Shown here: piece by piece, positions 1-64,000 of the stretch
Position numbering within the stretch: position 1 is the stretch's first letter
Layout of the letters: each line of letters starts with the position of its first letter
Assembly: GCA_913056235.1 (NCBI GenBank)
Contig: CAJXMW010000001.1
Span: 868,001 to 932,000 of the forward strand
Length of the DNA: 64,000 nt
Reading direction: 5' to 3'
From: an uncultured Fodinibius sp.
Lineage (GTDB): Bacteria > Bacteroidota > Rhodothermia > Balneolales > Balneolaceae
The notes under the pieces: model-generated
What the model saw: only the letters and a program-made list of their open reading frames with translations
Database searches by the model: none
What the model was told of the DNA's origin: nothing
Translations under genes and position numbers: made by a program

Positions 1-180
1 CCCTTCTGGTGTACCGCAACAGTCACAATGGGGAACAATCACTTTCCGATTTGTTTTTGATTGATATTAGAGGGAATTTTCTCTCAAATTTCTTTTAATT
101 TTCCAATCTTCTTTTAGTTTTTTGTGCTTGCCAAGTAATTTACATTTACCATGGTAAACAATTATTTGTATTAACTTCTT
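1..180. other. left-edge non-coding stretch
   Basis: No convincing coding frame is visible here. The second half is AT-rich, as expected for the promoter region of the permease gene that begins at 181. A weak G+A / C+T hairpin lies near 71-86, but I would not call it a terminator. Confidence 0.4.
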
Positions 181-2202
181 ATGGCAAAAGGTCTCAAGAA
201 AAATTTAAGTTTGTTTGATGTCATCGCTTTTGGCATTGGTCCAATGTTAAGCTCCGGCTTTTTCCTGTTGCCGGGCATGGTATATGCAAAAGTTGGTCCC
301 AGTGCAATATTGGCCTATCTCGTGGCCGGCCTGTTGATCATCCCTTCATTGATGAGCAAGGCTGAGCTTTCGACGGCAATGCCCAAAGCAGGTGGTGCTT
401 ACTACTTCCTAGATCGAAGTATGGGTCCGCTGGTGGGTACGATATCGGGATTTGGAACTTGGCTGGCCCTGGCCTTTAAAAGTGCATTTGCACTCATTGG
501 TCTAGGGGCATATTTGGTGCTCTTTATTGAATTACCCGTCAAGCCGGTTGCAATTTCATTGTGCGTTCTTTTTGCCGGATTAGGTATCAGCGGGATGAAA
601 AATGTAGGGCGCTTTCAGGGAATTTTTGTGAGTATTATTCTTGGGGCTCTTACGTTTTTCATTGCGAAGGGGTTCTTCTATGTTGAGCCAACGAATTTTT
701 TTCCTTTCTTCGAAAGTGCTTCCGGTAATTTCCTCGAGGCCGTTGGGCTGGTCTATATCTCTTTTGCAGGCTTGACCAAGATAGCCAGTGTAGCCGAAGA
801 GGTCGAGGATCTGGACCGCAATATTCCCCTTGGCATGGCCGTGGCGCTGGGGGTTACGCTGGTGATTTATCTGCTGGGACTGGGTGTGGTCGTTGGCGTA
901 ATGCCGGGCGAAACACTGTCCGGATCTATTACACCTATTGCCGATGCTGCCACGGCGTTTATGGGTCCGATTGGCAAAACCATCATTTCAATTGTAGCGA
1001 TTTTTGCTTTTACCACCGCTTCAAATGCCGGACTGACGGCTGCTTCGCGCTATCCGCTGGCCATGAGCCGGGATAACCTGATGGGATCGTACTGGAAGAA
1101 AATTGGGCGTTTTAATACGCCTACGCGATCTATCATCCTTACCATGGGATTGATGATAATATTCATTCTACTGCTTTCTCCGGAAGGCATCGCCAAGCTC
1201 GGCAGTGCGTTTAAGCTGCTTATTTTTGGGATGATCAATCTTGCGGTTGTTGTGATGCGCGAAAGCAAGATTACGGCCTATGATCCCGGTTACGAAACAA
1301 AATTATATCCCTGGGTGCAAATTATCGGAATCTTAACGCCGGTGGTGCTCATTCCCCAGCTTGGAGGGCTGTCGGTTATTTTGTCTGCAGGTGTGATTAT
1401 TTTCGGAGCACTATGGTATTATCTATACGCCAAGAAAAAGGTGGATCGCTCGGCCGCAATGTACCAGGTTTTTGAACGTGTGGGCGCGCAGGCAACGCCG
1501 CAGCTGTACGAAGAACTCCGGGATATTATCCGTGAAAAGGGAACCCGAAGAGAAGATGTGTTTGAACAGTGTATTTTACGCGCTGCTGTGATCGATCATA
1601 AAGAAGGGGAGTCGTACGAGAAATTACTGGGTGAGGCCTCTACGATCATATCAGATCGTCTTAATATTTCTACTGATACTATTTATGAAGAGTTAAGCAG
1701 TATTTCAGATATCTCACTGGGGAATCACCTGGCGCTGCCGCATGCCAAGATTGACAAAGCCGATCATCCTGAGCTGGCGATCATTCATTCCGAGCAAGGT
1801 ATCATGCTGGAAGAGGCCGATGAACCGATATATGCTATCTTTGTGCTGGTGAGTCCTGCCAATAATCCCAGGCAACACCTTCGGTTTTTGGCGGAGCTGG
1901 CCAAGCGGGCCGAAGAAATTGATTTTGCAGGACGCTGGCGCCAGTTGTCAGACCTTAAGGCTATCCATGAGGCCTTTATCCGGTCTGAGGACCATGTAGA
2001 GGTAGCCTATCCCAGCAGTGAATTTGATGGTAAACGTATTGGAGATATCTCTATAAATCGCGATTGTCTGATTGCCATTATCAAACGCAATGGCGATTTG
2101 ATCGTCCCCCATGGAAATACCAAGCTTGCCGCCGGCGATAAGCTTACGATTGTCGGAAAAAAAGAAGCAGTAAAAGAGACCGTATCCAAGTTTGAAGGCT
2201 GA
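181..2202 (+). CDS. APC-family amino acid permease with C-terminal PTS EIIA-like and TrkA-C-like domains
   Basis: This is an integral-membrane transporter with a cytoplasmic regulatory tail. Residues about 1-420 form roughly 12 hydrophobic segments, and the N-terminal SLFDVIAFGIGPMLSSGFF is typical of the amino acid-polyamine-organocation (APC) superfamily. Residues about 450-595 resemble a fructose/mannitol-type EIIA domain, with the phospho-acceptor histidine probably His521 in LALPHAK. The last 70 residues (HVEVAYPSSEFDGKRIGDI..., ending near KLTIVGKKEAV) look like a TrkA-C (RCK_C) ligand-binding fold. The gene stands alone and no PTS partner lies nearby. Substrate is unknown. Family and domain order are clear; regulation by phosphorylation or nucleotide binding is inference. 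Confidence 0.9.
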   Translation: MAKGLKKNLSLFDVIAFGIGPMLSSGFFLLPGMVYAKVGPSAILAYLVAGLLIIPSLMSKAELSTAMPKAGGAYYFLDRSMGPLVGTISGFGTWLALAFKSAFALIGLGAYLVLFIELPVKPVAISLCVLFAGLGISGMKNVGRFQGIFVSIILGALTFFIAKGFFYVEPTNFFPFFESASGNFLEAVGLVYISFAGLTKIASVAEEVEDLDRNIPLGMAVALGVTLVIYLLGLGVVVGVMPGETLSGSITPIADAATAFMGPIGKTIISIVAIFAFTTASNAGLTAASRYPLAMSRDNLMGSYWKKIGRFNTPTRSIILTMGLMIIFILLLSPEGIAKLGSAFKLLIFGMINLAVVVMRESKITAYDPGYETKLYPWVQIIGILTPVVLIPQLGGLSVILSAGVIIFGALWYYLYAKKKVDRSAAMYQVFERVGAQATPQLYEELRDIIREKGTRREDVFEQCILRAAVIDHKEGESYEKLLGEASTIISDRLNISTDTIYEELSSISDISLGNHLALPHAKIDKADHPELAIIHSEQGIMLEEADEPIYAIFVLVSPANNPRQHLRFLAELAKRAEEIDFAGRWRQLSDLKAIHEAFIRSEDHVEVAYPSSEFDGKRIGDISINRDCLIAIIKRNGDLIVPHGNTKLAAGDKLTIVGKKEAVKETVSKFEG

Positions 2203-2463
2203 TGCTGTTTTAGTTAGTGGAAAAACTTGTATTACAGAGTTCTGGTTTCTTTGGCAAGAAATAGAACGTTATGGTCTAGAAAGGTTGGTTCAGTACGTTG
2301 AAATGTAAATGCCGGTCAAAGACAGCAATGCTACGTGGCAAAGAAATTGAACTTTCTCGGAGCAGAGTGCGAACAAATTGTTTCGGCAAATAATAATTGC
2401 GCTCTCTAATTCCAAACTATAGGACAGAAACGGAAATCAGAAAACGCAATTGTTGATAAAGGA

Positions 2464-2652
2464 TCAGGAGAGCTTTTCTTCTAATTCATTGATAGCTATA
2501 ATAAGGGGTTCCACACTACCTCTTTTTAGACGATTATTAACGGCTTGAGGGGTAATATCGAGATGTTCAGCAACCATTTTTTGGGTAACGCCAGCATCAA
2601 TCATCATTTTGATAACTTTTTTTTCCGCCTCGTTACGATTTCTTTTTTGCAT
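2464..2652 (-). CDS. small helix-turn-helix DNA-binding protein
   Basis: A 62-residue basic protein that is essentially one HTH motif: MIDAGVTQKMVAEHLDITP followed by QAVNNRLKRG, which matches an XRE/Cro-like or resolvase-type HTH. I use the ATG at 2652; a TTG 33 bp upstream would add 11 residues (MINKLLLNKKE) and is less likely. It is transcribed divergently from the CI-like regulator starting at 2743, and a 15-bp palindrome lies between them, so the two probably cross-regulate in the manner of Cro and CI. That role is inferred only from layout. No phage genes adjoin the pair. Confidence 0.65.
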   Translation of the reverse strand: MQKRNRNEAEKKVIKMMIDAGVTQKMVAEHLDITPQAVNNRLKRGSVEPLIIAINELEEKLS

Positions 2653-2700
2653 TTCTTTTTTGTTTAATAGAAGTTTATTTATCAATTACCATATTATCTA

Positions 2701-2715
2701 TTCACATATTGTGAA
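2701..2715. promoter_or_regulatory. palindromic operator candidate between divergent HTH genes
   Basis: TTCACA-TAT-TGTGAA is a perfect 6+6 inverted repeat with a 3-bp centre, placed about 28 bp before the GTG of the CI-like gene and 48 bp before the ATG of the small HTH gene. Position and symmetry fit a dimeric repressor site overlapping both promoters. Confidence 0.6.
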
Positions 2716-2742
2716 CTTATAAAATACAAATATCAAACGAAA

Positions 2743-3354
2743 GTGAGTCAAATATTACAACGCATAAAAAAGGCATATCATTTAGAGAAAGATGCTGAAG
2801 TTGCAAATTTTTTAGACATAAAGCCCAGTACCCTGAGTATGCAAAAGAATAGGGGTCGGCTAAACCTTGAGCGTATCATTGAACGGTGCAGCGAACTAAA
2901 TAAAAATTGGCTGCTGGATGGAACCGGTCAAATGTGGGAACCGGAAAAGTCGGGACGATGTAAAATTCCCATATTTTCTTCCATTGCTGTGGCAGAAAAC
3001 CACGAAGTGGATTTTGAGGAAAGCCAAAAAAGTGGGGATATCTTTACTGATATTGGTCAGAATGGTCTCGACCTACCCATGACCGATGACGTCATTGGTT
3101 ATGCCGTGTCGGTTGATTCTTCTCTGCAGCAGGTGAAGAAAAATGACATTGTTCTTGTGGATGTCAGTAAGAAGAAACCGCGGGACGAAGTGTCATATTT
3201 GCTTTCGACAGATCATCAGCTTTTTTGTGGGCGTATTAAAAAACAGTCGGGGAAATATATTATCCACGAAGAAAATCGTTCTTCCTCTGGATCAAATGGC
3301 GATTTCAGCATTATAGGAGAGGTTGTTTGTATAATACGCAAATGTGACTTTTGA
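2743..3354 (+). CDS. CI/LexA-like transcriptional regulator, HTH plus degenerate S24 domain
   Basis: Predicted 203-residue repressor with a GTG start. Residues about 1-65 match the phage CI-type HTH domain (LQRIKKAYHLEKDAEVANFL, then IKPSTLSMQKNRGR). Residues about 75-200 match the LexA/CI C-terminal beta fold: VDSSLQQVKKNDIVLVD corresponds to the usual GDSMEPTI...GDIVLVD block. Ser126 sits at the nucleophile position, but the catalytic lysine expected before arginine is Gly163 (CGRI in place of VKRL), so self-cleavage looks unlikely. It would then act by ligand or partner binding instead. The divergent small HTH gene and shared palindrome suggest a two-repressor switch. Targets beyond that are unknown. 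Confidence 0.8.
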   Translation: MSQILQRIKKAYHLEKDAEVANFLDIKPSTLSMQKNRGRLNLERIIERCSELNKNWLLDGTGQMWEPEKSGRCKIPIFSSIAVAENHEVDFEESQKSGDIFTDIGQNGLDLPMTDDVIGYAVSVDSSLQQVKKNDIVLVDVSKKKPRDEVSYLLSTDHQLFCGRIKKQSGKYIIHEENRSSSGSNGDFSIIGEVVCIIRKCDF

Positions 3355-4023
3355 TTTAGTCATGGATACAGCGGGCTTTATTTTGTTTGGAGGGTATAAT
3401 CTTCAAACATCCGCTGATGAAATATATCTTTTACTCCTTGCACTCTTTGTCTTCAACGTGGGATGGGATTTAGTCAGTTGATAGAGGAACGTACCCCAAA
3501 GCTGTTATATGGGAGTATTTTTAACTGTACATTGCCCACGAGGTAGATAGTCTGTGTACGAGGATGATACCGGTTTTAAAATGCACAGTATATTTTCATA
3601 TACCGCTATGGTGGATATATCGGGCCGAAAAGTGTTATAGCAGTGGCTTACCCAATACTTTCGTAATTTTCCAGCTATAAATCTGAGATGACTGCTCTTT
3701 GGCTGTCGGAGAGGCACGGACCATTTGTAGATATCGTGCGGTAGGGAGAAGGGCATCAAAAATTTTCAATGGTTGTTTAGGAGATTCTGGATCAGAAAAT
3801 ATGACGCGTCTGGTACTATTATGGATAATCTACTGAATACTTGAGCAATAGGAGTGATTGAGCACTCAGGTAAAGTATGACCACTTTCAAACCATAAGCA
3901 CTATAAGGTTTTGTTATAACACGCAATATAGTGTGATAAATATAATTTTAACTTAATTAAACTATTTGCTAATTGTTATTATTAAATAACAATAGTTTGT
4001 CTATTGCTTGTAGAAATCCTGCT
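3355..4023. other. intergenic region without a supported gene
   Basis: About 670 bp lacking a recognisable gene. An 84-codon minus-strand frame (3505-3759) exists but has no family resemblance or start signal, and an overlapping minus frame near 3640-3790 is open for about 40 codons. A decayed gene is possible but cannot be shown. Confidence 0.4.
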
Positions 4024-5310
4024 ATGAAGTATATCACAACCTTGTTTATTGGGGCGCTGCTGATGTCCGGGTGTTCTGATAACCCAACGCAATCAACAAA
4101 TTCTATCGACAATCCGCCCAATGATGATACTCCTTCATTGGAGTGCACAGATGGCATATCGGATGGGTTTTATCCCTGTAATAACATTGATTTGCTGGCT
4201 CATGTAACAGCCGACGATCTCAATGCTCAGCCGTTGAGTAATGGGGTCACATTCAATGATATTTGGGGCTGGACGGATCCCCAGACTGGTAAAGAGTATG
4301 CTTTGATTGGGCATGTTGACGGAACCTCATTTGTGGATGTCAGTAATCCTTCTGAGCCAATTATTGTAGGTCATTTGCCTAAAACGGACAGTGCACGAGC
4401 CAGCACCTGGCGCGATATCAAAGTTTATAAGAATTACGCCTATGTGGTGGCCGACAATGCCGGGCCGCACGGCATGCAGGTTTTTGATCTTACCAACCTT
4501 CGTAATTTTGATGGTGTACCCCGTACCTTCAGCGAGACGACGAACTACGCTGAGATACACAGTGCCCACAACGTGGTAATTAATGACAACACCGGCTTTG
4601 CCTACATTGTTGGAAGCACGGGCGGAGGAAAAACCTGCGGCAGTGGGTTACACATGGTAAATATTCAGGATCCTGCCAATCCCAGTTTTGAAGGTTGTTT
4701 TGCTGATCCAACGACCGGCCGAAGCGGAACGGGATATACGCATGACGCCCAGTGCGTGACCTACAATGGCCCTGACCCAGACTACCAGAATCATGAAATT
4801 TGCCTTGGTGCCAATGAGACGGCGATCAGCGTAGCAGATGTTACGGACAAGGACGATCCCAAGGCCCTGTCAACAGCATCTTATCCCGGATTTAGTTATG
4901 TACATCAGGGCTGGTTTACCGAGGATCAGCAGTACTTTCTGTTGGATGATGAGCTGGACGAAACCGACGGTAATAGCCAGACTAAAACGTACATTTGGGA
5001 TATGCAGGATTTGGATGATCCTGTAATGATAGGCACCTACAAGGCTTATTACCCCTCCATTGATCACAACCAGTATGTAAAGGGCAACCACGTTTATCAG
5101 AGCAACTATACGGCAGGCCTTCGCATTTTGAACCTGGATGATGTTGGCAGTGGTGATCTTACCGAGGTAGCTTATTTTGATACTTATCCCGTCAATAACG
5201 ATGCAGAATTTTTTGGAACTTGGAGCAGCTATCCCTACTTCGAAAGCGGTATTGTAATTGTTAGTGACATTACTACGGGGCTGTTTATCCTGAAGCCAAG
5301 CCTAGATTAG
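4024..5310 (+). CDS. LVIVD-repeat (choice-of-anchor B family) lipoprotein
   Basis: A 428-residue exported protein. I start at ATG 4024 because it opens a clean SPII signal (KYITTLFIGALLMSGC, lipobox Cys17); the longer frame to a TTG at 3973 adds no signal sequence. The body is built of repeated beta-propeller-like blades of LVIVD type, such as SFVDVSNPSEPIIVGHLP, MQVFDLTNLRNF and LHMVNIQDPANP. The block from about residue 100 to the C-terminus matches the choice-of-anchor B family seen in many surface proteins of Bacteroidota and relatives. Binding partner or substrate is unknown. It stands alone, with an AT-rich leader. Confidence 0.85.
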   Translation: MKYITTLFIGALLMSGCSDNPTQSTNSIDNPPNDDTPSLECTDGISDGFYPCNNIDLLAHVTADDLNAQPLSNGVTFNDIWGWTDPQTGKEYALIGHVDGTSFVDVSNPSEPIIVGHLPKTDSARASTWRDIKVYKNYAYVVADNAGPHGMQVFDLTNLRNFDGVPRTFSETTNYAEIHSAHNVVINDNTGFAYIVGSTGGGKTCGSGLHMVNIQDPANPSFEGCFADPTTGRSGTGYTHDAQCVTYNGPDPDYQNHEICLGANETAISVADVTDKDDPKALSTASYPGFSYVHQGWFTEDQQYFLLDDELDETDGNSQTKTYIWDMQDLDDPVMIGTYKAYYPSIDHNQYVKGNHVYQSNYTAGLRILNLDDVGSGDLTEVAYFDTYPVNNDAEFFGTWSSYPYFESGIVIVSDITTGLFILKPSLD

Positions 5311-5331
5311 GGCTACACCGGTTTTTCAAAT

Positions 5332-5340
5332 TGTGGATAA
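5332..5340 (-). promoter_or_regulatory. single DnaA-box-like 9-mer
   Basis: TGTGGATAA on the plus strand is the complement of the consensus DnaA box TTATCCACA. A single box can arise by chance; it lies between the LVIVD lipoprotein and the following gene. Confidence 0.3.
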
Positions 5341-5392
5341 TTGATTTACTTTTGAGACAACCACTGTGATATAAACCCAAAAAGAATTATCC

Positions 5393-6028
5393 ATGATTAA
5401 TTTATCCAAAAGCGGGATGCTCGTTTTAACATTTCTATTGGCCTTTGCTGGAATAGGATATGGCCAGTCAAATATTCCTACCAAAGAAGAACAAATTAGT
5501 GCTGCAGTAAGTCCTGCACCAGAAAAGATGCAGCAACAGGCAAAAGTGCTGGGTTATACGAAAAATGGAGAATTGGTAAAGCTCCGAGAGGGCAACAACC
5601 AATTGGTTTGTTTAGCAGATAATCCTCAGCAGTCGAATTTTCATGTGGCTTGTTATCACAAAGACCTGGAGCCTTTTATGAAGCGTGGCCGTGAGCTTAA
5701 GGCACAGGGAATGTCCCGAAAAAAAGTAGATAGTCTGCGACGCGAAGCTATCAAATCAGGTGAAATTTCCATGCCGCGCAAGCCCATGGCACTTTATTCA
5801 CTAACGGGCTCTGCCAACTCGTTCAACTATACCACGGGTCAGGTTATGAACGCTTCACCACTTTATGTGGTGTATGTCCCGTTTGAGACAGAGGCCTCGA
5901 CCGGGCTGGCTGGCAAACCCACGACAAAAGGCGCACCTTGGATCATGGAGCCAGGTACGCCGTGGGCACACATCATGGTGATAACAGGACGTGATATTGG
6001 AAAAAAGTCAGGTAGTGGAGAAAAGTAA
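5393..6028 (+). CDS. secreted protein of unknown function
   Basis: A 211-residue protein with a Sec signal peptide (MINLSKSGMLVLTFLLAFAGIGYGQ, cleavage likely after residue 24-25). The mature part has no domain I recognise. Visible features are two cysteines about 14 residues apart (LVCLADN and HVACYHKD), a basic coiled-coil-like stretch (FMKRGRELKAQGMSRKKVDS), and a C-terminal segment ending near TPWAHIMVITGRDIGKK. It is followed by a strong bidirectional terminator and converges on the azurin-like gene. Function unknown; periplasmic or extracellular location is inferred from the signal. Confidence 0.75.
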   Translation: MINLSKSGMLVLTFLLAFAGIGYGQSNIPTKEEQISAAVSPAPEKMQQQAKVLGYTKNGELVKLREGNNQLVCLADNPQQSNFHVACYHKDLEPFMKRGRELKAQGMSRKKVDSLRREAIKSGEISMPRKPMALYSLTGSANSFNYTTGQVMNASPLYVVYVPFETEASTGLAGKPTTKGAPWIMEPGTPWAHIMVITGRDIGKKSGSGEK

Positions 6029-6035
6029 GCCAATA

Positions 6036-6065
6036 AAAAAGCGGCTGAGGAATCAGCCGCTTTTT
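6036..6065. terminator. bidirectional rho-independent terminator
   Basis: AAAAAGCGGCTGA / GGAA loop / TCAGCCGCTTTTT gives a 13-bp perfect stem with T-runs on both strands. It serves the convergent genes ending at 6028 (plus) and 6091 (minus). Confidence 0.95.
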
Positions 6066-6090
6066 GTGAATAGTAAGATCTGGATCGTGA

Positions 6091-6681
6091 TTACATTCCA
6101 GAATCACTGGATCCTTCTACGTTAAGAACTCCTTTCATACCCGCTGCATAGTGGCCAGGGAAGGAGCAAAGATACTCATAGTCGCCCGGCTCTTCTGGGG
6201 CAGTAAAGGTAATTTCAACTGTTTCGCCACCTGCTGCAAGATCCGTATGAGTAAGGATTTGATCTTGTTTATCAGTAGGTATGTAGTTGTTATCCTTGGC
6301 TTTGCTAGCGGCATTGGCAAAAGCTTGTGCGTCAGCCCCCATTTCCAAAAGTATCCAGTTATGGGCCATTGCTGTGGCAGGAAGACTACTTTTGGTAGTC
6401 AGACGAATACGAATTTCTTCGCCAGGTTCTGCTGTAATAGATTTCAGGCGGAGCATATTGTCTTGGCCAATAGCATCTCCCACCGTAATACCTTCAATAT
6501 TTTCTTCAACAACATATTTCATTTGATCAATGCCAACAATGTTAATGGTCCTGACATCGCTGCTCATTTCGGTTTCTTGCTCTTCTGGCTGAGCACTTTC
6601 GTTTTGTTGTTCGCTTGATCCGCCACCGCAACCGATGAACAGAACCAATGATAATGCTGCTAATATGTTTAAAAACTTCAT
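6091..6681 (-). CDS. azurin/plastocyanin-family copper lipoprotein
   Basis: A 196-residue lipoprotein (lipobox ending in Cys18, FIGCGGG) with an acidic linker at residues about 20-42 and a C-terminal cupredoxin domain. The type-1 copper ligands are readable: His107 in AMAHNWILL, then Cys172, His177 and Met182 in LCSFPGHYAAGMKG, the azurin pattern. It is probably a periplasmic or outer-membrane-anchored one-electron carrier for respiratory enzymes; the redox partner is not in this window. The gene is monocistronic and shares the bidirectional terminator with the preceding convergent gene. Confidence 0.9.
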   Translation of the reverse strand: MKFLNILAALSLVLFIGCGGGSSEQQNESAQPEEQETEMSSDVRTINIVGIDQMKYVVEENIEGITVGDAIGQDNMLRLKSITAEPGEEIRIRLTTKSSLPATAMAHNWILLEMGADAQAFANAASKAKDNNYIPTDKQDQILTHTDLAAGGETVEITFTAPEEPGDYEYLCSFPGHYAAGMKGVLNVEGSSDSGM

Positions 6682-6898
6682 AATGTATATTTTTTATTTA
6701 ATGATAGTGAGTTATGTAACATGACCCTTAAAAATACCATTCAGTAGGTTTCTTTGCTATCTCTAAAAATAAGAAAAGTTATTGAATAATTTTCTCATCA
6801 AGTTTTTAAAATAGGCCAATTTGATTTTGTAAATAGAGAAACATATCTAAAGAAATATAGAGAGATCTTAAATAAATCATCATCAAAAAGGGGTACAT

Positions 6899-7333
6899 AT
6901 GAAGGTAAGTAGATTATTATCAATCATAGCATTAATTTTTCTATTCAGTTCTTGTTATCACGCTCAAGTAACCACAAATAAGGAACCATCTGGTGAAGTA
7001 ATCGAAAATCAGTGGGCTCATTCATTTGTGTATGGTTTAGTTCCACCTTCTGAAGTGGAGGCTTCTAACAAATGCGATAATGGAGTCGCTAAAGTAGAAA
7101 CCCAGATTAGTTTCCTTAACGGACTAGTTAGAAGTTTAACCGGTGGTCTTTATACTCCAATGACTATCACCGTTTCCTGTGCCGAAGGTTCTGGGATGGC
7201 CGTTAACTCTGATGGAAACCAAAATTTAAAAGTCAATAAGAATGCTACAGATCAGCAAGTAGCGAAGACCATTCAGGAAGCGGCGGAAAAATCCAATCAG
7301 TTAGAAAATCCTGTGTACGTGAAGTTTGAATAG
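6899..7333 (+). CDS. Bor-family lipoprotein, copy 1
   Basis: A 144-residue lipoprotein with lipobox LFSSC (Cys19). The central part follows the lambda Bor/Iss pattern: AHSFVYGLVPPSEVEASNKC, then VAKVETQISFLNGLV, then LYTPMTITVSC. Two further cysteines in the mature part match the family pair. A short C-terminal tail of about 35 residues, rich in K, Q and E, is added beyond the Bor domain. Family members are small outer-membrane lipoproteins; the lambda protein is linked to serum survival, but no such role can be claimed here. A tandem paralogue follows at 7544. Each copy has its own terminator, so they are probably separate transcripts. Confidence 0.8.
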   Translation: MKVSRLLSIIALIFLFSSCYHAQVTTNKEPSGEVIENQWAHSFVYGLVPPSEVEASNKCDNGVAKVETQISFLNGLVRSLTGGLYTPMTITVSCAEGSGMAVNSDGNQNLKVNKNATDQQVAKTIQEAAEKSNQLENPVYVKFE

Positions 7334-7363
7334 GTTCAGGATTATATTATTTATTAAACTGAT

Positions 7364-7398
7364 GGGGCAAGTTAGCAGCTTGCCCCTTTATTTTTTTT
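7364..7398 (+). terminator. rho-independent terminator after Bor-like copy 1
   Basis: GGGGCAAG (7364-7371) pairs with CTTGCCCC (7379-7386), followed by TTTATTTTTTTT. Confidence 0.92.
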
Positions 7399-7543
7399 CT
7401 CAGTTTATCCCAGTCTTAATAAGTCCTTTAAAACAAAATCACGCAAACCTATTGCCTTTTAGGTGGTAAAAGAGCTAAGCTGTTGATAATACATTGCATG
7501 AGGGATGTAGAAAACATCAATTCGATCTAAAAGGGAGATTATT

Positions 7544-7978
7544 ATGCGATCTATCAAAGTTATAACACTTCTGGCATGCACCGCGTTATTAACGTCATGC
7601 TATCACGCCGAGATAATAACAGGCAAGCCAATGTCTAATCAGGTTATTGATAAACCATGGGCCCACTCATTCATTGCTGGTCTCGTACCGCCCAGTGAAG
7701 TAAGCGTAGCCAGCCAGTGCGAAAATGGAGTAGCAAAAGTAGGGACACAACACAGCTTTCTTAATGGTTTGGTTGCCGCAATAACCTTCAATCTCTATAC
7801 ACCTATGCGGATTACGGTTACCTGTGCGGCAGGATCGGGTATGTCGGAGCTGGATGGGGAAACGGAAAGCGTTCCAGTTTCGGAGTCTTCAAGCGATCAA
7901 GATGTAGTTAAAGCTATCCAAATGGCATCGCAGAAAGCGGTTGCTTCGCAAAAGCCGGTTTATGTGACATTTCAGTAA
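7544..7978 (+). CDS. Bor-family lipoprotein, copy 2
   Basis: Paralogue of the 6899 gene with the same 144-residue length: lipobox LLTSC (Cys19), AHSFIAGLVPPSEVSVASQC, VAKVGTQHSFLNGLV, LYTPMRITVTC. A good ribosome site (AAGGGAG) precedes the ATG at 7544. The two copies agree across the Bor core and diverge mainly in the tail, which fits an old tandem duplication with both copies under selection. Function is not known beyond the outer-membrane lipoprotein family. Confidence 0.8.
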   Translation: MRSIKVITLLACTALLTSCYHAEIITGKPMSNQVIDKPWAHSFIAGLVPPSEVSVASQCENGVAKVGTQHSFLNGLVAAITFNLYTPMRITVTCAAGSGMSELDGETESVPVSESSSDQDVVKAIQMASQKAVASQKPVYVTFQ

Positions 7979-8006
7979 TAAATTGATACACATATTAATT
8001 TAAAAA

Positions 8007-8034
8007 GGCAAGCTATTGATCTGCTTGCCCTTTT
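8007..8034 (+). terminator. terminator after Bor-like copy 2
   Basis: GGCAAGC (8007-8013) pairs with GCTTGCC (8023-8029) and is followed by CTTTTGG. Its loop contains ATTGATCT. Confidence 0.75.
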
Positions 8035-8052
8035 GGTTTGCGGGGACCTGAT

Positions 8053-9030
8053 TTACTGCTTAAATGAAAGCGATACGGTTCCTCCCGAAGTACGAGCCGA
8101 AATTTTGGGGCCGCCACCATTCAGCTTGCCGTGTACTTCATTGCGCTCAACATTGCCAGAAAAATTATGCAGATTTGTGCTTACATAACTGCCTTCCAGG
8201 TTGAGGTCAAGTCCCAGGTTTTCCGGTACGCTAATGTCCACATTGCCCCCGCTGGTGCGCAGATCTACAAATTGGCCAATAGAATTGAGATCAGCCGAAA
8301 TGCTGCCGCCGCTGGTTCGAGCTTCTACTGAACCGCTGATATTGGCTAGATCGATGTGTCCGCCACTGGTTTTCACTTTTAGATTTCCTTCCGAATTTTG
8401 CACGTCAATATGTCCACCGCTAGTGCGGGCATCCACATCACCCTGTACATCTGCTATTTCAACGTGACCGCCGGAAGTGCGTGCCTGGATGGTGCCTTTC
8501 AGATTTGCCAGCTGTAAGTGCCCGCCGCTGGTTGTTAATTCCTGATTGCCGGAAAGTCCGCGGGCTTCAATGTGGCCGCCACTGGTATTGAGATCGGTGC
8601 TCATCTCACGGGGCGTGTACACCACGAATGAGATAGAGGGATTGTTGTTTTTGCCAAAAATATTCCACCCGTTGTTTCCCCGTCGTTTGGCAATAGCTTG
8701 TACGGAGCGACCGGATTGCGAAATGTCGATGTCCCAGTCATCCAGATTGTTATCTTCCGGCAGCAGATTGCGTCCATTTTTCCGCACATACATTTCCACA
8801 CGAACGGAATTGTCGGATGATCCCTTGACAGTAATATGCCCGCCAGAAGTTTCAACGTTCAGTTTACCGGGTGTAGATATATCAAATGATTCAATGCGAT
8901 AGGGCTCATCCTGTGAGGCCATTGCGCTGCCGGGAGTGGCCTTGGCCGGCAAGATCAGCAGTAGGGTAGCAAATATTGATAAAATAAGAGCGAAGGCGAC
9001 TTTGGTAATATACGTTTGTCGAGCAGTCAT
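8053..9030 (-). CDS. DUF4097 family beta-strand repeat protein
   Basis: A 325-residue exported protein (hydrophobic signal at residues about 8-31). The body is a regular beta structure: the motif TSGGH(I/L/V) recurs about every 17-20 residues between residues about 60 and 320, with sister copies TSGGS and TSGGN near the end. This is the DUF4097 (toastrack-like) pattern, often annotated as putative adhesin. A ribosome site GGAG sits 7 bp before the ATG. It is single-gene, convergent with the Bor-like pair and divergent from proline dehydrogenase. Whether it binds surfaces, lipids or envelope proteins is unknown. Confidence 0.82.
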   Translation of the reverse strand: MTARQTYITKVAFALILSIFATLLLILPAKATPGSAMASQDEPYRIESFDISTPGKLNVETSGGHITVKGSSDNSVRVEMYVRKNGRNLLPEDNNLDDWDIDISQSGRSVQAIAKRRGNNGWNIFGKNNNPSISFVVYTPREMSTDLNTSGGHIEARGLSGNQELTTSGGHLQLANLKGTIQARTSGGHVEIADVQGDVDARTSGGHIDVQNSEGNLKVKTSGGHIDLANISGSVEARTSGGSISADLNSIGQFVDLRTSGGNVDISVPENLGLDLNLEGSYVSTNLHNFSGNVERNEVHGKLNGGGPKISARTSGGTVSLSFKQ

Positions 9031-9176
9031 AAATATCTCCAGAATTTTTTGGTCAGTGATAACATAACCACAATACGTTGCTCTGCCAGAAGTGTTTCAG
9101 TTGCAGTGTGGGGAAGATGCTTGCAATTCATTATTTTCAGACAGCTTTTAACGTCAGACAAATTTTTAGTGGATTT

Positions 9177-10028
9177 ATGAAGTTACCTTTTTTTCTTGCA
9201 AAGCGATTTGTTGCTGGTGAATCTTTCCAGGAAGCAGCACCAAAAGTCGAACAGCTAAACGAGAAAGAGATCAAAATAACGCTCGATCTGCTCGGAGAAA
9301 ATGTTGAGGATCGGCAGATGGCTGACGATACCGTAGAAAGCTATATCGACTTGCTGAAAAATATTAATGAGGCGGGACTCGACAGCACCATCTCGATAAA
9401 GCTTACCATGATGGGTCTGGATATTGATCACAGTTATTGCAGAGAAAATCTTTTTAAGCTGCTTGATGTAGCTCGCGAAAACGATCAGTTTGTTCGCATC
9501 GATATGGAGGGCTCAGACTATACGCAGGCTACTATCGATATTTTCAAAGAAGCTTTTCAAGAATACGGCAAGCATGTGGGTATTGTGCTCCAGGCCTATC
9601 TGCACCGGACCAAAAAAGACGTTGAGGAATTAGCCGAGATGGGCGCTGATGTACGCCTTTGCAAAGGAGCCTATAAAGAACCGGCTGATATTGCAATACA
9701 GAAGATGAGCGAGATTCGCGAAGCCTATAAAGAGTACGCCAAAATACTGCTCGAGAAAACGCCTTACCCACGCATTGCCACCCATGATGATGAGTTGATC
9801 AACTGGGTGAAAGCCTTTACAAAAGAGAACAACATCGGCCCATCACGATTTGAGTTTCAGATGCTTTACGGCTTGCGCCAGGAAACGATGGAAGAGTTTG
9901 TGCAAGAGGGATACATTGCACGTATTTACGTGCCCTTTGGCACTATGTGGTTCCCCTATTTCAAACGCCGTTTGATGGAGCGCAAGGAAAACATCTGGTT
10001 TGTGCTGTCCACGATGTTTCAAAGCTGA
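9177..10028 (+). CDS. proline dehydrogenase
   Basis: FAD enzyme that oxidises L-proline to pyrroline-5-carboxylate and passes electrons to the quinone pool. The short monofunctional TIM-barrel form is seen from KRFVAGES through TLDLLGENV, SIKLTMMGLDID, IDMEGSDYT, VLQAYLHRT and VRLCKGAYKEP, to the flavin/substrate end RIYVPFGTMWFPYFKRRL. No P5C dehydrogenase domain is attached. I place the start at ATG 9177 (MKLPFFLAKRF), giving 283 residues, because the region before it looks like leader DNA; ATG 9117 (+20 residues) or TTG 9078 (+33) are alternatives. The DoxX-like gene begins 3 bp after its stop, so the two are probably cotranscribed. Confidence 0.92.
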   Translation: MKLPFFLAKRFVAGESFQEAAPKVEQLNEKEIKITLDLLGENVEDRQMADDTVESYIDLLKNINEAGLDSTISIKLTMMGLDIDHSYCRENLFKLLDVARENDQFVRIDMEGSDYTQATIDIFKEAFQEYGKHVGIVLQAYLHRTKKDVEELAEMGADVRLCKGAYKEPADIAIQKMSEIREAYKEYAKILLEKTPYPRIATHDDELINWVKAFTKENNIGPSRFEFQMLYGLRQETMEEFVQEGYIARIYVPFGTMWFPYFKRRLMERKENIWFVLSTMFQS

Positions 10029-10031
10029 CCC

Positions 10032-10409
10032 ATGGCTATATTCACTCCTGAAATACACCGCTATATAATTGCCGGCATCTTTCTGGTTACGGGGCTTCTA
10101 CACTTCATCAAGCCGCAGATATTTGTGAGTATTATGCCGGATTACATTCCTTATCACTTGCCAATGGTGTACATCAGCGGGTTGGGTGAACTATTGGGAG
10201 CAATCGGTATTATGGTTCCTCAAACACAGGTCTTGGCAGCTTGGGGACTCAATCTGTTACTCGTGGCCGTCTTTCCAGCAAACATCAACATGGCCGTGGT
10301 GGCGGTCCAGAAGTCGGGCTATTTTGCCTGGTATAGCATCGGAACCCTGTTGCGATTGCCCCTCCAATTGGTGCTCATCTATTGGGTTTATTGGGCATGC
10401 ATTAAGTGA
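10032..10409 (+). CDS. DoxX-like small membrane protein
   Basis: A 125-residue protein with about four transmembrane segments, matching the DoxX/DoxD-like fold (IIAGIFLVTGLLHFIKPQIF, then YISGLGELLGAIGIMVPQ). DoxX-like proteins are membrane components tied to redox reactions in a few systems, but most are uncharacterised. Its ATG is 3 bp after the proline dehydrogenase stop, so it may assist or be co-regulated with proline oxidation (inference). No catalytic residues can be named. Confidence 0.8.
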   Translation: MAIFTPEIHRYIIAGIFLVTGLLHFIKPQIFVSIMPDYIPYHLPMVYISGLGELLGAIGIMVPQTQVLAAWGLNLLLVAVFPANINMAVVAVQKSGYFAWYSIGTLLRLPLQLVLIYWVYWACIK

Positions 10410-10483
10410 AAACAGGAAGTAGAACAAAAACTCTTTCACTTCTCCCTTTTGCCATTTCACCTTTCCCTTGTACCTTTTGATTT

Positions 10484-12652
10484 ATGACCGATCGATTATC
10501 ACATAGCTACTTGAGACTTCTGGGGCCTATTTTGACGGGTACCGTTTTGCTTTTCACCCCTTTGCTCGGCGATTTTCATATTGAGTCAGCACTACTTGTT
10601 GCGTTGATCGGCTGCTTTTGGGCGGGTATTCGTGCTTGCAAGATGGATGCTGCCAAGAATGATTTCTGGGATGCACTCCAGATTGCAGGGGATATTTTTC
10701 TCGTTGGATTGCCACTGCTGCTCAATGCCCTGATAACCGGCTGTTTTAGTATTCACGGGTTGGGATTCTGGCTCATATTCCCGTTGCCCAGCGTCTATTT
10801 TGGATACGCTATTGGACGACTGCTTCGATTGTGGCAACTGCCTTACTGGCGTGCGATTGCAGTAGCAATACTTTTGACGGTTTCTGTTGGCCTTTTTTTG
10901 TTTGAGTTGCTTAACTACCCGCAGGTCTACTTTTTTAATCACGTGTGGGGCGGCTGGCCGGGTCCCATTTATGACGAAGTTGTTCAGGTAAGTAGCAGTG
11001 CTGTATTTTTCCGAGCCGTGACGGTGCTCTGGGCAGTGTTGTTGTGGCACCTTCCAGAGGTGAACCGAGATCAATACGCAAAATGGATTGTCGGCTTTGC
11101 CGCGATAGGCATTTTGGTGGGGTACACACAGTTGACGGGATTTGGCGTGATCTCTCCGCGATCGCATCTGCAGAACGTGCTCGGCGGGCACCAATCGACC
11201 GACCATTTTGAACTCTATTATGATAAACGGCTTTACAGTGACTACGAAATAGACCTGCTGGCGAAAGAGCATGAATTTTATTACCGCCAAATTGCCAATC
11301 AGTTAGCACTGCCGGCGCGCGACTCAACCAATAAAATCGAGAGTTATCTATACGGACATCCCTGGCAGAAGAAAGCGCTGGTAGGTGCCAAATTTACCAG
11401 TTACGTGCCGGTGTGGCTGCAGCAGGATCAGCTACATATTGCAAAGCAGCAAATTGATCGCAGTTTAAAGCATGAGCTGGTGCACGTGATGGCCAAACAG
11501 TTTGGCAACGTGCTTTTCAACGCAAGCTGGAGCATCGGCCTGATTGAGGGATTGGCGGTAGCTATTGACGGCGGATTTTCAAAAACGTCTACCGTGGATC
11601 AAATTGTCGTTTCCGAAAAACCGTACCCCAAGGCTAAACAATTGCAGCAGTCTTTTTCGCCGCTGGGATTTTACGGCGGCCGCTCGGGCGTTAACTATAT
11701 CACCAGCGGATCGTTTGTGCAGTATCTGATGCGGCGTTATCCCATTGCAAATCTTAAAGAAGCGTACCGCAGTGGCGATCTTGCAGGAGCTTATCCCAAG
11801 GGCTGGGAGCAGTTGACCCGCGAGTGGCACCAGCACTTGGATTCGGTTCAGGTTGACTCCGTGGATCAACAAGTAGCTAGCCAGATTTATAGCATCCCTT
11901 CACTTTTCGAGCAGGCTTGTCCACATGTGGTATCGGACTTTGCCGAAACTTGGGACACCTTTCACTTTTATGAAGCCGAGCGGGATACTACCAAGATGCT
12001 GCAGGCATTGGATAAGGCACTGTCTGCAGCCGACAGCGTGGCGCCCATCAAAGCACAATGGAGTTACCATCATTTGGTTAATGGCGACTATCAGCAAGTG
12101 CAACAAGCAGCGGCGCGGCAGGATACGACAGTGGAACTGCAACTGCTCTATGCCGACGCTTTTGCGTTATTCGGGAACACGAACAGGGCGGCATTGTTTA
12201 TGGATCGGGCCCAGAACCTGTTTCAACAGCAGCCCGATTCGATCCTGAAACCGGCTCTCGATACGCGTCTCGATTCTGTGCAGTGGCAGATATACCGGCA
12301 GTTAACCTATTACCATAATTGGCCGGACAGTACTACTTTTGCCAAAGCTAATGATCGAACCAAGGTCCGGAGCGTGCGCAAAGCCATCGATCGTGAGCGG
12401 TGGATATTAGTTAATCAGTATGCCGCTCAGTTGGTGAAAGAACAGTTGCACCAGCGATATTTTGATGAGTACCAGCGGCTCATTCACCACTTGGCTTTTC
12501 AGGGTAACATTGAGTTGGCTTCCCGCTTGATTGGAAAACTATCGGCAATCTCGCTGCGGGAACGATATCGCGAGCGACTTGAGCAAGAGAGGAAATGGCT
12601 TCTTTTTCTAAGTGCCCAAATTTGTAAGCCGGGAAACCAAGATAATTTGTAA
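10484..12652 (+). CDS. membrane protein with gluzincin-like (peptidase MA) domain and TPR-like tail
   Basis: A 722-residue protein in three parts. Residues about 10-240 hold seven or so hydrophobic segments. Residues about 245-440 hold a zinc protease-like core: HELVH (His330, Glu331, His334) and, 20 residues on, Glu355 in GLIEGLAVA, the gluzincin arrangement HExxH...E. Residues about 470-715 are helical and TPR-like. I know of no characterised member. It is likely a membrane-anchored peptidase of the MA clan acting on the outer side, but topology and substrate are not shown by the sequence. It follows the proline dehydrogenase/DoxX pair after 74 bp and may be its own unit. Confidence 0.75.
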   Translation: MTDRLSHSYLRLLGPILTGTVLLFTPLLGDFHIESALLVALIGCFWAGIRACKMDAAKNDFWDALQIAGDIFLVGLPLLLNALITGCFSIHGLGFWLIFPLPSVYFGYAIGRLLRLWQLPYWRAIAVAILLTVSVGLFLFELLNYPQVYFFNHVWGGWPGPIYDEVVQVSSSAVFFRAVTVLWAVLLWHLPEVNRDQYAKWIVGFAAIGILVGYTQLTGFGVISPRSHLQNVLGGHQSTDHFELYYDKRLYSDYEIDLLAKEHEFYYRQIANQLALPARDSTNKIESYLYGHPWQKKALVGAKFTSYVPVWLQQDQLHIAKQQIDRSLKHELVHVMAKQFGNVLFNASWSIGLIEGLAVAIDGGFSKTSTVDQIVVSEKPYPKAKQLQQSFSPLGFYGGRSGVNYITSGSFVQYLMRRYPIANLKEAYRSGDLAGAYPKGWEQLTREWHQHLDSVQVDSVDQQVASQIYSIPSLFEQACPHVVSDFAETWDTFHFYEAERDTTKMLQALDKALSAADSVAPIKAQWSYHHLVNGDYQQVQQAAARQDTTVELQLLYADAFALFGNTNRAALFMDRAQNLFQQQPDSILKPALDTRLDSVQWQIYRQLTYYHNWPDSTTFAKANDRTKVRSVRKAIDRERWILVNQYAAQLVKEQLHQRYFDEYQRLIHHLAFQGNIELASRLIGKLSAISLRERYRERLEQERKWLLFLSAQICKPGNQDNL

Positions 12653-12689
12653 TTTGAAGTTTGTGAACGATCAACCAATAGTGCTATAA

Positions 12690-12866
12690 AAAACAATTCG
12701 TTTGTGTTTTGTGATGATTGGGTCGGTGGCCTTGGCCCAGAATATGGACACTACCAAAGTGCAGAAACCCAAAACGTTTGAGATGCAGTGGAAAGACTCT
12801 ACATTTTACTTTCATTTATCAGTACAAGTACTTTCGCTATCAGTTCAAGAAATGGTTCTTCCATGA
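12690..12866 (+). pseudogene. possible remnant of a small secreted protein gene
   Basis: In one frame the region reads as a signal-peptide-like leader (KTIRLCFVMIGSVALAQ) followed by NMDTTKVQKPKTFEMQWKDS and then a quick stop. The codon where a start is expected (12687) is TAA, so a start could only be the ATG at 12714 inside the leader. The pattern looks like the 5' end of an exported-protein gene that lost its start and frame; secreted YciI-like proteins of Bacteroidota look similar, but that is a guess. Confidence 0.3.
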
Positions 12867-13155
12867 GTTACTTTTTATAAATTTTCCATACTATTGGATG
12901 CAATCTTTCTCTTAATCTGCGTATCAACGTTTGAGTGAATTAGCACATCCTTTCCATCTGGTATTTTCTGGGGTAGATCTAGCTGCGGCATTTCTATGTT
13001 GGATATGATACATCGGCACATTTCAGCAAGATTTTTGGCTGAAAACCCAGCGAATAAAAAGTAGCAGCCGAGCCATAATATTATTTTATGATCGTGTAAG
13101 CTTTTCTTAAACTAGGATTACAGCAATATAAAAACCTAAAATCGGGAGCAGAATT
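12867..13155. other. ferritin upstream region
   Basis: About 290 bp without a supported gene. The last 15 bp carry the ferritin ribosome site (GGGAGCAG). No clear iron-responsive palindrome was found by eye. Confidence 0.4.
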
Positions 13156-13671
13156 ATGATTGAGAAGAAAGTTCAAGATCAAGTTAACGATCAAATTCAA
13201 GCGGAATTTCAATCCGGGTGGCTTTACCTGGCCTACGCGGCTTGGTTCGAAGAGCGTGACCTGGACGGTTTTGGCAACTGGATGCGTATTCAGTGGCAGG
13301 AAGAACAGGAGCACGGTATGAAATTTTATGATCACATCCTGCGGCGGGGCGGTGAGGTTGAGTTGAAGGATCTGGAAAAGCCTACAGTGGAAGCCGAAAG
13401 TGTCGTGGATGTTTTCGAGGCTGTACTTGCACACGAGCAGTACATCACCAAGCGGATTCACAGCTTGTACGACATGGCCCGCGAAGAGGGCGATTACCCG
13501 CTGCAGACGTTGCTCAACTGGTTTATCGACGAGCAGGTCGAGGAAGAGGAGATGGCCGAATCAATTCTTGAGCGTCTTAAAATGGTTGCCGATGACAGCG
13601 CCGCACTGTATATGATGGATCAAGAACTGGCCGCCCGAAGTCCCCAGAAAGATGGAGAAGAACAGCAGTAA
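13156..13671 (+). CDS. non-heme ferritin
   Basis: Cytoplasmic iron-storage protein that oxidises Fe(II) and stores it as a mineral in a 24-mer. The 171-residue four-helix bundle shows the ferroxidase signature: FEERDLDGFGNWMRIQWQEE with QEHGMKFYDHI (Glu/His ligands of the di-iron site), and on a later helix VEEEEMAESILERLK. Bacterial ferritin (FtnA) type rather than bacterioferritin, since no haem-binding methionine is evident. Its last 20 bp overlap the DUF3267 gene, so the two are translationally linked. Confidence 0.95.
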   Translation: MIEKKVQDQVNDQIQAEFQSGWLYLAYAAWFEERDLDGFGNWMRIQWQEEQEHGMKFYDHILRRGGEVELKDLEKPTVEAESVVDVFEAVLAHEQYITKRIHSLYDMAREEGDYPLQTLLNWFIDEQVEEEEMAESILERLKMVADDSAALYMMDQELAARSPQKDGEEQQ

Positions 13672-14209
13672 CGAATACACGCTTAGTTTTGCCGCCGCCA
13701 ACGGCTATGCGCTGGCAATCGTGTTTCCCATCGTGGCTTTGCTAGTAGTACCCTATGGATGGCTGTACGGTTTTAAAACCCTCGGCTATGATCTGGCTGG
13801 ATTCTTAGTGAGTCCCCTTCTTTTTTTTATCAGCATCATCGTTGGCACGGTGGTCCACGAGTTTATCCATGCAATTTGCTGGTCGTGGCTGGATGACATC
13901 CCGTGGGCTAAGATCCATTTTGGATTCAAGTGGAAGATGCTGACGCCCTATGTACATTGTCCAGAGCCAGTAGAGGTGAACAACTATCGTTGGGGCGTGA
14001 TCATGCCGGGTATCGTACTTGGCATTGTGCCTTATCTTGTGGCGCTGGTATTGCAAAATGGCTGGCTGCTGGGCTTTGGACTTTTCTTTACGCTGGCGGC
14101 GGGGGGTGATATCTTGATCCTGTGGCTGTTGCGTGGAGTAACAGCAGGAAATAAAGTGCAAGATCATCCCGACTTGGTGGGCTGCAGAGTCGTGGATAGC
14201 GAGGTGTAA
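13652..14209 (+). CDS. DUF3267 family membrane zincin
   Basis: A 185-residue protein with about four transmembrane segments and an intramembrane HEFIH motif (His69, Glu70, His73) in GTVVHEFIHAICW, the mark of the DUF3267 group of putative site-2-like zinc proteases. The ATG lies inside the ferritin gene (20-bp overlap), implying coupled translation. There is no PDZ domain and the classical second M50 motif is not obvious, so activity is uncertain. A role in iron or envelope homeostasis is only suggested by the overlap with ferritin. It converges on the last gene of the curli locus with a 15-bp gap. Confidence 0.82.
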   Translation: MEKNSSNEYTLSFAAANGYALAIVFPIVALLVVPYGWLYGFKTLGYDLAGFLVSPLLFFISIIVGTVVHEFIHAICWSWLDDIPWAKIHFGFKWKMLTPYVHCPEPVEVNNYRWGVIMPGIVLGIVPYLVALVLQNGWLLGFGLFFTLAAGGDILILWLLRGVTAGNKVQDHPDLVGCRVVDSEV

Positions 14210-14224
14210 GAACTAATCCAGCAG

Positions 14225-14863
14225 CTATTTCGGTTCTTTTATCCAGATACCTGATACTGCGACTGAATCAACCGTTGCATCACGGATGAACTTCTTGAAT
14301 TCACCAAAGTTCTGTTCTTGTGGATCCAGTTTCTCACTGGTAATCTCGTAGTAGTACGTATTTTTGTCAGTGTAAATATCAAAATATACCTCGAATTGTC
14401 CGATTGGATCCTTGCTGCTGGTATTGCTGACTTTGTATTCGATATCCACGTCGGAGCTGTCGGCCGGTCCCGTCTGATACCATGACGTGACGGTTGCCTC
14501 CACCATTTCATTGGCAGTGCTTTCTTCGTCATTGGGTTCAATTACAATGCGGGCAGAGGTCGTACGGTTCTCTCTCACCATAATGGTCACGACTTCTTTC
14601 TTGTAACCCGATTTCGAAACACGGATTTGATAGCTGCCGGTAGGTACGCTGGTTAATTTAAATTTGCCACTACCGTCGGTCAGCATTACTTCTGTGGCCG
14701 GTGTTGTTTCTATGCTTACACCCTGGATAGTTTGTTGAGTTTCGCTGTGCATTACGCTCCCGTCGATATTGCCGAATAATTCGGTATCAACAATTTCGGT
14801 AGCGCATGACGATAGCAGTATCGACATGCATAACATAGCTGCTGTTTTGATGATCGTTTTCAT
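14225..14863 (-). CDS. curli-locus terminal lipoprotein with carboxypeptidase-regulatory-like domain
   Basis: A 212-residue lipoprotein; I start at ATG 14863 because it opens a clean SPII signal (MKTIIKTAAMLCMSILLSSC, Cys20). Residues about 30-110 form a carboxypeptidase-regulatory / CNA-B-like beta sandwich (GNIDGSVMHSETQQTIQGVSI through GSYQIRVSKSGYKKEVVTI). Residues about 120-205 form a second beta domain (VEATVTSWYQTGPADSSDV..., FEVYFDIYTDKNTYYYEI), perhaps FxLYD-like. It is the last gene of the minus-strand curli cluster, 19 bp after the third curlin-type gene. A role as surface anchor or fibre-associated factor is inferred from position. Confidence 0.75.
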   Translation of the reverse strand: MKTIIKTAAMLCMSILLSSCATEIVDTELFGNIDGSVMHSETQQTIQGVSIETTPATEVMLTDGSGKFKLTSVPTGSYQIRVSKSGYKKEVVTIMVRENRTTSARIVIEPNDEESTANEMVEATVTSWYQTGPADSSDVDIEYKVSNTSSKDPIGQFEVYFDIYTDKNTYYYEITSEKLDPQEQNFGEFKKFIRDATVDSVAVSGIWIKEPK

Positions 14864-14882
14864 AAGAGTTGCACCCGTTAAA

Positions 14883-15446
14883 TCAGTTGTTTTCGATGAT
14901 AATGGGGATCGAACGTCCTGTATTTTGTATTGATAGCGGAACTGATCCCACTCCCTGTTGTTGTAGTTGGAAGCCAAAGTTTGTGTGTAGGGCATTAAAT
15001 TGCAGGTTTGACCCCGAAATCTGGATATTGTTTTGGAGCCCAATGCCCAATTGAGTCATCCCAAACTCGTTAAAGTTACCCTCAATATTGATATTTGATG
15101 ATAAATTAAGCCCTTTCTGAATAAGTTGAGTGTTATTGTTATCGCCGTCAATATTAATTTCGCCCAAAATATTATATCCCTGTTGAGATATACCAGCGAT
15201 ATTATCGGATCCCAACATATTAATGCTGGCAGTATTATTTATACTTAATAGTGAGCCTCCCAAGCTGTTTAACCCGTTGAAAGCTGGAAAGGCAGTTACA
15301 AAATCTCTACTGAAGTTTTTAACTGCGTCGTTATGTTCAATAGAAGCTTGTTCGGGATACACTTCTATGTTTGTATCCTTTTGTTGCCCAAAAGCCATTA
15401 TGTAGGCTAGTCCCCATATGACAATAACTAATGTGATGTTTTTCAT
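14883..15446 (-). CDS. curlin-repeat protein, CsgB-like candidate
   Basis: A 187-residue secreted protein (signal MKNITLVIVIWGLAYIMAFGQ). Residues about 70-165 contain degenerate curlin repeats: NIAGISQQGYNILGEINI, NNNTQLIQKGLNLSSNINI and NEFGMTQLGIGLQNNIQI, i.e. Q-x-G-x-N spacing of about 22 residues. There are fewer and less regular repeats than in the two upstream curlins, plus an N-terminal non-repeat region and a hydrophobic C-terminal end (SIPIIIENN). That makes it the best candidate for a nucleator (CsgB) or capping subunit, though the assignment is inference. It sits between the larger curlin and the terminal lipoprotein. Confidence 0.78.
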   Translation of the reverse strand: MKNITLVIVIWGLAYIMAFGQQKDTNIEVYPEQASIEHNDAVKNFSRDFVTAFPAFNGLNSLGGSLLSINNTASINMLGSDNIAGISQQGYNILGEINIDGDNNNTQLIQKGLNLSSNINIEGNFNEFGMTQLGIGLQNNIQISGSNLQFNALHTNFGFQLQQQGVGSVPLSIQNTGRSIPIIIENN

Positions 15447-15497
15447 AACTATTCTCCCTGGTGGGGTTGGTTAATGGTTGTATCTAATTTAGAGAGG

Positions 15498-15523
15498 AAA
15501 GCATCCCAATCAAGGGATGCTTT
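15498..15523 (-). promoter_or_regulatory. intercistronic hairpin between curlin genes
   Basis: AAAGCATCCC (15498-15507) pairs with GGGATGCTTT (15514-15523), a 10-bp perfect stem with a 6-nt loop, just 3' of the larger curlin gene. T-runs after the stem on the minus strand are interrupted (TTTCCTCT), so it may be a leaky terminator or an mRNA-stabilising hairpin. Confidence 0.7.
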
Positions 15524-15550
15524 CAAAGGGTATTATTTTACGGGTACAAA

Positions 15551-16717
15551 CTATTGCATAATTGTTGAAGTATTATTGTTACCTGTGATAGCGGCATCAG
15601 CTGTGTTGCCGTAGCCATGCTGGCTGATAAGTACATCGTTGTAGTTGCCTACAATACGAACGCCATCGGCGGCATAGAGTCCAGATCCTATTTCATTCTG
15701 AGATCCGTACTGCGCGATTCCTACTTCGTTGTAGGATCCGTCGATACCTGCTGATATCATGTTGTCATCATTTACTTGCAGAGCTACGAACAAGTTTGAC
15801 GAGTTTCCTCCACCGTTTGAGAATCCTGATCCCGTACCGCGTGAATTCAAGAACAGTTGGTTGCCCGTACCCATTTGCCCGGTAATCATGGTATTACCAT
15901 CACCCCAGAGCTCAAGTACAGACTTGTTTTCAGAGCCAATCATGGCCTGTAAAACAGTATTGTCTGATCCATCCGTCATACGCTGTGTTACCTGGTTGTT
16001 ATCACCTTCAATAAAAGCGTAGTTGTTATTGCTTCTGCCAACTTGTTTTAGTGATGCCTGGTTATTGTCGCCATAGATATTGACGCCATTACCGCTCCAG
16101 GCATTTCCGTTGAACAGGCTCTGGAGAAATCCAAATGCTCCTGTTTGAGTACCTTGTAGCGACAGCGTGGGAACCTCAAAAAGGACACCTCCGATTTTGT
16201 TATAATCGCCGGCTTGCTCGACGGATACTTCGTTATCGCTGCCGGTAATTGAACCGGATAACAGGTTTCGGTACCCATCTTGCCGTATGTCAGCTGTGTT
16301 GTTGTTATTATTGCTGCCATTTGACGGACGGCCGAAGAGACCTGGGCCCGTACCACGAGCATTCAGATAAATGAAGTTTTGTGCGCCTTTTTGAAGCACA
16401 GTATACTCATTTTGATTGCCCCACAATTCAACTCTTTGCTGGTGATAACCGCCGTACTGAGATTGGCTGATGGTATTTTCATCTCCCACATTGTACAGGC
16501 TGGCATTTTGGGTGTAGCCATCTTGGGTAATGGTTGATGAGTTATCAACGCCTTCTTGCTTGACACTTGCTTCCGAGTTGAATGCTTTTACTTGTGTGAT
16601 GGTAGACGTGTTGTCATTACCATCAATATCTTGCGAAGCGCTATTCGATGCATTCTGAGCAAAAGCCGCAGAACAGGCGAATACAGATGCAAATAGTAGA
16701 GTTCCTAGTTTTTTCAT
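15551..16717 (-). CDS. large curlin-repeat amyloid subunit
   Basis: A 388-residue CsgA-type secreted subunit. The ribosome site AAAGGAG lies 6 bp before ATG 16717 and abuts the other ATG at 16723, so I use 16717. The signal (MKKLGTLLFASVFACSAAFA) is followed by about 15 imperfect 22-25-residue units with the curlin core N-x5-Q-x-G, such as DNTSTITQVKAFN, VDNSSTITQDGYTQN and NQASLKQVGRSNN. Glycine/asparagine-rich linkers occur twice (near GTGPGLFGRPSNGSN and GTGSGFSNGGGN), suggesting an internal duplication. It ends on a half repeat (NNNTSTIMQ). It is predicted to be exported through CsgG and to polymerise into functional amyloid. Confidence 0.9.
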   Translation of the reverse strand: MKKLGTLLFASVFACSAAFAQNASNSASQDIDGNDNTSTITQVKAFNSEASVKQEGVDNSSTITQDGYTQNASLYNVGDENTISQSQYGGYHQQRVELWGNQNEYTVLQKGAQNFIYLNARGTGPGLFGRPSNGSNNNNNTADIRQDGYRNLLSGSITGSDNEVSVEQAGDYNKIGGVLFEVPTLSLQGTQTGAFGFLQSLFNGNAWSGNGVNIYGDNNQASLKQVGRSNNNYAFIEGDNNQVTQRMTDGSDNTVLQAMIGSENKSVLELWGDGNTMITGQMGTGNQLFLNSRGTGSGFSNGGGNSSNLFVALQVNDDNMISAGIDGSYNEVGIAQYGSQNEIGSGLYAADGVRIVGNYNDVLISQHGYGNTADAAITGNNNTSTIMQ

Positions 16718-16745
16718 AATCATCTCCTTTAGGTAATGGATGATT

Positions 16746-16774
16746 GCATCCCGACCTTAGACGAATCAGGATGC
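16746..16774 (-). promoter_or_regulatory. intercistronic hairpin between first and second curlin genes
   Basis: GCATCC (16746-16751) and GGATGC (16769-16774) are inverted around a 17-nt loop. The GCATCC/GGATGC core is the same as in the hairpin at 15498-15523 after the next gene. Confidence 0.5.
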
Positions 16775-16791
16775 TAATATCCTCTAGTTAG

Positions 16792-17709
16792 TTACTGGGT
16801 GATAGTAGCTGTGTTACCAATGCCAGCTACATTTACTGTGGCAGTGTTGTAATTACCATTTTGTGTAACACCAACAGTGTTATCCATTCCATTAACGACG
16901 ATACCGTTGCGGTCCCAGGGCACAGTATCAAAAACACTGTTGCCAATTCCATTTTGCATCAGGCTTACATCGTTGTAGTCACCAGAGATTGAAATACCAG
17001 CGTCACTTGATTTATCCTGATAGAATTCAAAAGTGTTGCCGTTACCTTCAATACTGGTAAACTGATCAGCATCGTGGGCTCCAAGGGTACCTGTAACAGT
17101 GTTTGAAGAACCAGAAACACCTAATACAAGCTTCTGCCACGCACCGCCGCTTTGGGTAATGTCCATCGTGTTGTAATCACCATTCACAGTAGCTTGTAGT
17201 ACAGAGTTGTCAGCACCACTAATTTGCTTGATGGTAGCTGAGTTACCGATACCTGACTGCTCCAATTCAGTAAGCATATCTGAGCTGGTATGCTGCGTCA
17301 GCTTAACGGAGTTATCTGAGCCGGCTTGCGAGATGTCGCCAGTGGCAGGTCCGTTGAATGCTGTGGCTTCAACCGAGTTATAGTTGCCTTGCTGATCAAC
17401 GGTGTATGAGATTGCCGCAGGTGATCCGCCCCAACCATCCCGAGATTTTAAGACTGCACTGTTTCCTTGGCCCACCTGATTGATAGATGCTACATCGTTA
17501 TTTGAGGTTATGCCTTGGATACCTTGCTCGATCATGGCTGCGTTACTACTACCATTTTGGGTAATAGTGGCTTCGTTGTTGCTTCCATCCTGTGCGATGT
17601 CAGAGCTATTATAGCTGCCAGTTGCTGTGCTTGACGCAGTGTTGTCTTGCGCAAACGCCATCGAGCTGGTAAGTACAATAGCGAACATTAAAGTTATTAG
17701 CTTTTTCAT
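16792..17709 (-). CDS. curlin-repeat amyloid subunit
   Basis: A 305-residue CsgA-type protein and the first structural subunit of the locus. Signal MKKLITLMFAIVLTSSMAFA, then about 12 curlin-like units: NEATITQNGSSNAAMIEQG, DVASINQVGQGNSAVLKS, DNSVKLTQHTSSD, NSATIKQISGADNSV and NTMDITQSGG. It ends with IGNTATITQ. A ribosome site AGGAG sits 8 bp before the ATG at 17709. The tryptophan-bearing insertions (DGWGGSP, GGAWQKL) are unlike E. coli CsgA. A 238-bp gap with structured elements separates it from csgG, so it may have its own promoter. Confidence 0.9.
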   Translation of the reverse strand: MKKLITLMFAIVLTSSMAFAQDNTASSTATGSYNSSDIAQDGSNNEATITQNGSSNAAMIEQGIQGITSNNDVASINQVGQGNSAVLKSRDGWGGSPAAISYTVDQQGNYNSVEATAFNGPATGDISQAGSDNSVKLTQHTSSDMLTELEQSGIGNSATIKQISGADNSVLQATVNGDYNTMDITQSGGAWQKLVLGVSGSSNTVTGTLGAHDADQFTSIEGNGNTFEFYQDKSSDAGISISGDYNDVSLMQNGIGNSVFDTVPWDRNGIVVNGMDNTVGVTQNGNYNTATVNVAGIGNTATITQ

Positions 17710-17858
17710 AGTATTACTCCTGTTTTGTTTGTTATTAGTTGAGGTTTGTCCTCATAAGCATTTTCTCCGACGCGAGGTCGCAGAAAGGCAGGAGTAAAGA
17801 ACGAAACTGTAATTGAGGTTCTATTTTGATATATTTTAATCATAGAACTATTTACAGG

Positions 17859-17925
17859 GCGACGTTGGGTTTTCGCACCCTTATCGTGAACGTTGTTCAC
17901 GGTAAGGCTCCCGGCGTTGCCCTTC
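17859..17925 (-). promoter_or_regulatory. nested hairpin between csgG and the first curlin gene
   Basis: An outer stem pairs GGGCGACG (17859-17866) with CGTTGCCC (near 17918-17925). An inner stem pairs CCTTATCGTGAAC (17879-17891) with GTTCACGGTAAGG (17895-17907), with one T-G wobble and a GTT loop. On the minus strand this follows the csgG stop and precedes the curlin genes. It may act as a processing site, attenuator or leader. Confidence 0.6.
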
Positions 17926-17947
17926 GTTTTTACTCCATATTCGTTGT

Positions 17948-19372
17948 TCAAAACCATTTGCCTGGATTTAGATTTTTGAAAACTCCAGTGTTAAAAGTAA
18001 AACCGGCAAGTATATTCCATTGTTGGTCATTTATTGTACCTGCCTCGACCCCATCAATTCCTTCATTAACCAAATATCGATAATCCAATCCCACCCGTAG
18101 CCCAACATTGTTAGAAATACGATAATCCAGTCCTGCTTGCGCATTCAATGTTGGATACATGCCATTGTCGAACCAGCGTGATCCATTTGGCAACGCTGCT
18201 CCTTCCTGCAAAATCGGACTTCGTTCATAAATAATACCACCGCCTCCTACGCCAAGATAGGGCGACAGGGGATAGTTCGCCGTTAGGTAAGTTCTAATAT
18301 TCAGATCGAAGCCGAAATAATGCTCCGAGAAAACTTGGCTAACACCGATTTTTGATCGCTGTCCATTACCGGTTATTGAGATAAATGGATTCAAGAAATA
18401 TTCTAGCTGGACGCCGGCGCCGGCCGCGTTAATAGGATCGGCGTAATTACCTTTGTGTCCGCCATAGATAAAGTTCAATGAGGCATTGAATCCCTTTCGG
18501 AGGTTCGAGTTTTTATTGAGGCCAAAATAATCCAGTTCTACTTCAGAATCTTTGGCTTTGTCTTCATAAAAATCTCGTGTATAGGCACTAAAATTTTCTT
18601 GATCAAGTGGATTCCAGATCTGATCTTCAACTCCTTCGATCACCAGTATTCGCAAGGCCTCATCAATGGCTTCGGTAACAGCCATCACCGGTGGCTCGTT
18701 AAATGTGTAGCCAGCTTCGGCTTCCAAGAGGCGGTTTTCATCAATAAAACGGAATATGCCGCCGTCCAGTTGTTGTGAAATAATTGACTTAGTGGTATGA
18801 ACTGTTTTTAAAATCCGCCCGGATTGCGTAGAGACTGCACGAAGGTAAATCGTCACCTGATCTTTTCGAAACTGCCCAGAACCACCAATTCCAAAGTAAC
18901 GCAGTCCGGCTCCCCCGGTAATAATATTTGTGTCATATCCTACAATCCCACCTTCTAATAGTATGCCTGCAAATAGGAGGGGCGGTAGCGAGTTACTGTC
19001 ATTGTTTTGTGCACGCGTTGAATTGATGATTTTGCGCTCATTCAGCAGATTCGAAAGGTTCTCTCGCTCAATAGGGATAAACCATCCAGAGTTTGTCATG
19101 GCTTTCACAAGTATGGCCGTGGCGCCCTGCGTGACGGCTGTTGACCAACTAGCGACATTTTCTGATGGTTTATATTGGCCGGTTTGGTCACTAAAGCGAT
19201 ATACCGCAGCTACTACTTTTTCTTTGGGAGGGGGTATATCTTTTAGTTTAGATGCTACTTTACTTTCGACTCCCGGCTTAACTTCTTCAGTCTGGAATGG
19301 ATGAAAAACGGGAGCACATCCTAGTGCCAGTGATAAAAGGCCAATTGCCAATATGTGAAATAGTTTAACCAT
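17948..19372 (-). CDS. csgG: CsgG family curli secretion channel lipoprotein with C-terminal beta-barrel-like extension
   Basis: Outer-membrane nonamer that exports curlin subunits. I start at ATG 19372 (MVKLFHILAIGLLSLALGC, lipobox Cys19), 8 bp inside the csgF end, giving 474 residues. Residues about 20-265 match CsgG: KVVAAVYRFSDQTGQYKPS, ILVKAMTNSGWFIPIERENL, LLFAGILLEGGIVGYDTN, QVTIYLRAVSTQSGRILKTV and ITEAIDEALRIL-like segments. E. coli CsgG stops near 277 residues. Here about 190 more residues form alternating strands (NASLNFIYGGH, VQLEYFLNPFISITGNG, LRVGLDYRYL, WNILAGFTF), like a small OMP barrel. The gene is coupled to csgF. Confidence 0.9.
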   Translation of the reverse strand: MVKLFHILAIGLLSLALGCAPVFHPFQTEEVKPGVESKVASKLKDIPPPKEKVVAAVYRFSDQTGQYKPSENVASWSTAVTQGATAILVKAMTNSGWFIPIERENLSNLLNERKIINSTRAQNNDSNSLPPLLFAGILLEGGIVGYDTNIITGGAGLRYFGIGGSGQFRKDQVTIYLRAVSTQSGRILKTVHTTKSIISQQLDGGIFRFIDENRLLEAEAGYTFNEPPVMAVTEAIDEALRILVIEGVEDQIWNPLDQENFSAYTRDFYEDKAKDSEVELDYFGLNKNSNLRKGFNASLNFIYGGHKGNYADPINAAGAGVQLEYFLNPFISITGNGQRSKIGVSQVFSEHYFGFDLNIRTYLTANYPLSPYLGVGGGGIIYERSPILQEGAALPNGSRWFDNGMYPTLNAQAGLDYRISNNVGLRVGLDYRYLVNEGIDGVEAGTINDQQWNILAGFTFNTGVFKNLNPGKWF

Positions 19373-19805
19373 TGATATTTGGTATTGTAATGTTGGTTTC
19401 GTCACCAGTTAAAATATTATAGATGCGAATGGTTACGCCGTCTATGCCGGGATTTATGTCGATAGAAAACTCTCCGAACTCCAAGCTGCTCTCCTGTGAT
19501 AAATCGAAGTCGTCACCAAATTGATCGCGAACTAGATTCCTTGTTAGCTCAGATAAAATTTGTCGCTGTAGGGATTGCTGAAAGTCAGCCAATGGATCTC
19601 GTTCAAATCCAAAGCTTTGGGATCCTTTATATTTATTCTGCTGTGTCGCTGAACTCATCAACCATTGATAGTTCAGTGGACTGCCACCAAAGGCCGGGTT
19701 TTTGGGTCGATAGACCAATTCTTGAGCCAAGCCCTGTTGTGGTATAGCAAGCCCTATGCTTATCAGGCAAATTATGAAGGGCAAAAGTTGTTGTAGGTTC
19801 TTCAT
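19365..19805 (-). CDS. csgF: CsgF curli assembly factor
   Basis: Secreted chaperone/adaptor that caps the CsgG pore and links it to the growing fibre. The 146-residue protein has a signal (MKNLQQLLPFIICLISIGLA) and the diagnostic mature N-terminus ELVYRPKNPAFGGSPLNYQW, the segment that inserts into the CsgG channel in E. coli. The rest (FQQSLQRQILSELTRNLV, then GEFSIDINPGIDGVTIRI) follows the CsgF family to the end. Its ATG at 19805 is 1 bp after the csgE stop, and its end overlaps csgG by 8 bp, so E-F-G are one tightly coupled unit. Confidence 0.95.
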   Translation of the reverse strand: MKNLQQLLPFIICLISIGLAIPQQGLAQELVYRPKNPAFGGSPLNYQWLMSSATQQNKYKGSQSFGFERDPLADFQQSLQRQILSELTRNLVRDQFGDDFDLSQESSLEFGEFSIDINPGIDGVTIRIYNILTGDETNITIPNING

Positions 19806-19806
19806 G

Positions 19807-20565
19807 TCAGTACTGAATAAGTTGGTTTGCAGTTTGTGACTTTTGCTGGAGGCTGTGATAACTCATAGCAACAGCTTGTTTGGCCTGCTCTTCGATTTTT
19901 TCATAGCGTGGTTGGAGCCTCGACTGGTACACTGCTTGGTTATCAAGCTTTACCGTTACGAGCGTCCCGAGAGACGGAAGTGGCTTTTCGCTGATAGCCA
20001 GCATAAAGTTTGGAGCGTTGGACGGAGCTTCCCAATAGCGGTAGAAAATGCTGAAGAAATCTTTACCCAGTTTGCTGCGCGTCTCATCGATTACAAGTCC
20101 GCCAAATTCCAGCCCATTGCTATGCTGCTCGGGTTCTTGGGGAGCTTGTTTTTGCTTGCCAATAAGAGTGCTGAAAGCCTTGCGAAATTTTTCAAGTCGA
20201 TCTTCGGCTTCTAAGCTGTCGATACTGTTGCTGTAGCTGCCAACAAATTTTTGGGATTGGGTGACAGAAGCCGGAATGATAAGTTTCTGACCGGGATAGA
20301 TAAGATCAGGATTATCAATTTGTTCAGCATTGGCCTCATAAATCTCGATCCAGAAGTTGGGGGTGCCAAAATGAACTCCGATCTTAATGAGATTGTCGCC
20401 GGGTTTAACAGCATATGTGAGTATATCTGTTTTACTTTGCGCATGAGCAGGACTACTACCGATCAAGAAAACGACAAATAGAAGAAGCCCGAGCACGAAA
20501 GCGAACACTCTTTTTGGCGATTTGAAAATTCTGTAGATCTTACTCTTTTTTTTCGGTAAAAACAT
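19807..20565 (-). CDS. csgE: CsgE-like curli assembly factor with N-terminal LysM domain
   Basis: A 252-residue protein. A membrane-spanning or signal segment lies at residues about 20-42 (FAFVLGLLLFVVFLIG). Residues 51-98 form a LysM domain (YAVKPGDNLIKIGVHFGTPN to YPGQKLIIPAS), expected to bind peptidoglycan. A charged linker follows, and residues 155-238 match CsgE: GLVIDETRSKLGKDFFSIF, LAISEKPLPSLGTLVTV and VYQSRLQPRYEKIEEQ correspond to the GLLTDHT...IGHDFY, ERPSARWGS and F.FPLKR blocks of E. coli CsgE. CsgE gates CsgG from the periplasm; here it may be tethered to the cell wall. First gene of the locus. Confidence 0.9.
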   Translation of the reverse strand: MFLPKKKSKIYRIFKSPKRVFAFVLGLLLFVVFLIGSSPAHAQSKTDILTYAVKPGDNLIKIGVHFGTPNFWIEIYEANAEQIDNPDLIYPGQKLIIPASVTQSQKFVGSYSNSIDSLEAEDRLEKFRKAFSTLIGKQKQAPQEPEQHSNGLEFGGLVIDETRSKLGKDFFSIFYRYWEAPSNAPNFMLAISEKPLPSLGTLVTVKLDNQAVYQSRLQPRYEKIEEQAKQAVAMSYHSLQQKSQTANQLIQY

Positions 20566-20666
20566 ACTGTTAGATGAACAACGTATTTATAGTAAATATC
20601 CCGTGACCCATTTCTGGGAAGCCAATTCTGTTTCTCTTACTTAAGTATTTACAACAAGCGTGCCAG

Positions 20667-20698
20667 GGATTGTTTTTAAACGTTTTAAAAAACAATCC
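20667..20698. promoter_or_regulatory. inverted repeat upstream of the curli locus
   Basis: GGATTGTTTTT (20667-20677) pairs with AAAAACAATCC (20688-20698) around AAACGTTTTA, which is itself self-complementary in part. It lies about 100 bp before the csgE start and about 180 bp before the divergent nitroreductase gene. It could be an operator for the divergent promoters or a leader hairpin. Confidence 0.55.
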
Positions 20699-20879
20699 TT
20701 TTAAAATTTGCCTCAAGAGCTGATAGACGGAATAGCAACCCTGCTTATCTCGATGTGTAGATATTGGCGCTGTGAAGATAGGTTCCAACTGTTACGATTA
20801 CTTGTGTAAATTTGTATCAAAAGTCTAAGCCCCTTAATGTTAGGTGGTCACTCACCGTAACATTAATACATGATGTATT

Positions 20880-21548
20880 ATGAGTAAGAAAAATTTTATT
20901 CCTCACACTGATTACAAAGAGTTTCCCGTTGAGGAGATGCGGCAGCGCGCCCGATCATTTTATGAGGATATGAGGCGCCGCAGGACGATCCGTGATTTTG
21001 CAGATCGTCCGGTACCCCGAGCAATTATTGAGGACTGCATTAAGACAGCAGGTACAGCGCCCAACGGGGCCAACAAGCAGCCGTGGCACTTTTCGGTAGT
21101 GAGTGATCCTGATGTAAAAAAACAGATTCGAGCAGCGGCCGAAGAAGAGGAGCGTGAGTTTTATGAAAACCGCGCCACCGAGGAGTGGCTGGAAGCTTTG
21201 GAGCCTCTGGGGACGAATCCCAATAAACCGTTCCTCGAAGATGCGCCCTATTTGATTGCCATTTTTTCGAAAAGCTATGGTATCAAAGAAAATGGCGATA
21301 AAGAGACATTTTATTACGTGAAAGAATCGGTGGGCATCGCTACCGGTATGCTGATTACGGCCATCCACAATGCCGGGCTTGCTTCGCTGACGCATACGCC
21401 CAGTCCCATGGGATTTTTGAACGAGATCTTGGATCGTCCCGAAAACGAGCGGCCGTTTTTGCTGCTGGTGGTAGGCTATCCACAGGATGATGTAGAAGTG
21501 CCGGATATCACCAAAAAGTCACTCGATGAAATTGCCAGTTTTATTTGA
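20880..21548 (+). CDS. nitroreductase-family flavoprotein, iodotyrosine deiodinase-like
   Basis: A 222-residue FMN enzyme. It follows mammalian and bacterial iodotyrosine deiodinase closely: [86 protein letters not shown] and [10 protein letters not shown]. The lid residues that clamp the zwitterion of iodotyrosine (Glu, Tyr, Lys) align: [15 protein letters not shown] supplies Glu and Tyr, and the lysine is in NPNKPF. The deiodinase assignment is thus better supported than a generic nitroreductase, although substrate use is untested. It is a single gene, divergent from the curli locus. Confidence 0.88.
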
Positions 21549-21651
21549 TTGAACACATTCTGGTTGGAAGTTGACACCGAAACTGGTAGTGTGTATTCTC
21601 GTGAAAAAAATGTGAGTTCTACTTTCCCAATAAACCAAATGATTTGATCTT

Positions 21652-23532
21652 ATGACACGTTATCTACTTCTATTTATAACTTTTGCACTGTGCTTTTCAA
21701 ATGTGCAGGCACAGGAGTTGTATCAGCCGCGGAATGTGAAACAGGCATACGAAAAAGGCACTCGATCGCCCGATGGTACGCCCGGTGACAATTATTGGCA
21801 GAACCGGGCCGAGTACACTATCAATATAACGGCTTCGCCACCCGACCGGACGATCCGGGGGTCGGAACATATCACTTATTACAATAATAGTCCCGACAGC
21901 CTGGAGACGTTGATGATCGACCTGTTTCTGAACAATCACAAACCCACCGCTCCCCGTGGTAACGGTACTTCCAGGGAGTATCTGACTTCCGGCGTACATA
22001 TTGATTCGCTTGCGATCAACGGGCAGACTCAGAAATGGAAAGACAATCCCCGGTCAGTCACATTTGATCCGTTACAGTTGCCCCAGCCGCTGGCTCCCGG
22101 TGAATCGGTAGAGCTGTCCATCGACTGGCATTACAAGGTATCCAAGCAGGCTGGCCGCGAGGGGCAAATCGACTCTACTTCCTATTTTCTGGCCTACTTC
22201 TATCCACGTGTCGCGGTTTATGATGACTACAATGGCTGGGATACCATCGAGTTTACGGGTAGCCAGGAATTTTACAATGATTTTAATGACTACACCGTAA
22301 ATATCACCGTGCCCAAAGGGTATCTTGTTTGGGGTACCGGCACGCTGCAAAATCCCGGAGAAGTGCTGCAACCCAAGGCCGAGGGGCGTTTTCAGAAATC
22401 ACTGACGGTCGATTCGACGCTTACAGTTGCCAGTCTGGATCAGCTCAAGGCGGATAAGGTTACTACGCAGAACGGCACGAATACCTGGACGTTCACTTCC
22501 AGCAATATTCCGGATGTGGCTTTTGGGTTGAGCGATCATTTTGTGTGGGATGCCGCAAGCGTGGTAGCCGACAGCGGGTCTAACCAGCGCGTAAGCGTGC
22601 AGGCCGCCTACAATGATACTTCCGCCGATTATCGTCATATGGTGGGATATGGCAGTCATGCCGTTAAATGGTTTTCGAACAACTGGCCCGGCGTGACCTA
22701 TCCCTATCCCAAGTCCACCGTGTTCCAGGGTGGTGCTGGCATGGAGTATCCGATGATGGCCAACGACGCGTCTTATCCTGATCCGGTATTTGCGCGGTTT
22801 GTGGCCGAGCATGAAATTGCCCATACCTACTTTCCTTTTTACATGGGGACCAACGAGAGCCGCTATGCTTTTATGGATGAAGGATGGGCTACTGCGCTGG
22901 AGTTGTTGGTCGGCCGCCAAGACCTTGGCAAGACCCGAGCTAACCAGATGTTCCGCCGGTTTCGCGTGGCAAGATGGATTAACAATCCTGATCCGACGAA
23001 CGACCTGCCTATCATCACTCCGGCAGATATGCTCACGGGTGCCGCCTACGGAAACAATGCTTATGGCAAAGCGGCGCTGGGTTACCTGGCACTGAAAGAT
23101 ATGCTGGGTAACGAACTCTTTAAAAAATGCTTACATACTTATATGGATCGTTGGCATGGCAAGCACCCAACCCCATGGGATTTCTTTTACAGCTTCAACG
23201 ACGTTTCGGGTCACAACCTCAACTGGTTCTGGAACAGCTGGTTTTTCGAAAATAGTTACATCGATCTGGCGATAGCTGGGGCGGAGTCATCCCAAAATCG
23301 ATATTCGGTGACGCTTAAAAATATTGGCGGTATGCCTGCTCCCGTTGATATGAAGGTAACTTATGGAGATGAAAGCACCGAGGTGCTTCACCAGTCGCCC
23401 GGCATCTGGAAAGAAAACCAGAATCAGGCGACCGTTGATATTCAGTCGGAAAAAACGATCAAGAACATTGAGCTTAGCGGAGGCATATGGATGGATGCTG
23501 ATCTAAGCAATAACAAATGGACCAGCAGCTAA
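21652..23532 (+). CDS. secreted M1 family metallopeptidase
   Basis: A 626-residue exported zinc aminopeptidase-like protein with a signal peptide (MTRYLLLFITFALCFSNVQA). The M1 signatures are readable: GGAGMEYPMM replaces the GAMEN exopeptidase motif, then HEIAH (His387, Glu388, His391) and the third zinc ligand Glu410 in FMDEGWATALE, the exact HExxH-x18-E spacing. An N-terminal beta domain (residues about 45-280) carries the usual RGSEHITYYNNSPDSLETL type strands. The substrate-binding end of GAMEN is altered, as in many Bacteroidota homologues. Likely periplasmic peptide breakdown. The gene is followed by a strong terminator. Confidence 0.92.
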   Translation: MTRYLLLFITFALCFSNVQAQELYQPRNVKQAYEKGTRSPDGTPGDNYWQNRAEYTINITASPPDRTIRGSEHITYYNNSPDSLETLMIDLFLNNHKPTAPRGNGTSREYLTSGVHIDSLAINGQTQKWKDNPRSVTFDPLQLPQPLAPGESVELSIDWHYKVSKQAGREGQIDSTSYFLAYFYPRVAVYDDYNGWDTIEFTGSQEFYNDFNDYTVNITVPKGYLVWGTGTLQNPGEVLQPKAEGRFQKSLTVDSTLTVASLDQLKADKVTTQNGTNTWTFTSSNIPDVAFGLSDHFVWDAASVVADSGSNQRVSVQAAYNDTSADYRHMVGYGSHAVKWFSNNWPGVTYPYPKSTVFQGGAGMEYPMMANDASYPDPVFARFVAEHEIAHTYFPFYMGTNESRYAFMDEGWATALELLVGRQDLGKTRANQMFRRFRVARWINNPDPTNDLPIITPADMLTGAAYGNNAYGKAALGYLALKDMLGNELFKKCLHTYMDRWHGKHPTPWDFFYSFNDVSGHNLNWFWNSWFFENSYIDLAIAGAESSQNRYSVTLKNIGGMPAPVDMKVTYGDESTEVLHQSPGIWKENQNQATVDIQSEKTIKNIELSGGIWMDADLSNNKWTSS

Positions 23533-23552
23533 GAATATTTACTGGAATCAGA

Positions 23553-23588
23553 GGCAGGATCTAAAATTTTGGGTCCTGCCTTTTTTTG
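23553..23588 (+). terminator. rho-independent terminator after M1 peptidase
   Basis: GGCAGGA (23553-23559) pairs with TCCTGCC (23574-23580), and the inner TAAAATTTT extends the stem. It is followed by TTTTTTTG. Confidence 0.93.
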
Positions 23589-23634
23589 TTACTATCAATA
23601 GTGAACAGAAACCTTTGACTGAACAGCTAATTTG

Positions 23635-25326
23635 ATGGCCCCATTCATTGCCGCCGTATCAGGTGCAGTAGCTATTTTTTTGTACTGGATGTATTCGCGA
23701 TATCGCCAGAAAAAACAGATCCGACAACAACTAGCGGAATCGTGGGGTAAAAAGAAAGCAATAGATCACAACTGGGCACAAATTCGTTTTTATCACGACC
23801 TGGTTGTTAACGAGCAAAGTGGGGTAGTCATTGATGATGATACCTGGGATGACCTCAATTTTGACAAGCTATTCAAGCTTATCGATCGGACGGAGAGTAA
23901 TATTGGCCAGCAGGTGTTGTTTGATATGCTTCGCCGTCCCGTCCAAGATGCTCAAACTTTGGAAGCGCGTGAACGGTGGATCGATATTTTTGGCGATGAG
24001 CCAGATTTGCGTCTCGATTTGCAGGTGGAGTTACGTAAGCTCACCGGTTTTCGCATCTGGCGGTTGTCCAATCTTATTTTCGAAGCCTTACCACAAATAC
24101 CACGCTGGTTTTACGGCTTTTTGGTGATCCCGGTGTTGGCCGTAGTGTCGATAGTCCTGGGATTTTTGAATCCGGTATTCTTTGTGGGATTGGCCATACT
24201 GCCGGTGGTGAATCTGGCGATTCAGTATGTGGTTGGGAATCGTCTGGCCCGGTATACCGCGGCATTGAGTGCCTTACAACCTTTTTTGTCTGCTGCCGAG
24301 CGTATAGCTCAGATCGATGAGGAGCATGGTTCGCCGCTGGAAGACTTCGGTCAACAATTGCGAAGCTATGCCAAGCAGTTGCAAACGCTGAAAAAAAGAG
24401 TCAGTAAGTTTTTGTACGAAGGGAGTCCCGACAATATGGGCACGCTTCTTTGGGACTATTTAAACATCCTGTTTCTGCTGAAAATAAACATGTTTACGTT
24501 ATCCGTAAGGGCGCTTAGCCAGCACAAGAAAATTTTACAGCAGCTCTATTATAAGATAGGTTATCTTGATGCGATGATTTCTGCCGCATCTTTCAAGGTA
24601 GATCTGGATCAATATTGTAAACCAACCTTTCAATCGGAAGGTAGGCTAAACTATCAAGATGTGTATCATCCTCTGTTGGATAAGCCGGTTCCCAATTCGA
24701 TTACGGTGGGGCGCCAGGGCATTTTGGTTACAGGTTCAAATATGTCTGGCAAGACCACTTTTTTGAAGACTATTGGGGTGAACCAGATTCTGGCACAAAC
24801 GTTCAATTTTTGCTGTGCCGCGCAGGCGGATATTAGTTTCTGCAATGTGATTTCTTCTATGCGTCGGAATGATGATCTCACCGAGGGTAAAAGTTTTTAT
24901 CTGGGCGAAGTAGAACGGGTGAAGAAGCTGGTCGATCAGGCCGCGCAAAAAGACGGCAGTAATTTGTACCTGCTGGATGAAATATTCCGGGGTACCAATA
25001 CGATCGAACGGATATCCGCTTCGCTGGAGGTACTAAAGTGGTTGAACAGTTCTTCGGATTTTGTACTTGCCTCGACACATGATTTAGAGTTGGTAGATCT
25101 GCTGGACGAGGAGTATGAGTTTTATCACTTTGCTGAGGAAGTACATGACCAAACGCTAACTTTTGACTATAAGATCAAGCTGGGATATTCCTCCACTAAG
25201 AATGCGATTAAGTTGTTGGGGATTTGTAATTATCCGGAAGAAATTGTTAGTGGTGCGATGGAGGTATCAAAATTGCTTGAACAACAGGGTGTTATCAATT
25301 ACAGCAACCCATCTGATAGCAAGTGA
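23635..25326 (+). CDS. membrane-anchored MutS-family ATPase
   Basis: A 563-residue protein with the MutS core and ATPase domains but no mismatch-recognition domain. An N-terminal transmembrane segment (residues about 3-20, FIAAVSGAVAIFLYWMY) and a central hydrophobic pair (about 160-200, WFYGFLVIPVLAVVSIVLG onward) suggest membrane anchoring. The ATPase has Walker A GSNMSGKTTFLKT, the conserved RRNDDLTEGKSFYLGEV and Walker B LYLLDEIFRGTNTIER, then the ASTHD switch. I start at ATG 23635 (a TTG just precedes it). Such MutS-like proteins are common in Bacteroidota and their role is unknown; DNA repair should not be assumed. It stands alone. Confidence 0.88.
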   Translation: MAPFIAAVSGAVAIFLYWMYSRYRQKKQIRQQLAESWGKKKAIDHNWAQIRFYHDLVVNEQSGVVIDDDTWDDLNFDKLFKLIDRTESNIGQQVLFDMLRRPVQDAQTLEARERWIDIFGDEPDLRLDLQVELRKLTGFRIWRLSNLIFEALPQIPRWFYGFLVIPVLAVVSIVLGFLNPVFFVGLAILPVVNLAIQYVVGNRLARYTAALSALQPFLSAAERIAQIDEEHGSPLEDFGQQLRSYAKQLQTLKKRVSKFLYEGSPDNMGTLLWDYLNILFLLKINMFTLSVRALSQHKKILQQLYYKIGYLDAMISAASFKVDLDQYCKPTFQSEGRLNYQDVYHPLLDKPVPNSITVGRQGILVTGSNMSGKTTFLKTIGVNQILAQTFNFCCAAQADISFCNVISSMRRNDDLTEGKSFYLGEVERVKKLVDQAAQKDGSNLYLLDEIFRGTNTIERISASLEVLKWLNSSSDFVLASTHDLELVDLLDEEYEFYHFAEEVHDQTLTFDYKIKLGYSSTKNAIKLLGICNYPEEIVSGAMEVSKLLEQQGVINYSNPSDSK

Positions 25327-25684
25327 GCTGGTTGGCGGTGTAATGTTTGATAATATTATGGTTCGTGATGAGAGGCGAAGTTTATTTTTGGTTATCACTG
25401 ATCCTCGCAACTAGTTGCTTTAATGTGTTGGTTTTTATTACAAGAAACGTTAAGATATCCCCACGTATTTCAATGTTAAAGTATTAAAGGTTTTATAAAG
25501 TTAGTCATCAAGATATGTTCCAAAAAAGCAGAAGTAGCGAGGGGGTTTGTAATCAAAAAAAGACATATGATGAGAGTTATAATGTTGAAGTATTTATTTG
25601 ATGTACAATCATTTATAGTATAGGTTTATAAATTAACTCAAGAGATATCGTTGGCTATTGGATTAACAACAAACTATAGAACGC
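25327..25684. other. intergenic region before the histidine kinase
   Basis: About 360 bp, AT-rich toward its end, with no supported gene or strong hairpin. Confidence 0.4.
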
Positions 25685-27424
25685 ATGGGCTCTCAGGAAG
25701 TGCAGAATCTTTCCTACATGATGAAGTGTAGGATTAATTTGGATGGGTATTGGGAGGAAGTACCGGGTTCTTTTATCGAGATGCTGGGTTATTCGGAAGA
25801 AGAGTTAAAGGAATTGACGCTTGCCGATGTGCTCCATCCTGATAATCGCCAGAAGGGAGCTGGTTTCGTCCGTGGAGTATGTGAACAGGATCATCGCGAG
25901 TTCGAAATGGAAGGCAAGTATCAGACAAAGTCCGGGGATGTGGTGTGGGCCTATACCAGCGCAATGATGATTAAAAACAGCGACGGTGACCCGCAGTTTA
26001 TTCTCTGCCATATCCATAATATGACCAAGCACAAAAAAGCACAGCAGCAACTAAGGGAAAGTGAGCAGCGGTTCCGCTCGCTTTTCAAACATAATCCCCT
26101 CCCGGTGTATTACTTTGATTTGGAAGGCAACTTTGAAGGGGTCAACGAGAAGCTTGTCGAGTTTACCGGGTACAACCGCAACGAGCTGAGAGAAATGGGT
26201 TTTGAGGCGTTCATCGTGGATAAAGATCTGGAACGGACCAAACGATATTTTCAAAAAGCAGCGGATGGCATTCCCGGGGAATACGAAATTCAGGTGGAAG
26301 TAAAAAGTGGGGCTGTCAGGGATATCAAAGTGACAAAATTTCCCATGTACCAGGGAGATGAAGTCGTTGGTGTTTTTGGGATACTGCAGGATTTAACTGA
26401 GCAGAAAAAGGCGCGGCGCCTTCTTAAAGAAAGTGAAGAGCGCTGGCAACAACTGGTCAAGCAAAATCCACAGCCCATCCAAATCACCCAGGATGCCAAT
26501 ATCATATTTATCAACAAAGCGGGGGCCGAACTTTATGGGGCCGATTCAACAGAGGAAGTGATCGGGAAATCGGTATATGATTTTAGTGATCCGGAGAAGG
26601 TTGAACAGATTGAAGAACGAAAGAACCGGCTGGAGCAGGGTAAACCCGTTGATGAGGTTCTAGAGCATAAAATAAATTGTCTGGATGGTTCGGAACGGTA
26701 CGTCGAAGTCTATTCCATACCCACGACATATCAGGATAAAGTTACCATACAGTCGGTATTTTATGATGTGACCGAGCGTAAGAAGAAAGAGCGCCGGATG
26801 TTACAGTCGCTCGACGAAAAAGAGACGCTACTGAAAGAAATACATCACCGGGTAAAAAATAATTTGGCCGTAATATCAGGACTTCTGGAGTTGCAGGTGC
26901 TGAATAGCGAAGATCAATCTACGATTAACATATTGCGCGACAGCCAGCAGCGTATTAAATCGATGGCAATGATTCACGAAAAACTATACGAGACGGAAGC
27001 ATTGGCCGATATCAGCTTTGATCGATACTTGCGGGAGCTTGTCGACTCTATCCAGCAAACCTATTCCTCCGAGGAGTTTGAGGTTGACATTACCTACAAT
27101 CTGGATTCGGTTTCGCTTGATTTGGAACAGGCGATTCCGTGTTCATTGATTGTCAACGAAGTAATTGTGAACTGTTACAAGCATGCGTTTGCTGAAACCA
27201 AAAACGGTGCAATCTCACTTACCTCAAGGTACGATGTGCCGGTTCTTGAGATCACTATTGAAGATAATGGTTGTGGTCTACCCATAGATTTTGATATCAG
27301 TGATCAAAATACATTGGGGATGAATCTCGTGCAGACACTTGCCGCACAACTTGACGGCAACGTGCAGTTTGAATCAGAAGGAGACACTGGCACTACGTTC
27401 AAGCTTGAGTTCAAGACTACCTGA
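25685..27424 (+). CDS. PAS-domain sensor histidine kinase (HisKA_2 type), orphan
   Basis: A 579-residue soluble kinase with no transmembrane segment. Three PAS domains occupy residues about 5-120, 125-245 and 255-370, each ending in the PAC-like linker (HNMTKHKKAQ, QDLTEQKKARR, YDVTERKKKER). The HisKA_2 dimerisation helix carries the phospho-acceptor in EIHHRVKNNL (His387 or His388). The HATPase part has the N box NEVIVNCYKHAF and G1 DNGCGLP. It is likely a cytoplasmic small-molecule, redox or light sensor. No response regulator gene adjoins it, so its partner is elsewhere. It converges on tyrA with a 12-bp gap. Confidence 0.9.
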   Translation: MGSQEVQNLSYMMKCRINLDGYWEEVPGSFIEMLGYSEEELKELTLADVLHPDNRQKGAGFVRGVCEQDHREFEMEGKYQTKSGDVVWAYTSAMMIKNSDGDPQFILCHIHNMTKHKKAQQQLRESEQRFRSLFKHNPLPVYYFDLEGNFEGVNEKLVEFTGYNRNELREMGFEAFIVDKDLERTKRYFQKAADGIPGEYEIQVEVKSGAVRDIKVTKFPMYQGDEVVGVFGILQDLTEQKKARRLLKESEERWQQLVKQNPQPIQITQDANIIFINKAGAELYGADSTEEVIGKSVYDFSDPEKVEQIEERKNRLEQGKPVDEVLEHKINCLDGSERYVEVYSIPTTYQDKVTIQSVFYDVTERKKKERRMLQSLDEKETLLKEIHHRVKNNLAVISGLLELQVLNSEDQSTINILRDSQQRIKSMAMIHEKLYETEALADISFDRYLRELVDSIQQTYSSEEFEVDITYNLDSVSLDLEQAIPCSLIVNEVIVNCYKHAFAETKNGAISLTSRYDVPVLEITIEDNGCGLPIDFDISDQNTLGMNLVQTLAAQLDGNVQFESEGDTGTTFKLEFKTT

Positions 27425-27436
27425 ACGTTTTGATTG

Positions 27437-28570
27437 TCAGGCAAATCGATCCGCCAGCCGGTTGATCAGGTAGCCGCTTTCTTCCAGTGCTTGGGAGGCA
27501 AACTTTCCGAAGAAATCGGTCACAGACTCAAATTCTTTGATAAACCCATCTTTATCATCTTCTTTGACCATTTTTGCCAGTCGTTCGTTATGCTCAATAA
27601 AGTTAAGCAGCAGCTCGCGACGTTCTTCATTGGCAAAAACGATATCCGCATAGAGTTCGGCGCTCTGGGCAAAAATACGTCCTGTCATCATCAGCTCGGC
27701 GCGATAAATCGGAGAGGAGTAATCGAGGATATCCTGCGGTTTCAGGTCGTAAGTTTTCATGAACGAGCCGTGCAGCAGCGCTACAAAGTGACGCAGTCCC
27801 TGTACCATATGCATTACGTGATCGTGTTTCTCAGCGTCGGCTTCAACTACGCGCATGCCCCACAGTTTTGACTGTTCGATCACCCATTGTGAAGCCTCAT
27901 CATCCCGCACGGGGCAAACCACCATAAGTTGTTTGGAGAGGTTGTCAACATCGGGACCGTGCATGGGGTGTAGTCCCAATACCGGTCCGTCATGGGCACG
28001 TTTCATGGCCGCAATGGGATCGGTTTTGTTGCTGGTGAAATCAGCAAGAATGGTATCTTTCGTAAGCTTTGGTGCCAGGCGCTCGATTACATCCACTGTT
28101 TTGTTGATGGGAACACTTACAATGGCAAGGTCGAGTGTGGGAGCGATTTCCTCGAGCTCATGCCAGTTGTGTTTGTCAATTTTATGAACCTTGTGGCCCG
28201 TCTGCTCGGCGATGCGCGAATAGAGGCTCCCCATGCCACCTTTGGCACCGACAATCAGAATATGCTTTGGTTCTTCAGTGACGCGTGGGAACTGCTTGGA
28301 AGACTGGCTGTCGCGGGAGGAGGCCATGATCATGCGCAGGAAGTCCTCGGCCCAGTCGGGATCGAGGTCCTTATTGGCAGCCATCTGTCGAAATTTCTCC
28401 GTTTTCTCGTCTTCACGTTTGGGAGCAAATATGGGCAGACGGTTTTCGATTTTCTTGTCTATCACTTCGTGTACAATCTCACGGCGCTCTGCCAGCAGAT
28501 CGAGGAGCTTCTCGTCAATTTCGTCAATGCGATTGCGCTGTGGATTGAGCTTCTTTTCTTTTGGAGTCAT
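27437..28570 (-). CDS. tyrA: bifunctional chorismate mutase / prephenate dehydrogenase (T-protein)
   Basis: Two-step tyrosine-pathway enzyme: chorismate to prephenate, then NAD-dependent oxidation to 4-hydroxyphenylpyruvate. Residues about 10-95 are an AroQ chorismate mutase (RIDEIDEKLLDLLAERREIV, LPIFAPKRE). Residues about 100-370 are the dehydrogenase: ILIVGAKGGMGSLYSRIAEQ (Rossmann), LGLHPMHGPD (catalytic His region), QGLRHFVALLHG and SSPIYRAELMMTGRIFAQS. The order and wording follow the E. coli T-protein rather than the free-standing prephenate dehydrogenases usual in Bacteroidota. It is a single gene. Feedback sensitivity cannot be judged. Confidence 0.95.
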   Translation of the reverse strand: MTPKEKKLNPQRNRIDEIDEKLLDLLAERREIVHEVIDKKIENRLPIFAPKREDEKTEKFRQMAANKDLDPDWAEDFLRMIMASSRDSQSSKQFPRVTEEPKHILIVGAKGGMGSLYSRIAEQTGHKVHKIDKHNWHELEEIAPTLDLAIVSVPINKTVDVIERLAPKLTKDTILADFTSNKTDPIAAMKRAHDGPVLGLHPMHGPDVDNLSKQLMVVCPVRDDEASQWVIEQSKLWGMRVVEADAEKHDHVMHMVQGLRHFVALLHGSFMKTYDLKPQDILDYSSPIYRAELMMTGRIFAQSAELYADIVFANEERRELLLNFIEHNERLAKMVKEDDKDGFIKEFESVTDFFGKFASQALEESGYLINRLADRFA

Positions 28571-28798
28571 GGAACTGCTTTTCAGCTGATAGAACTAATT
28601 TGGAAAGAGTTGCTTAAAGTAAAGCTTTGCTGTCAATTGGCCTAAAAATATGTGATTTTTATAGAATGATTCAGCGCTATTTTCGTTTTATTACAATGTG
28701 AAATTAAATCAACAAACCCTCGGGGTTTAGTTTCAAATTGAGTGCTGTCTATAACGGTGAATTCAAACCCCGATGGTTTAAAGAAAGCTACATCTTAC

Positions 28799-30850
28799 AT
28801 GTCCAAATTTGATTTACAATCGCCTTGGCCACCCGCCGGTGATCAACCCGAAGCCATCGAAGAGCTGGTGCAGGGCATCGAAAACGGCGACAAATATCAG
28901 ACGTTGTTGGGTATCACGGGATCAGGAAAAACCCGGACAGTATCCGGCGTCATTGAAGAAGTGCAAAAACCAACGCTGGTGATGAGTCACAATAAGACAC
29001 TGGCGGCCCAGCTTTATCGCGAGCTAAGCGATTTTTTTCCTGATAACAAGGTGGAGTTCTTCATCTCGTATTACGATTACTATCAGCCGGAAGCCTATAT
29101 CTCATCGCAGGACAAGTATATCGAGAAGGATTTGTCGATCAATGATGAGATTCAACGTTTGCGGCTGCGGGCTACGAGTTCACTGCTTTCGGGCCGACGT
29201 GATGTGATTATCGTTTCCTCAGTGAGCTGTATATATGGTATTGGGTCGCCATCCGAGTACGAAAAGCTTATTATCAACCTGGAGCAGGGTAAAGAGATCC
29301 CCAGAAACAAGTTGTTGTACGATCTGGTGGATCTGCACTATACGCGCAACGACCGGGAGTTTAGCCGTGGTACGTTTCGGGTGCGCGGCGATGTGGTGGA
29401 TCTATATCCCGCTTATGCCGAGGATGGACTTCGTATCCATTTCTGGGGCGATGAGATTGAAAAAATGGAGATTGTGGATACCGATTCCGGCAATGTGCTG
29501 GAGACAGTTGAGGAATTTCGTATTTATCCTGCTTCGCACTATGTAACTTCTGAAGATCGCTTGAACAAGGCCATTGACCAAATTCGTGATGAGCTCGATT
29601 GGCGTATTGGAACGCTCAACGATGAGGGTAAGTACTTGGAAGCTAAGCGTCTGGAGCAGCGTACGCTCTTTGATATTGAGATGATGCAGGAAATCGGCTA
29701 CTGCTCAGGCATTGAAAACTACTCACGATACCTGAGTAACCGTAAGCCGGGCGAACGGCCATACTGCCTGTTCGACTACTTCCCTGATGACTTCATGCTC
29801 GTAGTGGACGAAAGCCACCAGACGATTCCCCAAATTTCGGCGATGTACGGCGGTGACCGATCCCGAAAAATAGAACTTGTTGAAAATGGGTTCCGCCTGC
29901 CGTCAGCCATGGATAACCGTCCGCTGACCTTTGAAGAGTGGGAGAGTCTGGTCAACCAAGCTATTTTTGTGAGTGCCACGCCCAGCGATTATGAGCTCGA
30001 AAAAAGCGGTGGCGTAGTGGTCGAGCAGATTGTGCGTCCTACCGGACTGATGGAGCCCGAAATCGAAGTACGTCCCGTTGAGAACCAGATTGATGACCTG
30101 CTGGATGAGATTAAGAAGCGGGTTGAAAAAGGCGACCGCGTGCTCTGTATTACGCTTACCAAACGGCTGAGTGAAGAGCTAAGCGAATATCTGAAAAGCG
30201 TGGGTATTTCCGCCGCTTATATGCATAGCGAGCTCAACGCCATGGAGCGCGTGGAAGTGCTCTTTAAATTCCGCCGCGGCGACTTTGATGTGCTGGTAGG
30301 CATTAACTTGCTGCGTGAGGGTATCGACATTCCCGAGCTCAGTCTCGTGGCAATTCTTGATGCCGACAAAGAAGGATTTCTGCGATCCGAGACCTCGCTC
30401 TTCCAGATCATTGGCCGCGCCGCTCGTAACGTAGATGGAAAGGCCATAATGTACGCTGACAAGATTACCGACAGTATGCAGACCGTGATTGACGAGACTG
30501 AACGGCGGCGCAAGATCCAGAAAGAGTTTAACGAAGAGCACGGCATAACGCCCGAGACCATCCAGAAGGAGCTCAAGCCACTGGTGGATCCGGCGCTGAT
30601 CTCCAACCAGGATTTCGATCTTGATGAGAAGGACGGCGAAGAGGAGGATGCGCTCGAAGTGGTTAAGGTGGCCGACGAGGGCATCAAGTACAAGGCCAAT
30701 CCCGCCATGAATGAGGTCACCTTTGATAACAAGGAAGAGTTTATGGAGTATCTGCAAGAATCCATGTATAATGCCGCGCAGAACATGGAGTTTGAGGAGG
30801 CAGCGCGCATCCGTGACCAAATCGACCGACTCCAAGACGAATTAGATTGA
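28799..30850 (+). CDS. uvrB: excinuclease ABC subunit UvrB
   Basis: Damage-verification helicase of nucleotide excision repair; it works with UvrA and UvrC. I use ATG 28799 (MSKFDLQSPWPPAGDQPEAI), giving 683 residues, the family length; a GTG at 28742 would add 19 non-conserved residues. Visible motifs: Walker A GITGSGKT, the beta-hairpin block YYDYYQPEAYISSQDKYIEK, DESH with QTIPQISAMYGGDRSRK, helicase motifs VGINLLREGIDIPE and IGRAARN, and the C-terminal UVR helix pair (NAAQNMEFEEAARIRDQI) that contacts UvrC. It is followed by an inverted repeat and a methyltransferase gene. Confidence 0.98.
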   Translation: MSKFDLQSPWPPAGDQPEAIEELVQGIENGDKYQTLLGITGSGKTRTVSGVIEEVQKPTLVMSHNKTLAAQLYRELSDFFPDNKVEFFISYYDYYQPEAYISSQDKYIEKDLSINDEIQRLRLRATSSLLSGRRDVIIVSSVSCIYGIGSPSEYEKLIINLEQGKEIPRNKLLYDLVDLHYTRNDREFSRGTFRVRGDVVDLYPAYAEDGLRIHFWGDEIEKMEIVDTDSGNVLETVEEFRIYPASHYVTSEDRLNKAIDQIRDELDWRIGTLNDEGKYLEAKRLEQRTLFDIEMMQEIGYCSGIENYSRYLSNRKPGERPYCLFDYFPDDFMLVVDESHQTIPQISAMYGGDRSRKIELVENGFRLPSAMDNRPLTFEEWESLVNQAIFVSATPSDYELEKSGGVVVEQIVRPTGLMEPEIEVRPVENQIDDLLDEIKKRVEKGDRVLCITLTKRLSEELSEYLKSVGISAAYMHSELNAMERVEVLFKFRRGDFDVLVGINLLREGIDIPELSLVAILDADKEGFLRSETSLFQIIGRAARNVDGKAIMYADKITDSMQTVIDETERRRKIQKEFNEEHGITPETIQKELKPLVDPALISNQDFDLDEKDGEEEDALEVVKVADEGIKYKANPAMNEVTFDNKEEFMEYLQESMYNAAQNMEFEEAARIRDQIDRLQDELD

Positions 30851-30862
30851 GTTTAGTTAATA

Positions 30863-30913
30863 GTTATTTGTTAATGGTCATTTGGTTAGATGTTTTATCT
30901 ATTAACAAATAAC
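30863..30913. repeat. inverted repeat after uvrB
   Basis: GTTATTTGTTAAT (30863-30875) and ATTAACAAATAAC (30901-30913) are 13-bp perfect inverted arms, followed by further ATAACAAATAAC units up to the next gene. Such TTATTTGTTA palindromes recur between genes in many Bacteroidota-type genomes. A terminator or transcript-stability role is possible. Confidence 0.65.
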
Positions 30914-30932
30914 AGATAACAAATAACAAAGA

Positions 30933-31490
30933 ATGAGTACATTCGCATATCTTAAGAGCTTTTTCAAGGATAAAGATGTTGCCTCGGTGACGCCGACCTC
31001 GCGTTTTTGCGTGCGTCACGTCTGCCAGCCCATCGATTTCAGCAAAGATATAACGGTGGTAGAGTATGGGGCGGGATCCGGTGTGTTTTCGCGCTTTTTG
31101 CTCGAGAATATGACTGTCGACTCAAAGCTTGCGCTGTTTGAAACCAACGACATACTTTTTGAAAAGTTACAGCTTATCGATGATCCCCGAGTCTCGTTCC
31201 ACCAGGATAGCGTAGAGTATGTCAGCTCAGTACTGCCCGAAAATTATATTGGAAATACGGATTTTATTATCTCCGGTATACCCTTTTCTTTTTTGGATGG
31301 AGAAGCGAAATCGTCGGTACTTGATCAAAGTTACAAGCTGTTGCGCGTCGGCGGAGAGTTCTTGGCCTACCAAACATCAGGACACCTTGAAGAACCATTG
31401 CAAGAGACTTTCGGTAACGTCAAAACTGACTGGGAGTGGCGAAATATTCCCCCGATGACAGTCTATGAGGCAGAGAAGAGAATGACATAG
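30933..31490 (+). CDS. class I SAM-dependent methyltransferase, phospholipid N-methyltransferase-like
   Basis: A 185-residue Rossmann methyltransferase. The SAM-binding loop VVEYGAGSGVFSRFLLEN is followed by an acidic end-of-strand residue (LALFETND), and by the motif IISGIPFSFL where amino-methyltransferases have (N/S)xP(F/Y). The N-terminal ASVTPTSRFCVRHVC block and overall length resemble PmtA-like phospholipid or small rRNA-adenine-type methyltransferases. Product could be methylated phosphatidylethanolamine, but this is inference. It stands alone after uvrB. Confidence 0.75.
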   Translation: MSTFAYLKSFFKDKDVASVTPTSRFCVRHVCQPIDFSKDITVVEYGAGSGVFSRFLLENMTVDSKLALFETNDILFEKLQLIDDPRVSFHQDSVEYVSSVLPENYIGNTDFIISGIPFSFLDGEAKSSVLDQSYKLLRVGGEFLAYQTSGHLEEPLQETFGNVKTDWEWRNIPPMTVYEAEKRMT

Positions 31491-31879
31491 AGTCATTTAG
31501 AAATTGTCCTACAAAAGCAAGCCCTCTGTTGTATCAAGTATCTTAGCTTGATACCATAGCTATATCTTCTGATAGGCAAAGATGTTTATCAGAGCCAGTA
31601 AAATGATCAATATCATCTTAAGCTCAGGTATTTATGGCAAGCTGGTTTTCGCATCCCTGTTGCAGGGTGGCCTATTGTGGCAGAGGGGACAATCTATATA
31701 TAACAAAAGATAGTGTACTCTTATTCCACTGGCTTAAATATTTGCCTGAAAGTATTTCTAATTTTTGAATATCCCTCCGGTAAAAATGAGCAAATCTGTT
31801 TTTTGTGGAAGAACCCATCTCAGGTTAACCTGCTGGTCTGGAGGAAGATTCATTCAGCTATTCGTAATAGCAGTTTTTG
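31491..31879. other. intergenic region without a supported gene
   Basis: About 390 bp between the methyltransferase and the convergent fasciclin gene, with no coding frame of note and no strong terminator-like hairpin seen. Confidence 0.4.
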
Positions 31880-32458
31880 TTAATTGGCGGCTACCAAGAA
31901 AACCTTGTCGACTACGTGAACTTGACCGTTTGTAGCATCAACAGAACCTAAAATTTTGGCTCCGTTAACATATATGTCACCGTCTTTCTTTTCGGATTGC
32001 ACATATTGTCCGGTGGCCAAATATACATTCATGCCTTTTGCCAATTGATCTTGATCCAGTGAAGCAGGAGAAGCATGGGAAGTTAAAATTTTGGCTAACT
32101 TCGATTTATTTTCAGGCTTCATCAAATCATCGAGCGTACCTTCAGGCAATGCTTTGAAAGCTTCATCTGTTGGAGCAAATACTGTTAACGGTCCCGGATT
32201 AACCAGTACATTTTGGATGCCTGCTGCTTCTATTGCTTTGGCAAGAATAGTGTGGTCAGGGGATTCTTTAGCAATTTTCAGGATGTGTGCTTTAGACACA
32301 TCATCTTTTACACCAGCCTGTCCTGTTGTAGATGCAGAAGTAGTCTTATTTTCTGTTGTCGTACTATTGGATTTTTCGTTCGTATTTCCACACGAAATTA
32401 GTGCTGTAGAAATTATTGTCACTAACGCTATCAAGGCTATTTTTTTCATGAAGCTCAT
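31880..32458 (-). CDS. fasciclin (FAS1) domain lipoprotein
   Basis: A 192-residue lipoprotein (lipobox ALISC, Cys23 from the first Met; a second ATG at 32449 would give the same signal). A Ser/Thr/Asn-rich linker (residues about 26-50) precedes one complete FAS1 domain: HTILAKAIEAAGIQNVL, PGPLTVFAPTDEAFKALPEG, ILTSHASPASLDQ and VDATNGQVHVVDKVFL. FAS1 proteins mediate adhesion or act as secreted stabilising modules. It is a single gene; the partner is unknown. Confidence 0.92.
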   Translation of the reverse strand: MSFMKKIALIALVTIISTALISCGNTNEKSNSTTTENKTTSASTTGQAGVKDDVSKAHILKIAKESPDHTILAKAIEAAGIQNVLVNPGPLTVFAPTDEAFKALPEGTLDDLMKPENKSKLAKILTSHASPASLDQDQLAKGMNVYLATGQYVQSEKKDGDIYVNGAKILGSVDATNGQVHVVDKVFLVAAN

Positions 32459-32717
32459 AACTGTAATGGGTTAATATTTGATGTATCATATATTGAGAAT
32501 AAAAGATCTTTATATCTTAATTTAGGAAAAACCTACTAGTCTTGAAAATAAATCTGTTTATAATTCTCTGGTGTTTCTCTACTTTATTTATTCTATCTAA
32601 CGTATCAACAAAAGATAGAACGGATAGAGTTATTTTATACCATTATGAGGCTGGTAGGCAGTAAGATGAGTAAACAGAACGTTCTTTGGTCATCTTTTTT
32701 AAATTTGTTACCACTCA

Positions 32718-32824
32718 GAGCATCATAACGAGATGAAGAACTACTAACCGTAAGCGATTTGTTAATCGCTCTGTAAAACAAAGATTTCTCGCTTTGCCCG
32801 AACTGACGAGTAGTTTTTAATTGG
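32718..32824 (+). repeat. dispersed repeat copy A
   Basis: About 107 bp that recurs as copy B at 34734-34841 in the same orientation. Long shared blocks include AACGAGATGAAGAACT, CGATTTGTTAAT, GCTCTGTAAAACAAAGATTT and TTTTAATTGG. It contains the hairpin AGCGATT-TGTT-AATCGCT. It is non-coding and lies just downstream of the 32878 gene. Confidence 0.85.
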
Positions 32825-32836
32825 TTTAGCAGCGGC

Positions 32837-32865
32837 TGTCATCTCGAACGCAGTAAGAGATTTTT
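32837..32865 (+). repeat. short dispersed-repeat-like element
   Basis: TGTCATCTCGAACGCAGTAA and the following GAGATTTTT resemble the GTCAT(T/C)NCGA...GNGA(G/A)AT class of intergenic repeats widespread in Bacteroidota genomes. It adjoins copy A. Confidence 0.55.
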
Positions 32866-32877
32866 GCTAGAGATAGG

Positions 32878-33573
32878 CTACTTCTTTCTCTCCAAGACAA
32901 TTTCTTCATCGTTGGTAAGAGATTGTAATACTATTTTTTCCTGTTCCCGTGTTTTTATCATATACTTTTTGGTCCCTTCATAATCTTCATAACGGGTTCT
33001 TTCCGGCAGTGTTACCTTTACTCTAGATTTATAACCCGATAATGTGTCAGTCTTTATCTTAAGCTCTTCGTTGGCTAACGATGTGAAATGAAAGTATCCT
33101 TGAAAAGATCCAAATATAAATACCTCGGGAATTTGGCCAAGTGAGTCAGCCCTGAATCCTTGAATATCTTCTTCTTCCTTATTTTTGAGGATAACTATAG
33201 GTGGTGGAATAATTGGTTTATTATCATTGCCTACAATCTTAAAGTGGACATAGACCTGACGATCTTGTGATGAAAGCTTAGCATCAATGGGCTCTTTTTT
33301 TACAAATTCAAAGCCGGGTTTAGGTGGGTTGTTGACAGGTTTAAAATGTAAGAACAGCGTATCTTCAGTAATCGAATAATTTCCTTGAGCTACTTTTTGG
33401 GGAGAATGTAGACCAATTTCACCTGTAGAAGTTTTAAAAGTACTTTGATGGAATTCATAAACTTTTCCATTATCCCCTGAAAAAGTCCCTTCAAAGTGTT
33501 GGGCTACAACAGTATTTACCCACAATAATGGGATTGCACAAAAAGTTAAGAAATTTTTAGCAACCTGCATCAT
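32878..33573 (-). CDS. secreted protein of unknown function, paralogue 1
   Basis: A 231-residue exported protein. I start at ATG 33573 (MMQVAKNFLTFCAIPLLWVN, cleaved after VVAQ), where AAAGGGA lies just upstream; the open frame extends to another ATG at 33627 without a better signal. The first half is an N-terminal beta region (HFEGTFSGDNGKVYEFHQST, YSITEDTLFLHFKP). A carboxypeptidase-regulatory-like block follows (VHFKIVGNDNKPIIPPPIVI, RADSLGQIPEVFI, SRVKVTLPERTRY). It shares this architecture with the adjacent 33855 gene, so the pair arose by duplication. Function unknown. Confidence 0.7.
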   Translation of the reverse strand: MMQVAKNFLTFCAIPLLWVNTVVAQHFEGTFSGDNGKVYEFHQSTFKTSTGEIGLHSPQKVAQGNYSITEDTLFLHFKPVNNPPKPGFEFVKKEPIDAKLSSQDRQVYVHFKIVGNDNKPIIPPPIVILKNKEEEDIQGFRADSLGQIPEVFIFGSFQGYFHFTSLANEELKIKTDTLSGYKSRVKVTLPERTRYEDYEGTKKYMIKTREQEKIVLQSLTNDEEIVLERKK

Positions 33574-33854
33574 TCCCTTTTTGTTCTTGATAATTACCCT
33601 CAGTATCGGTTCCATATTGTTCCGCATGAATGATATCTAAAACTCGTTCTTGACTACTGGTGGATAAGTTTTCGAAATAAGATGTATTATCTAATCCTCC
33701 CCAAGCATGATACTGGCGCCTTAATTTGAATCAAAACTCCTTATTTTATGTAAAAATTAAGAGAGGAAAAGATCTTTTAATCAGAACCCCTACGTTCTAA
33801 CACCATTCTTTCCTTACTCTTAACATTTTTCAATACAATTCTATTTTTGTCTCT

Positions 33855-34505
33855 TCACTTTATCAAATATTTTTTAATGTTGTTATAGTCACTGTAATAT
33901 GTGGTTGAATCTGAAAGGGTTACTTTTACTTTAGAGTGACCCCCCACTACTGTATCTGCTGGCATGATTAATGTTTTTCGTCCCAAATGAATAAATTTGA
34001 AATCATGAGGCTTTTCAACAGTAAGCGATATCTTGGGAAAATAGCCAAGCGAATCAGGTAAGTATGTTTTGATTTTGTTTTTAGAATTATCCCGGGAAAT
34101 CAGGATTGTTCGAATTAATGGTTTATCATTTTGATTAACCACATGGAATTTTACAGAACCAAGGTTGCTTTCTTGGAAAGAACTATCCAAATTGACAGGG
34201 GTAGAAGCTGGTTTTCTATCAATAAAAGTATAGCTTGACGGGTCTGGGTCTGTCAAAGATTCAAAATCCAAGATTAGTGTATCTCCAGAAATTTGATAAC
34301 TCCCTCCAAATTTTTTTTGAATATTCAAATGCTCATAGGAGATGATTTCAAAAGTACCATCGTTGAAATGATAGGTACTACTAATTCCAACAGGTGAATC
34401 TTTTTCAACATAAAAGCCTTTGATTCCTCTTTCCAAGAGGGCAGTCGTAACGCATCCGACTATTATTAAAATTAAAAGTATATTTGGTCTAACAGCCGGC
34501 ATCAT
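33855..34505 (-). CDS. lipoprotein of unknown function, paralogue 2
   Basis: A 216-residue lipoprotein (lipobox IIVGC, Cys18) and paralogue of the 32878 gene. It has the same order of blocks: an N-terminal beta region (STYHFNDGTFEIISYEHL, YQISGDTLILDFESL), then VKFHVVNQNDKPLIRTILI, LPDSLGYFPKISL and SKVKVTLSDSTTYYSDY. An AGGAG ribosome site abuts ATG-ATG at its start, so 34505 or 34502 could be used. Unlike paralogue 1 it is predicted to be lipid-anchored. Function unknown; the C-terminal half looks like a regulatory beta-sandwich. Confidence 0.72.
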   Translation of the reverse strand: MMPAVRPNILLILIIVGCVTTALLERGIKGFYVEKDSPVGISSTYHFNDGTFEIISYEHLNIQKKFGGSYQISGDTLILDFESLTDPDPSSYTFIDRKPASTPVNLDSSFQESNLGSVKFHVVNQNDKPLIRTILISRDNSKNKIKTYLPDSLGYFPKISLTVEKPHDFKFIHLGRKTLIMPADTVVGGHSKVKVTLSDSTTYYSDYNNIKKYLIK

Positions 34506-34733
34506 CTCCTTTTTGATTTCTGGAATTTCTATTTCTATCTCTACCTGTTTGTTCTATATGAATTGTGTTCTTTATGCGTTCTCGATCAGAAGAATTAGGA
34601 ACAGCATTTTTACAAAAATCAAAATCAATTGGTTTTAAGATCCGCCAATAGTTCTTATTCCAATGAAAAGTGAGGATAGGATCTGGCCACAATGTTCCGT
34701 GATGTGACCAAGATATACACTCGGTACAACGCT

Positions 34734-34841
34734 GAGCATCGTAACGAGATGAAGAACTCCACCCGTAGACCGATTTGTTAATTGCTCTGTAAAACAAAGA
34801 TTTCTCGCTTGTACTCGAAATGACAAGTAGCTTTTAATTGG
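34734..34841 (+). repeat. dispersed repeat copy B
   Basis: Second copy of the element at 32718-32824, same orientation, about 108 bp with scattered substitutions and small indels. The central GCTCTGTAAAACAAAGATTT block and the TTTTAATTGG end are identical. The two copies flank the paralogous pair 32878-34505 as direct repeats. Confidence 0.85.
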
Positions 34842-34856
34842 CTATAACAAGTCAAT

Positions 34857-34893
34857 ATAAAAAGCCATCCCGCCCGCGAAGGCAGAATGGCTT
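34857..34893 (-). terminator. rho-independent terminator of the rplS operon
   Basis: On the minus strand AAGCCATTCTGCC pairs with GGCGGGATGGCTT (two mismatches) around a TTCGCGG-type loop and is followed by TTTTTATA. It lies 57 bp after the rplS stop. Confidence 0.88.
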
Positions 34894-34949
34894 AATAAGA
34901 TCTAGATCACTCAGAGTTAGATCAGAATTGTGAAATCAACGCCGCAGGT

Positions 34950-35381
34950 TTACTCTTCTTCAGAGTCGCCATCATTATTATTAGCCGCACGTTTTTTCTC
35001 GGCCTCACGGTTCAGTTGTCGTACGCGACCCTGGTTCTGATCTTTCTCTTTAATACGAGCTGCTTTACCCTGTCGGTCGCGCAGGTAGTAGAGCTTAGAG
35101 CGTCTGATATCGCCTTGCTTTTTCAGCTCAATCTTCGCGATAAACGGAGAGTAAAGCGGGAAAATACGTTCAACCCCGATATTGCTGGCAGAAACCTTGC
35201 GTACCATAAATGTTTGGTTTGCACCCGATCCGCGGCGTGAGATCACGAGTCCTTCAAATTTCTGGATTCGCTCCTTGTCGCCTTCGCGGACGCGATAGTG
35301 AACATTCACGGTATCGCCGGTCTTAAATTCGGGATACTCGTCGTCAATTAATGTCTGTTCTGCTAATTTTAACTTGTCCAT
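34950..35381 (-). CDS. rplS: 50S ribosomal protein L19
   Basis: Large-subunit protein at the interface with the 30S subunit. The 143-residue sequence has the L19 core ([75 protein letters not shown]). A charged C-terminal tail of about 25 residues ends in DGDSEEE, somewhat longer than the usual 115-120-residue protein. It is the last gene of ffh-rpsP-rimM-trmD-rplS, 9 bp after trmD, and a strong terminator follows. Confidence 0.98.
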
Positions 35382-35390
35382 AACTGATTG

Positions 35391-36089
35391 TTACTGTTCG
35401 TTTCGAAATTTTTTGTAAATGTCAGGACGTACTTGTTTTGTACGCTCAAGCGATTGTTCAAATCGCCATTCCTTCACTTTTTGATGATCACCTGATCGCA
35501 GCACTTTAGGCACTTCCATCCCGCGAAACTCAGCGGGACGCGTATACACCGGACCTTCCAGCAACTGCTCATTTTGGAATGAATCCGTCAGCGCACTTGC
35601 CGCATCACCCAGTGCCCCGGGCAATAACCGTACGATGGCATCAACCATCGTCAAAGCCGGCAATTCGCCGCCGGAAAGCACTACATCACCTATGCTGTAT
35701 GTCTTGGTGATAAAGCTATCTATCACGCGCTGATCAACGCCTTTGTAATGTCCGCACAAGAACATAAGGTTCTTTTTGATGGAAAGCTTATTAGCGCTTT
35801 CCTGCTCGAACGGTTCTCCGCCGGGTGCGGTAAAGATGATCTCGTCATACTCCCGTTTGCTTTGCAATTCCTCGATGCAGGAGAAAATCGGCTGTGGCGT
35901 CAACACCATGCCGGGTCCTCCGCCGTAGGGATAATCATCTACCTTATTGTGGTTGTCCTCCGAGTAATCGCGCAGGTCGTGAACCTGGATTTCAACCAGT
36001 TCCTTTTCCTGAGCGTTGCCCACAATACTGTGTTGCAGTGGACTTTCCAGAAGCTGTGGTACGGCCGATATGATATCAATGCGCAACAT
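35391..36089 (-). CDS. trmD: tRNA (guanine-N1)-methyltransferase TrmD
   Basis: SPOUT-fold enzyme that methylates G37 of tRNAs to prevent frameshifting. The 232-residue protein shows the family blocks MLRIDIISAVPQLLES, LRDYSEDNHNKVDDYPYGGG, CGHYKGVDQRVID, YSIGDVVLSGGELPALTMVD and the C-terminal GPVYTRPAEFRGMEVPKVL. Its ATG immediately follows the rimM stop codon, so translation is coupled. Confidence 0.98.
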   Translation of the reverse strand: MLRIDIISAVPQLLESPLQHSIVGNAQEKELVEIQVHDLRDYSEDNHNKVDDYPYGGGPGMVLTPQPIFSCIEELQSKREYDEIIFTAPGGEPFEQESANKLSIKKNLMFLCGHYKGVDQRVIDSFITKTYSIGDVVLSGGELPALTMVDAIVRLLPGALGDAASALTDSFQNEQLLEGPVYTRPAEFRGMEVPKVLRSGDHQKVKEWRFEQSLERTKQVRPDIYKKFRNEQ

Positions 36090-36629
36090 TTACAATCCTT
36101 CTAGCTGTTGTAGGTTTTTGCATTGAATTTTCTGGTTTTCTTCATCGACCTCAGCTACATATTCATCCACAACGGGAATCAGTAGCTCATTCTGCTCCGG
36201 GGTAATTACCTGGAGTATGGGATGCGCCGGATTCTGAAGCATCGCTTCCACCGAGCCGACATGTTTGCCATCAGCCCAAATATCGAAGGATGTCAGATCC
36301 AACGGTCGTTCATCCGCACCAAGCAGGCTTTCAACAATCTCGCGATCCGCAAAGACCGCGAAGTTTTTTAGGTCTTCAGCCTGTGTACGATCAGATACGT
36401 GTTCAAATTTTACAAAGAACGAAAGTCGGTTATTTTTTTCTTGTACCCGAACCGACTCAACCCGGGCAGGGATCAGATCCCCTCTGGTGTTTTCAATACG
36501 CACCAGATCAAGAGCATCAAAAAGTGTCGGCGCGTAGAACTCGGGGATGATCAATACATCACCCTGTACGCCGTGCGATCGGGCAATGTACCCGATCTGT
36601 TGATACTGGTTTTCAATTGATTCCAGCAT
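36090..36629 (-). CDS. rimM: 16S rRNA processing protein RimM
   Basis: Assembly factor for the 30S head that binds S19. The 179-residue protein has the N-terminal RimM beta-barrel (YIARSHGVQGDVLII, FFVKFEHVSDRTQAEDL) and the C-terminal PRC-like barrel (VGSVEAMLQNPAHPILQVI, ELLIPVVDEYVAEVD). It lies between rpsP and trmD in the standard order and abuts trmD. RimM and S16 act in the same assembly step. Confidence 0.96.
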   Translation of the reverse strand: MLESIENQYQQIGYIARSHGVQGDVLIIPEFYAPTLFDALDLVRIENTRGDLIPARVESVRVQEKNNRLSFFVKFEHVSDRTQAEDLKNFAVFADREIVESLLGADERPLDLTSFDIWADGKHVGSVEAMLQNPAHPILQVITPEQNELLIPVVDEYVAEVDEENQKIQCKNLQQLEGL

Positions 36630-36681
36630 TGGCTCATCCAGGGTTACTAAACTTCAAAAGTTTAGAAACCCTCTTGGATTA

Positions 36682-37593
36682 TTAACTATTCTCTTTCTTC
36701 TCGTCCAACGCTCGCTGAACAGTCACACGATCTTCATCGTCGGTGACAAAGCCTTCCAGCTCTTCCAGAGGCGTATTTTCGATATGCTCAATGGCTTCTT
36801 TGGCCAGCATATCGCTAGACGTTTTAGCTTCAGATTCCTCATCAGCTTCTTGCGTGTCTTCTTCCTCTTCATCATCAGAAGCTTCAACCTCTTCGGTTTC
36901 TTCTTCCGGGGTTTCTACTTCTTCAGCATCGTCATCTTCTTGGTCGGATTCTTCCTCAGCTTCAGCAGCAGCTTCTTCCTCTGCTTCCGCTTCGTCTTCA
37001 GTGTCTGCCGTTTCAGCTTCAGCAGTTTCTTCGGCTTCCTGCTCATCTGCTTCAGCTTCTTGAGTTTCCTCGTCAGCTTCTACGGTTTCAGCCTCAGCTT
37101 TGGCTTCCTCTTCGTCGGATTCTTCGTCCTCTTCGGAAGCAAGTGCTTCTTGTTTAGCTTTTTCTTTGGCTGCTTCTTCGGCTTTCTTCTGAAGCTGCTT
37201 TTCATATTCTTTCTGTTCAGCTTCAAGTAGTGCCTGCTGACGCTCTTTGCGGGTGGTTACATCTTCACCTTTTTCCTCACGTCGCTCACGCCATTCAGTC
37301 AGTGCTTCTTCAATCTCTTCTTCCGACTTATCCAAGCGATTCAGGTGCATTTCATACATAATGCCCTGTTTCTTGAAGATCGAGCGCACGGTATCCGAAG
37401 GCTGAGCGCCTTGTTTCAACCAATGAAGCGCACGTTCTCTGTCCAGATCAAGCTGATTCTTAGGTGTTACGTTGTCAAAACGACCAATATCTTCGATAAT
37501 ACGACCATCACGTGGTTTGCGGTTATCCGCCACAACAATGTGATGAATCGGTCGCTTTTTTCGACCTCTACGTTGTAATCTAATTCTTAACAA
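36682..37593 (-). CDS. rpsP: 30S ribosomal protein S16 with long acidic C-terminal extension
   Basis: Residues 1-85 or so are canonical S16 (MLRIRLQRRGRKKRPIHHIV, NRKPRDGRIIEDIGRFDNVT, LHWLKQGAQPSDTVRSIF). S16 is normally 80-90 residues, and in some Bacteroidota 150-200. Here it reaches 303: a charged helix (about 90-150, rich in E, K and R) leads to an extended segment of about 110 residues dominated by Glu, Asp and Ala, and then a short folded-looking end (AIEHIENTPLEELEGFV). The tail has no homology I recognise; its acidity suggests interaction with basic ribosomal proteins or disorder. The reading frame is intact throughout. Confidence 0.95.
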   Translation of the reverse strand: MLRIRLQRRGRKKRPIHHIVVADNRKPRDGRIIEDIGRFDNVTPKNQLDLDRERALHWLKQGAQPSDTVRSIFKKQGIMYEMHLNRLDKSEEEIEEALTEWRERREEKGEDVTTRKERQQALLEAEQKEYEKQLQKKAEEAAKEKAKQEALASEEDEESDEEEAKAEAETVEADEETQEAEADEQEAEETAEAETADTEDEAEAEEEAAAEAEEESDQEDDDAEEVETPEEETEEVEASDDEEEEDTQEADEESEAKTSSDMLAKEAIEHIENTPLEELEGFVTDDEDRVTVQRALDEKKENS

Positions 37594-37715
37594 TGGATTA
37601 TTTCCTCGTTGTTTCCTTTAAAATTTGCGTTGATTTCTGATAGAGGATGTTGTCGGAATCTTGCGCAATATTACTTGCTTCTGTTGAGCTGGGCTAAACA
37701 GCTCGCTAGTAAGAT

Positions 37716-39068
37716 CTAGTTTCCAAATGGTAAATTTCCTTTCATACCCTTCATGCCTTGCATCATCTGTTTCATTTTACCCATGCCCGAGAATGATTTC
37801 ATCATCTTCTTCATCTGCTCAAACTGTTTCAGCAGATCATTGATATCGGAGACGCGCGTCCCGGATCCTTTGGCAATACGCCGTTTCCGAGTCGCATTTA
37901 AAATATCCGGATTGTGTTTCTCTTCCGGAGTCATCGAGCATATGATCGCTTCGATGGGCTTGAAGGAATCTTCGTCAATTTCAGCATCTTGCATCGCTTT
38001 GCTGGCTCCCGGAATCATGCCAACCAGATCCGAGATGTTGCCCATACTTTTCACCTGTTGAAGCTGCTCGTAAAAGTCTTCGAGATCAAAACTGTCGGAC
38101 TTTATTTTCTTTTGTAGCTTCTGGGCTTCTTCTTCGTCAAATTCTTTCTGGGCTTTTTCGACGAGCGACACCACATCACCCATGCCAAGGATGCGCTGTG
38201 ACATCCGTTCGGGATAGAAGGGTGCAAGAGCGTCCAGCTTTTCGCCGGTGCTCACAAACTTGATCGGTTTTTGGACCACCTTCTTAATTGAAAGGGCCGC
38301 CCCGCCGCGGGTATCACCGTCAAGCTTGGTTAGTACTACACCATCATAATTGATGGTCTTGTTAAATTCTTTTGCTGTATTCACAGCATCTTGTCCGGTC
38401 ATGGAATCGACAACGAAAAGTGTCTCATGTGGCTCAACTGCTTCTTTTATTTCAGCCACTTCGTTCATCATCTTCTCGTCCACGTGCATGCGTCCGGCCG
38501 TGTCGATAATTACGGTGTCGAGTGCCAGGCTTTTGGCCATTGAGACCGCTTCCTTGGCAGCACGGACTGCATCTTTCTGATCAATAGAATAGACTGGGAC
38601 GTCGATTTGATCAGCAAGTGTTTTCAGCTGATCGATAGCTGCCGGACGATAGACGTCGGCTGCTGCTAAAATGGGGCTACGATTGTTCTCCTGTTTCAGA
38701 TAGCGTGCCAGCTTAGCGCTGAACGTTGTTTTACCAGACCCTTGCAGGCCAGCGATCAGAATTACTGTGGGAGGCGTGTGTGCAACTGAAATATCCACCC
38801 GCTCCTGACCCAGTATATCAGTCAGTTCATCATGTACAATTTTGGTGAACTGCTGACCGGGATTGACGGCCGTTAATACGTCTTCGCCCATCGCCCGATC
38901 TTTTACCTTGTTCGTGAACTCTTTTGCAACGTCGTAGTTCACATCGGCATCGAGCAGAGCGCGACGTATTTCTCTCACCGTCTCCGCAATGTTGACGTCA
39001 GTAATCTTAGCTTCCCCTTTCAGCTTCTGAAAGGCGCTGTCTAATTTTGATGAGAGATCCTGAAACAT
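37716..39068 (-). CDS. ffh: signal recognition particle protein Ffh
   Basis: SRP54 GTPase that binds signal sequences and 4.5S RNA and docks with FtsY. The 450-residue protein has the N domain (residues 1-85), and the G domain with G1 GLQGSGKTTFSAKLA, the insertion-box region PILAAADVYRPAAIDQL, G3 IIDTAGRMHVDE and G4 LTKLDGDTRGGAAL. The methionine-rich M domain runs from about 325 and ends KMMKSFSGMGKMKQMMQGMK. It is first in the translation cluster and divergent from the 39286 lipoprotein. A pair of DnaA-box-like sites lies in its upstream region. Confidence 0.98.
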   Translation of the reverse strand: MFQDLSSKLDSAFQKLKGEAKITDVNIAETVREIRRALLDADVNYDVAKEFTNKVKDRAMGEDVLTAVNPGQQFTKIVHDELTDILGQERVDISVAHTPPTVILIAGLQGSGKTTFSAKLARYLKQENNRSPILAAADVYRPAAIDQLKTLADQIDVPVYSIDQKDAVRAAKEAVSMAKSLALDTVIIDTAGRMHVDEKMMNEVAEIKEAVEPHETLFVVDSMTGQDAVNTAKEFNKTINYDGVVLTKLDGDTRGGAALSIKKVVQKPIKFVSTGEKLDALAPFYPERMSQRILGMGDVVSLVEKAQKEFDEEEAQKLQKKIKSDSFDLEDFYEQLQQVKSMGNISDLVGMIPGASKAMQDAEIDEDSFKPIEAIICSMTPEEKHNPDILNATRKRRIAKGSGTRVSDINDLLKQFEQMKKMMKSFSGMGKMKQMMQGMKGMKGNLPFGN

Positions 39069-39162
39069 GAGTTAGTTGTGTCTATAAATCGTTAAAAACC
39101 TTTTATGCATCCCCGATACAGTACCGGAACAAAGTTTCGCAAAATAAGGACAATTTTCTGCG

Positions 39163-39183
39163 TTATCAACAGAATTATCCACA
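39163..39183 (+). promoter_or_regulatory. pair of DnaA-box-like sites
   Basis: TTATCAACA (39163-39171) and the consensus TTATCCACA (39175-39183) sit 3 bp apart on the same strand, in the divergent region between ffh and the 39286 lipoprotein, next to an AT-rich ATATATATAATGG stretch. No dnaA or other origin gene is near, so a DnaA-regulated promoter is likelier than oriC. Confidence 0.4.
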
Positions 39184-39285
39184 ATATATATAATGGATAT
39201 GGGAACTTAACTCACGGAATAAGATTAAAGTTACTATCATTTCTAATACACAGTGTGTTTCATTTAAACCATAATAGGAGGGAAA

Positions 39286-39678
39286 ATGGGAATATTTTTT
39301 ACCAAACATCGAGAAAGTACCGTCCAAATACTTTTTGTAGCAACACTCATCCTGCTCACATCTTGTGCAAATAGTAGAAAATCGGCTCAAAAAATTACCG
39401 ATGCCGAAATCAGGATGCAGCAAATTGAGCAAGTGGAGGCCATGGATTATGCAAGTGCAGCATTCCAGGCGGCTCAGAGTAGACTAGAAGAAGCCCGACA
39501 ACTTGTAGAACGTAGGAAACATAAAAAAGCGATGCTGAAGGCCGATGAAGCAATAGTAGCTGCCGAGCTGGCAGAAGTTAAGACCCTTGCCCGAAAGGCG
39601 GATGACTCGTTAAGTGAACTTAAAGCCAGTATTGCATCACTCAAAGAACAACTAAATCAGTACAGGCAAGATCAGTAG
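39286..39678 (+). CDS. DUF4398-like lipoprotein
   Basis: A 130-residue lipoprotein (lipobox LLTSC, Cys25) preceded by a strong ribosome site (AGGAGG). The mature part is a helical DUF4398-like hairpin: AMDYASAAFQAAQSRLEEAR, LVERRKHKKAMLKADEAIVA and a C-terminal coiled coil (LSELKASIASLKEQLNQY). The next gene, 10 bp downstream, pairs a similar helical part with an OmpA peptidoglycan-binding domain, so the two probably form one envelope-associated complex (inference). Confidence 0.82.
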   Translation: MGIFFTKHRESTVQILFVATLILLTSCANSRKSAQKITDAEIRMQQIEQVEAMDYASAAFQAAQSRLEEARQLVERRKHKKAMLKADEAIVAAELAEVKTLARKADDSLSELKASIASLKEQLNQYRQDQ

Positions 39679-39688
39679 CGAGGAAATT

Positions 39689-40543
39689 ATGAGAAAAACT
39701 ACTTTATCAATACCAATTTTATTAGCAGTTGTTATCGTGATTGTTGCAGGGTGCGCAAACTATGCGCTGGTAGATGAGGCCAAAAAGGATTATGAGCGGG
39801 TTAAGAATGATCCTGCAGTGATGATGCATGCGCCTAATCTATTAAAAGAGGCCGAGAAACAGTTTAAGATTATTGGTAACCTCAAAAAAAACGGTGCCAG
39901 CAAACTTTTGATTAATCATCACGCCTTTATAGCAGAGCAGAAGCTCGTGATTGCTGAGGAAATGGCCACGTTAAATAAAAGGCAGGATGAACTGGCAGAG
40001 GTTGAAAAAGAGTACCAGCTGGTGTTGGGCCAAGTGCAGCAGGCTGAAGCACAGCTAGCCAAGAAACAAGCTGTAGAAGCCCGCATGGAAGCTGATGAAG
40101 CACGCCGACGAACCGAAATGCTTTCTCGGCAGTTAGCCGATATCGAAGCAGAAAAAACGGAACGTGGGTTGGTGGTCAGTCTGAGAAATGTGCTGTTCGA
40201 CAGCGGGAAGTCAGATATTAAAATTGGGGCGGTAGATAATTTGGCGAAACTAATTCGCTTCCTGTTGGAATATCGCGACCGAAACGTGTTGATCGAGGGG
40301 TTTACCGATAATCTTGGCGCGCGAAGTGTTAATCAGAGATTGTCGGAGCAGCGGGCCTCAGCAGTAAAACAAGCCCTGATAAATAGTGGGATTAAGCCGG
40401 ACCGTATCATCACGCGAGGATATGGAGAGGATTATGCTATTGCGGATAATTCTAGCGAAGCCGGCCGCCAGCAAAATCGTCGGGTTGAGGTTGTAATATC
40501 AGACGAAACCGGGACAATTACATCGCGACGTCCTGTCCAATAG
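39689..40543 (+). CDS. OmpA-family lipoprotein with N-terminal DUF4398-like helical region
   Basis: A 284-residue outer-membrane lipoprotein (lipobox VIVAGC, Cys22). Residues about 25-165 are helical and coiled-coil, with a DUF4398-like start (AKKDYERVKNDPAVMMHAPN). Residues about 170-280 are an OmpA C-terminal domain that binds peptidoglycan: LRNVLFDSGKSDIKIGAV, LIEGFTDNLGARSVNQRLSE, YGEDYAIADNSSEAGRQQNR and RVEVVIS. It probably tethers the outer membrane to the cell wall. It is cotranscribed with the preceding small lipoprotein. A decayed copy of its last residues lies 75 bp downstream. Confidence 0.93.
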   Translation: MRKTTLSIPILLAVVIVIVAGCANYALVDEAKKDYERVKNDPAVMMHAPNLLKEAEKQFKIIGNLKKNGASKLLINHHAFIAEQKLVIAEEMATLNKRQDELAEVEKEYQLVLGQVQQAEAQLAKKQAVEARMEADEARRRTEMLSRQLADIEAEKTERGLVVSLRNVLFDSGKSDIKIGAVDNLAKLIRFLLEYRDRNVLIEGFTDNLGARSVNQRLSEQRASAVKQALINSGIKPDRIITRGYGEDYAIADNSSEAGRQQNRRVEVVISDETGTITSRRPVQ

Positions 40544-40605
40544 CTTTATAAGCGATTATTAATAAATCAGGTTTCAGGCATGCTGCACATAGTGTGGGCT
40601 ATTGC

Positions 40606-40704
40606 TGCAATTACTTTTGTAATGGGAGTCTGCGCCGCCAAAATCGCTGGGTCGAGGTTATAATATCTGGACAAGACGGTCGTATCGACGAGTGTACAGT
40701 CAGA
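40606..40704 (+). pseudogene. remnant of an OmpA-domain C-terminus
   Basis: The frame from 40606 reads CNGSLRRQNRWVEVIISGQD and then GRIDEC. This matches the end of the intact upstream protein (AGRQQNRRVEVVISDETG) in order and spacing. Nothing upstream in this frame encodes the rest of the domain. It is therefore the leftover 3' end of a second OmpA-family gene, or of a partial tandem duplication. Confidence 0.65.
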
Positions 40705-40734
40705 ATTAATAGCTTATTTGTATAGTTTAACAGT

Positions 40735-40782
40735 TGTCATTCTAAGGAATTATGCGGATCTCCTTGTGATGGCAGTTTTTTT
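40735..40782 (+). terminator. repeat-type hairpin with T-run
   Basis: Outer arms TGTCAT (40735-40740) and ATGGCA (40769-40774), and inner arms AAGGA (40744-40748) and TCCTT (40761-40765), form a stem followed by GTTTTTTTATTTTG. Its left part (GTCATTCTAAGGAATTATGC) resembles the GTCATTCTGAGGA class of dispersed intergenic repeats, here serving as terminator for the ompA unit. Confidence 0.65.
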
Positions 40783-40847
40783 ATTTTGTTTTGTTATTTT
40801 CAGGCAGCAACGAATTTAATTCCAAAGAAAATTAAACAGTATTATTT

Positions 40848-41696
40848 ATGGCTGATCAACAAGGATATGGATTGCTCGAGGGCAAGAAGGGGATCATTTT
40901 TGGCGCCCTTGACGAGCGAAGTATTGCATGGCGTATAGCACTGGCTTGTAAACGAGAAGGCGCAGAATTTGCTCTTTCTAATGCCCCGGTAGCTTTGCGG
41001 TTCGGCGATCTTGATGAATTAGCTGAAGAAACAGGTTCGTCAATTTATCCGTGCGATGTATCCGACGAAGAGGAGGTTGAAGAACTGATGGAAAAGGTGA
41101 AGGATGAGTATGGCAAGATTGATTTTATGCTTCATGCTATCGGGATGTCGCCGAATGTGCGTAAAAATAAGGGCTATGAAGAGTTGAACTACCAATGGCT
41201 GCAGCAAACGCTGGATATTTCAGCAGTGTCGCTGCATAAGATTATCCGCTATGCCGATGAGAAAGAGATCCTGAATGACGGGGCTAGCATTTTGGCGCTC
41301 TCTTACATTGGGGCTCAGCGAATTTTCTCGAAGTACAGCGATATGAATGACGCCAAAGCGCTGCTCGAAAGTATTGCCCGCAACTACGGCAGTCGCCTGG
41401 CCGATCGCGGTATCCGCGTAAATACCGTATCGCAGGCGCCGACCAAAACTTCGGCTGGTAGCGGCATCAAAGGGTTCGACGGCATGTATACTTTTGCTGA
41501 TAAGCTGGCGCCGTTGGGCAATCCCACTGCCGATGAGTGCGCCGACTACTGCGTGACGCTCTTCTCCGATCTGACGCGAAAAGTAACGATGCAGAATCTT
41601 TACCATGATGGCGGATTTGTTACGGCTGGCATCAATGAGGAGATGATCAACGATCTGGCGGAAATGTACGCCGATGAGGAAGGCGAAGAAGAATAA
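40848..41696 (+). CDS. fabI: enoyl-[acyl-carrier-protein] reductase FabI
   Basis: NAD(P)H-dependent reductase of the last step in each fatty acid elongation cycle. The 282-residue short-chain dehydrogenase has the FabI form: GKKGIIFGALDERSIAWRIA (nucleotide loop), YPCDVSDEEEVEELMEKV, DFMLHAIGMSPN, and catalytic Tyr163 and Lys170 in KYSDMNDAK (Y-x6-K). The substrate loop QAPTKTSAGSGIKGFD and the end YHDGGFVTAGI follow. The length and an acidic tail (YADEEGEEE) are slightly beyond the E. coli enzyme (262). It is monocistronic. Confidence 0.96.
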   Translation: MADQQGYGLLEGKKGIIFGALDERSIAWRIALACKREGAEFALSNAPVALRFGDLDELAEETGSSIYPCDVSDEEEVEELMEKVKDEYGKIDFMLHAIGMSPNVRKNKGYEELNYQWLQQTLDISAVSLHKIIRYADEKEILNDGASILALSYIGAQRIFSKYSDMNDAKALLESIARNYGSRLADRGIRVNTVSQAPTKTSAGSGIKGFDGMYTFADKLAPLGNPTADECADYCVTLFSDLTRKVTMQNLYHDGGFVTAGINEEMINDLAEMYADEEGEEE

Positions 41697-41805
41697 AACT
41701 ACATTAGTTTTTTATAGGCTTTAAATCCGTCAGGTTTTAATTTTTCAGATCCCTGGCATTTCCGAAGTGTCGGGGATTTCTATTGATACTAAAGTATTTA
41801 TTACC

Positions 41806-41838
41806 CCTTGCAGGATTCGAAAACCTGCAAGGCTTTTT
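41806..41838 (+). terminator. rho-independent terminator downstream of fabI
   Basis: CCTTGCAGG (41806-41814) pairs perfectly with CCTGCAAGG (41824-41832), followed by CTTTTTAC. A second, weaker hairpin (GATCCC...GGGATT around 41749-41778) lies between it and the fabI stop. Confidence 0.88.
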
Positions 41839-41937
41839 ACATTTCGGTGGCGTTAAAACTTGTTTCCCAGTTTTAATTTTTCCGCAAAAGTAGTTACTTA
41901 CTTATCTACGTTAAACTCCGATCCAAATAGTACTACC

Positions 41938-44397
41938 ATGAAGCGACCGGCACTTCTCCTTTGTGTATTCTTTTTTGCAGTTTCTATAACTACCGCCCAG
42001 GATATTCCCACCATCAGCGAGAAAACTCAGGGGATGACTGAGCAGGAGGGCTATTTTACCTACTACTGGAATGAAGCCAACGGTAAGATCTGGCTGGAGA
42101 TTGACAAGTTTGAAACGGAGTTTTTATACGTGAATTCGCTAACAGCCGGAGTCGGATCCAATGATATCGGCTTGGATCGCAACCAGTTGGGCGATGACCG
42201 TATCGTCTATTTCGAGCGGCGCGGTCCCAAAATCCTGATGGTACAGCCCAACTACTCTTACCGGGCTATTACCGATAATCCCAAGGAGCAGCAGTCGGTG
42301 AGCGATGCTTTTGCCAATTCGGTCTTGTGGGGATTTAAGGTCGCTGCCCAAGAGGATGGTAAGGTGCTGGTGGATATGACAGACTTTTTGTTGCGGGATG
42401 CCCACGGCGTGACCGAAACACTGAAACGCGAAGATGAGGGGAGTTATAGCGTCGAGGATAGCCGATCAGCTATTTATCCCAAGGCGACGATGAACTTTCC
42501 GAAAAATACCGAGTTCGAAGCTACACTTACATTTACAGGCAGTAATCCCGGCGGGCAGGTGCGCTCGGTGACGCCTACTGATGATGCCATAACGGTGCGC
42601 CAGCACCATTCATTGGTAGAGCTTCCGGATGACAATTTCGAGCCGCGTCAGTTTGATCCGCGGGCCGGGTATTTCGGCATCAGCTATCAGGATTACAGTA
42701 CCCCTGTTGGGCAGTCGATCACCAAGCGATTTATCACCAAACACCGGCTTAAGAAGAAAAATCCCGATGCGGAGATGAGCGAAGCCGTCGAGCCCATTGT
42801 ATATTACCTTGATCCCGGGACGCCCGAGCCAGTGCGCAGCGCACTGCTGGATGGCGCTCGGTGGTGGAATCAGGCCTTTGAGGCGGCGGGATACAAAAAT
42901 GCTTTTAAGGTGAAAGTGCTGCCCGACAGCGCGCACCCAATGGACGTGCGATACAATATGATCAACTGGGTGCACCGCTCAACGCGCGGCTGGTCGTACG
43001 GCACCTCGGTGGTGGATCCACGGACGGGAGAGATTATCAAGGGACATGTGCTGTTGGGGTCGTTGCGCGTCCGACAGGATTACCTGATTGCCGAAGGATT
43101 GCTTTCCCCCTACACTGATGGAGCGAATTACGACGAGAATAATCCCATGCTACAGATGGCGCTGGCACGCATTCGTCAGCTTGCCGCCCACGAAGTGGGA
43201 CACACGCTGGGCCTGGCACACAACTTTGCGGCCAGTACCAACAACCGTGCTTCGGTGATGGATTACCCAGCCCCAAAAGTGAATATCACCCAGGACAGCA
43301 CCCTTGATTTATCTGATGCCTATGACACTGGCATTGGTGAGTGGGACAAAGTAGCGATTACCTACGGCTATAAGGATCTGACGGGGTTGCCGAGTGAAGA
43401 GGGAGCCTTGAACAGTATCATCAAAAATGTGATTGAAGACAGCCTGCGATTTATCTCGGATTATGATGCGCGTCCTGCCGGAGGTGCTCATCCGAAAGCC
43501 CACCTATGGGATAACGGTGAAGATGCTGTAGAGCAGCTTCATCATATTATGGATGTCCGTGAGATCGCCCTGCAGAATTTTTCCGAGTCTAATATCCCGA
43601 AGGGTGAACCCATGGCCAAGCTCGAGGATGCGTTGGTGCCCATATATCTTTATCACCGCTACCAGATTGATGGTACGGCCAAGCTGATTGGCGGTCAGCA
43701 TTATACTTATAACCTGCGAGGCGGCCCCTTGCCGGGACCGAAGCCTGTGGCCGACTCAACGCAGCGCGCGGCACTGGATGCCATGCTGCAAACACTGAGT
43801 GCAGATGCACTGGAAATGCCGGACAAGATTATGGATATCATTCCTCCACGTCCGTTGGGATACTATGATTCGCGTGAACTCTTTAATAGTCACACCAACC
43901 CGACCTTTGATCCACTGGGCGCAGCAGAAACTGCGGCGGCCATGTCATCAAAATTATTGTTCAACTCAAATCGTGCAGCGCGTCTTGTTGCGGCGGAAGC
44001 CCGCGATTCGGCGAACCTTGGATTGGGCGATATGCTGGACAAAGTAATCAAAAATACGTGGCAACAGCCGGTTGAAACAGGTTATGAAGGGGCTGTGCAA
44101 AATACGATCAATCATGTCGTACTATTTCAGATGATGAACTTGGCGGCAGATGAAGGAGCCTCCTCACAGGTACGCGCGGTTACGAACTTTAAGCTGGAAG
44201 AGCTTCGCGAGTGGATGCGAAACCAGGCTGAAAACGGTCCGGGAGGCCAACAGCGCAAAGCTTCGTTGTTATATGGCTATCGAACGTTGCAGCAGTTTAA
44301 AGACAAGGGCGAAATGTTTATGCCAACGCCGGCACTGTCGCCGCCTCCGGGATCGCCGATCGGAAGTGGCAGAGGTCTGCTCGATTGCGGGCTGTAG
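41938..44397 (+). CDS. secreted zinc metalloprotease, DUF5117/DUF4953 family
   Basis: An 819-residue exported protease. I start at ATG 41938 (MKRPALLLCVFFFAVSITTAQ), since the longer frame lacks a signal. Residues about 30-220 match the DUF5117 part (FTYYWNEANGKIWLEIDKFE, NDIGLDRNQLGDDRIVYFER). The catalytic part holds HEVGHTLGLAH (His418, Glu419, His422, His428), the metzincin HExxHxxGxxH pattern, with the Met-turn probably in SVMDYP. The DUF4953 region (WARNING-free linear match from WGDGEW-like IGEWDKVAITYGYKDL to the end) follows. Probably degrades external or periplasmic proteins. It stands alone after two hairpins. Confidence 0.9.
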   Translation: MKRPALLLCVFFFAVSITTAQDIPTISEKTQGMTEQEGYFTYYWNEANGKIWLEIDKFETEFLYVNSLTAGVGSNDIGLDRNQLGDDRIVYFERRGPKILMVQPNYSYRAITDNPKEQQSVSDAFANSVLWGFKVAAQEDGKVLVDMTDFLLRDAHGVTETLKREDEGSYSVEDSRSAIYPKATMNFPKNTEFEATLTFTGSNPGGQVRSVTPTDDAITVRQHHSLVELPDDNFEPRQFDPRAGYFGISYQDYSTPVGQSITKRFITKHRLKKKNPDAEMSEAVEPIVYYLDPGTPEPVRSALLDGARWWNQAFEAAGYKNAFKVKVLPDSAHPMDVRYNMINWVHRSTRGWSYGTSVVDPRTGEIIKGHVLLGSLRVRQDYLIAEGLLSPYTDGANYDENNPMLQMALARIRQLAAHEVGHTLGLAHNFAASTNNRASVMDYPAPKVNITQDSTLDLSDAYDTGIGEWDKVAITYGYKDLTGLPSEEGALNSIIKNVIEDSLRFISDYDARPAGGAHPKAHLWDNGEDAVEQLHHIMDVREIALQNFSESNIPKGEPMAKLEDALVPIYLYHRYQIDGTAKLIGGQHYTYNLRGGPLPGPKPVADSTQRAALDAMLQTLSADALEMPDKIMDIIPPRPLGYYDSRELFNSHTNPTFDPLGAAETAAAMSSKLLFNSNRAARLVAAEARDSANLGLGDMLDKVIKNTWQQPVETGYEGAVQNTINHVVLFQMMNLAADEGASSQVRAVTNFKLEELREWMRNQAENGPGGQQRKASLLYGYRTLQQFKDKGEMFMPTPALSPPPGSPIGSGRGLLDCGL

Positions 44398-44445
44398 TTT
44401 TGTAAAAGCTGTATGGATCATCCATAGATAGTAGTATTTTTATCT

Positions 44446-44470
44446 GGTTGCGTAGCTTTGCTGCGCAACC
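44446..44470 (+). terminator. hairpin downstream of the metalloprotease
   Basis: GGTTGCGTAG (44446-44455) pairs with CTGCGCAACC (44461-44470) with one T-G wobble and a CTTTG loop. The following TATTATACTC is not a proper T-run, so termination is only likely. Confidence 0.6.
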
Positions 44471-44513
44471 TATTATACTCTTAAAACTTCTTATTTGATC
44501 AAAATAGATCTCG

Positions 44514-45113
44514 ATGATCAGTCCCCAAGAACTGCTTAATGGATACGCCAACGGGATTTTTCCGATGGCTGATTCACGGGAAGATCCCGAAGCCAAGTGG
44601 TACACCTCGCGGCAGCGCGGTATTATTCCGTTGGACAAGTTCCACGTGTCGTCCAATGTACAGCGCATCGTGCGCAACCATCACTACAATATCAAGTTTG
44701 ATTATGCCTTCCAGGACGTGATGGAAGCCTGTGCCAGTCGTAACTCCACGTGGATATCTGAGGAAATTATAAACTCCTTTTGCCAGCTTCATGAGCGCGG
44801 TCATGCCCACTCGGTAAGTGTTTATGATCAACAATGGGAGCTGGTGGGTGGTCAGTATGGCGTATCGCTGGGGGCGGCCTTTTTTGGGGAATCGATGTTT
44901 GGCTGGGCCAAGGAAGCTTCGAAAGTGGCGCTGTACTGGACGCATCAAGCGTTGCAGCAGGGTGGATTTGAGCTCTGGGATACCCAATTCTGGACCGAGC
45001 ACCTGGCGCAGTTCGGCTGTATCGCAATCTCAGCCGAGGAGTACGATAAGCGATTGGAGTCAGCTCTACGAGAGCAAGCAGAATTTAAAGCCGTTTCGAC
45101 TGAAAAAGTGTAG
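44514..45113 (+). CDS. aat: leucyl/phenylalanyl-tRNA-protein transferase
   Basis: Cytoplasmic N-end-rule enzyme that adds Leu or Phe from tRNA to proteins with N-terminal Arg or Lys, marking them for ClpS/ClpAP. The 199-residue protein shows the family blocks GYANGIFPMAD, WYTSRQRGIIPLDKFHVS, FQDVMEACAS, TWISEEIINSFCQLHERGHA, VGGQYGVSLGAAFFGESMF and LWDTQFWTEHLAQFGCIAI. It ends with a short non-conserved tail. No clp genes are in the window. Confidence 0.96.
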   Translation: MISPQELLNGYANGIFPMADSREDPEAKWYTSRQRGIIPLDKFHVSSNVQRIVRNHHYNIKFDYAFQDVMEACASRNSTWISEEIINSFCQLHERGHAHSVSVYDQQWELVGGQYGVSLGAAFFGESMFGWAKEASKVALYWTHQALQQGGFELWDTQFWTEHLAQFGCIAISAEEYDKRLESALREQAEFKAVSTEKV

Positions 45114-45249
45114 CCTATCTCAAAGTGGACTTCAGGTATTTTGTTAAAAAGATGAGGTGTAATACACTTGTGAGTGTACCACATCAAAATAGGCATTCTT
45201 TAACGTTACTCGGTTTTGTTGAACTGGCTATTGATCATTGTAAACTGTT

Positions 45250-46452
45250 CTAATATTCACGAACCTGAATTTTGTCAATGGCCTGCTCGCGACCCATGGA
45301 TCCTTTGTCGATTGCAGCCAGCGTCGATTTCTGGACCTGAAGGTCGAGGTGTTCTGGAATCTCTTTGTATCGGGTGTTGATGTTGACGGAGACCATAATG
45401 TGATGGTTGGACTGTATAGAGCGAAGTGTGCGTCCGTAATCTACTAGATACTCTTTCAGATCGCTAATAAATTGGTCATATGCCTTGAGGACTTCTTCTT
45501 TGGTTTGTCCTTGTCTTTTTGAGAACTCCACCGCTTTTGCAGAATCGCTTAAACTGCGAACGTCAACACGTTGTGACTTGCTATCCTTGCCAGCATCATT
45601 GAAAACATTGATAGCCCGTATTTTGTCAATAACTGCAAATGAGTTGCTGGAATAACGCGCATCAAACGAAAAGAAAGCGCCAAAGTTATCCAGCTTGAGG
45701 TAATCGACCGATCCCGTTACGCGGAATGATTTTTCGTCGGACTCTTCAAAAGCCGTTTTAAAAATATTGGCCATCACCTTCATGTCCATTTGTTTTTGGC
45801 TAGTCTCCGTCGTGGTGTTGATGTCCAGCCTGTTGCGAAACTGCTCTTCATTCAAATTTCCGGCTCGATAAGCCTGGAGATCACTTTTTGTAGCTATTAC
45901 AGAAATCGTTGGTAGTTGTTCGTCCGGGGCTTTTTCTTTGTCATCCGATGACCGGAAAAAATCAATTCGGGGGCCTCTGTCTGTACGGGAATCGTATATA
46001 ACCATGATCTTGTCATCGTCCGAAAGTTGACCAATCGTTGAGCCATAATCCTTCAAAAATTCGATAATTCTATTTGAGATCGATTCTTCTGTGACTTTTA
46101 CGCCTTTGCTATCATCTCCGTATTGAAAGCTATAGGAGAAGCTGTTTTTATCATCTTGAAACAAGATAAACGGTCGGCGGCCCGTAGAAATATTTAAAAT
46201 GATACCGTATCCCGGCAGATACGTACCGCGGATATCATTTTGTCCAAAGTGGAATTCTCCTATAGAATGGACGCGTATGTTGTCATGGCTTCCTTTCATT
46301 TGGGTTTTAAACATCTCCTGCAAAATGTTCTTCATAATATTGATATCGCGATTCATGCGATTGGTATCAATATCCTGAGCAAGTATCGATTGCAGCCCAA
46401 ATATTAACGTAAGCGATACAATCGAGAGGGTGAGTTTTTGGATGTATTTCAT
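45250..46452 (-). CDS. secreted protein of unknown function with internal duplication
   Basis: A 400-residue exported protein (signal MKYIQKLTLSIVSLTLIFGL, cleavage after ILAQ) with a good ribosome site (AAGGAG). Two halves of about 180 residues look like repeats. Each opens with a helix (IMKNILQEMFKTQMKG; VMANIFKTAFEESDE), continues with a strand pair (GTYLPGYGIILNIS; FGAFFSFDARYSS), and ends with a helix and strand (LKDYGSTIGQLSDDDKIMVI; LVDYGRTLRSIQSNHHIMVS). I recognise no family. It is third in the operon after the sigma and anti-sigma genes, so it may be a target of, or a signal input to, that system (inference). Confidence 0.75.
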   Translation of the reverse strand: MKYIQKLTLSIVSLTLIFGLQSILAQDIDTNRMNRDINIMKNILQEMFKTQMKGSHDNIRVHSIGEFHFGQNDIRGTYLPGYGIILNISTGRRPFILFQDDKNSFSYSFQYGDDSKGVKVTEESISNRIIEFLKDYGSTIGQLSDDDKIMVIYDSRTDRGPRIDFFRSSDDKEKAPDEQLPTISVIATKSDLQAYRAGNLNEEQFRNRLDINTTTETSQKQMDMKVMANIFKTAFEESDEKSFRVTGSVDYLKLDNFGAFFSFDARYSSNSFAVIDKIRAINVFNDAGKDSKSQRVDVRSLSDSAKAVEFSKRQGQTKEEVLKAYDQFISDLKEYLVDYGRTLRSIQSNHHIMVSVNINTRYKEIPEHLDLQVQKSTLAAIDKGSMGREQAIDKIQVREY

Positions 46453-46478
46453 GGCTGTATCTCCTTTTTACATTAGTT

Positions 46479-47141
46479 TTAATCTCCTGTACTCACGGTT
46501 TGTAACACCTGTCCCAGGTATTCGTTGGTTTGTCGCAGGCGATAGTTGGTATTTTGTTGGAGCTCGTCGAGCGTCTGATCAACCAGCTGAAGGTCATTGA
46601 TACGCTGCTCCTGGAAGTAAGTGACCATTTTTTTCAGCTGCTCTCTGTTTTGCCTGTGGATAGACTCGGTATATTTTGATAGTGTTGCTGCATTTTCTTC
46701 GCGAAGTTTTTGGACCAAAGCTTCAGCTTCTTGATTGGATAGGCCAGTGTTTACAGTAGGGGTGTATCCCATGCTGATGGCAATGCCTTTGCCTGTAGTT
46801 TCGACATGTAGTTGGGCCACGGATCCTGTTATCAGCAGCAGGATAATTATCGCAGCGGCTGCCAGCACACTTTTACCAAAAAATGAATCTGGTGCCAGTT
46901 GTTTGGCCTGCTGCCACCATCGCCCGAAGGTGCGATCATTTGGTTCTACCATCAAAAGCTGTTGGTCGGGATTGAGTTCGGGCATCCGTTGCAGCAATGA
47001 GCGTGTTTCTTGTAGCTCTTGCAGTTCCTTTCGCAGTTTGGGATGATTTTCGAGATAAGTTTCCAGTTTTGAGCGCTCCTCATCACTGATCTCATCATAG
47101 AGATAATCCATAAAGAGCGAGCGGGCTAGTTGATCATTCAT
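46479..47141 (-). CDS. anti-sigma factor
   Basis: A 220-residue single-pass membrane protein. I start at ATG 47141 (MNDQLARSLFMDYLYDEIS), which overlaps the sigma gene end by 8 bp, the usual coupling of a sigma/anti-sigma pair. Residues about 1-60 form a zinc-finger-like anti-sigma domain in which the usual His-x3-Cys-x2-Cys is absent, leaving helices such as EERSKLETYLENHPKLRKEL. A transmembrane segment follows (about 95-112, VLAAAAIIILLLITGS), then a periplasmic coiled coil (QKLREENAATLSKYTE, NREQLKKMVTYFQEQR). It likely holds the ECF sigma factor at the membrane. Confidence 0.85.
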   Translation of the reverse strand: MNDQLARSLFMDYLYDEISDEERSKLETYLENHPKLRKELQELQETRSLLQRMPELNPDQQLLMVEPNDRTFGRWWQQAKQLAPDSFFGKSVLAAAAIIILLLITGSVAQLHVETTGKGIAISMGYTPTVNTGLSNQEAEALVQKLREENAATLSKYTESIHRQNREQLKKMVTYFQEQRINDLQLVDQTLDELQQNTNYRLRQTNEYLGQVLQTVSTGD

Positions 47142-47706
47142 AACGTAAAGCCTCCAGTTCGATATTCCATTGTTCAAAAAGAGTTCGTAATTTCTTCAGT
47201 CCGTAATAAAGCCGTGATTTAACCGTATTTTCGGGCTCTCCCAGCACCTCGGCAATCTCGCGGAATTTGAGCCCTTCGTATTCCTTCATTATCACCACGA
47301 TGCGTTGTTCGGCAGGAATCTGCCGAAGCGCCAGCTGCAAAATGGATTCCAGATCCTCTTGCTGGACTAGCTGATCGGGATTCGAGGATAGGTTTTCGGC
47401 CACCGGATGCTTGGGCAGTGCCTCCATGGATGCCGACCGGCGTCGGCTGGCGCATTTCGTTTCATCTAGGCAAAGGTTGTTGGCAATACGGTAGATCCAG
47501 GCAGAAAACTTATCCGTATTCTCCAGGGTATTCAGTTTTTTATATGCTTTGATAAAGGTTTTTTGGGTGATTTCAGAAGCCTCATCATGGCTGGCAAAGT
47601 AGCGATAAGCGAAGCGATGAATGCGCTGCTGCCATCGCTTTACCAGGCGGTTGAACGCCTCCATGTCGCCATTGCGAAAGTTTTCTATGAGTTTTGCATC
47701 ATTCAT
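47134..47706 (-). CDS. ECF RNA polymerase sigma factor
   Basis: A 190-residue sigma-70 family extracytoplasmic-function factor. ATG 47706 has a ribosome site (GGAG) 8-10 bp before it and starts MNDAKLIENFRNGDMEAFN; an alternative GTG 24 bp upstream adds nothing conserved. Region 2 is FAYRYFASHDEASEITQKTF with FSAWIYRIANNLCLDE. Region 4 is PAEQRIVVIMKEYEGLKFRE with AEVLGEPENTVKSRLYYGLK. It is the first gene of a minus-strand operon with its anti-sigma factor and a secreted protein, and is divergent from the DUF4249/TonB module. Confidence 0.93.
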   Translation of the reverse strand: MNDAKLIENFRNGDMEAFNRLVKRWQQRIHRFAYRYFASHDEASEITQKTFIKAYKKLNTLENTDKFSAWIYRIANNLCLDETKCASRRRSASMEALPKHPVAENLSSNPDQLVQQEDLESILQLALRQIPAEQRIVVIMKEYEGLKFREIAEVLGEPENTVKSRLYYGLKKLRTLFEQWNIELEALRYE

Positions 47707-47943
47707 TAAAATACTCCGGGAGTTTACCAACTACTGTTTGGCAACAGCATGTTACTTGCCGTACATAGGTAAGACGGCATAGTACACAAAATAGTTTTAA
47801 AAAATCTGTACTCCTTTCAGATCTTAATATTTGCTTTTTGTCGAATCTTGCACTTGATTTACGATAGGAAGGATCAAACCTTAGTTTTAACTCAATTCTT
47901 CAGTCAGAATGTAAATGCCTGGAGATTGAATAGCTTTATTGGC

Positions 47944-48843
47944 ATGGTGCAAGCAAATCACAACGTTGGAACCCTGTTACTAATAAGTTGCATTTCGTTA
48001 CTATATATAGGTTGTGAGCCTTCCTTCGATCCAATCCACGAAAACGATCGTCACTATTCTGTATTCGGATATCTGAATGCCTCGGCCGACACTCAGTTTG
48101 TGCGCATCGAAAAGCTTCGCGACAGCCTGGCTACGGGTACACTAACCAAGCTTGATGCTACGGTAACGCTCACCAATACATCCACCGGGCAAACGGTCAC
48201 CATGCAGGATTCGCTGTTTGAATATCCCCAGGGTCGGGCTCACAATTATTATACTACGATGGAGATTGTCCCCAACGGTTCGTATAAACTGGTGGTCAAG
48301 GGACCGGCGGGTACCAGCAGTGTGGATGTAGAAATTCCGGATGTGTTTCCAGAGCCTCAGCTGCTCGATCCGCCCGATGAAGATCCCTTTGTGGTAGTTC
48401 GCGGCATTGAACGGCTCGTGGGTGCCAAAATCATCTATAATTCTTGTGTGAATTGTATCTGTGGGTCACCGGCAACGGATCCACCGCCCTGTCCGGCAAA
48501 GCCTTATATTCGGGAGATGGATTTTTATTCTCTCGCTGATACTACGTCCTTTGACAATGGAATAATTCGGGTACCTATTGATAGCCTGGAAGATCGTCAG
48601 GAAATCGAAATGGAATATCCGCCAAACAGGGAATTTACAATCACAAATTACAGGATGATGATTGCAGCGGGTACAGACCAGTGGCCCGATTTTATTGCGC
48701 TTGATCAAGAAGCAGCGGGCCTGCCGGATGTAGCCACCAATGTTGAGGGTGGAACAGGATTTCTGGGTGGAATAATAAGCGATACATTAACCATTGGCAC
48801 GCAATCTGATTTTCCCTGCAGAAAATGCCCCGAACAAGATTAG
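47944..48843 (+). CDS. DUF4249 family lipoprotein 1
   Basis: A 299-residue outer-membrane lipoprotein. ATG 47944 starts a clean SPII signal (Cys24 in LLYIGC). The body matches DUF4249: SVFGYLNASADTQFVRIEKL, DATVTLTNTSTGQTVTMQDS, YTTMEIVPNGSYKLVV, VEIPDVFPEPQ and, near the end, TDQWPDFIALDQEAAGLPD. A cysteine cluster occurs mid-protein (SCVNCICGSPATDPPPCPAK). DUF4249 lipoproteins usually accompany TonB-dependent receptors as surface partners, and one lies downstream here. Ligand unknown. Confidence 0.9.
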   Translation: MVQANHNVGTLLLISCISLLYIGCEPSFDPIHENDRHYSVFGYLNASADTQFVRIEKLRDSLATGTLTKLDATVTLTNTSTGQTVTMQDSLFEYPQGRAHNYYTTMEIVPNGSYKLVVKGPAGTSSVDVEIPDVFPEPQLLDPPDEDPFVVVRGIERLVGAKIIYNSCVNCICGSPATDPPPCPAKPYIREMDFYSLADTTSFDNGIIRVPIDSLEDRQEIEMEYPPNREFTITNYRMMIAAGTDQWPDFIALDQEAAGLPDVATNVEGGTGFLGGIISDTLTIGTQSDFPCRKCPEQD

Positions 48844-49019
48844 AGTTACTGGTGCGGGATAATTATTCCACGTCTAATCTGTGATGCCCACCACTGGAAA
48901 AATATGACATGCATCCTGCCCCGAGTAGTTTCATTTGATCACATAAATACGCGTCTGATAACAAATTTATTGTAACAGCATATCTTCGGTAGGATCTTCA
49001 TTTTTTCGAAGTGAAAAAA

Positions 49020-49931
49020 ATGACATTCCATATGCATTCAGGAACAACAGTTTTTCGCCTGCGTATTCAAATGTTACTGGCGATAATTTGCATGGCCGTT
49101 TTATTCACTGGCTGCGATCCCGCGTTTAATCCCATTCAACATAACGACCGCTATTTTTCTGTATTCGGATACTTGAATGCCTCAGCCGATACCCAGTTTG
49201 TGCGTATAGAAAAACTGCGCGACGGTAGGGCAACCGATTCGCCGTTGGAGCTGGATGCCGAAGTTACTCTCAGCAATATCTCAACCGGCCAGACAGTTGC
49301 AATGCAAGATTCGATCTTCGAGTACTACCAGCAAGGAAGGGCGCACAACTTTTATACGACGATGGATATCCATCCAAACCAAAAGTATCGTCTGGAGATT
49401 AATGGAAAAGAAGGTGCCAGTAGTGTGGAAGTGGAGGTCCCCGACTTATTTCCTGAGCCTACTGTGTTAGCCAATGATGAAAACCGTACTTCTGTAAAGA
49501 TGCACGATATCAATCGGCTAATAAGTGTAAAGACTATTTTTTATACTTGCTCGGGAAAAACGGGCTGCGGGTGTAAAAAACCCATACGCTATACATATTC
49601 GCACCTGAGGGACACCTTGCAGATGAATGATGGTAGTGTGAAAGCCAAGGTAAACTTACTGAAAGAAAAAAAGGCTATTGCTACTAATTATCCGGCCATG
49701 GATTCTAATCCTAACGTGATAAAATATTATATAACGAAGTATGATGTTGGAGTAGCGGGAGGTAACGCTGGATGGCCGAATTACCTTGACCTCAACCCTG
49801 AAGAAGTTGCCCTGCCTGAGGTGGCAACCAATATCAATAATGGGGTTGGCTATCTTGGCGGCATTGTCAGCGATACTTTAAATATGCTCAGTACCTGTTC
49901 CGAGGTAACGGTTCGCAGGGATGAGTTGTAG
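49020..49931 (+). CDS. DUF4249 family lipoprotein 2
   Basis: A 303-residue paralogue of the 47944 gene: lipobox VLFTGC, then SVFGYLNASADTQFVRIEKL (identical to copy 1 over these 20 residues), DAEVTLSNISTGQTVAMQDS, YTTMDIHPNQKYRLEI and VEVPDLFPEPT, ending ATNINNGVGYLGGIVSD. Its mid-protein cluster is CSGKTGCGCKKPIR. The start is uncertain between GTG 49011 and ATG 49020; I use the ATG. It sits 176 bp after copy 1, long enough for a separate promoter. Confidence 0.88.
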   Translation: MTFHMHSGTTVFRLRIQMLLAIICMAVLFTGCDPAFNPIQHNDRYFSVFGYLNASADTQFVRIEKLRDGRATDSPLELDAEVTLSNISTGQTVAMQDSIFEYYQQGRAHNFYTTMDIHPNQKYRLEINGKEGASSVEVEVPDLFPEPTVLANDENRTSVKMHDINRLISVKTIFYTCSGKTGCGCKKPIRYTYSHLRDTLQMNDGSVKAKVNLLKEKKAIATNYPAMDSNPNVIKYYITKYDVGVAGGNAGWPNYLDLNPEEVALPEVATNINNGVGYLGGIVSDTLNMLSTCSEVTVRRDEL

Positions 49932-50284
49932 TAAAAGGGTACTACGGTATTTGATCTTTAATAGGCAAAAATAGGACTGAATTACTGGTCAGTTTATGAG
50001 TGATACTCTTCATCTTGATAAGAATATATGTACACATTGTATATCGTGTAGCCGTGATTTGGTTTCTTGTGAGCTAGAACGTAATAAGCTGTAACAAAAT
50101 AATTCCTTTTGTCACAGATAATGGCTTTTTATACCAGTATATCACTCTTTGTACCTGGGGATGCGGGTTGGAGACATACGCTACTTGCATTTGGAAGCTG
50201 CTTATATTTGATTGAATATCAGTCCATAAGCACAGTCGCCCACATCGAATAAAAAGAAGAGTATTTGGGAACCAGGATTGTAGC
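49932..50284. other. gap between DUF4249 genes 2 and 3
   Basis: About 350 bp with no supported gene. An imperfect hairpin lies at 50089-50117 (CTGTAACAAAA with TTTTGTCACAG, one mismatch). A minus-strand frame here lacks any family resemblance. Confidence 0.4.
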
Positions 50285-51160
50285 ATGCTGTTATCTTTAA
50301 CGATATTCCGCAATCATATTTATACCTTGGTGCTGGCCACGGCAGTAGTCTTACTGTTTAGCAGCTGTGAGCCGGCATTTGTTCCCATCGAGCAAAATAA
50401 CCGGACTTTTTCTGTTTTCGGTTATCTCAATGCATCGGCTGATACGCAGTTTGTACGGCTCGAATATCTTCGGGATAGTATGGCAACCGACACTCCAACG
50501 CAGCTGGATGCCGAAGTAACATTAACCAATGTTGAAACGGGGCAAACCGAAACACTGCAAGATTCGCTGTTTAGTTACTACCAGTCGGGCCGTGCTCATA
50601 ACTATTATACTACGATGGATATTTCGCCTAATCAGTCATATGAGTTCCAGATTCAGGGACACGGGGCCAGCAGCAGTGCCGAGGTTACCATTCCTAGCCG
50701 CTTTCCCGAACCAAATTTATTTAGGCCCGGAGGATACGTAGAAGTACGTGATATTGGTCGTTTAATTGCCGTAAAAACGTTATATCACACCTGCCAGAAT
50801 TGTGGAGGGTTGGGTGGTTGTCCAATTGAACCCTTCATTAATACAGATTCATTTTCGCACCTGCAGGATACAGTACATCTAGAAGAAAATTTGATTAAAG
50901 CTGGTTATCATCCCGAAAAAGATTTGAGTACAATTGGTGAGGGGTATCCCAGAGGTAAAACATTTACGGTTGTTCGGAGCGAAGTTATTGTGGCGGCGGG
51001 TTCTCCGCAGTGGCCCGATTTTCTTACTATTGATGAGGAAGCTGCAGCCCTGCCCCATGTTGCGTCAAATATCGAGGGAGGAGTGGGCCTGTTAGGCGGC
51101 ATTTTGACCGATACGCTCACTATTGAGACTAACTCACCAGAACCTTGTTATTCTTCATAA
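50285..51160 (+). CDS. DUF4249 family lipoprotein 3
   Basis: A 291-residue paralogue: lipobox LLFSSC (Cys28), SVFGYLNASADTQFVRLEYL, DAEVTLTNVETGQTETLQDS, YTTMDISPNQSYEFQI, GSPQWPDFLTIDEEAAALPH and VGLLGGILTDTLTI. Cysteine cluster in the middle: CQNCGGLGGCPIEP. It precedes the TonB-dependent receptor directly (the receptor start at 51175 is 14 bp after this stop), so copy 3 is the most likely dedicated partner of that receptor. Confidence 0.9.
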   Translation: MLLSLTIFRNHIYTLVLATAVVLLFSSCEPAFVPIEQNNRTFSVFGYLNASADTQFVRLEYLRDSMATDTPTQLDAEVTLTNVETGQTETLQDSLFSYYQSGRAHNYYTTMDISPNQSYEFQIQGHGASSSAEVTIPSRFPEPNLFRPGGYVEVRDIGRLIAVKTLYHTCQNCGGLGGCPIEPFINTDSFSHLQDTVHLEENLIKAGYHPEKDLSTIGEGYPRGKTFTVVRSEVIVAAGSPQWPDFLTIDEEAAALPHVASNIEGGVGLLGGILTDTLTIETNSPEPCYSS

Positions 51161-51174
51161 ACAAAAGAATAAGT

Positions 51175-53454
51175 ATGCAGAATACACGTCAGAGCCTTGT
51201 TGCAAAAGCCTGTTTTTTACTCTGGATGTTGTTGGCACTTTTTATGCCTTCGTTGACTGCTGCACAGCCACAAGATATAACATTGCGCGGTTTTGTGACG
51301 GATTCAGAGAATTCCCAGCCGTTGTCAGGGGCTAATGTCCTGCTGAAGTCAATGGAGGATGATGATAAACGGCGTGGTGCTGTAACAAGTTCCAAGGGGT
51401 ATTATGCAATTACAGATCTTGAGCCCGGCCCATATACCATTCGTATTAGTTTTGTCGGATACCAAACACAGACCGATACATTGAACCTCACCAAAGATAA
51501 CAGACTTAATACGGTCACATATACGGTAGGCCTAAAGCACCAAGAGCAGCAGATGGAAGGTGTTGTGGTGACCGGCAATACCGGCGGAGCAACGACGCTT
51601 GAAGCCGGCCGCCAGAAAGTAACACCACAAGATTTATCACGGGTGTCAACGCCTTCGGTTAGTGGCGACCTGTCCAACTATCTGCAGACCCTTCCCGGTG
51701 TGGTTTCGGTAGGGGATCGTGGAGGGCAGCTTTTTATCCGTGGTGGTTCTCCCGATCAGAACTTGGTGATGATGGACAAGATGCAGGTGTATCGTCCTTT
51801 TCATATTGCAGGTTTTTACTCAGCCTTTCCGCAGGATTTAATTTCCAATGCAGATGTGTATGCCGGCGGTTTCCCCGCCAAGTACAGTGGGCGGATGTCC
51901 TCAGTTATTGATGTGACGATGCGCGGCGGGAACCATCAAAACTATGAAGGGTCGGTATCGGTGGGTCCTTTTCTGGGTGGCGTACAGGTAGAAGGTCCAC
52001 TGGGAGGTGAGGGTGGTTCATTCTTGGTCTCGGGCCGCTTTTCTCAAATTGAACGAACGGCACCATTGGTGCTGGGCCAGGAACAGCCCATCCGATTTGG
52101 CGATCAGTTTTTTAAGATACAGAATGCGACCGATCAGAGTAGGTGTTCGGTAACCGGTATGCATACGTACGACCGGGGACTCATCGACGCCGAACGTAAT
52201 GAGGTGTTCAAATGGTCAAATTATGGGCTGGGCGGCCGTTGTGTCGTGCTTTCCTCCGGCTCTCTGTCGCTGCTTGATATTACCCTGAATTCGACTTATT
52301 CCCACAATTCGGTGGGGATAAGCGGCGATCCCGCTCGTGAAGCCAGTATTTTAAACATTACAACGGGCCTCGACTTGGCCACTCCCCTAAAGGGCGGACA
52401 TGAGATCAGCGGTGGTTTTGAAGCACGCGTTGACAAGCCGAATTATTCCCTGAATGAGCAGTTTGAGGGTATCCGAACCGGCAACGAGTTTTTGGTCGGC
52501 TTTACCGGTTACCTGAGCATGGATCTGAACCTTGCAGAAAACCTCAGTGTAAAACCGGGTGTTTCAGTAGGAGGGTCTTTTGACTATGGATTTAACATTG
52601 AGCCTCGCATCCGGGGTACATGGATGCCCTTTGGTAGTGAAGATCAAAAGCTGAATTTTGCAGCAGGCCTGTATAGACAAACAGTGGTTGGAATTACAGA
52701 CGAACGTGATCTTGGATCGGCGTTTCGTGCTTGGCTGCCGACGCCACTCGAAGAGGGACGACCCCGTTCTATTCATACTATTTTAGGATGGCGGCAGCAG
52801 TTTGGTGATTTTGGGCTTACCCTCGAAGGCTACCATAAGTGGATGAAAAACCTGGCAGTGCCAATCTGGAGTACCTATGCGCGTTTCACCACCGAAATGA
52901 CACCAGCAACCGGAAAAACCTGGGGGTTTGACGTACGCGGTGAGCTTAAAAGAGGATCCATTTACGCTTATATCGGCTACGGATTTAGCTGGACCCAGTA
53001 CACCACCTCGCAGCAGTATTTCAGTAGTAGCTCACAGACCTATCATCCCGCTCACGATCAGCGCCACAGCATCAGCGCCCTGTTCAACTCGGATCTCGGT
53101 TTCGCAGATCTGAACATACGTTGGCAGTTTGGTTCGGGGATGCCCTATACGCGGCCTTTTGGTTTTGACAGCCTGATTCCATTGCGCAACTTGCAGGATC
53201 CGCGGCGCGACTACGGAGAGCCTCGTCTGCTTTTCGACAAGCCATACACGGGGCGTATGCCGGTTTATCACCGCCTGGATGTAAGCATGAAGCGTAAGTT
53301 TCAATTTGATCTGGCTAATATGACACTCAAGGCTGGTGCCATTAATGTCTATGACCGTCGCAACCTGTTTTATTTCGATCTGTTTCGACTGCGGCGCGTA
53401 GATCAACTCCCGTTGATACCATTTGTGGCTGTAGAGATTTCCACGGGTAGTTAA
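51175..53454 (+). CDS. TonB-dependent receptor with N-terminal carboxypeptidase-regulatory domain
   Basis: A 759-residue outer-membrane transporter. I use ATG 51175, where a signal (QSLVAKACFLLWMLLALFMP) begins. Residues about 35-120 are the carboxypeptidase-regulatory-like domain (TLRGFVTDSENSQPLSGANV, GPYTIRISFVGYQTQTDTL). Residues about 125-235 are the plug (GVVVTGNTGG, LQTLPGVVSVGDRGGQLFIR, AGGFPAKYSGRMSSVIDV). The rest is barrel strands. It ends EISTGS, without the terminal aromatic residue most barrel proteins carry. It follows three DUF4249 lipoproteins and is probably cotranscribed with the last. Substrate unknown. Confidence 0.93.
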   Translation: MQNTRQSLVAKACFLLWMLLALFMPSLTAAQPQDITLRGFVTDSENSQPLSGANVLLKSMEDDDKRRGAVTSSKGYYAITDLEPGPYTIRISFVGYQTQTDTLNLTKDNRLNTVTYTVGLKHQEQQMEGVVVTGNTGGATTLEAGRQKVTPQDLSRVSTPSVSGDLSNYLQTLPGVVSVGDRGGQLFIRGGSPDQNLVMMDKMQVYRPFHIAGFYSAFPQDLISNADVYAGGFPAKYSGRMSSVIDVTMRGGNHQNYEGSVSVGPFLGGVQVEGPLGGEGGSFLVSGRFSQIERTAPLVLGQEQPIRFGDQFFKIQNATDQSRCSVTGMHTYDRGLIDAERNEVFKWSNYGLGGRCVVLSSGSLSLLDITLNSTYSHNSVGISGDPAREASILNITTGLDLATPLKGGHEISGGFEARVDKPNYSLNEQFEGIRTGNEFLVGFTGYLSMDLNLAENLSVKPGVSVGGSFDYGFNIEPRIRGTWMPFGSEDQKLNFAAGLYRQTVVGITDERDLGSAFRAWLPTPLEEGRPRSIHTILGWRQQFGDFGLTLEGYHKWMKNLAVPIWSTYARFTTEMTPATGKTWGFDVRGELKRGSIYAYIGYGFSWTQYTTSQQYFSSSSQTYHPAHDQRHSISALFNSDLGFADLNIRWQFGSGMPYTRPFGFDSLIPLRNLQDPRRDYGEPRLLFDKPYTGRMPVYHRLDVSMKRKFQFDLANMTLKAGAINVYDRRNLFYFDLFRLRRVDQLPLIPFVAVEISTGS

Positions 53455-53524
53455 GGCTTTATGTGGCCTGTAACAACGCCAGCCAGAAAAGACCGCAGAA
53501 ATTATAACAATTATTAAAACAAAA

Positions 53525-53556
53525 AACCCTCAAGGATTAGAGAAACCTTGAGGGTT
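53525..53556. terminator. bidirectional rho-independent terminator
   Basis: AACCCTCAAGG (53525-53535) pairs with CCTTGAGGGTT (53546-53556), with A-runs before and AAGTTTT after. It serves the TonB receptor gene (plus) and dxs (minus), which converge. Confidence 0.93.
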
Positions 53557-53575
53557 AAGTTTTAACGACTCTTTT

Positions 53576-55498
53576 TCAGGCCTTCAGCGATTCTGCTTTC
53601 AGCACTTCTCTTACTGTTTCCTTGATTCCTTCTGGATCAAGCCCTACCTCTTCGTGTAATTCCTCTTGGGTCCCGTGTTCAACAATACGGTCGGGAACGC
53701 CCATAATGGTTGTGGGGATGTGATGTGGCTTGTCAGCCAGGTATTCGGCTACAGCACTACCAAATCCGCCGAGCTTGGTGCCATCCTCGATAGTGATGAT
53801 GCGATCGTATGTATGGCAAACTTTGTCGATGAGGTCTGTATCAAGCGGCTTGGCAAAGCGCATGTTGTAATGACCCACGTTGATGCCCTCTTCTTCCAGA
53901 TCATCAGCGGCTTCCATCACGTAGTTGCCGAAAGGACCAAAGCTGAGGATGGCAATTTCGTCGCCTTCGCGTAGGCATTCACCTTTACCAATTTCCATGG
54001 ACTTAAATCCTTCCGGGATATCCATGCCGGTAGCACGTCCCCGTGGATAGCGAATAGCCCATGCACATTCTTCATGTTTGGAGGCACTGTACATCATATC
54101 GCGTAGCTCCTCTTCATTCATCGGTGAAGAAACAATGATGTTCGGGACGTTGCGCAGGTACGAAATATCATAAAGTCCGTGATGTGTAGGACCGTCAGCG
54201 CCCACAAGGCCGGCACGGTCGATGCAGAATACAACCGGTAGTTTTTGAATACATACATCATGAATTACCTGGTCGTAGGCACGTTGCAAAAAGGTAGAAT
54301 AGATAGCGGCAAATGCTTTCTTGCCTTCAGCTGCCAGTCCTGCTGCAAAAGTGATCGAATGCTGCTCGGCAATACCCACGTCAAAGGCACGGTCAGGATA
54401 TTTTTCCATCAGGGGCCAGAGGCTTGAACCACTTGGCATAGCAGGGGTGATGCCCACGATGCGCTCGTCCTCATCGGCCAGTTCAACGACAGCCTCCCCA
54501 AATACGTGCTGGTATTTTGGAGGCTTGGGTTCGGTATCCGGATCCAGTTGTTTACCAGTAATTTTATCGAACGGACTGCTCTGGGCATGCCACTTGGTTT
54601 GCTCGCGCTCGGCCGGAGCAAATCCTTTGCCTTTAACCGTTACGGCATGTAGTAGTTTCGGCCCGGGAATATCTTTCAGATCCTCGAGGTACCGCCGCAT
54701 AGTTTCAACATTGTGTCCGTCAACAGGACCGTAGTACTTAAAGCCAAGTGCCTGGAAAAGTCCGCCGGGCGTAATCGCGGTGGTTACTGCCTTTTCCAAC
54801 TTAGATGCGACCTTGCGCATCTTATCCCCGGCTGACTTGAAATGCCCAAGCATATCGTAAATTTCATCTCGCAGCTTATTGAACGTTTTGCTGGTCGTGA
54901 TGTCGGTCAAATATTCTTTGAGGGCGCCTACGTTGGGATCAATCGACATGTTGTTGTCGTTGAGGATCACTAAAATATCCGAGTCCAGAGCACCAGCATT
55001 ATTCAAAGCCTCAAAAGCAAGCCCAGCCGTCATGGCGCCATCACCAGTAACGGTAACAATTTTTTTATCACTCTGGTCGAGATCACGGGCAATAGCCATG
55101 CCCAATCCAGCAGAAATAGAAGTGCTGGAGTGCCCCACACCAAACGTATCATATTCGCTTTCGCTACGTTTTGGGAAGCCGGAAAGTCCGCCGTATTCGC
55201 GATTGGTATGGAAATTTTCGCGTCTGCCAGTAAGAATTTTATGTCCGTATGCTTGGTGGCCAACATCCCATACGATACGATCTTTGGGCGTGTTATAGAC
55301 ATAGTGGAGTGCCACTGTCATCTCAACAACACCCAGGCTGGCCCCAAAATGGCCCCCGTGGATTGATACCATGTCGATGATGTAATCCCGTAGCTCATCG
55401 CATACATCTACAAGCTGTTCGGGATCGAGTTTCTTTAAATCATCGGGATAATCAATTTTTCCCAGTAGTGGACCGGGAGTGACTTCTTCAAATTCCAT
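53576..55498 (-). CDS. dxs: 1-deoxy-D-xylulose-5-phosphate synthase
   Basis: First enzyme of the non-mevalonate isoprenoid pathway, condensing pyruvate and glyceraldehyde-3-phosphate with thiamine diphosphate. The 640-residue protein has the three transketolase-like domains: GHFGASLGVVEMTVALHYVY, DVGHQAYGHKILTGRRE, GHSSTSISAGLGMAIARD, the ThDP motif GDGAMTAGLAFEALN...LNDNN, FDVGIAEQHSITFAAGLA and DRAGLVGADGPTHHG. It is 6 bp downstream of xseB, an association seen in many bacteria. Confidence 0.98.
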   Translation of the reverse strand: MEFEEVTPGPLLGKIDYPDDLKKLDPEQLVDVCDELRDYIIDMVSIHGGHFGASLGVVEMTVALHYVYNTPKDRIVWDVGHQAYGHKILTGRRENFHTNREYGGLSGFPKRSESEYDTFGVGHSSTSISAGLGMAIARDLDQSDKKIVTVTGDGAMTAGLAFEALNNAGALDSDILVILNDNNMSIDPNVGALKEYLTDITTSKTFNKLRDEIYDMLGHFKSAGDKMRKVASKLEKAVTTAITPGGLFQALGFKYYGPVDGHNVETMRRYLEDLKDIPGPKLLHAVTVKGKGFAPAEREQTKWHAQSSPFDKITGKQLDPDTEPKPPKYQHVFGEAVVELADEDERIVGITPAMPSGSSLWPLMEKYPDRAFDVGIAEQHSITFAAGLAAEGKKAFAAIYSTFLQRAYDQVIHDVCIQKLPVVFCIDRAGLVGADGPTHHGLYDISYLRNVPNIIVSSPMNEEELRDMMYSASKHEECAWAIRYPRGRATGMDIPEGFKSMEIGKGECLREGDEIAILSFGPFGNYVMEAADDLEEEGINVGHYNMRFAKPLDTDLIDKVCHTYDRIITIEDGTKLGGFGSAVAEYLADKPHHIPTTIMGVPDRIVEHGTQEELHEEVGLDPEGIKETVREVLKAESLKA

Positions 55499-55504
55499 AA
55501 CTAT

Positions 55505-55723
55505 TTATTCATTTTCGTTTTCATCAGCATGTTGTTCCGCCACTTTCTTGATGCGCAACTCAGCCTCTTCAAGCGTTTCGGTGCAATGTTTCGAAAGTTC
55601 AATACCCTCTTCATATAGCTCTATAGATTTTTCCAGCGAAATAGACTCATCTTCGAGTTCAGTAACAATTTCTTCTAGTCTAGTTAAAGCCTCTTCGAAG
55701 CTCGGTCGTTCCTTTTTGCTCAT
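55505..55723 (-). CDS. xseB: exodeoxyribonuclease VII small subunit
   Basis: A 72-residue helical subunit of the ssDNA exonuclease. It shows the whole family signature: PSFEEALTRLEEIVTELEDE, SLEKSIELYEEGIELSKHC and LEEAELRIKKV. The large subunit gene (xseA) is not next to it. It lies 6 bp upstream of dxs on the same strand and 54 bp after the AI-2E family gene. Confidence 0.95.
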   Translation of the reverse strand: MSKKERPSFEEALTRLEEIVTELEDESISLEKSIELYEEGIELSKHCTETLEEAELRIKKVAEQHADENENE

Positions 55724-55777
55724 AAATAGATGCGTGACGTGTTTTTTTTGCTTCTAAAACCATGTAAATAAAAAGTT

Positions 55778-57094
55778 TTAGCCGTCGGAATCCAACTCTT
55801 TTTCAATCTCGCGCTGTTTCTTCTTTTTCTGTTTTTTGGATTCGCGATCAAACTGCTGGATAAAAGAGTCGAGTTCACTTCCGCTTAAGAACGAAATTTT
55901 TTGTGTTTCCTTATATTGCTGATAAAATACGGAGATCAGTGCTGCTGAAGGCACGGCAACCAGTAAGCCTAAAATGCCAAACATAAAGCCGAATAGTAGC
56001 AGAGACACCATTACAAGTAAGGGGTGTAGCCCAACGTGTTGCCCCACAATCCGGGGGACGATAAAGCCAGATTCCAGCACTTGCTCGATAGCAAAGACGA
56101 TATAGATGCCAGGCAAAAACTGATACCAAGGCTGCCCCAGCGAAGCACCCACCAGTGTACAGACGGATACACTAACCCAAAGACCAAAGGTGGGGACGAA
56201 GTTCGTTAATCCCGCAAAAATACCGAGTACCAGGGCGTAGGGGACGCCTACAAGGTAGAAGCCAAGGCTCAGGTTGATGGCGCTGATGAGAACAACGATA
56301 AACTGTCCGCGCAGGTAAGCGCCTACAATGCGGCTTATTTCGGTAGTATAGTCGGTCGAGACATCGCTGGGCGTGATAAGGGAGCGGACGAAAACACCAA
56401 TTTTTTCGTAATCGCGGATCATAAAGAAGCACAGGAAGGGCATCAAAATGATGAAAAATATCACGGTAACCATACTGCCCAGCCCTGAAATATAGGTTGA
56501 TGACAGGGTGGTCATGCTGGTGTAAAGCTGTTGTATCAACAGGTTAACCTGAGTAGTAAGCTGCGTTTTGATCGATTCTGCTTCGAAACCAATATGTTCG
56601 AACAGCGCCAAAATTCCCGTGCTCTCGATCATCTGTTCTGTATTGTTGGCCGTTTGATTGACCAGTGAACCAAGCTTGGAAAGCTGTTCGACGATGGCGG
56701 GAACGGCAAAAAACAGTCCCAGCCCAATAAGGCTCAGACTTACCACCGTAAAAATACCGGCGATAGCACCACGGGGAATACGGCGCCGCTCGATTGCTTC
56801 CACCAGTGGATTAATGATAAACGCAATAATATAGGCTAGTACAAAGGGAATCAGCAGATGTCCGGAATCGTAAATAAGCCAGACACCCGCCGAAAAGAAG
56901 GTGGCATACAGCAATGCACGTGCCACCGGCTGTTTCCGGATAGGATAAAGGACAATACCTATCAGGAGGGCGTAGCCAAGCGGATTCAGCAGGTGCTCCA
57001 GCAGATACATCATAAAGAGCAAGCCGGCAACGCCGCCAGCCATCAATATGAGTTGGCCCCGTTCATTAAGCCATGACTGAGAATATGGTGCCAT
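55778..57094 (-). CDS. AI-2E family transporter (PerM-like permease)
   Basis: A 438-residue membrane protein with about eight transmembrane segments in the AI-2E/PerM pattern: an N-terminal group (LFMMYLLEHLLNPLGYALLI, LLIPFVLAYIIAFIINPLVE), a soluble amphipathic middle (IVEQLSKLGSLVNQTANN through LLIQQLYTSMTTLSS), and a C-terminal group with the motif GVPYALVLGIFAGLTNFVPTFG and ILGLLVAVPSAALISV. The C-terminal 40 residues are charged. Some members export AI-2 or act as Na+/H+ antiporters, so the substrate cannot be set from sequence. Confidence 0.9.
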   Translation of the reverse strand: MAPYSQSWLNERGQLILMAGGVAGLLFMMYLLEHLLNPLGYALLIGIVLYPIRKQPVARALLYATFFSAGVWLIYDSGHLLIPFVLAYIIAFIINPLVEAIERRRIPRGAIAGIFTVVSLSLIGLGLFFAVPAIVEQLSKLGSLVNQTANNTEQMIESTGILALFEHIGFEAESIKTQLTTQVNLLIQQLYTSMTTLSSTYISGLGSMVTVIFFIILMPFLCFFMIRDYEKIGVFVRSLITPSDVSTDYTTEISRIVGAYLRGQFIVVLISAINLSLGFYLVGVPYALVLGIFAGLTNFVPTFGLWVSVSVCTLVGASLGQPWYQFLPGIYIVFAIEQVLESGFIVPRIVGQHVGLHPLLVMVSLLLFGFMFGILGLLVAVPSAALISVFYQQYKETQKISFLSGSELDSFIQQFDRESKKQKKKKQREIEKELDSDG

Positions 57095-57222
57095 GAAAAA
57101 GCAGTCAAAGTTAGTAAAATCGTGCGAAAACTAGCATTCTCTAATATAGAGATTGCACGAAGAAGCTAAAGAGTTTTTTATTGAATTGTTAACAGCGGTT
57201 AAAAATATGAGTAAAGTGAGTT

Positions 57223-59637
57223 TTACCTGCCAGGATAAATTTGATATCCATCCGAATGGAACTGGACGGCTCCTTCGAGGCTCGTGAAATGAAGATCCGG
57301 GATGTGTTTTCTTAGCCGTCGAACTGCTTCTTTATGTGGATGCTCAAACTGATTCTGTTTAGCCAGAGAAACAATACCGGATTGAGCTGTTACTGTTTGA
57401 AGCAGGGCAGAAATCGAGCTCGTTTTACTTCCGTGGTGACCAACTTTAAGAAAGTCGGTATTGGTCAGGGATGGATAGTGTCCTAGAAGATGTTTTTCCT
57501 GGGCGTTTTCGGCATCGCCCATGAATAAAAATTCGGTGTTGCCATAGATGATTTCCAAGATGAGAGACCGATTATTGACATTTGATAGGGAGGTCGAAGC
57601 AGATGGTCCATAAGTGAAGAGTCTGAGTGCTGGGTCCAGGGGCACTTGGTCACCGGCAGTAAGTGATTTGACTGGAATCTGCTTCTGCGAGGCGAGTTGA
57701 TGATACCGTTGATAAAGCTTGGAATCATATTTGGCCCCGCAATTGTATATGGTGTCAATCGGGATGGAATGTATCAGTTCCAGTATTCCACCGATGTGAT
57801 CAGCATGTGGATGCGACAGGAAAACCGCATCCAGCTTGTCGATACCTTGCTCTTTCAAGTGCGGAATAATCACATATTTTGCACTATTATAGTCAGGCTG
57901 CCAGCGGCCGGTGTCAACTAGGAAGTGCTTGCCGTTGGGTGTATTAACGAGAGCAGCGTCTCCCTGGCCCACATCAAAAAAGGTGAGCTCAAGTTGGGCC
58001 GGTTGAAGTTTTTGCACGATGTGCGAGGCCTGATTTATGCAGAGGATCCCCAGAAACACAATGAGTACTTTCCAGCGCATTTTTGGGATGGGCAGTGAGG
58101 CAATAAGAAATATTCCACTTATCCAGATTCCAAAAAATAGTAAGCTTTCGACGTGAACCTGTATCCAGCTCCAGGGCCAGTGGGCGGCCATGTTCACAAA
58201 CCAGGAAAGCTGTTTCAGAAAGAAATCGACCGGGATATTAAGTAGATGGCTCACTTCGGGAAAGACCATGCCAACCGGAATAAGTAGCAGCGCGTAGGGT
58301 ACGGCAATTCCCAGGATCGGAACGACAAAAGCGTTGGCCAGCGGTCCGACGAGCGAGAATTCCCCGAAGTAATAAGCCAGCAGTGGAAATAATCCAATCT
58401 GGACGATAAAGGAAATGACGACAACCATGGCGGGTGTTCCATACCATCGATATCTGATCCAGTCGGGAAGCTGGCGCTGTATGACCGGGGCAGTGAGCAG
58501 GATAACATAGACGGCAGCGAATGAAAGCTGGAAGCCAATGGAAAACAGGTCGGATGGATTTAGCAGTAAGATGATAAGTGCGGCTACAGCCGTCAGGTTC
58601 TTAGAACTGCGTATTTTATGGAAAAGTTTGCCGTAAGCCAGGAAGATCCCCACGATAGAGGCCCGCATAACTGATGACGAAAACCCGGTAAGACCAGCGT
58701 ATATAAATAGTATAGTCACAAGCAATACGAACCCAAATTGCTTGCCATAGCGGATGGTCCATAAAAAGGGTATTAAGAGCCAGAACGGCGCCAGGATGAA
58801 TCCCACATGCAGACCCGAAACCGCCATGATATGGGAAAGTCCTGCTCGTGAGAACGTGATTTTCTCACTCCTGTTGAGCTCGTTTTTGTATCCGATGAGG
58901 AGTGCTTTGGCCAGGGATCCGGTTTGTTTGCTGAAATTGTTGTCGATCCCCTCCAGAACCTTATGGCGCCAGTACGTCCAGCTGAAGAAGCTGGTGTTTG
59001 GAGTGATATTCTGAATTTGTTGAATGCCTACCTGTGTGTAAATATCATTGGATGCTAAGTATTGCTTGTAATCAAACTGCGAGGGGTTGCGCTTCTCTTC
59101 AAGTGGATAAACGGTAGCCGTAAACCCTATTCGACTTCCTAAGTTTAGCCGATTGGGCAGGGCTAGATCTTCTGGATTCAGAACAGCGCGCAGCTTATAT
59201 GGCTGAAACCACGGAATCCGGTTTGGGAATATGGTGGTATCAACTGCTACATCGATTTGATATTTGCCGGTACTGGTCTGCTTGATTTGCTTGACACGTC
59301 CCTCAAAGGTGAGTTCTTCCCACGTATATTTGTTCACAACCTTGGCTTCGGTTGGCGGCTGACGGTAATCAAATAGCGAGTGCCAGCTGCCACCAAAGGT
59401 AACAGCCATGCCTAAATAGCACAGAATGGCTACATTGTAGGCTCGTGACTTAAGTCGCCGTTGATAGATGAGTTCCGCAGTCGCATAGAAAAGCCCCAAT
59501 GCTCCAAAGCTGATTATCCATTGTAGCGAGGTTAATGTTAGCTGATAGTCGAGAGTGATGCCCACAGCTATCAGCAGTGCAAGCCGTACCGCTGGATACG
59601 AAGCGAAGGGGAACCGGTATTTCTGATGAATAGACAC
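57223..59637 (-). CDS. comEC: ComEC/Rec2 family DNA-uptake channel protein
   Basis: Inner-membrane channel that moves single-stranded DNA into the cytoplasm during natural transformation. The 804-residue protein has an N-terminal soluble DUF4131/OB-like region (about 75-190), the competence channel domain (about 230-500, with FSRAGLSHIMAVSGLHVGFI and FSIGFQLSFAAVYVILLTAP), and a C-terminal metallo-beta-lactamase-like domain (about 545-790) with FFDVGQGDAALVNTPNGKHF and the metal motif LSHPHADHIGG. Full length, so it is probably functional; the other com and pil genes are not in the window. Confidence 0.95.
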   Translation of the reverse strand: MSIHQKYRFPFASYPAVRLALLIAVGITLDYQLTLTSLQWIISFGALGLFYATAELIYQRRLKSRAYNVAILCYLGMAVTFGGSWHSLFDYRQPPTEAKVVNKYTWEELTFEGRVKQIKQTSTGKYQIDVAVDTTIFPNRIPWFQPYKLRAVLNPEDLALPNRLNLGSRIGFTATVYPLEEKRNPSQFDYKQYLASNDIYTQVGIQQIQNITPNTSFFSWTYWRHKVLEGIDNNFSKQTGSLAKALLIGYKNELNRSEKITFSRAGLSHIMAVSGLHVGFILAPFWLLIPFLWTIRYGKQFGFVLLVTILFIYAGLTGFSSSVMRASIVGIFLAYGKLFHKIRSSKNLTAVAALIILLLNPSDLFSIGFQLSFAAVYVILLTAPVIQRQLPDWIRYRWYGTPAMVVVISFIVQIGLFPLLAYYFGEFSLVGPLANAFVVPILGIAVPYALLLIPVGMVFPEVSHLLNIPVDFFLKQLSWFVNMAAHWPWSWIQVHVESLLFFGIWISGIFLIASLPIPKMRWKVLIVFLGILCINQASHIVQKLQPAQLELTFFDVGQGDAALVNTPNGKHFLVDTGRWQPDYNSAKYVIIPHLKEQGIDKLDAVFLSHPHADHIGGILELIHSIPIDTIYNCGAKYDSKLYQRYHQLASQKQIPVKSLTAGDQVPLDPALRLFTYGPSASTSLSNVNNRSLILEIIYGNTEFLFMGDAENAQEKHLLGHYPSLTNTDFLKVGHHGSKTSSISALLQTVTAQSGIVSLAKQNQFEHPHKEAVRRLRKHIPDLHFTSLEGAVQFHSDGYQIYPGR

Positions 59638-59758
59638 ATTGGTAAGACCATTGCAAAAGCAAAACCTTACGTATTAAAAAATGTTAGACGCTGGTCACAA
59701 ACTTTGAAATGCGTGCTGCGGTGCTTATAATATTTCGCATGGATATTAACCGTAAATA

Positions 59759-60805
59759 ATGAATAGTGATATGGGATTTGGAAAACAGCTTATCGGTATA
59801 CTGGCCATCGCTCTTGTTATGGGATGTGCCAACACCGGGGAACAGCAACAGCAGTCTGAACGCGATACTACGAAAAAAGATTGGGCGCTCGTCATTCATG
59901 GCGGGGCGGGAGCCATCTCGCAAGACAAGCCCGAGTCGGTGAAAAAGGCCTATAAGGCCGCTTTGGATTCGGCGCTTTCCGAGGGAGAAGCTGTACTCAA
60001 AGATGGTGGTGAGGCCATTGATGCTGTAGAACATGTGATCAACTACTTGGAAAATAATCCCCGGTTTAATGCAGGCAAAGGTGCCGTATTTACTCATGAT
60101 GGGGGACATGAACTGGATGCTGCTCTCATGGTCGGGAATACGCGTAATGCCGGTACGATAACCGGTGTACGGACCGTAAAAAATCCCATCTCCTTGGCGC
60201 GGATGGTGATGGAAGAGTCCAAGCATGTAATGTTTGCCGGCGATGGAGCCGAAGAGTTTGCTGATAAGATGGGCGTTGAACGGGTTAATCAAGACTATTT
60301 TTATAATGAAGATCGATATAAAGCCTGGAAACGCTCGCTGCAAGAGGATGCGCAATCCAGTAATATGAACCAGCAAGATTCGCCGCAATATAACCTCAAG
60401 GAAAAGTTTGGTACGGTAGGTTGTGTAGCTGTTGATAAGGAGGGTCAGATCGTTGCCGGTACTTCCACAGGTGGTATGACCAATAAAATGTTTGGACGCG
60501 TCGGTGATGTGCCTGTTGTTGGAGCTGGGACCTATGCCAGTGACGAAGTGGCCGTATCTATGACCGGATGGGGCGAAAAAATTATGCGAGCCGTCTCGGG
60601 ACACACGGTGAGTGCTTATATGAAATACAAACCGGCAACTCTTGAAGAGGCAGGTAACTATTTGTTGCAGGATGTCTTGAATCCCGGTGAGGCAGGCATG
60701 ATTGCCGTCGATAAATACGGCAACACCTATATGAATATGAATACGAAAGGGATGTACCGCGCCACGTCTGATTCGGAAGGCAATCGTGAAGTAGCGATCT
60801 GGTAG
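59759..60805 (+). CDS. isoaspartyl peptidase / L-asparaginase (Ntn hydrolase), lipoprotein
   Basis: A 348-residue plant-type asparaginase precursor with an SPII signal (LVMGC, Cys23), so it is envelope-anchored rather than cytoplasmic. Family blocks: WALVIHGGAGAI, GGEAIDAVEHVINYLENNP, NAGKGAVFTHDGGHELDAAL and MEESKHVMFAGDGAEEFA. The autocleavage nucleophile is Thr219 in KFGTVGCVAVD. The beta subunit starts there and continues with GTSTGGMTNKMFGRVGDVP and GAGTYASDE. It hydrolyses isoaspartyl dipeptides and asparagine. Divergent from comEC. Confidence 0.95.
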   Translation: MNSDMGFGKQLIGILAIALVMGCANTGEQQQQSERDTTKKDWALVIHGGAGAISQDKPESVKKAYKAALDSALSEGEAVLKDGGEAIDAVEHVINYLENNPRFNAGKGAVFTHDGGHELDAALMVGNTRNAGTITGVRTVKNPISLARMVMEESKHVMFAGDGAEEFADKMGVERVNQDYFYNEDRYKAWKRSLQEDAQSSNMNQQDSPQYNLKEKFGTVGCVAVDKEGQIVAGTSTGGMTNKMFGRVGDVPVVGAGTYASDEVAVSMTGWGEKIMRAVSGHTVSAYMKYKPATLEEAGNYLLQDVLNPGEAGMIAVDKYGNTYMNMNTKGMYRATSDSEGNREVAIW

Positions 60806-60824
60806 TAATGAGTGCTAATGTATT

Positions 60825-60870
60825 AGGGTGTTAACGAGTTGAATTTTGTGGTTGTCAGCGTTAACACCCT
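60825..60870. terminator. long inverted repeat between convergent genes
   Basis: AGGGTGTTAACG (60825-60836) and CGTTAACACCCT (60859-60870) form a 12-bp perfect stem. Outer arms AGTGCT (60811-60816) and AGCACT (60880-60885) extend it. There is no T-run, but the place between convergent stops fits a bidirectional terminator. Confidence 0.65.
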
Positions 60871-60884
60871 TGGCACTTCAGCAC

Positions 60885-61655
60885 TTAAAGACTGCGGTAA
60901 AACCGTTCGCGCAGATCTTGAATATAGATACCAATCTTATTACGCAACGTAAACAGCTGCTCGTGAAAGTAAAGATATTGCTTTTTGGGCAGGTAGTGGG
61001 TGTCTTTCAAATCGCGTTGTAGGATGGTGAGGGCATCATTTGCGCAATAGAGTGCCTTTTTAGTATAGGCTATGTTGCCGCCAAGAAATTCGTGGTCGAA
61101 CCCAAAAGAATATCCCCCGGCAACTTTAGCACCAATTTTTAGCACATTGCCTACAAATTCGTTGTAGTCGTTAGTCAAATGCTGGGGATTGATATTTTCA
61201 GCCCAGTGCAGGATCAGAGCTGCCAGTTCGCGCGAGCTGTTGTACACATCCAGCGTTTCGATTGAGCCGTTTTCCGACATCGCATAATCTTCGCTCAGCT
61301 CTTTCCATTCTTCGCCGAAATCATAATCGTCTTCGTCTTCCAGGAAAAAGTCTTCTTCGAGATCACCGAATAGGAATTCGTCCAAGTCGTCCCACTCATC
61401 GTCATCATCCAGCTCCTCGTCATCTTCGTCCGGGAAATAGGCGTCGTCGAACTGAAGTTCTTCTTCAATAAAAGCGTCCACGGCGTCTAGCTCGTCGGCA
61501 TTTTCTTTAAGCAGGGTAAGCCAGCGGGGCAGGTTCTCGGAACGTTCAGGAGCAATAAATTTGCGTAAATGAGTGCTCTTTTTTTCGATCTCATTGAGGT
61601 GAGCTTCCCACTGATGCTCATCCCAGATACCATCATTAAAGTTGCCGTTAAACAT
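60885..61655 (-). CDS. acidic cytoplasmic protein of unknown function
   Basis: A 256-residue protein without signal or membrane segment. An extremely acidic low-complexity stretch occupies residues about 55-120 (Asp/Glu with Phe, Trp and Leu, such as DDEELDDDDEWDDLDEF). Around it are helical parts: N-terminal EIEKKSTHLRKFIAPERS, and a C-terminal region (about 135-256) with SRELAALILHWAENINPQHL and YLPKKQYLYFHEQLFTLRNK. No family is recognised. It stands alone between asparaginase and purine nucleoside phosphorylase. Confidence 0.72.
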   Translation of the reverse strand: MFNGNFNDGIWDEHQWEAHLNEIEKKSTHLRKFIAPERSENLPRWLTLLKENADELDAVDAFIEEELQFDDAYFPDEDDEELDDDDEWDDLDEFLFGDLEEDFFLEDEDDYDFGEEWKELSEDYAMSENGSIETLDVYNSSRELAALILHWAENINPQHLTNDYNEFVGNVLKIGAKVAGGYSFGFDHEFLGGNIAYTKKALYCANDALTILQRDLKDTHYLPKKQYLYFHEQLFTLRNKIGIYIQDLRERFYRSL

Positions 61656-61833
61656 ATTGAATGGTATATGATATGGTTAATGGTCATTGCTGAGGGAAAA
61701 AACACCGTGGCGTTCTTCCTTCAGAACTAGTAATAAAAGTAACGCTTTTCAGGGAGAAATTGGTATCACAAAGATTAGAATTTGCTACAATTTTCGAACT
61801 GTTAAAAAAGTTTGTTAAAAGTGGGTTCTTTCC

Positions 61834-62670
61834 CTATAGTCGCTCGAGTACCCCCATGATGACTTTCGTCATTTTGGGTTCCGCAATACCAGCTGCTTCT
61901 AAAACCTCCTCTATATTTACCGGTTCCAGGGCATCAGGCAGGCATTCATCGGTAATGACCGATATACCCAGCACATCCATATTCATGTGTACAGCAGTGA
62001 TTACTTCTGGAACCGTACTCATGCCCACAACATCAGCCCCAATCTGTCGCAGAAAGCGGTACTCGGCCTTGGTTTCCAGCATGGGGCCACTAAGGGCTAA
62101 ATACACTCCCTGGTGCATTTTGATACCCTTGTCTAGCGCCACCTGTTCAGCTAGTTCGATAAATTCTTCAGTGTAGGGTTCGCTCATATCGGGGAAGCGT
62201 GGTCCGAGCTCATCGTCGTTGGGACCGATCAGCGGATTATCACCCAGCATGTTGATGTGATCGTTGATCAGCATGATTTCGCCGCGCGAGTAATTGGGAT
62301 TCATTCCGCCACATGCATTGCTGACCAAGAGTGTTTCAGTGCTGAGTGCATGTAGAACCCGCAACGGAAAAGCAATTTGCTGCATGCTGTATCCCTCGTA
62401 GTAATGGAAACGTCCCTGCATGGCCACAACTTTTTTTCCGCTCAAGGTGCCGAACAGGAGGTGACCGGCATGACTTTCGACTGTGGAGACCGGAAAGTGC
62501 GGAATGTCAGCGTAAGAGATACTGTCAATTACATCAATCTCGTCGGCCAGGTTGCCGAGACCGGTTCCAAGGATAACAAGGTAATGGGGGCGTTCATCAG
62601 TATGTTCTTTGAGATAAGAGAGGGCTTCATCACGTTTTTTTCGAAACTCTTCGACGGATTCTCGCTGCAT
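61834..62670 (-). CDS. purine-nucleoside phosphorylase
   Basis: Trimeric class I PNP that splits inosine and guanosine to base and ribose-1-phosphate in purine salvage. The 278-residue protein has the phosphate loop VILGTGLGNLADEI, ESHAGHLLFGTLSGKKVVAM, GRFHYYEGYSMQQI, SNACGGMNPNYSRGEIMLIN, and the base site LETKAEYRFLRQIGADVVGM then STVPEVI. These are the low-molecular-mass PNP (PunA/mammalian type) motifs, not DeoD. Confidence 0.96.
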   Translation of the reverse strand: MQRESVEEFRKKRDEALSYLKEHTDERPHYLVILGTGLGNLADEIDVIDSISYADIPHFPVSTVESHAGHLLFGTLSGKKVVAMQGRFHYYEGYSMQQIAFPLRVLHALSTETLLVSNACGGMNPNYSRGEIMLINDHINMLGDNPLIGPNDDELGPRFPDMSEPYTEEFIELAEQVALDKGIKMHQGVYLALSGPMLETKAEYRFLRQIGADVVGMSTVPEVITAVHMNMDVLGISVITDECLPDALEPVNIEEVLEAAGIAEPKMTKVIMGVLERL

Positions 62671-62824
62671 TGGACAATAGTTGTTTTTTGATTAATTGAT
62701 TTGGGAAAATAGGGAAAGCAGAGCACAAAATGTACTGTTGGGGAAAGGCAGCTATAGGGGAATATGGTATATGGTTACTGCTAGCCTTATAACTTATACC
62801 CTATTTCTTTCTTATACCAAAATC

Positions 62825-63451
62825 TTAATCAAGGTCGTCGATGATATCGTCCATGTCTTCAGCACCGGGCGGAAGGGGTTGAGCCTCTTCTTCGAACTCC
62901 TGTTCAGATTCATCGAAAAGAGCTTCGGTGCGCCGTTTGGCCTGCTCGTTAAGCTTCTCCGAAAAGGCCTCATCATCTTTGGGCAGATCAAACAAAGCCG
63001 CCTCGTCTTTGGAGAACTGCTCCAGGGACTCGTGAGCCAATTCAAGATACGAGCGAATGCCCCCGATGATTTCTTTGCGCCGGTCCAGCAGACGAATGAT
63101 ACTTTGACGTACCTGCTGTCGTTGCTGAGTGGCTTCGCGGATAATAGACTCAGCCTCCATTTCGGCCTTTTCAATCTTGTTGCGGGCATCTTTGCGTGCG
63201 CTGGTGAGCTTTTGCTCGGCCGATTCTTTGGCCGTTTGCAGGGTCTCGTGAAGGGCTTCCTCTACGCGTTCATAGTGCTTGAGCTTTTCTTCCAGATCCT
63301 CAATACGGTTTTCGAGCTCGCGGTTTTTGGCAACCAGGTGTTCCCACTCATTGGACATCAAATTCAGAAAAGCCTGAACTTCATCTTTGTCGTAACCGCG
63401 AAGTGACTTCTCAAATTCCTGTTGCTTGATTTCCAGTGCCGTTAATTTCAT
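62825..63451 (-). CDS. DivIVA domain-containing protein
   Basis: A 208-residue cytoplasmic coiled-coil protein. The N-terminal 60 residues are the DivIVA/GpsB lipid-binding head (MKLTALEIKQQEFEKSLRGY and DEVQAFLNLMSNEWEHLV). A long coiled coil follows (RELENRIEDLEEKLKHYERV to about 165), then an acidic end. DivIVA proteins bind curved membrane at poles or septa and steer division or growth, and the head is intact. It lies 45 bp after the PspB-like gene on the same strand and ends 154 bp before PNP. In this lineage its function is not established. Confidence 0.9.
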   Translation of the reverse strand: MKLTALEIKQQEFEKSLRGYDKDEVQAFLNLMSNEWEHLVAKNRELENRIEDLEEKLKHYERVEEALHETLQTAKESAEQKLTSARKDARNKIEKAEMEAESIIREATQQRQQVRQSIIRLLDRRKEIIGGIRSYLELAHESLEQFSKDEAALFDLPKDDEAFSEKLNEQAKRRTEALFDESEQEFEEEAQPLPPGAEDMDDIIDDLD

Positions 63452-63496
63452 AGGTGTTGCCCTTTGCCTTCAGATAAGTTGTATAAATGTAACGTG

Positions 63497-63853
63497 CTAT
63501 TCCCGCAGCATGTTCCGTAGATTTTGGTCCCCGGATGATGACTTTTCCTCTTCGGTGTCGTGGTCATCTATTTCGATTTCCTCTTTTGGCGCTTCAATCT
63601 GTTTTGATCCGGATTTATTTTCACTCTCTTCTTCGGTAGCTATAGCTTCGAGATGCTGTAGCCTGCGCTCGGTGTTCTTTTTGTGCTCCATAAATGCCTT
63701 GGCCAGGCGGTTGAATTCCTCTTCCGGTATAGAGCTGTTATTGCGGTTGATCCACGCTTTGATTAGTCCAAATGTCTTTGCTGCGAGATAGCCGACCAAC
63801 GCAAATGCTCCGAGCGAGCCGACTAGTGCAACGACCATTTCTTCAAAACTCAT
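63497..63853 (-). CDS. small membrane protein, PspB-like
   Basis: A 118-residue protein with one N-terminal transmembrane segment (MVVALVGSLGAFALVGYLAA) followed by a helix (FNRLAKAFMEHKKNTERRLQ then HLEAIATEEE). That order of membrane anchor and basic helix ending in LExI resembles PspB of the phage-shock system. A disordered acidic tail of about 45 residues follows, ending LRNMLRE. Its ATG overlaps the stop of the upstream gene (ATGA). The PspB link rests on architecture, not on a clear sequence match. Confidence 0.65.
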   Translation of the reverse strand: MSFEEMVVALVGSLGAFALVGYLAAKTFGLIKAWINRNNSSIPEEEFNRLAKAFMEHKKNTERRLQHLEAIATEEESENKSGSKQIEAPKEEIEIDDHDTEEEKSSSGDQNLRNMLRE

Positions 63854-64000
63854 GATTGAACCTTATCCTTTTTTTGCAGATCGTTGGTTAAAGAGCCTTC
63901 ATTTTGTGAAGCCTCAATTTGCCAGAAACTATCCTTTTCGTCTTCATCTTTGTTTTCTTCGGCGATAATGGCTTCCAGATTTTCAACGCGTTTCTGCATT
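63850..64000 (-). CDS. partial gene cut by the window edge, C-terminal end
   Basis: An open frame runs off the right edge. The visible 50 residues start QKRVENLEAIIAEENKDEDE and end LQKKDKVQS. The stop TGA (63850-63852) overlaps the ATG of the next gene (ATGA), a tight coupling. A terminal (R)xENLEAI helix is usual at the C-terminus of PspC-like proteins and of PspB, so an upstream pspC-like gene is plausible. A start at 63999 is possible, but more of the gene probably lies beyond. Confidence 0.6.
   Translation of the reverse strand, partial: MQKRVENLEAIIAEENKDEDEKDSFWQIEASQNEGSLTNDLQKKDKVQS

Follow-up and report, generated by a model that had tools for sequence, protein, structure and literature searches.

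Curli secretion has been worked out mainly in E. coli, in which CsgE is a bare small cap. The E. coli protein (NP_415557; PDB 2na4) has 129 amino acids and a sole Pfam match, to CsgE; it has been described as a nonamer that caps the CsgG channel and as a binder of CsgA (PMC6050966, PMC7304575), and its head residue R47 has been called invariant across Gram-negative species (PMC6050966). A link to the cell wall has been described for other export channels. TsaP, a LysM protein of the type IVa pilus secretin complex, is reported to bind peptidoglycan in the PilQ complex of M. xanthus (PMC7545093), and the periplasmic coiled coil of FapF, the trimeric functional-amyloid transporter of Pseudomonas, has been suggested to interact with peptidoglycan or to anchor beneath it (PMC5557850). 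The chaperones CsgC and CsgH are Ig-like amyloid inhibitors, and CsgC is encoded by a separate gene in E. coli. CsgH-like sequences have been reported in Bacteroidetes, with no mention of a fusion to CsgE in the accessible part of that paper (PMC4838910).

The window analyzed here, by which we mean the whole stretch of 64,000 nucleotides, encodes a protein in which CsgE is preceded by a LysM domain. Both domains and the secretion system were already known; LysM-CsgE is a variant architecture that recurs. Neither this architecture nor the fusion of CsgC/CsgH to CsgE described below was found in the literature searched, the scope of which excluded supplements, most subscription papers and preprints.

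The LysM-CsgE protein and its curli cluster

The gene is located on the minus strand at positions 19807-20565, starts with ATG and encodes 252 amino acids. The earlier note had proposed a LysM domain at residues 51-98 and a CsgE-like domain at residues 155-238, and profile searches bear out both assignments. Pfam places LysM (PF01476) at residues 51-98 (20272..20415, minus strand; 35 bits, E = 1.4e-8, above the cut-off of 20.9) and CsgE (PF10627) at residues 156-246 (19828..20100, minus strand; 86.2 bits, E = 2.2e-24, above the cut-off of 25). The NCBIfam models for CsgE (PRK10386, 1.5e-14) and LysM (PRK11198, 1.6e-11) match as well, both under their equivalog cut-offs. A sequence search against the PDB retrieved E. 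coli CsgE (2na4) at residues 152-242 with an E-value of 7.4e-6, and for the LysM part SafA (7r1l, 2.5e-6) and Kbp (7pvc, 3.7e-6).

The AlphaFold model, made from an alignment of 14 rows, has a mean pLDDT of 80.1 and a pTM of 0.40. Averaged over blocks of ten residues, the pLDDT is 93-96 across LysM (51-100) and 89-97 across residues 161-240 of CsgE, with a minimum of 39 in the linker, and the two domains are thus each well predicted, whereas their placement relative to each other is poorly predicted. The sole Foldseek match in the PDB at E <= 0.001 is CsgE 2na4 (5.3e-5, TM by target 0.68), by which the protein has the CsgE fold, a three-stranded sheet with helices. Next comes a phage baseplate protein (9gb2), the LysM of which matches with E = 0.019 and an rmsd of 0.9 A over 53 columns, and the beta-alpha-alpha-beta order of LysM is present in the model (strand 49-52, helices 59-65 and 71-78, strand 94-97).

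At the N-terminus, the earlier note had left open a membrane segment or a signal, of which the signal is the likelier. Residues 1-42 (20440..20565, minus strand) consist of MFLPKKKSKIYRIFKSPKRV / FAFVLGLLLFVVFLIG / SSPAHA, followed by Q, and include a hydrophobic helix at residues 17-36 in the model. By eye, these residues appear to be a signal peptide that would be cleaved between AHA and Q, and given this motif a membrane anchor is not favored for the window protein. In several relatives a clear cleavage motif is absent by eye, and these may retain an uncleaved N-terminal anchor. Between the two domains, the model predicts a linker helix at residues 117-139 (20149..20217, minus strand) with an FRxAF-type motif. 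The motif belongs to the majority consensus of 33 CsgE proteins from the Balneolales (alignments A2 and A4) and is also found in L002, where our own LysM profile finds no LysM.

The minus-strand order of the cluster is LysM-CsgE, CsgF, CsgG, two curlins, a small CsgB-like protein and a carboxypeptidase-regulatory-like lipoprotein. The start of csgF (19365..19805, minus strand; PF10614, 1.1e-36) is separated from the stop of csgE by a single base. It is followed by csgG (17948..19372, minus strand; PF03783, 6e-66; PDB CsgG, 1.5e-59; lipobox LALGC), the likely start of which is the ATG at 19372, giving an overlap of 8 bases with the end of csgF. Since both domains are confirmed and the gene lies directly upstream of those for CsgF and CsgG, the description of the locus as a curli gate with a LysM stands. 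Two curlin subunits come next, at 16792..17709 (minus strand; Curlin_rpt PF07012, 3.2e-23, four stretches) and 15551..16723 (minus strand; Curlin_rpt, 6.8e-18, seven stretches), and then the small CsgB-like protein with curlin repeats (14883..15446, minus strand; Curlin_rpt 0.0063, under the cut-off). The lipoprotein at the end of the cluster (14225..14863, minus strand, start by sequence reading; PF13715, 1.1e-13; lipobox LLSSC) has no annotated counterpart among the 10 features of the csg stretch of E. coli K-12. Relatives of the lipoprotein and of the CsgB-like protein were identified in 24 and 16, respectively, of 41 wider curli stretches (phmmer, E < 1e-5), a set in which some stretches occur twice.

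The CsgG protein also has a C-terminal region of about 200 amino acids that resembles an outer-membrane beta-barrel (residues 304-471 of the 485-amino-acid open reading frame; 17993..18496, minus strand; PF13505, 0.0012, under the cut-off). PF13505 matched all six CsgG proteins scanned, those of the window, L031, L033, L035, L043 and L054, with E-values from 0.017 to 6.5e-7, one of them above the cut-off. If this domain is real, each channel would carry nine additional small barrels.

In Pfam, PDB sequence and fold comparisons, as well as in the adjacency of csgF and csgG, the window protein resembles E. coli CsgE. It differs in the head residues: in the alignment, S198, L199 and Q230 stand in place of R47, W48 and F79 of the E. 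coli protein. An arginine in the R47 column is found in none of 34 rows from the Balneolales and in 2 of 36 other rows, counts that depend on the alignment; one column further on, it is found in 13 of the 34 and 17 of the 36 rows. In the loop of the third strand, the residue after the proline is a leucine in E. coli and R220 in the window protein, and is arginine or lysine in 27 of the 34 rows from the Balneolales. Because the E. coli head residues are replaced, the window protein may bind its substrate and form rings in a different way. Since R47 is not kept, we make no claim to substrate contacts of the E. coli type, and the name CsgE rests on Pfam, fold and gene context. The same role as in E. 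coli is to be expected, since CsgG and CsgF are encoded adjacently. It is from family and gene context, rather than from conserved contact residues, that the window protein would be expected to gate CsgG, and from its family that it would presumably act as a chaperone and form a nonamer.

The genome to which the window belongs (3.97 Mb, 9 contigs) was found to encode one CsgE, one CsgF and one CsgG. The only other LysM matches found in it lie in two proteins, the first of which carries an SLT transglycosylase domain and the second a DPBB domain of the lytic transglycosylase type. The LysM of the window scores 37.9 bits in this comparison; of the six remaining LysM repeats in the genome, five score higher (52.9-64.5) and one ties with it. 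Among the plasmid matches listed (20 of 50 records), none covered 80% of the query in one place.

Distribution of the architecture in the Balneolales

The Balneolales are a group of salt-loving bacteria. A scan of named genomes confirmed 21 loci among 44 candidate stretches, namely 11 in the Balneolales (Fodinibius, Aliifodinibius and others), 9 in the Saprospiraceae and one in a Nitrospina MAG. CsgE was identified in 40 of 394 genomes sampled from the phylum, and in the order Balneolales in 27 of 128 genomes, at 34 places. Thirty-three of these places were scanned, the 34th (L066) being left out as interrupted by a TAG codon, and at E 0.01 Pfam recognized a LysM in 22 of the 33 proteins and none in the other 11. 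At the same threshold, no LysM was found in 38 CsgE proteins from outside the order, which comprise 27 of the 28 phylum loci (without the split L025), the 9 proteins from the Saprospiraceae, L063 from Nitrospina and E. coli CsgE, the one representative of the Proteobacteria in the survey. The LysM-CsgE architecture, which the earlier note had suggested surveying, is thus an order-level trait of the Balneolales. A LysM profile of our own detected the domain in 26 of the 33 proteins at 1e-3, a count that is circular in that the profile was grown from such proteins; in these 26, the linker from LysM to CsgE is 54-125 residues long.

The earlier finding might also be put down to a chance fusion or an assembly artefact. 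Nothing was found in favor of this explanation, and the same architecture recurs in many separately assembled genomes; we therefore reject it as having next to no probability.

Other arrangements were seen within and beyond the order. In L066 (940-1791), which comes from a genome of 83% completeness, an in-frame TAG separates an upstream LysM from the CsgE part in the same frame, which may represent an error or decay. A DUF4168 domain is found at the N-terminus of 6 of the 33 proteins at E 0.01 (L083-L088, family f56), where it precedes a weak or undetected LysM region; these proteins reach 511 amino acids, and two of them (L083, L085) are partial. Of 77 genomes in the group sampled via the Nitrospina locus, 8 encode CsgE, seven in frames of 125-165 amino acids and one (L163, 266 amino acids) with a lysine-rich extension that appears to be of low complexity by eye; the Pfam scan of this group covered L063.

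A proposed peptidoglycan tether and its alternatives

On balance, we favor the hypothesis that LysM-CsgE is a periplasmic gate and chaperone for CsgG that is tethered to peptidoglycan. The protein would be exported and its signal peptide then removed, after which the CsgE domain would act as in E. coli by carrying CsgA and capping CsgG as a nonamer. The LysM domain, on its long linker, would bind glycan strands of the peptidoglycan and thereby keep the cap at the wall beneath the outer membrane. A nine-fold cap could make up to nine weak wall contacts, which may keep either the CsgG gate or a reserve of loaded adaptors near the channel. Glycan binding and tethering are what we infer from the domain type. 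A tether is plausible because the other LysM proteins of the genome have wall-enzyme domains and because TsaP provides a precedent at the pilus secretin, and a linker of 54-125 residues is long enough for it. Like the window protein, TsaP places a LysM module at an outer-membrane export channel, but its channel and partner are unrelated and the LysM sequence similarity is weak (3jc8_Ta, E = 0.3). FapF is a functional-amyloid transporter for which an association with peptidoglycan has likewise been suggested, a likeness drawn from its description.

The ligand of the LysM domain could be another one. Some LysM domains bind chitin-like glycans, and the domain might accordingly grip a GlcNAc-rich polysaccharide of the matrix, or curlin, instead of peptidoglycan. 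However, the signal peptide and the CsgE partner would imply a periplasmic location, and the abundant GlcNAc glycan of that compartment is peptidoglycan; we regard such a target as very improbable.

The gate can exist without a LysM, since 11 of the 33 proteins are without a Pfam match and since our own profile finds none in L031, the CsgE copy of genome G211 that is linked to csgF and csgG. In a tree of the CsgE domain, the LysM label needs 8 changes. A single gain of LysM in the Balneolales followed by losses is likely, and not more than likely because the tree is short on columns (96), the Balneolales do not form one clade in it (monophyly is not rejected, p-AU 0.131) and the label changes so often. 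Both the 11 proteins and the 8 changes would also suit the hypothesis of a LysM that has been inherited but has lost its glycan binding, and that now acts as a spacer or in protein contacts or is in decay. Consistent with this, there is a single one-residue gap in the alignment to the LysM of Kbp, which is potassium-binding according to its PDB name. Kbp is a cytoplasmic protein. Against a loss of binding, the LysM blocks GDxL and NPxLIxPGQxLxIP are kept in the majority consensus of alignment A2, and the domain remains above the Pfam cut-off in all three of the extra CsgE copies without csgF and csgG that are described below. We consider the loss of binding unlikely and retain the peptidoglycan tether as the preferred hypothesis.

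Some genomes encode more CsgE proteins than channels. G211 (98% complete, 50 contigs) encodes three CsgE proteins but single copies of CsgF and CsgG, and in G418 two CsgE proteins are found with one CsgF and one CsgG. The additional copies, three in total (L015/L093, L032 and L079/L090), are LysM-CsgE proteins with LysM scores of 26.4-30.9 bits, and neither csgF nor csgG was found beside them within the stretches examined. They adjoin ten genes with curlin-type repeats (four, four and two, respectively), of which four were scanned and all four exceeded the Curlin_rpt cut-off. These observations raise the alternative that substrate routing is the main function, with LysM-CsgE proteins as interchangeable adaptors that each serve their own curlin set through one shared CsgG and are merely parked by the LysM. 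In keeping with this, E. coli CsgE has been called a secretion specificity factor in the title of a 2011 paper (cited in PMC3521004). The pattern is, however, confined to 2 of the 27 Balneolales genomes with CsgE, and the window genome has one CsgE. Furthermore, the extra CsgE proteins of three other genomes are accompanied by extra CsgF and more than one CsgG: G459 and G466 have two of each, and G465 is a partial exception with three CsgE and three CsgF for two CsgG. Copies may have been missed in G418, G459, G465 and G466 because these assemblies are fragmented (150-440 contigs). Routing as the main function appears improbable to us, and a wall tether remains the explanation that we favor for the LysM.

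Other fusions to the CsgE N-terminus and what they imply

In flavobacteria-like and Saprospiraceae genomes, about 110 residues at the N-terminus of CsgE are CsgC/CsgH-like and occupy the same slot as the LysM in the Balneolales (L019, L023, L027, L035, L054, L060 and relatives). In single proteins, Pfam at E 0.01 matched Tafi-CsgC in 8 of the 38 proteins from outside the order (best 4.5e-5) and CsgH in 2 of 38 (best 8.2e-6), and all of these matches with bit scores listed fall under the cut-off. Four of six flavobacteria-like proteins match CsgC (4.5e-5 to 0.0087); no CsgC/CsgH match was obtained by Pfam in the two others, L034 and L039, nor in L055 and the free product of L025. A profile of 14 flavobacteria-like N-terminal domains retrieves CsgC from the PDB (2xsk, 2y2t) at 6e-6, with the next, unrelated match at 0.016. 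The model of L060 from the Saprospiraceae (mean pLDDT 68.4) has seven strands, as in the seven-stranded Ig-like fold, and its top two Foldseek matches are CsgH (2n59, 2.1e-6) and CsgC (2xsk, 1.8e-5; TM by target 0.76). In all, 72 chains matched at E <= 0.001, and among the 50 listed the other 48 are unrelated proteins (factor XIII, GH2 enzymes and others), many of which share a similar beta sandwich. The evidence from groups of proteins is thus stronger than that from single proteins, which is weak. The front end of CsgE looks like a swappable slot for helper domains.

In one large genus, probably Flavobacterium, CsgE was identified in 72 of 299 genomes, and judged by the length of the open frames 35 of these loci are split and 37 fused. 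We inspected 36 split junctions, namely all 35 of the genus and L026 of the phylum survey; the two junction sets contain 26 split loci of 31 and 10 of 20, the remaining 5 and 10 being fused. In all 36 (L025:1455-1474, L026, L106-L121, L123-L128, L130, L132 and L141-L150), the upstream frame enters exactly A10 followed by G and soon stops, and CsgE lies in the -1 frame. The upstream product of L025, in which Pfam finds no CsgC, shares 57% identity over 128 residues with the CsgC-like region of L030, a fused protein. The zero frame at the junction reads AAA AAA AAG, within which A AAA AAG is the heptamer known from dnaX. On both strands of the split loci there are 40 runs of A10 versus 8 of A9 and 2 of A11, and A10G is also kept, in frame, in at least three of the fused loci (L131, L151, L157). 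No signal peptide is visible by eye in the CsgE frame of the split loci, and export would therefore need the shifted product. This arrangement looks like programmed recoding by -1 frameshifting or slippage.

Natural fusions indicate partners that act together; in CsgE, one and the same terminus bears a module of the wall-binding type in some lineages and an anti-amyloid chaperone in others. We tentatively propose, as a broader and more doubtful hypothesis, that lineages rewire the curli gate by fusing domains to an open slot at the N-terminus of CsgE. In the Balneolales, a LysM would hold adaptors at the wall, with several per channel and their own curlin sets in some genomes, and in flavobacteria-like lineages CsgC/CsgH would be fused to CsgE, with one genus using programmed -1 slippage at A10G to set how much chaperone is free relative to the chaperone-gate fusion. 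If the LysM binds peptidoglycan, the protein would represent a wall-anchored amyloid secretion gate, comparable to the LysM proteins that serve pilus secretins, and the genomes with several adaptors per channel would provide a clean natural test of CsgE as a specificity factor.
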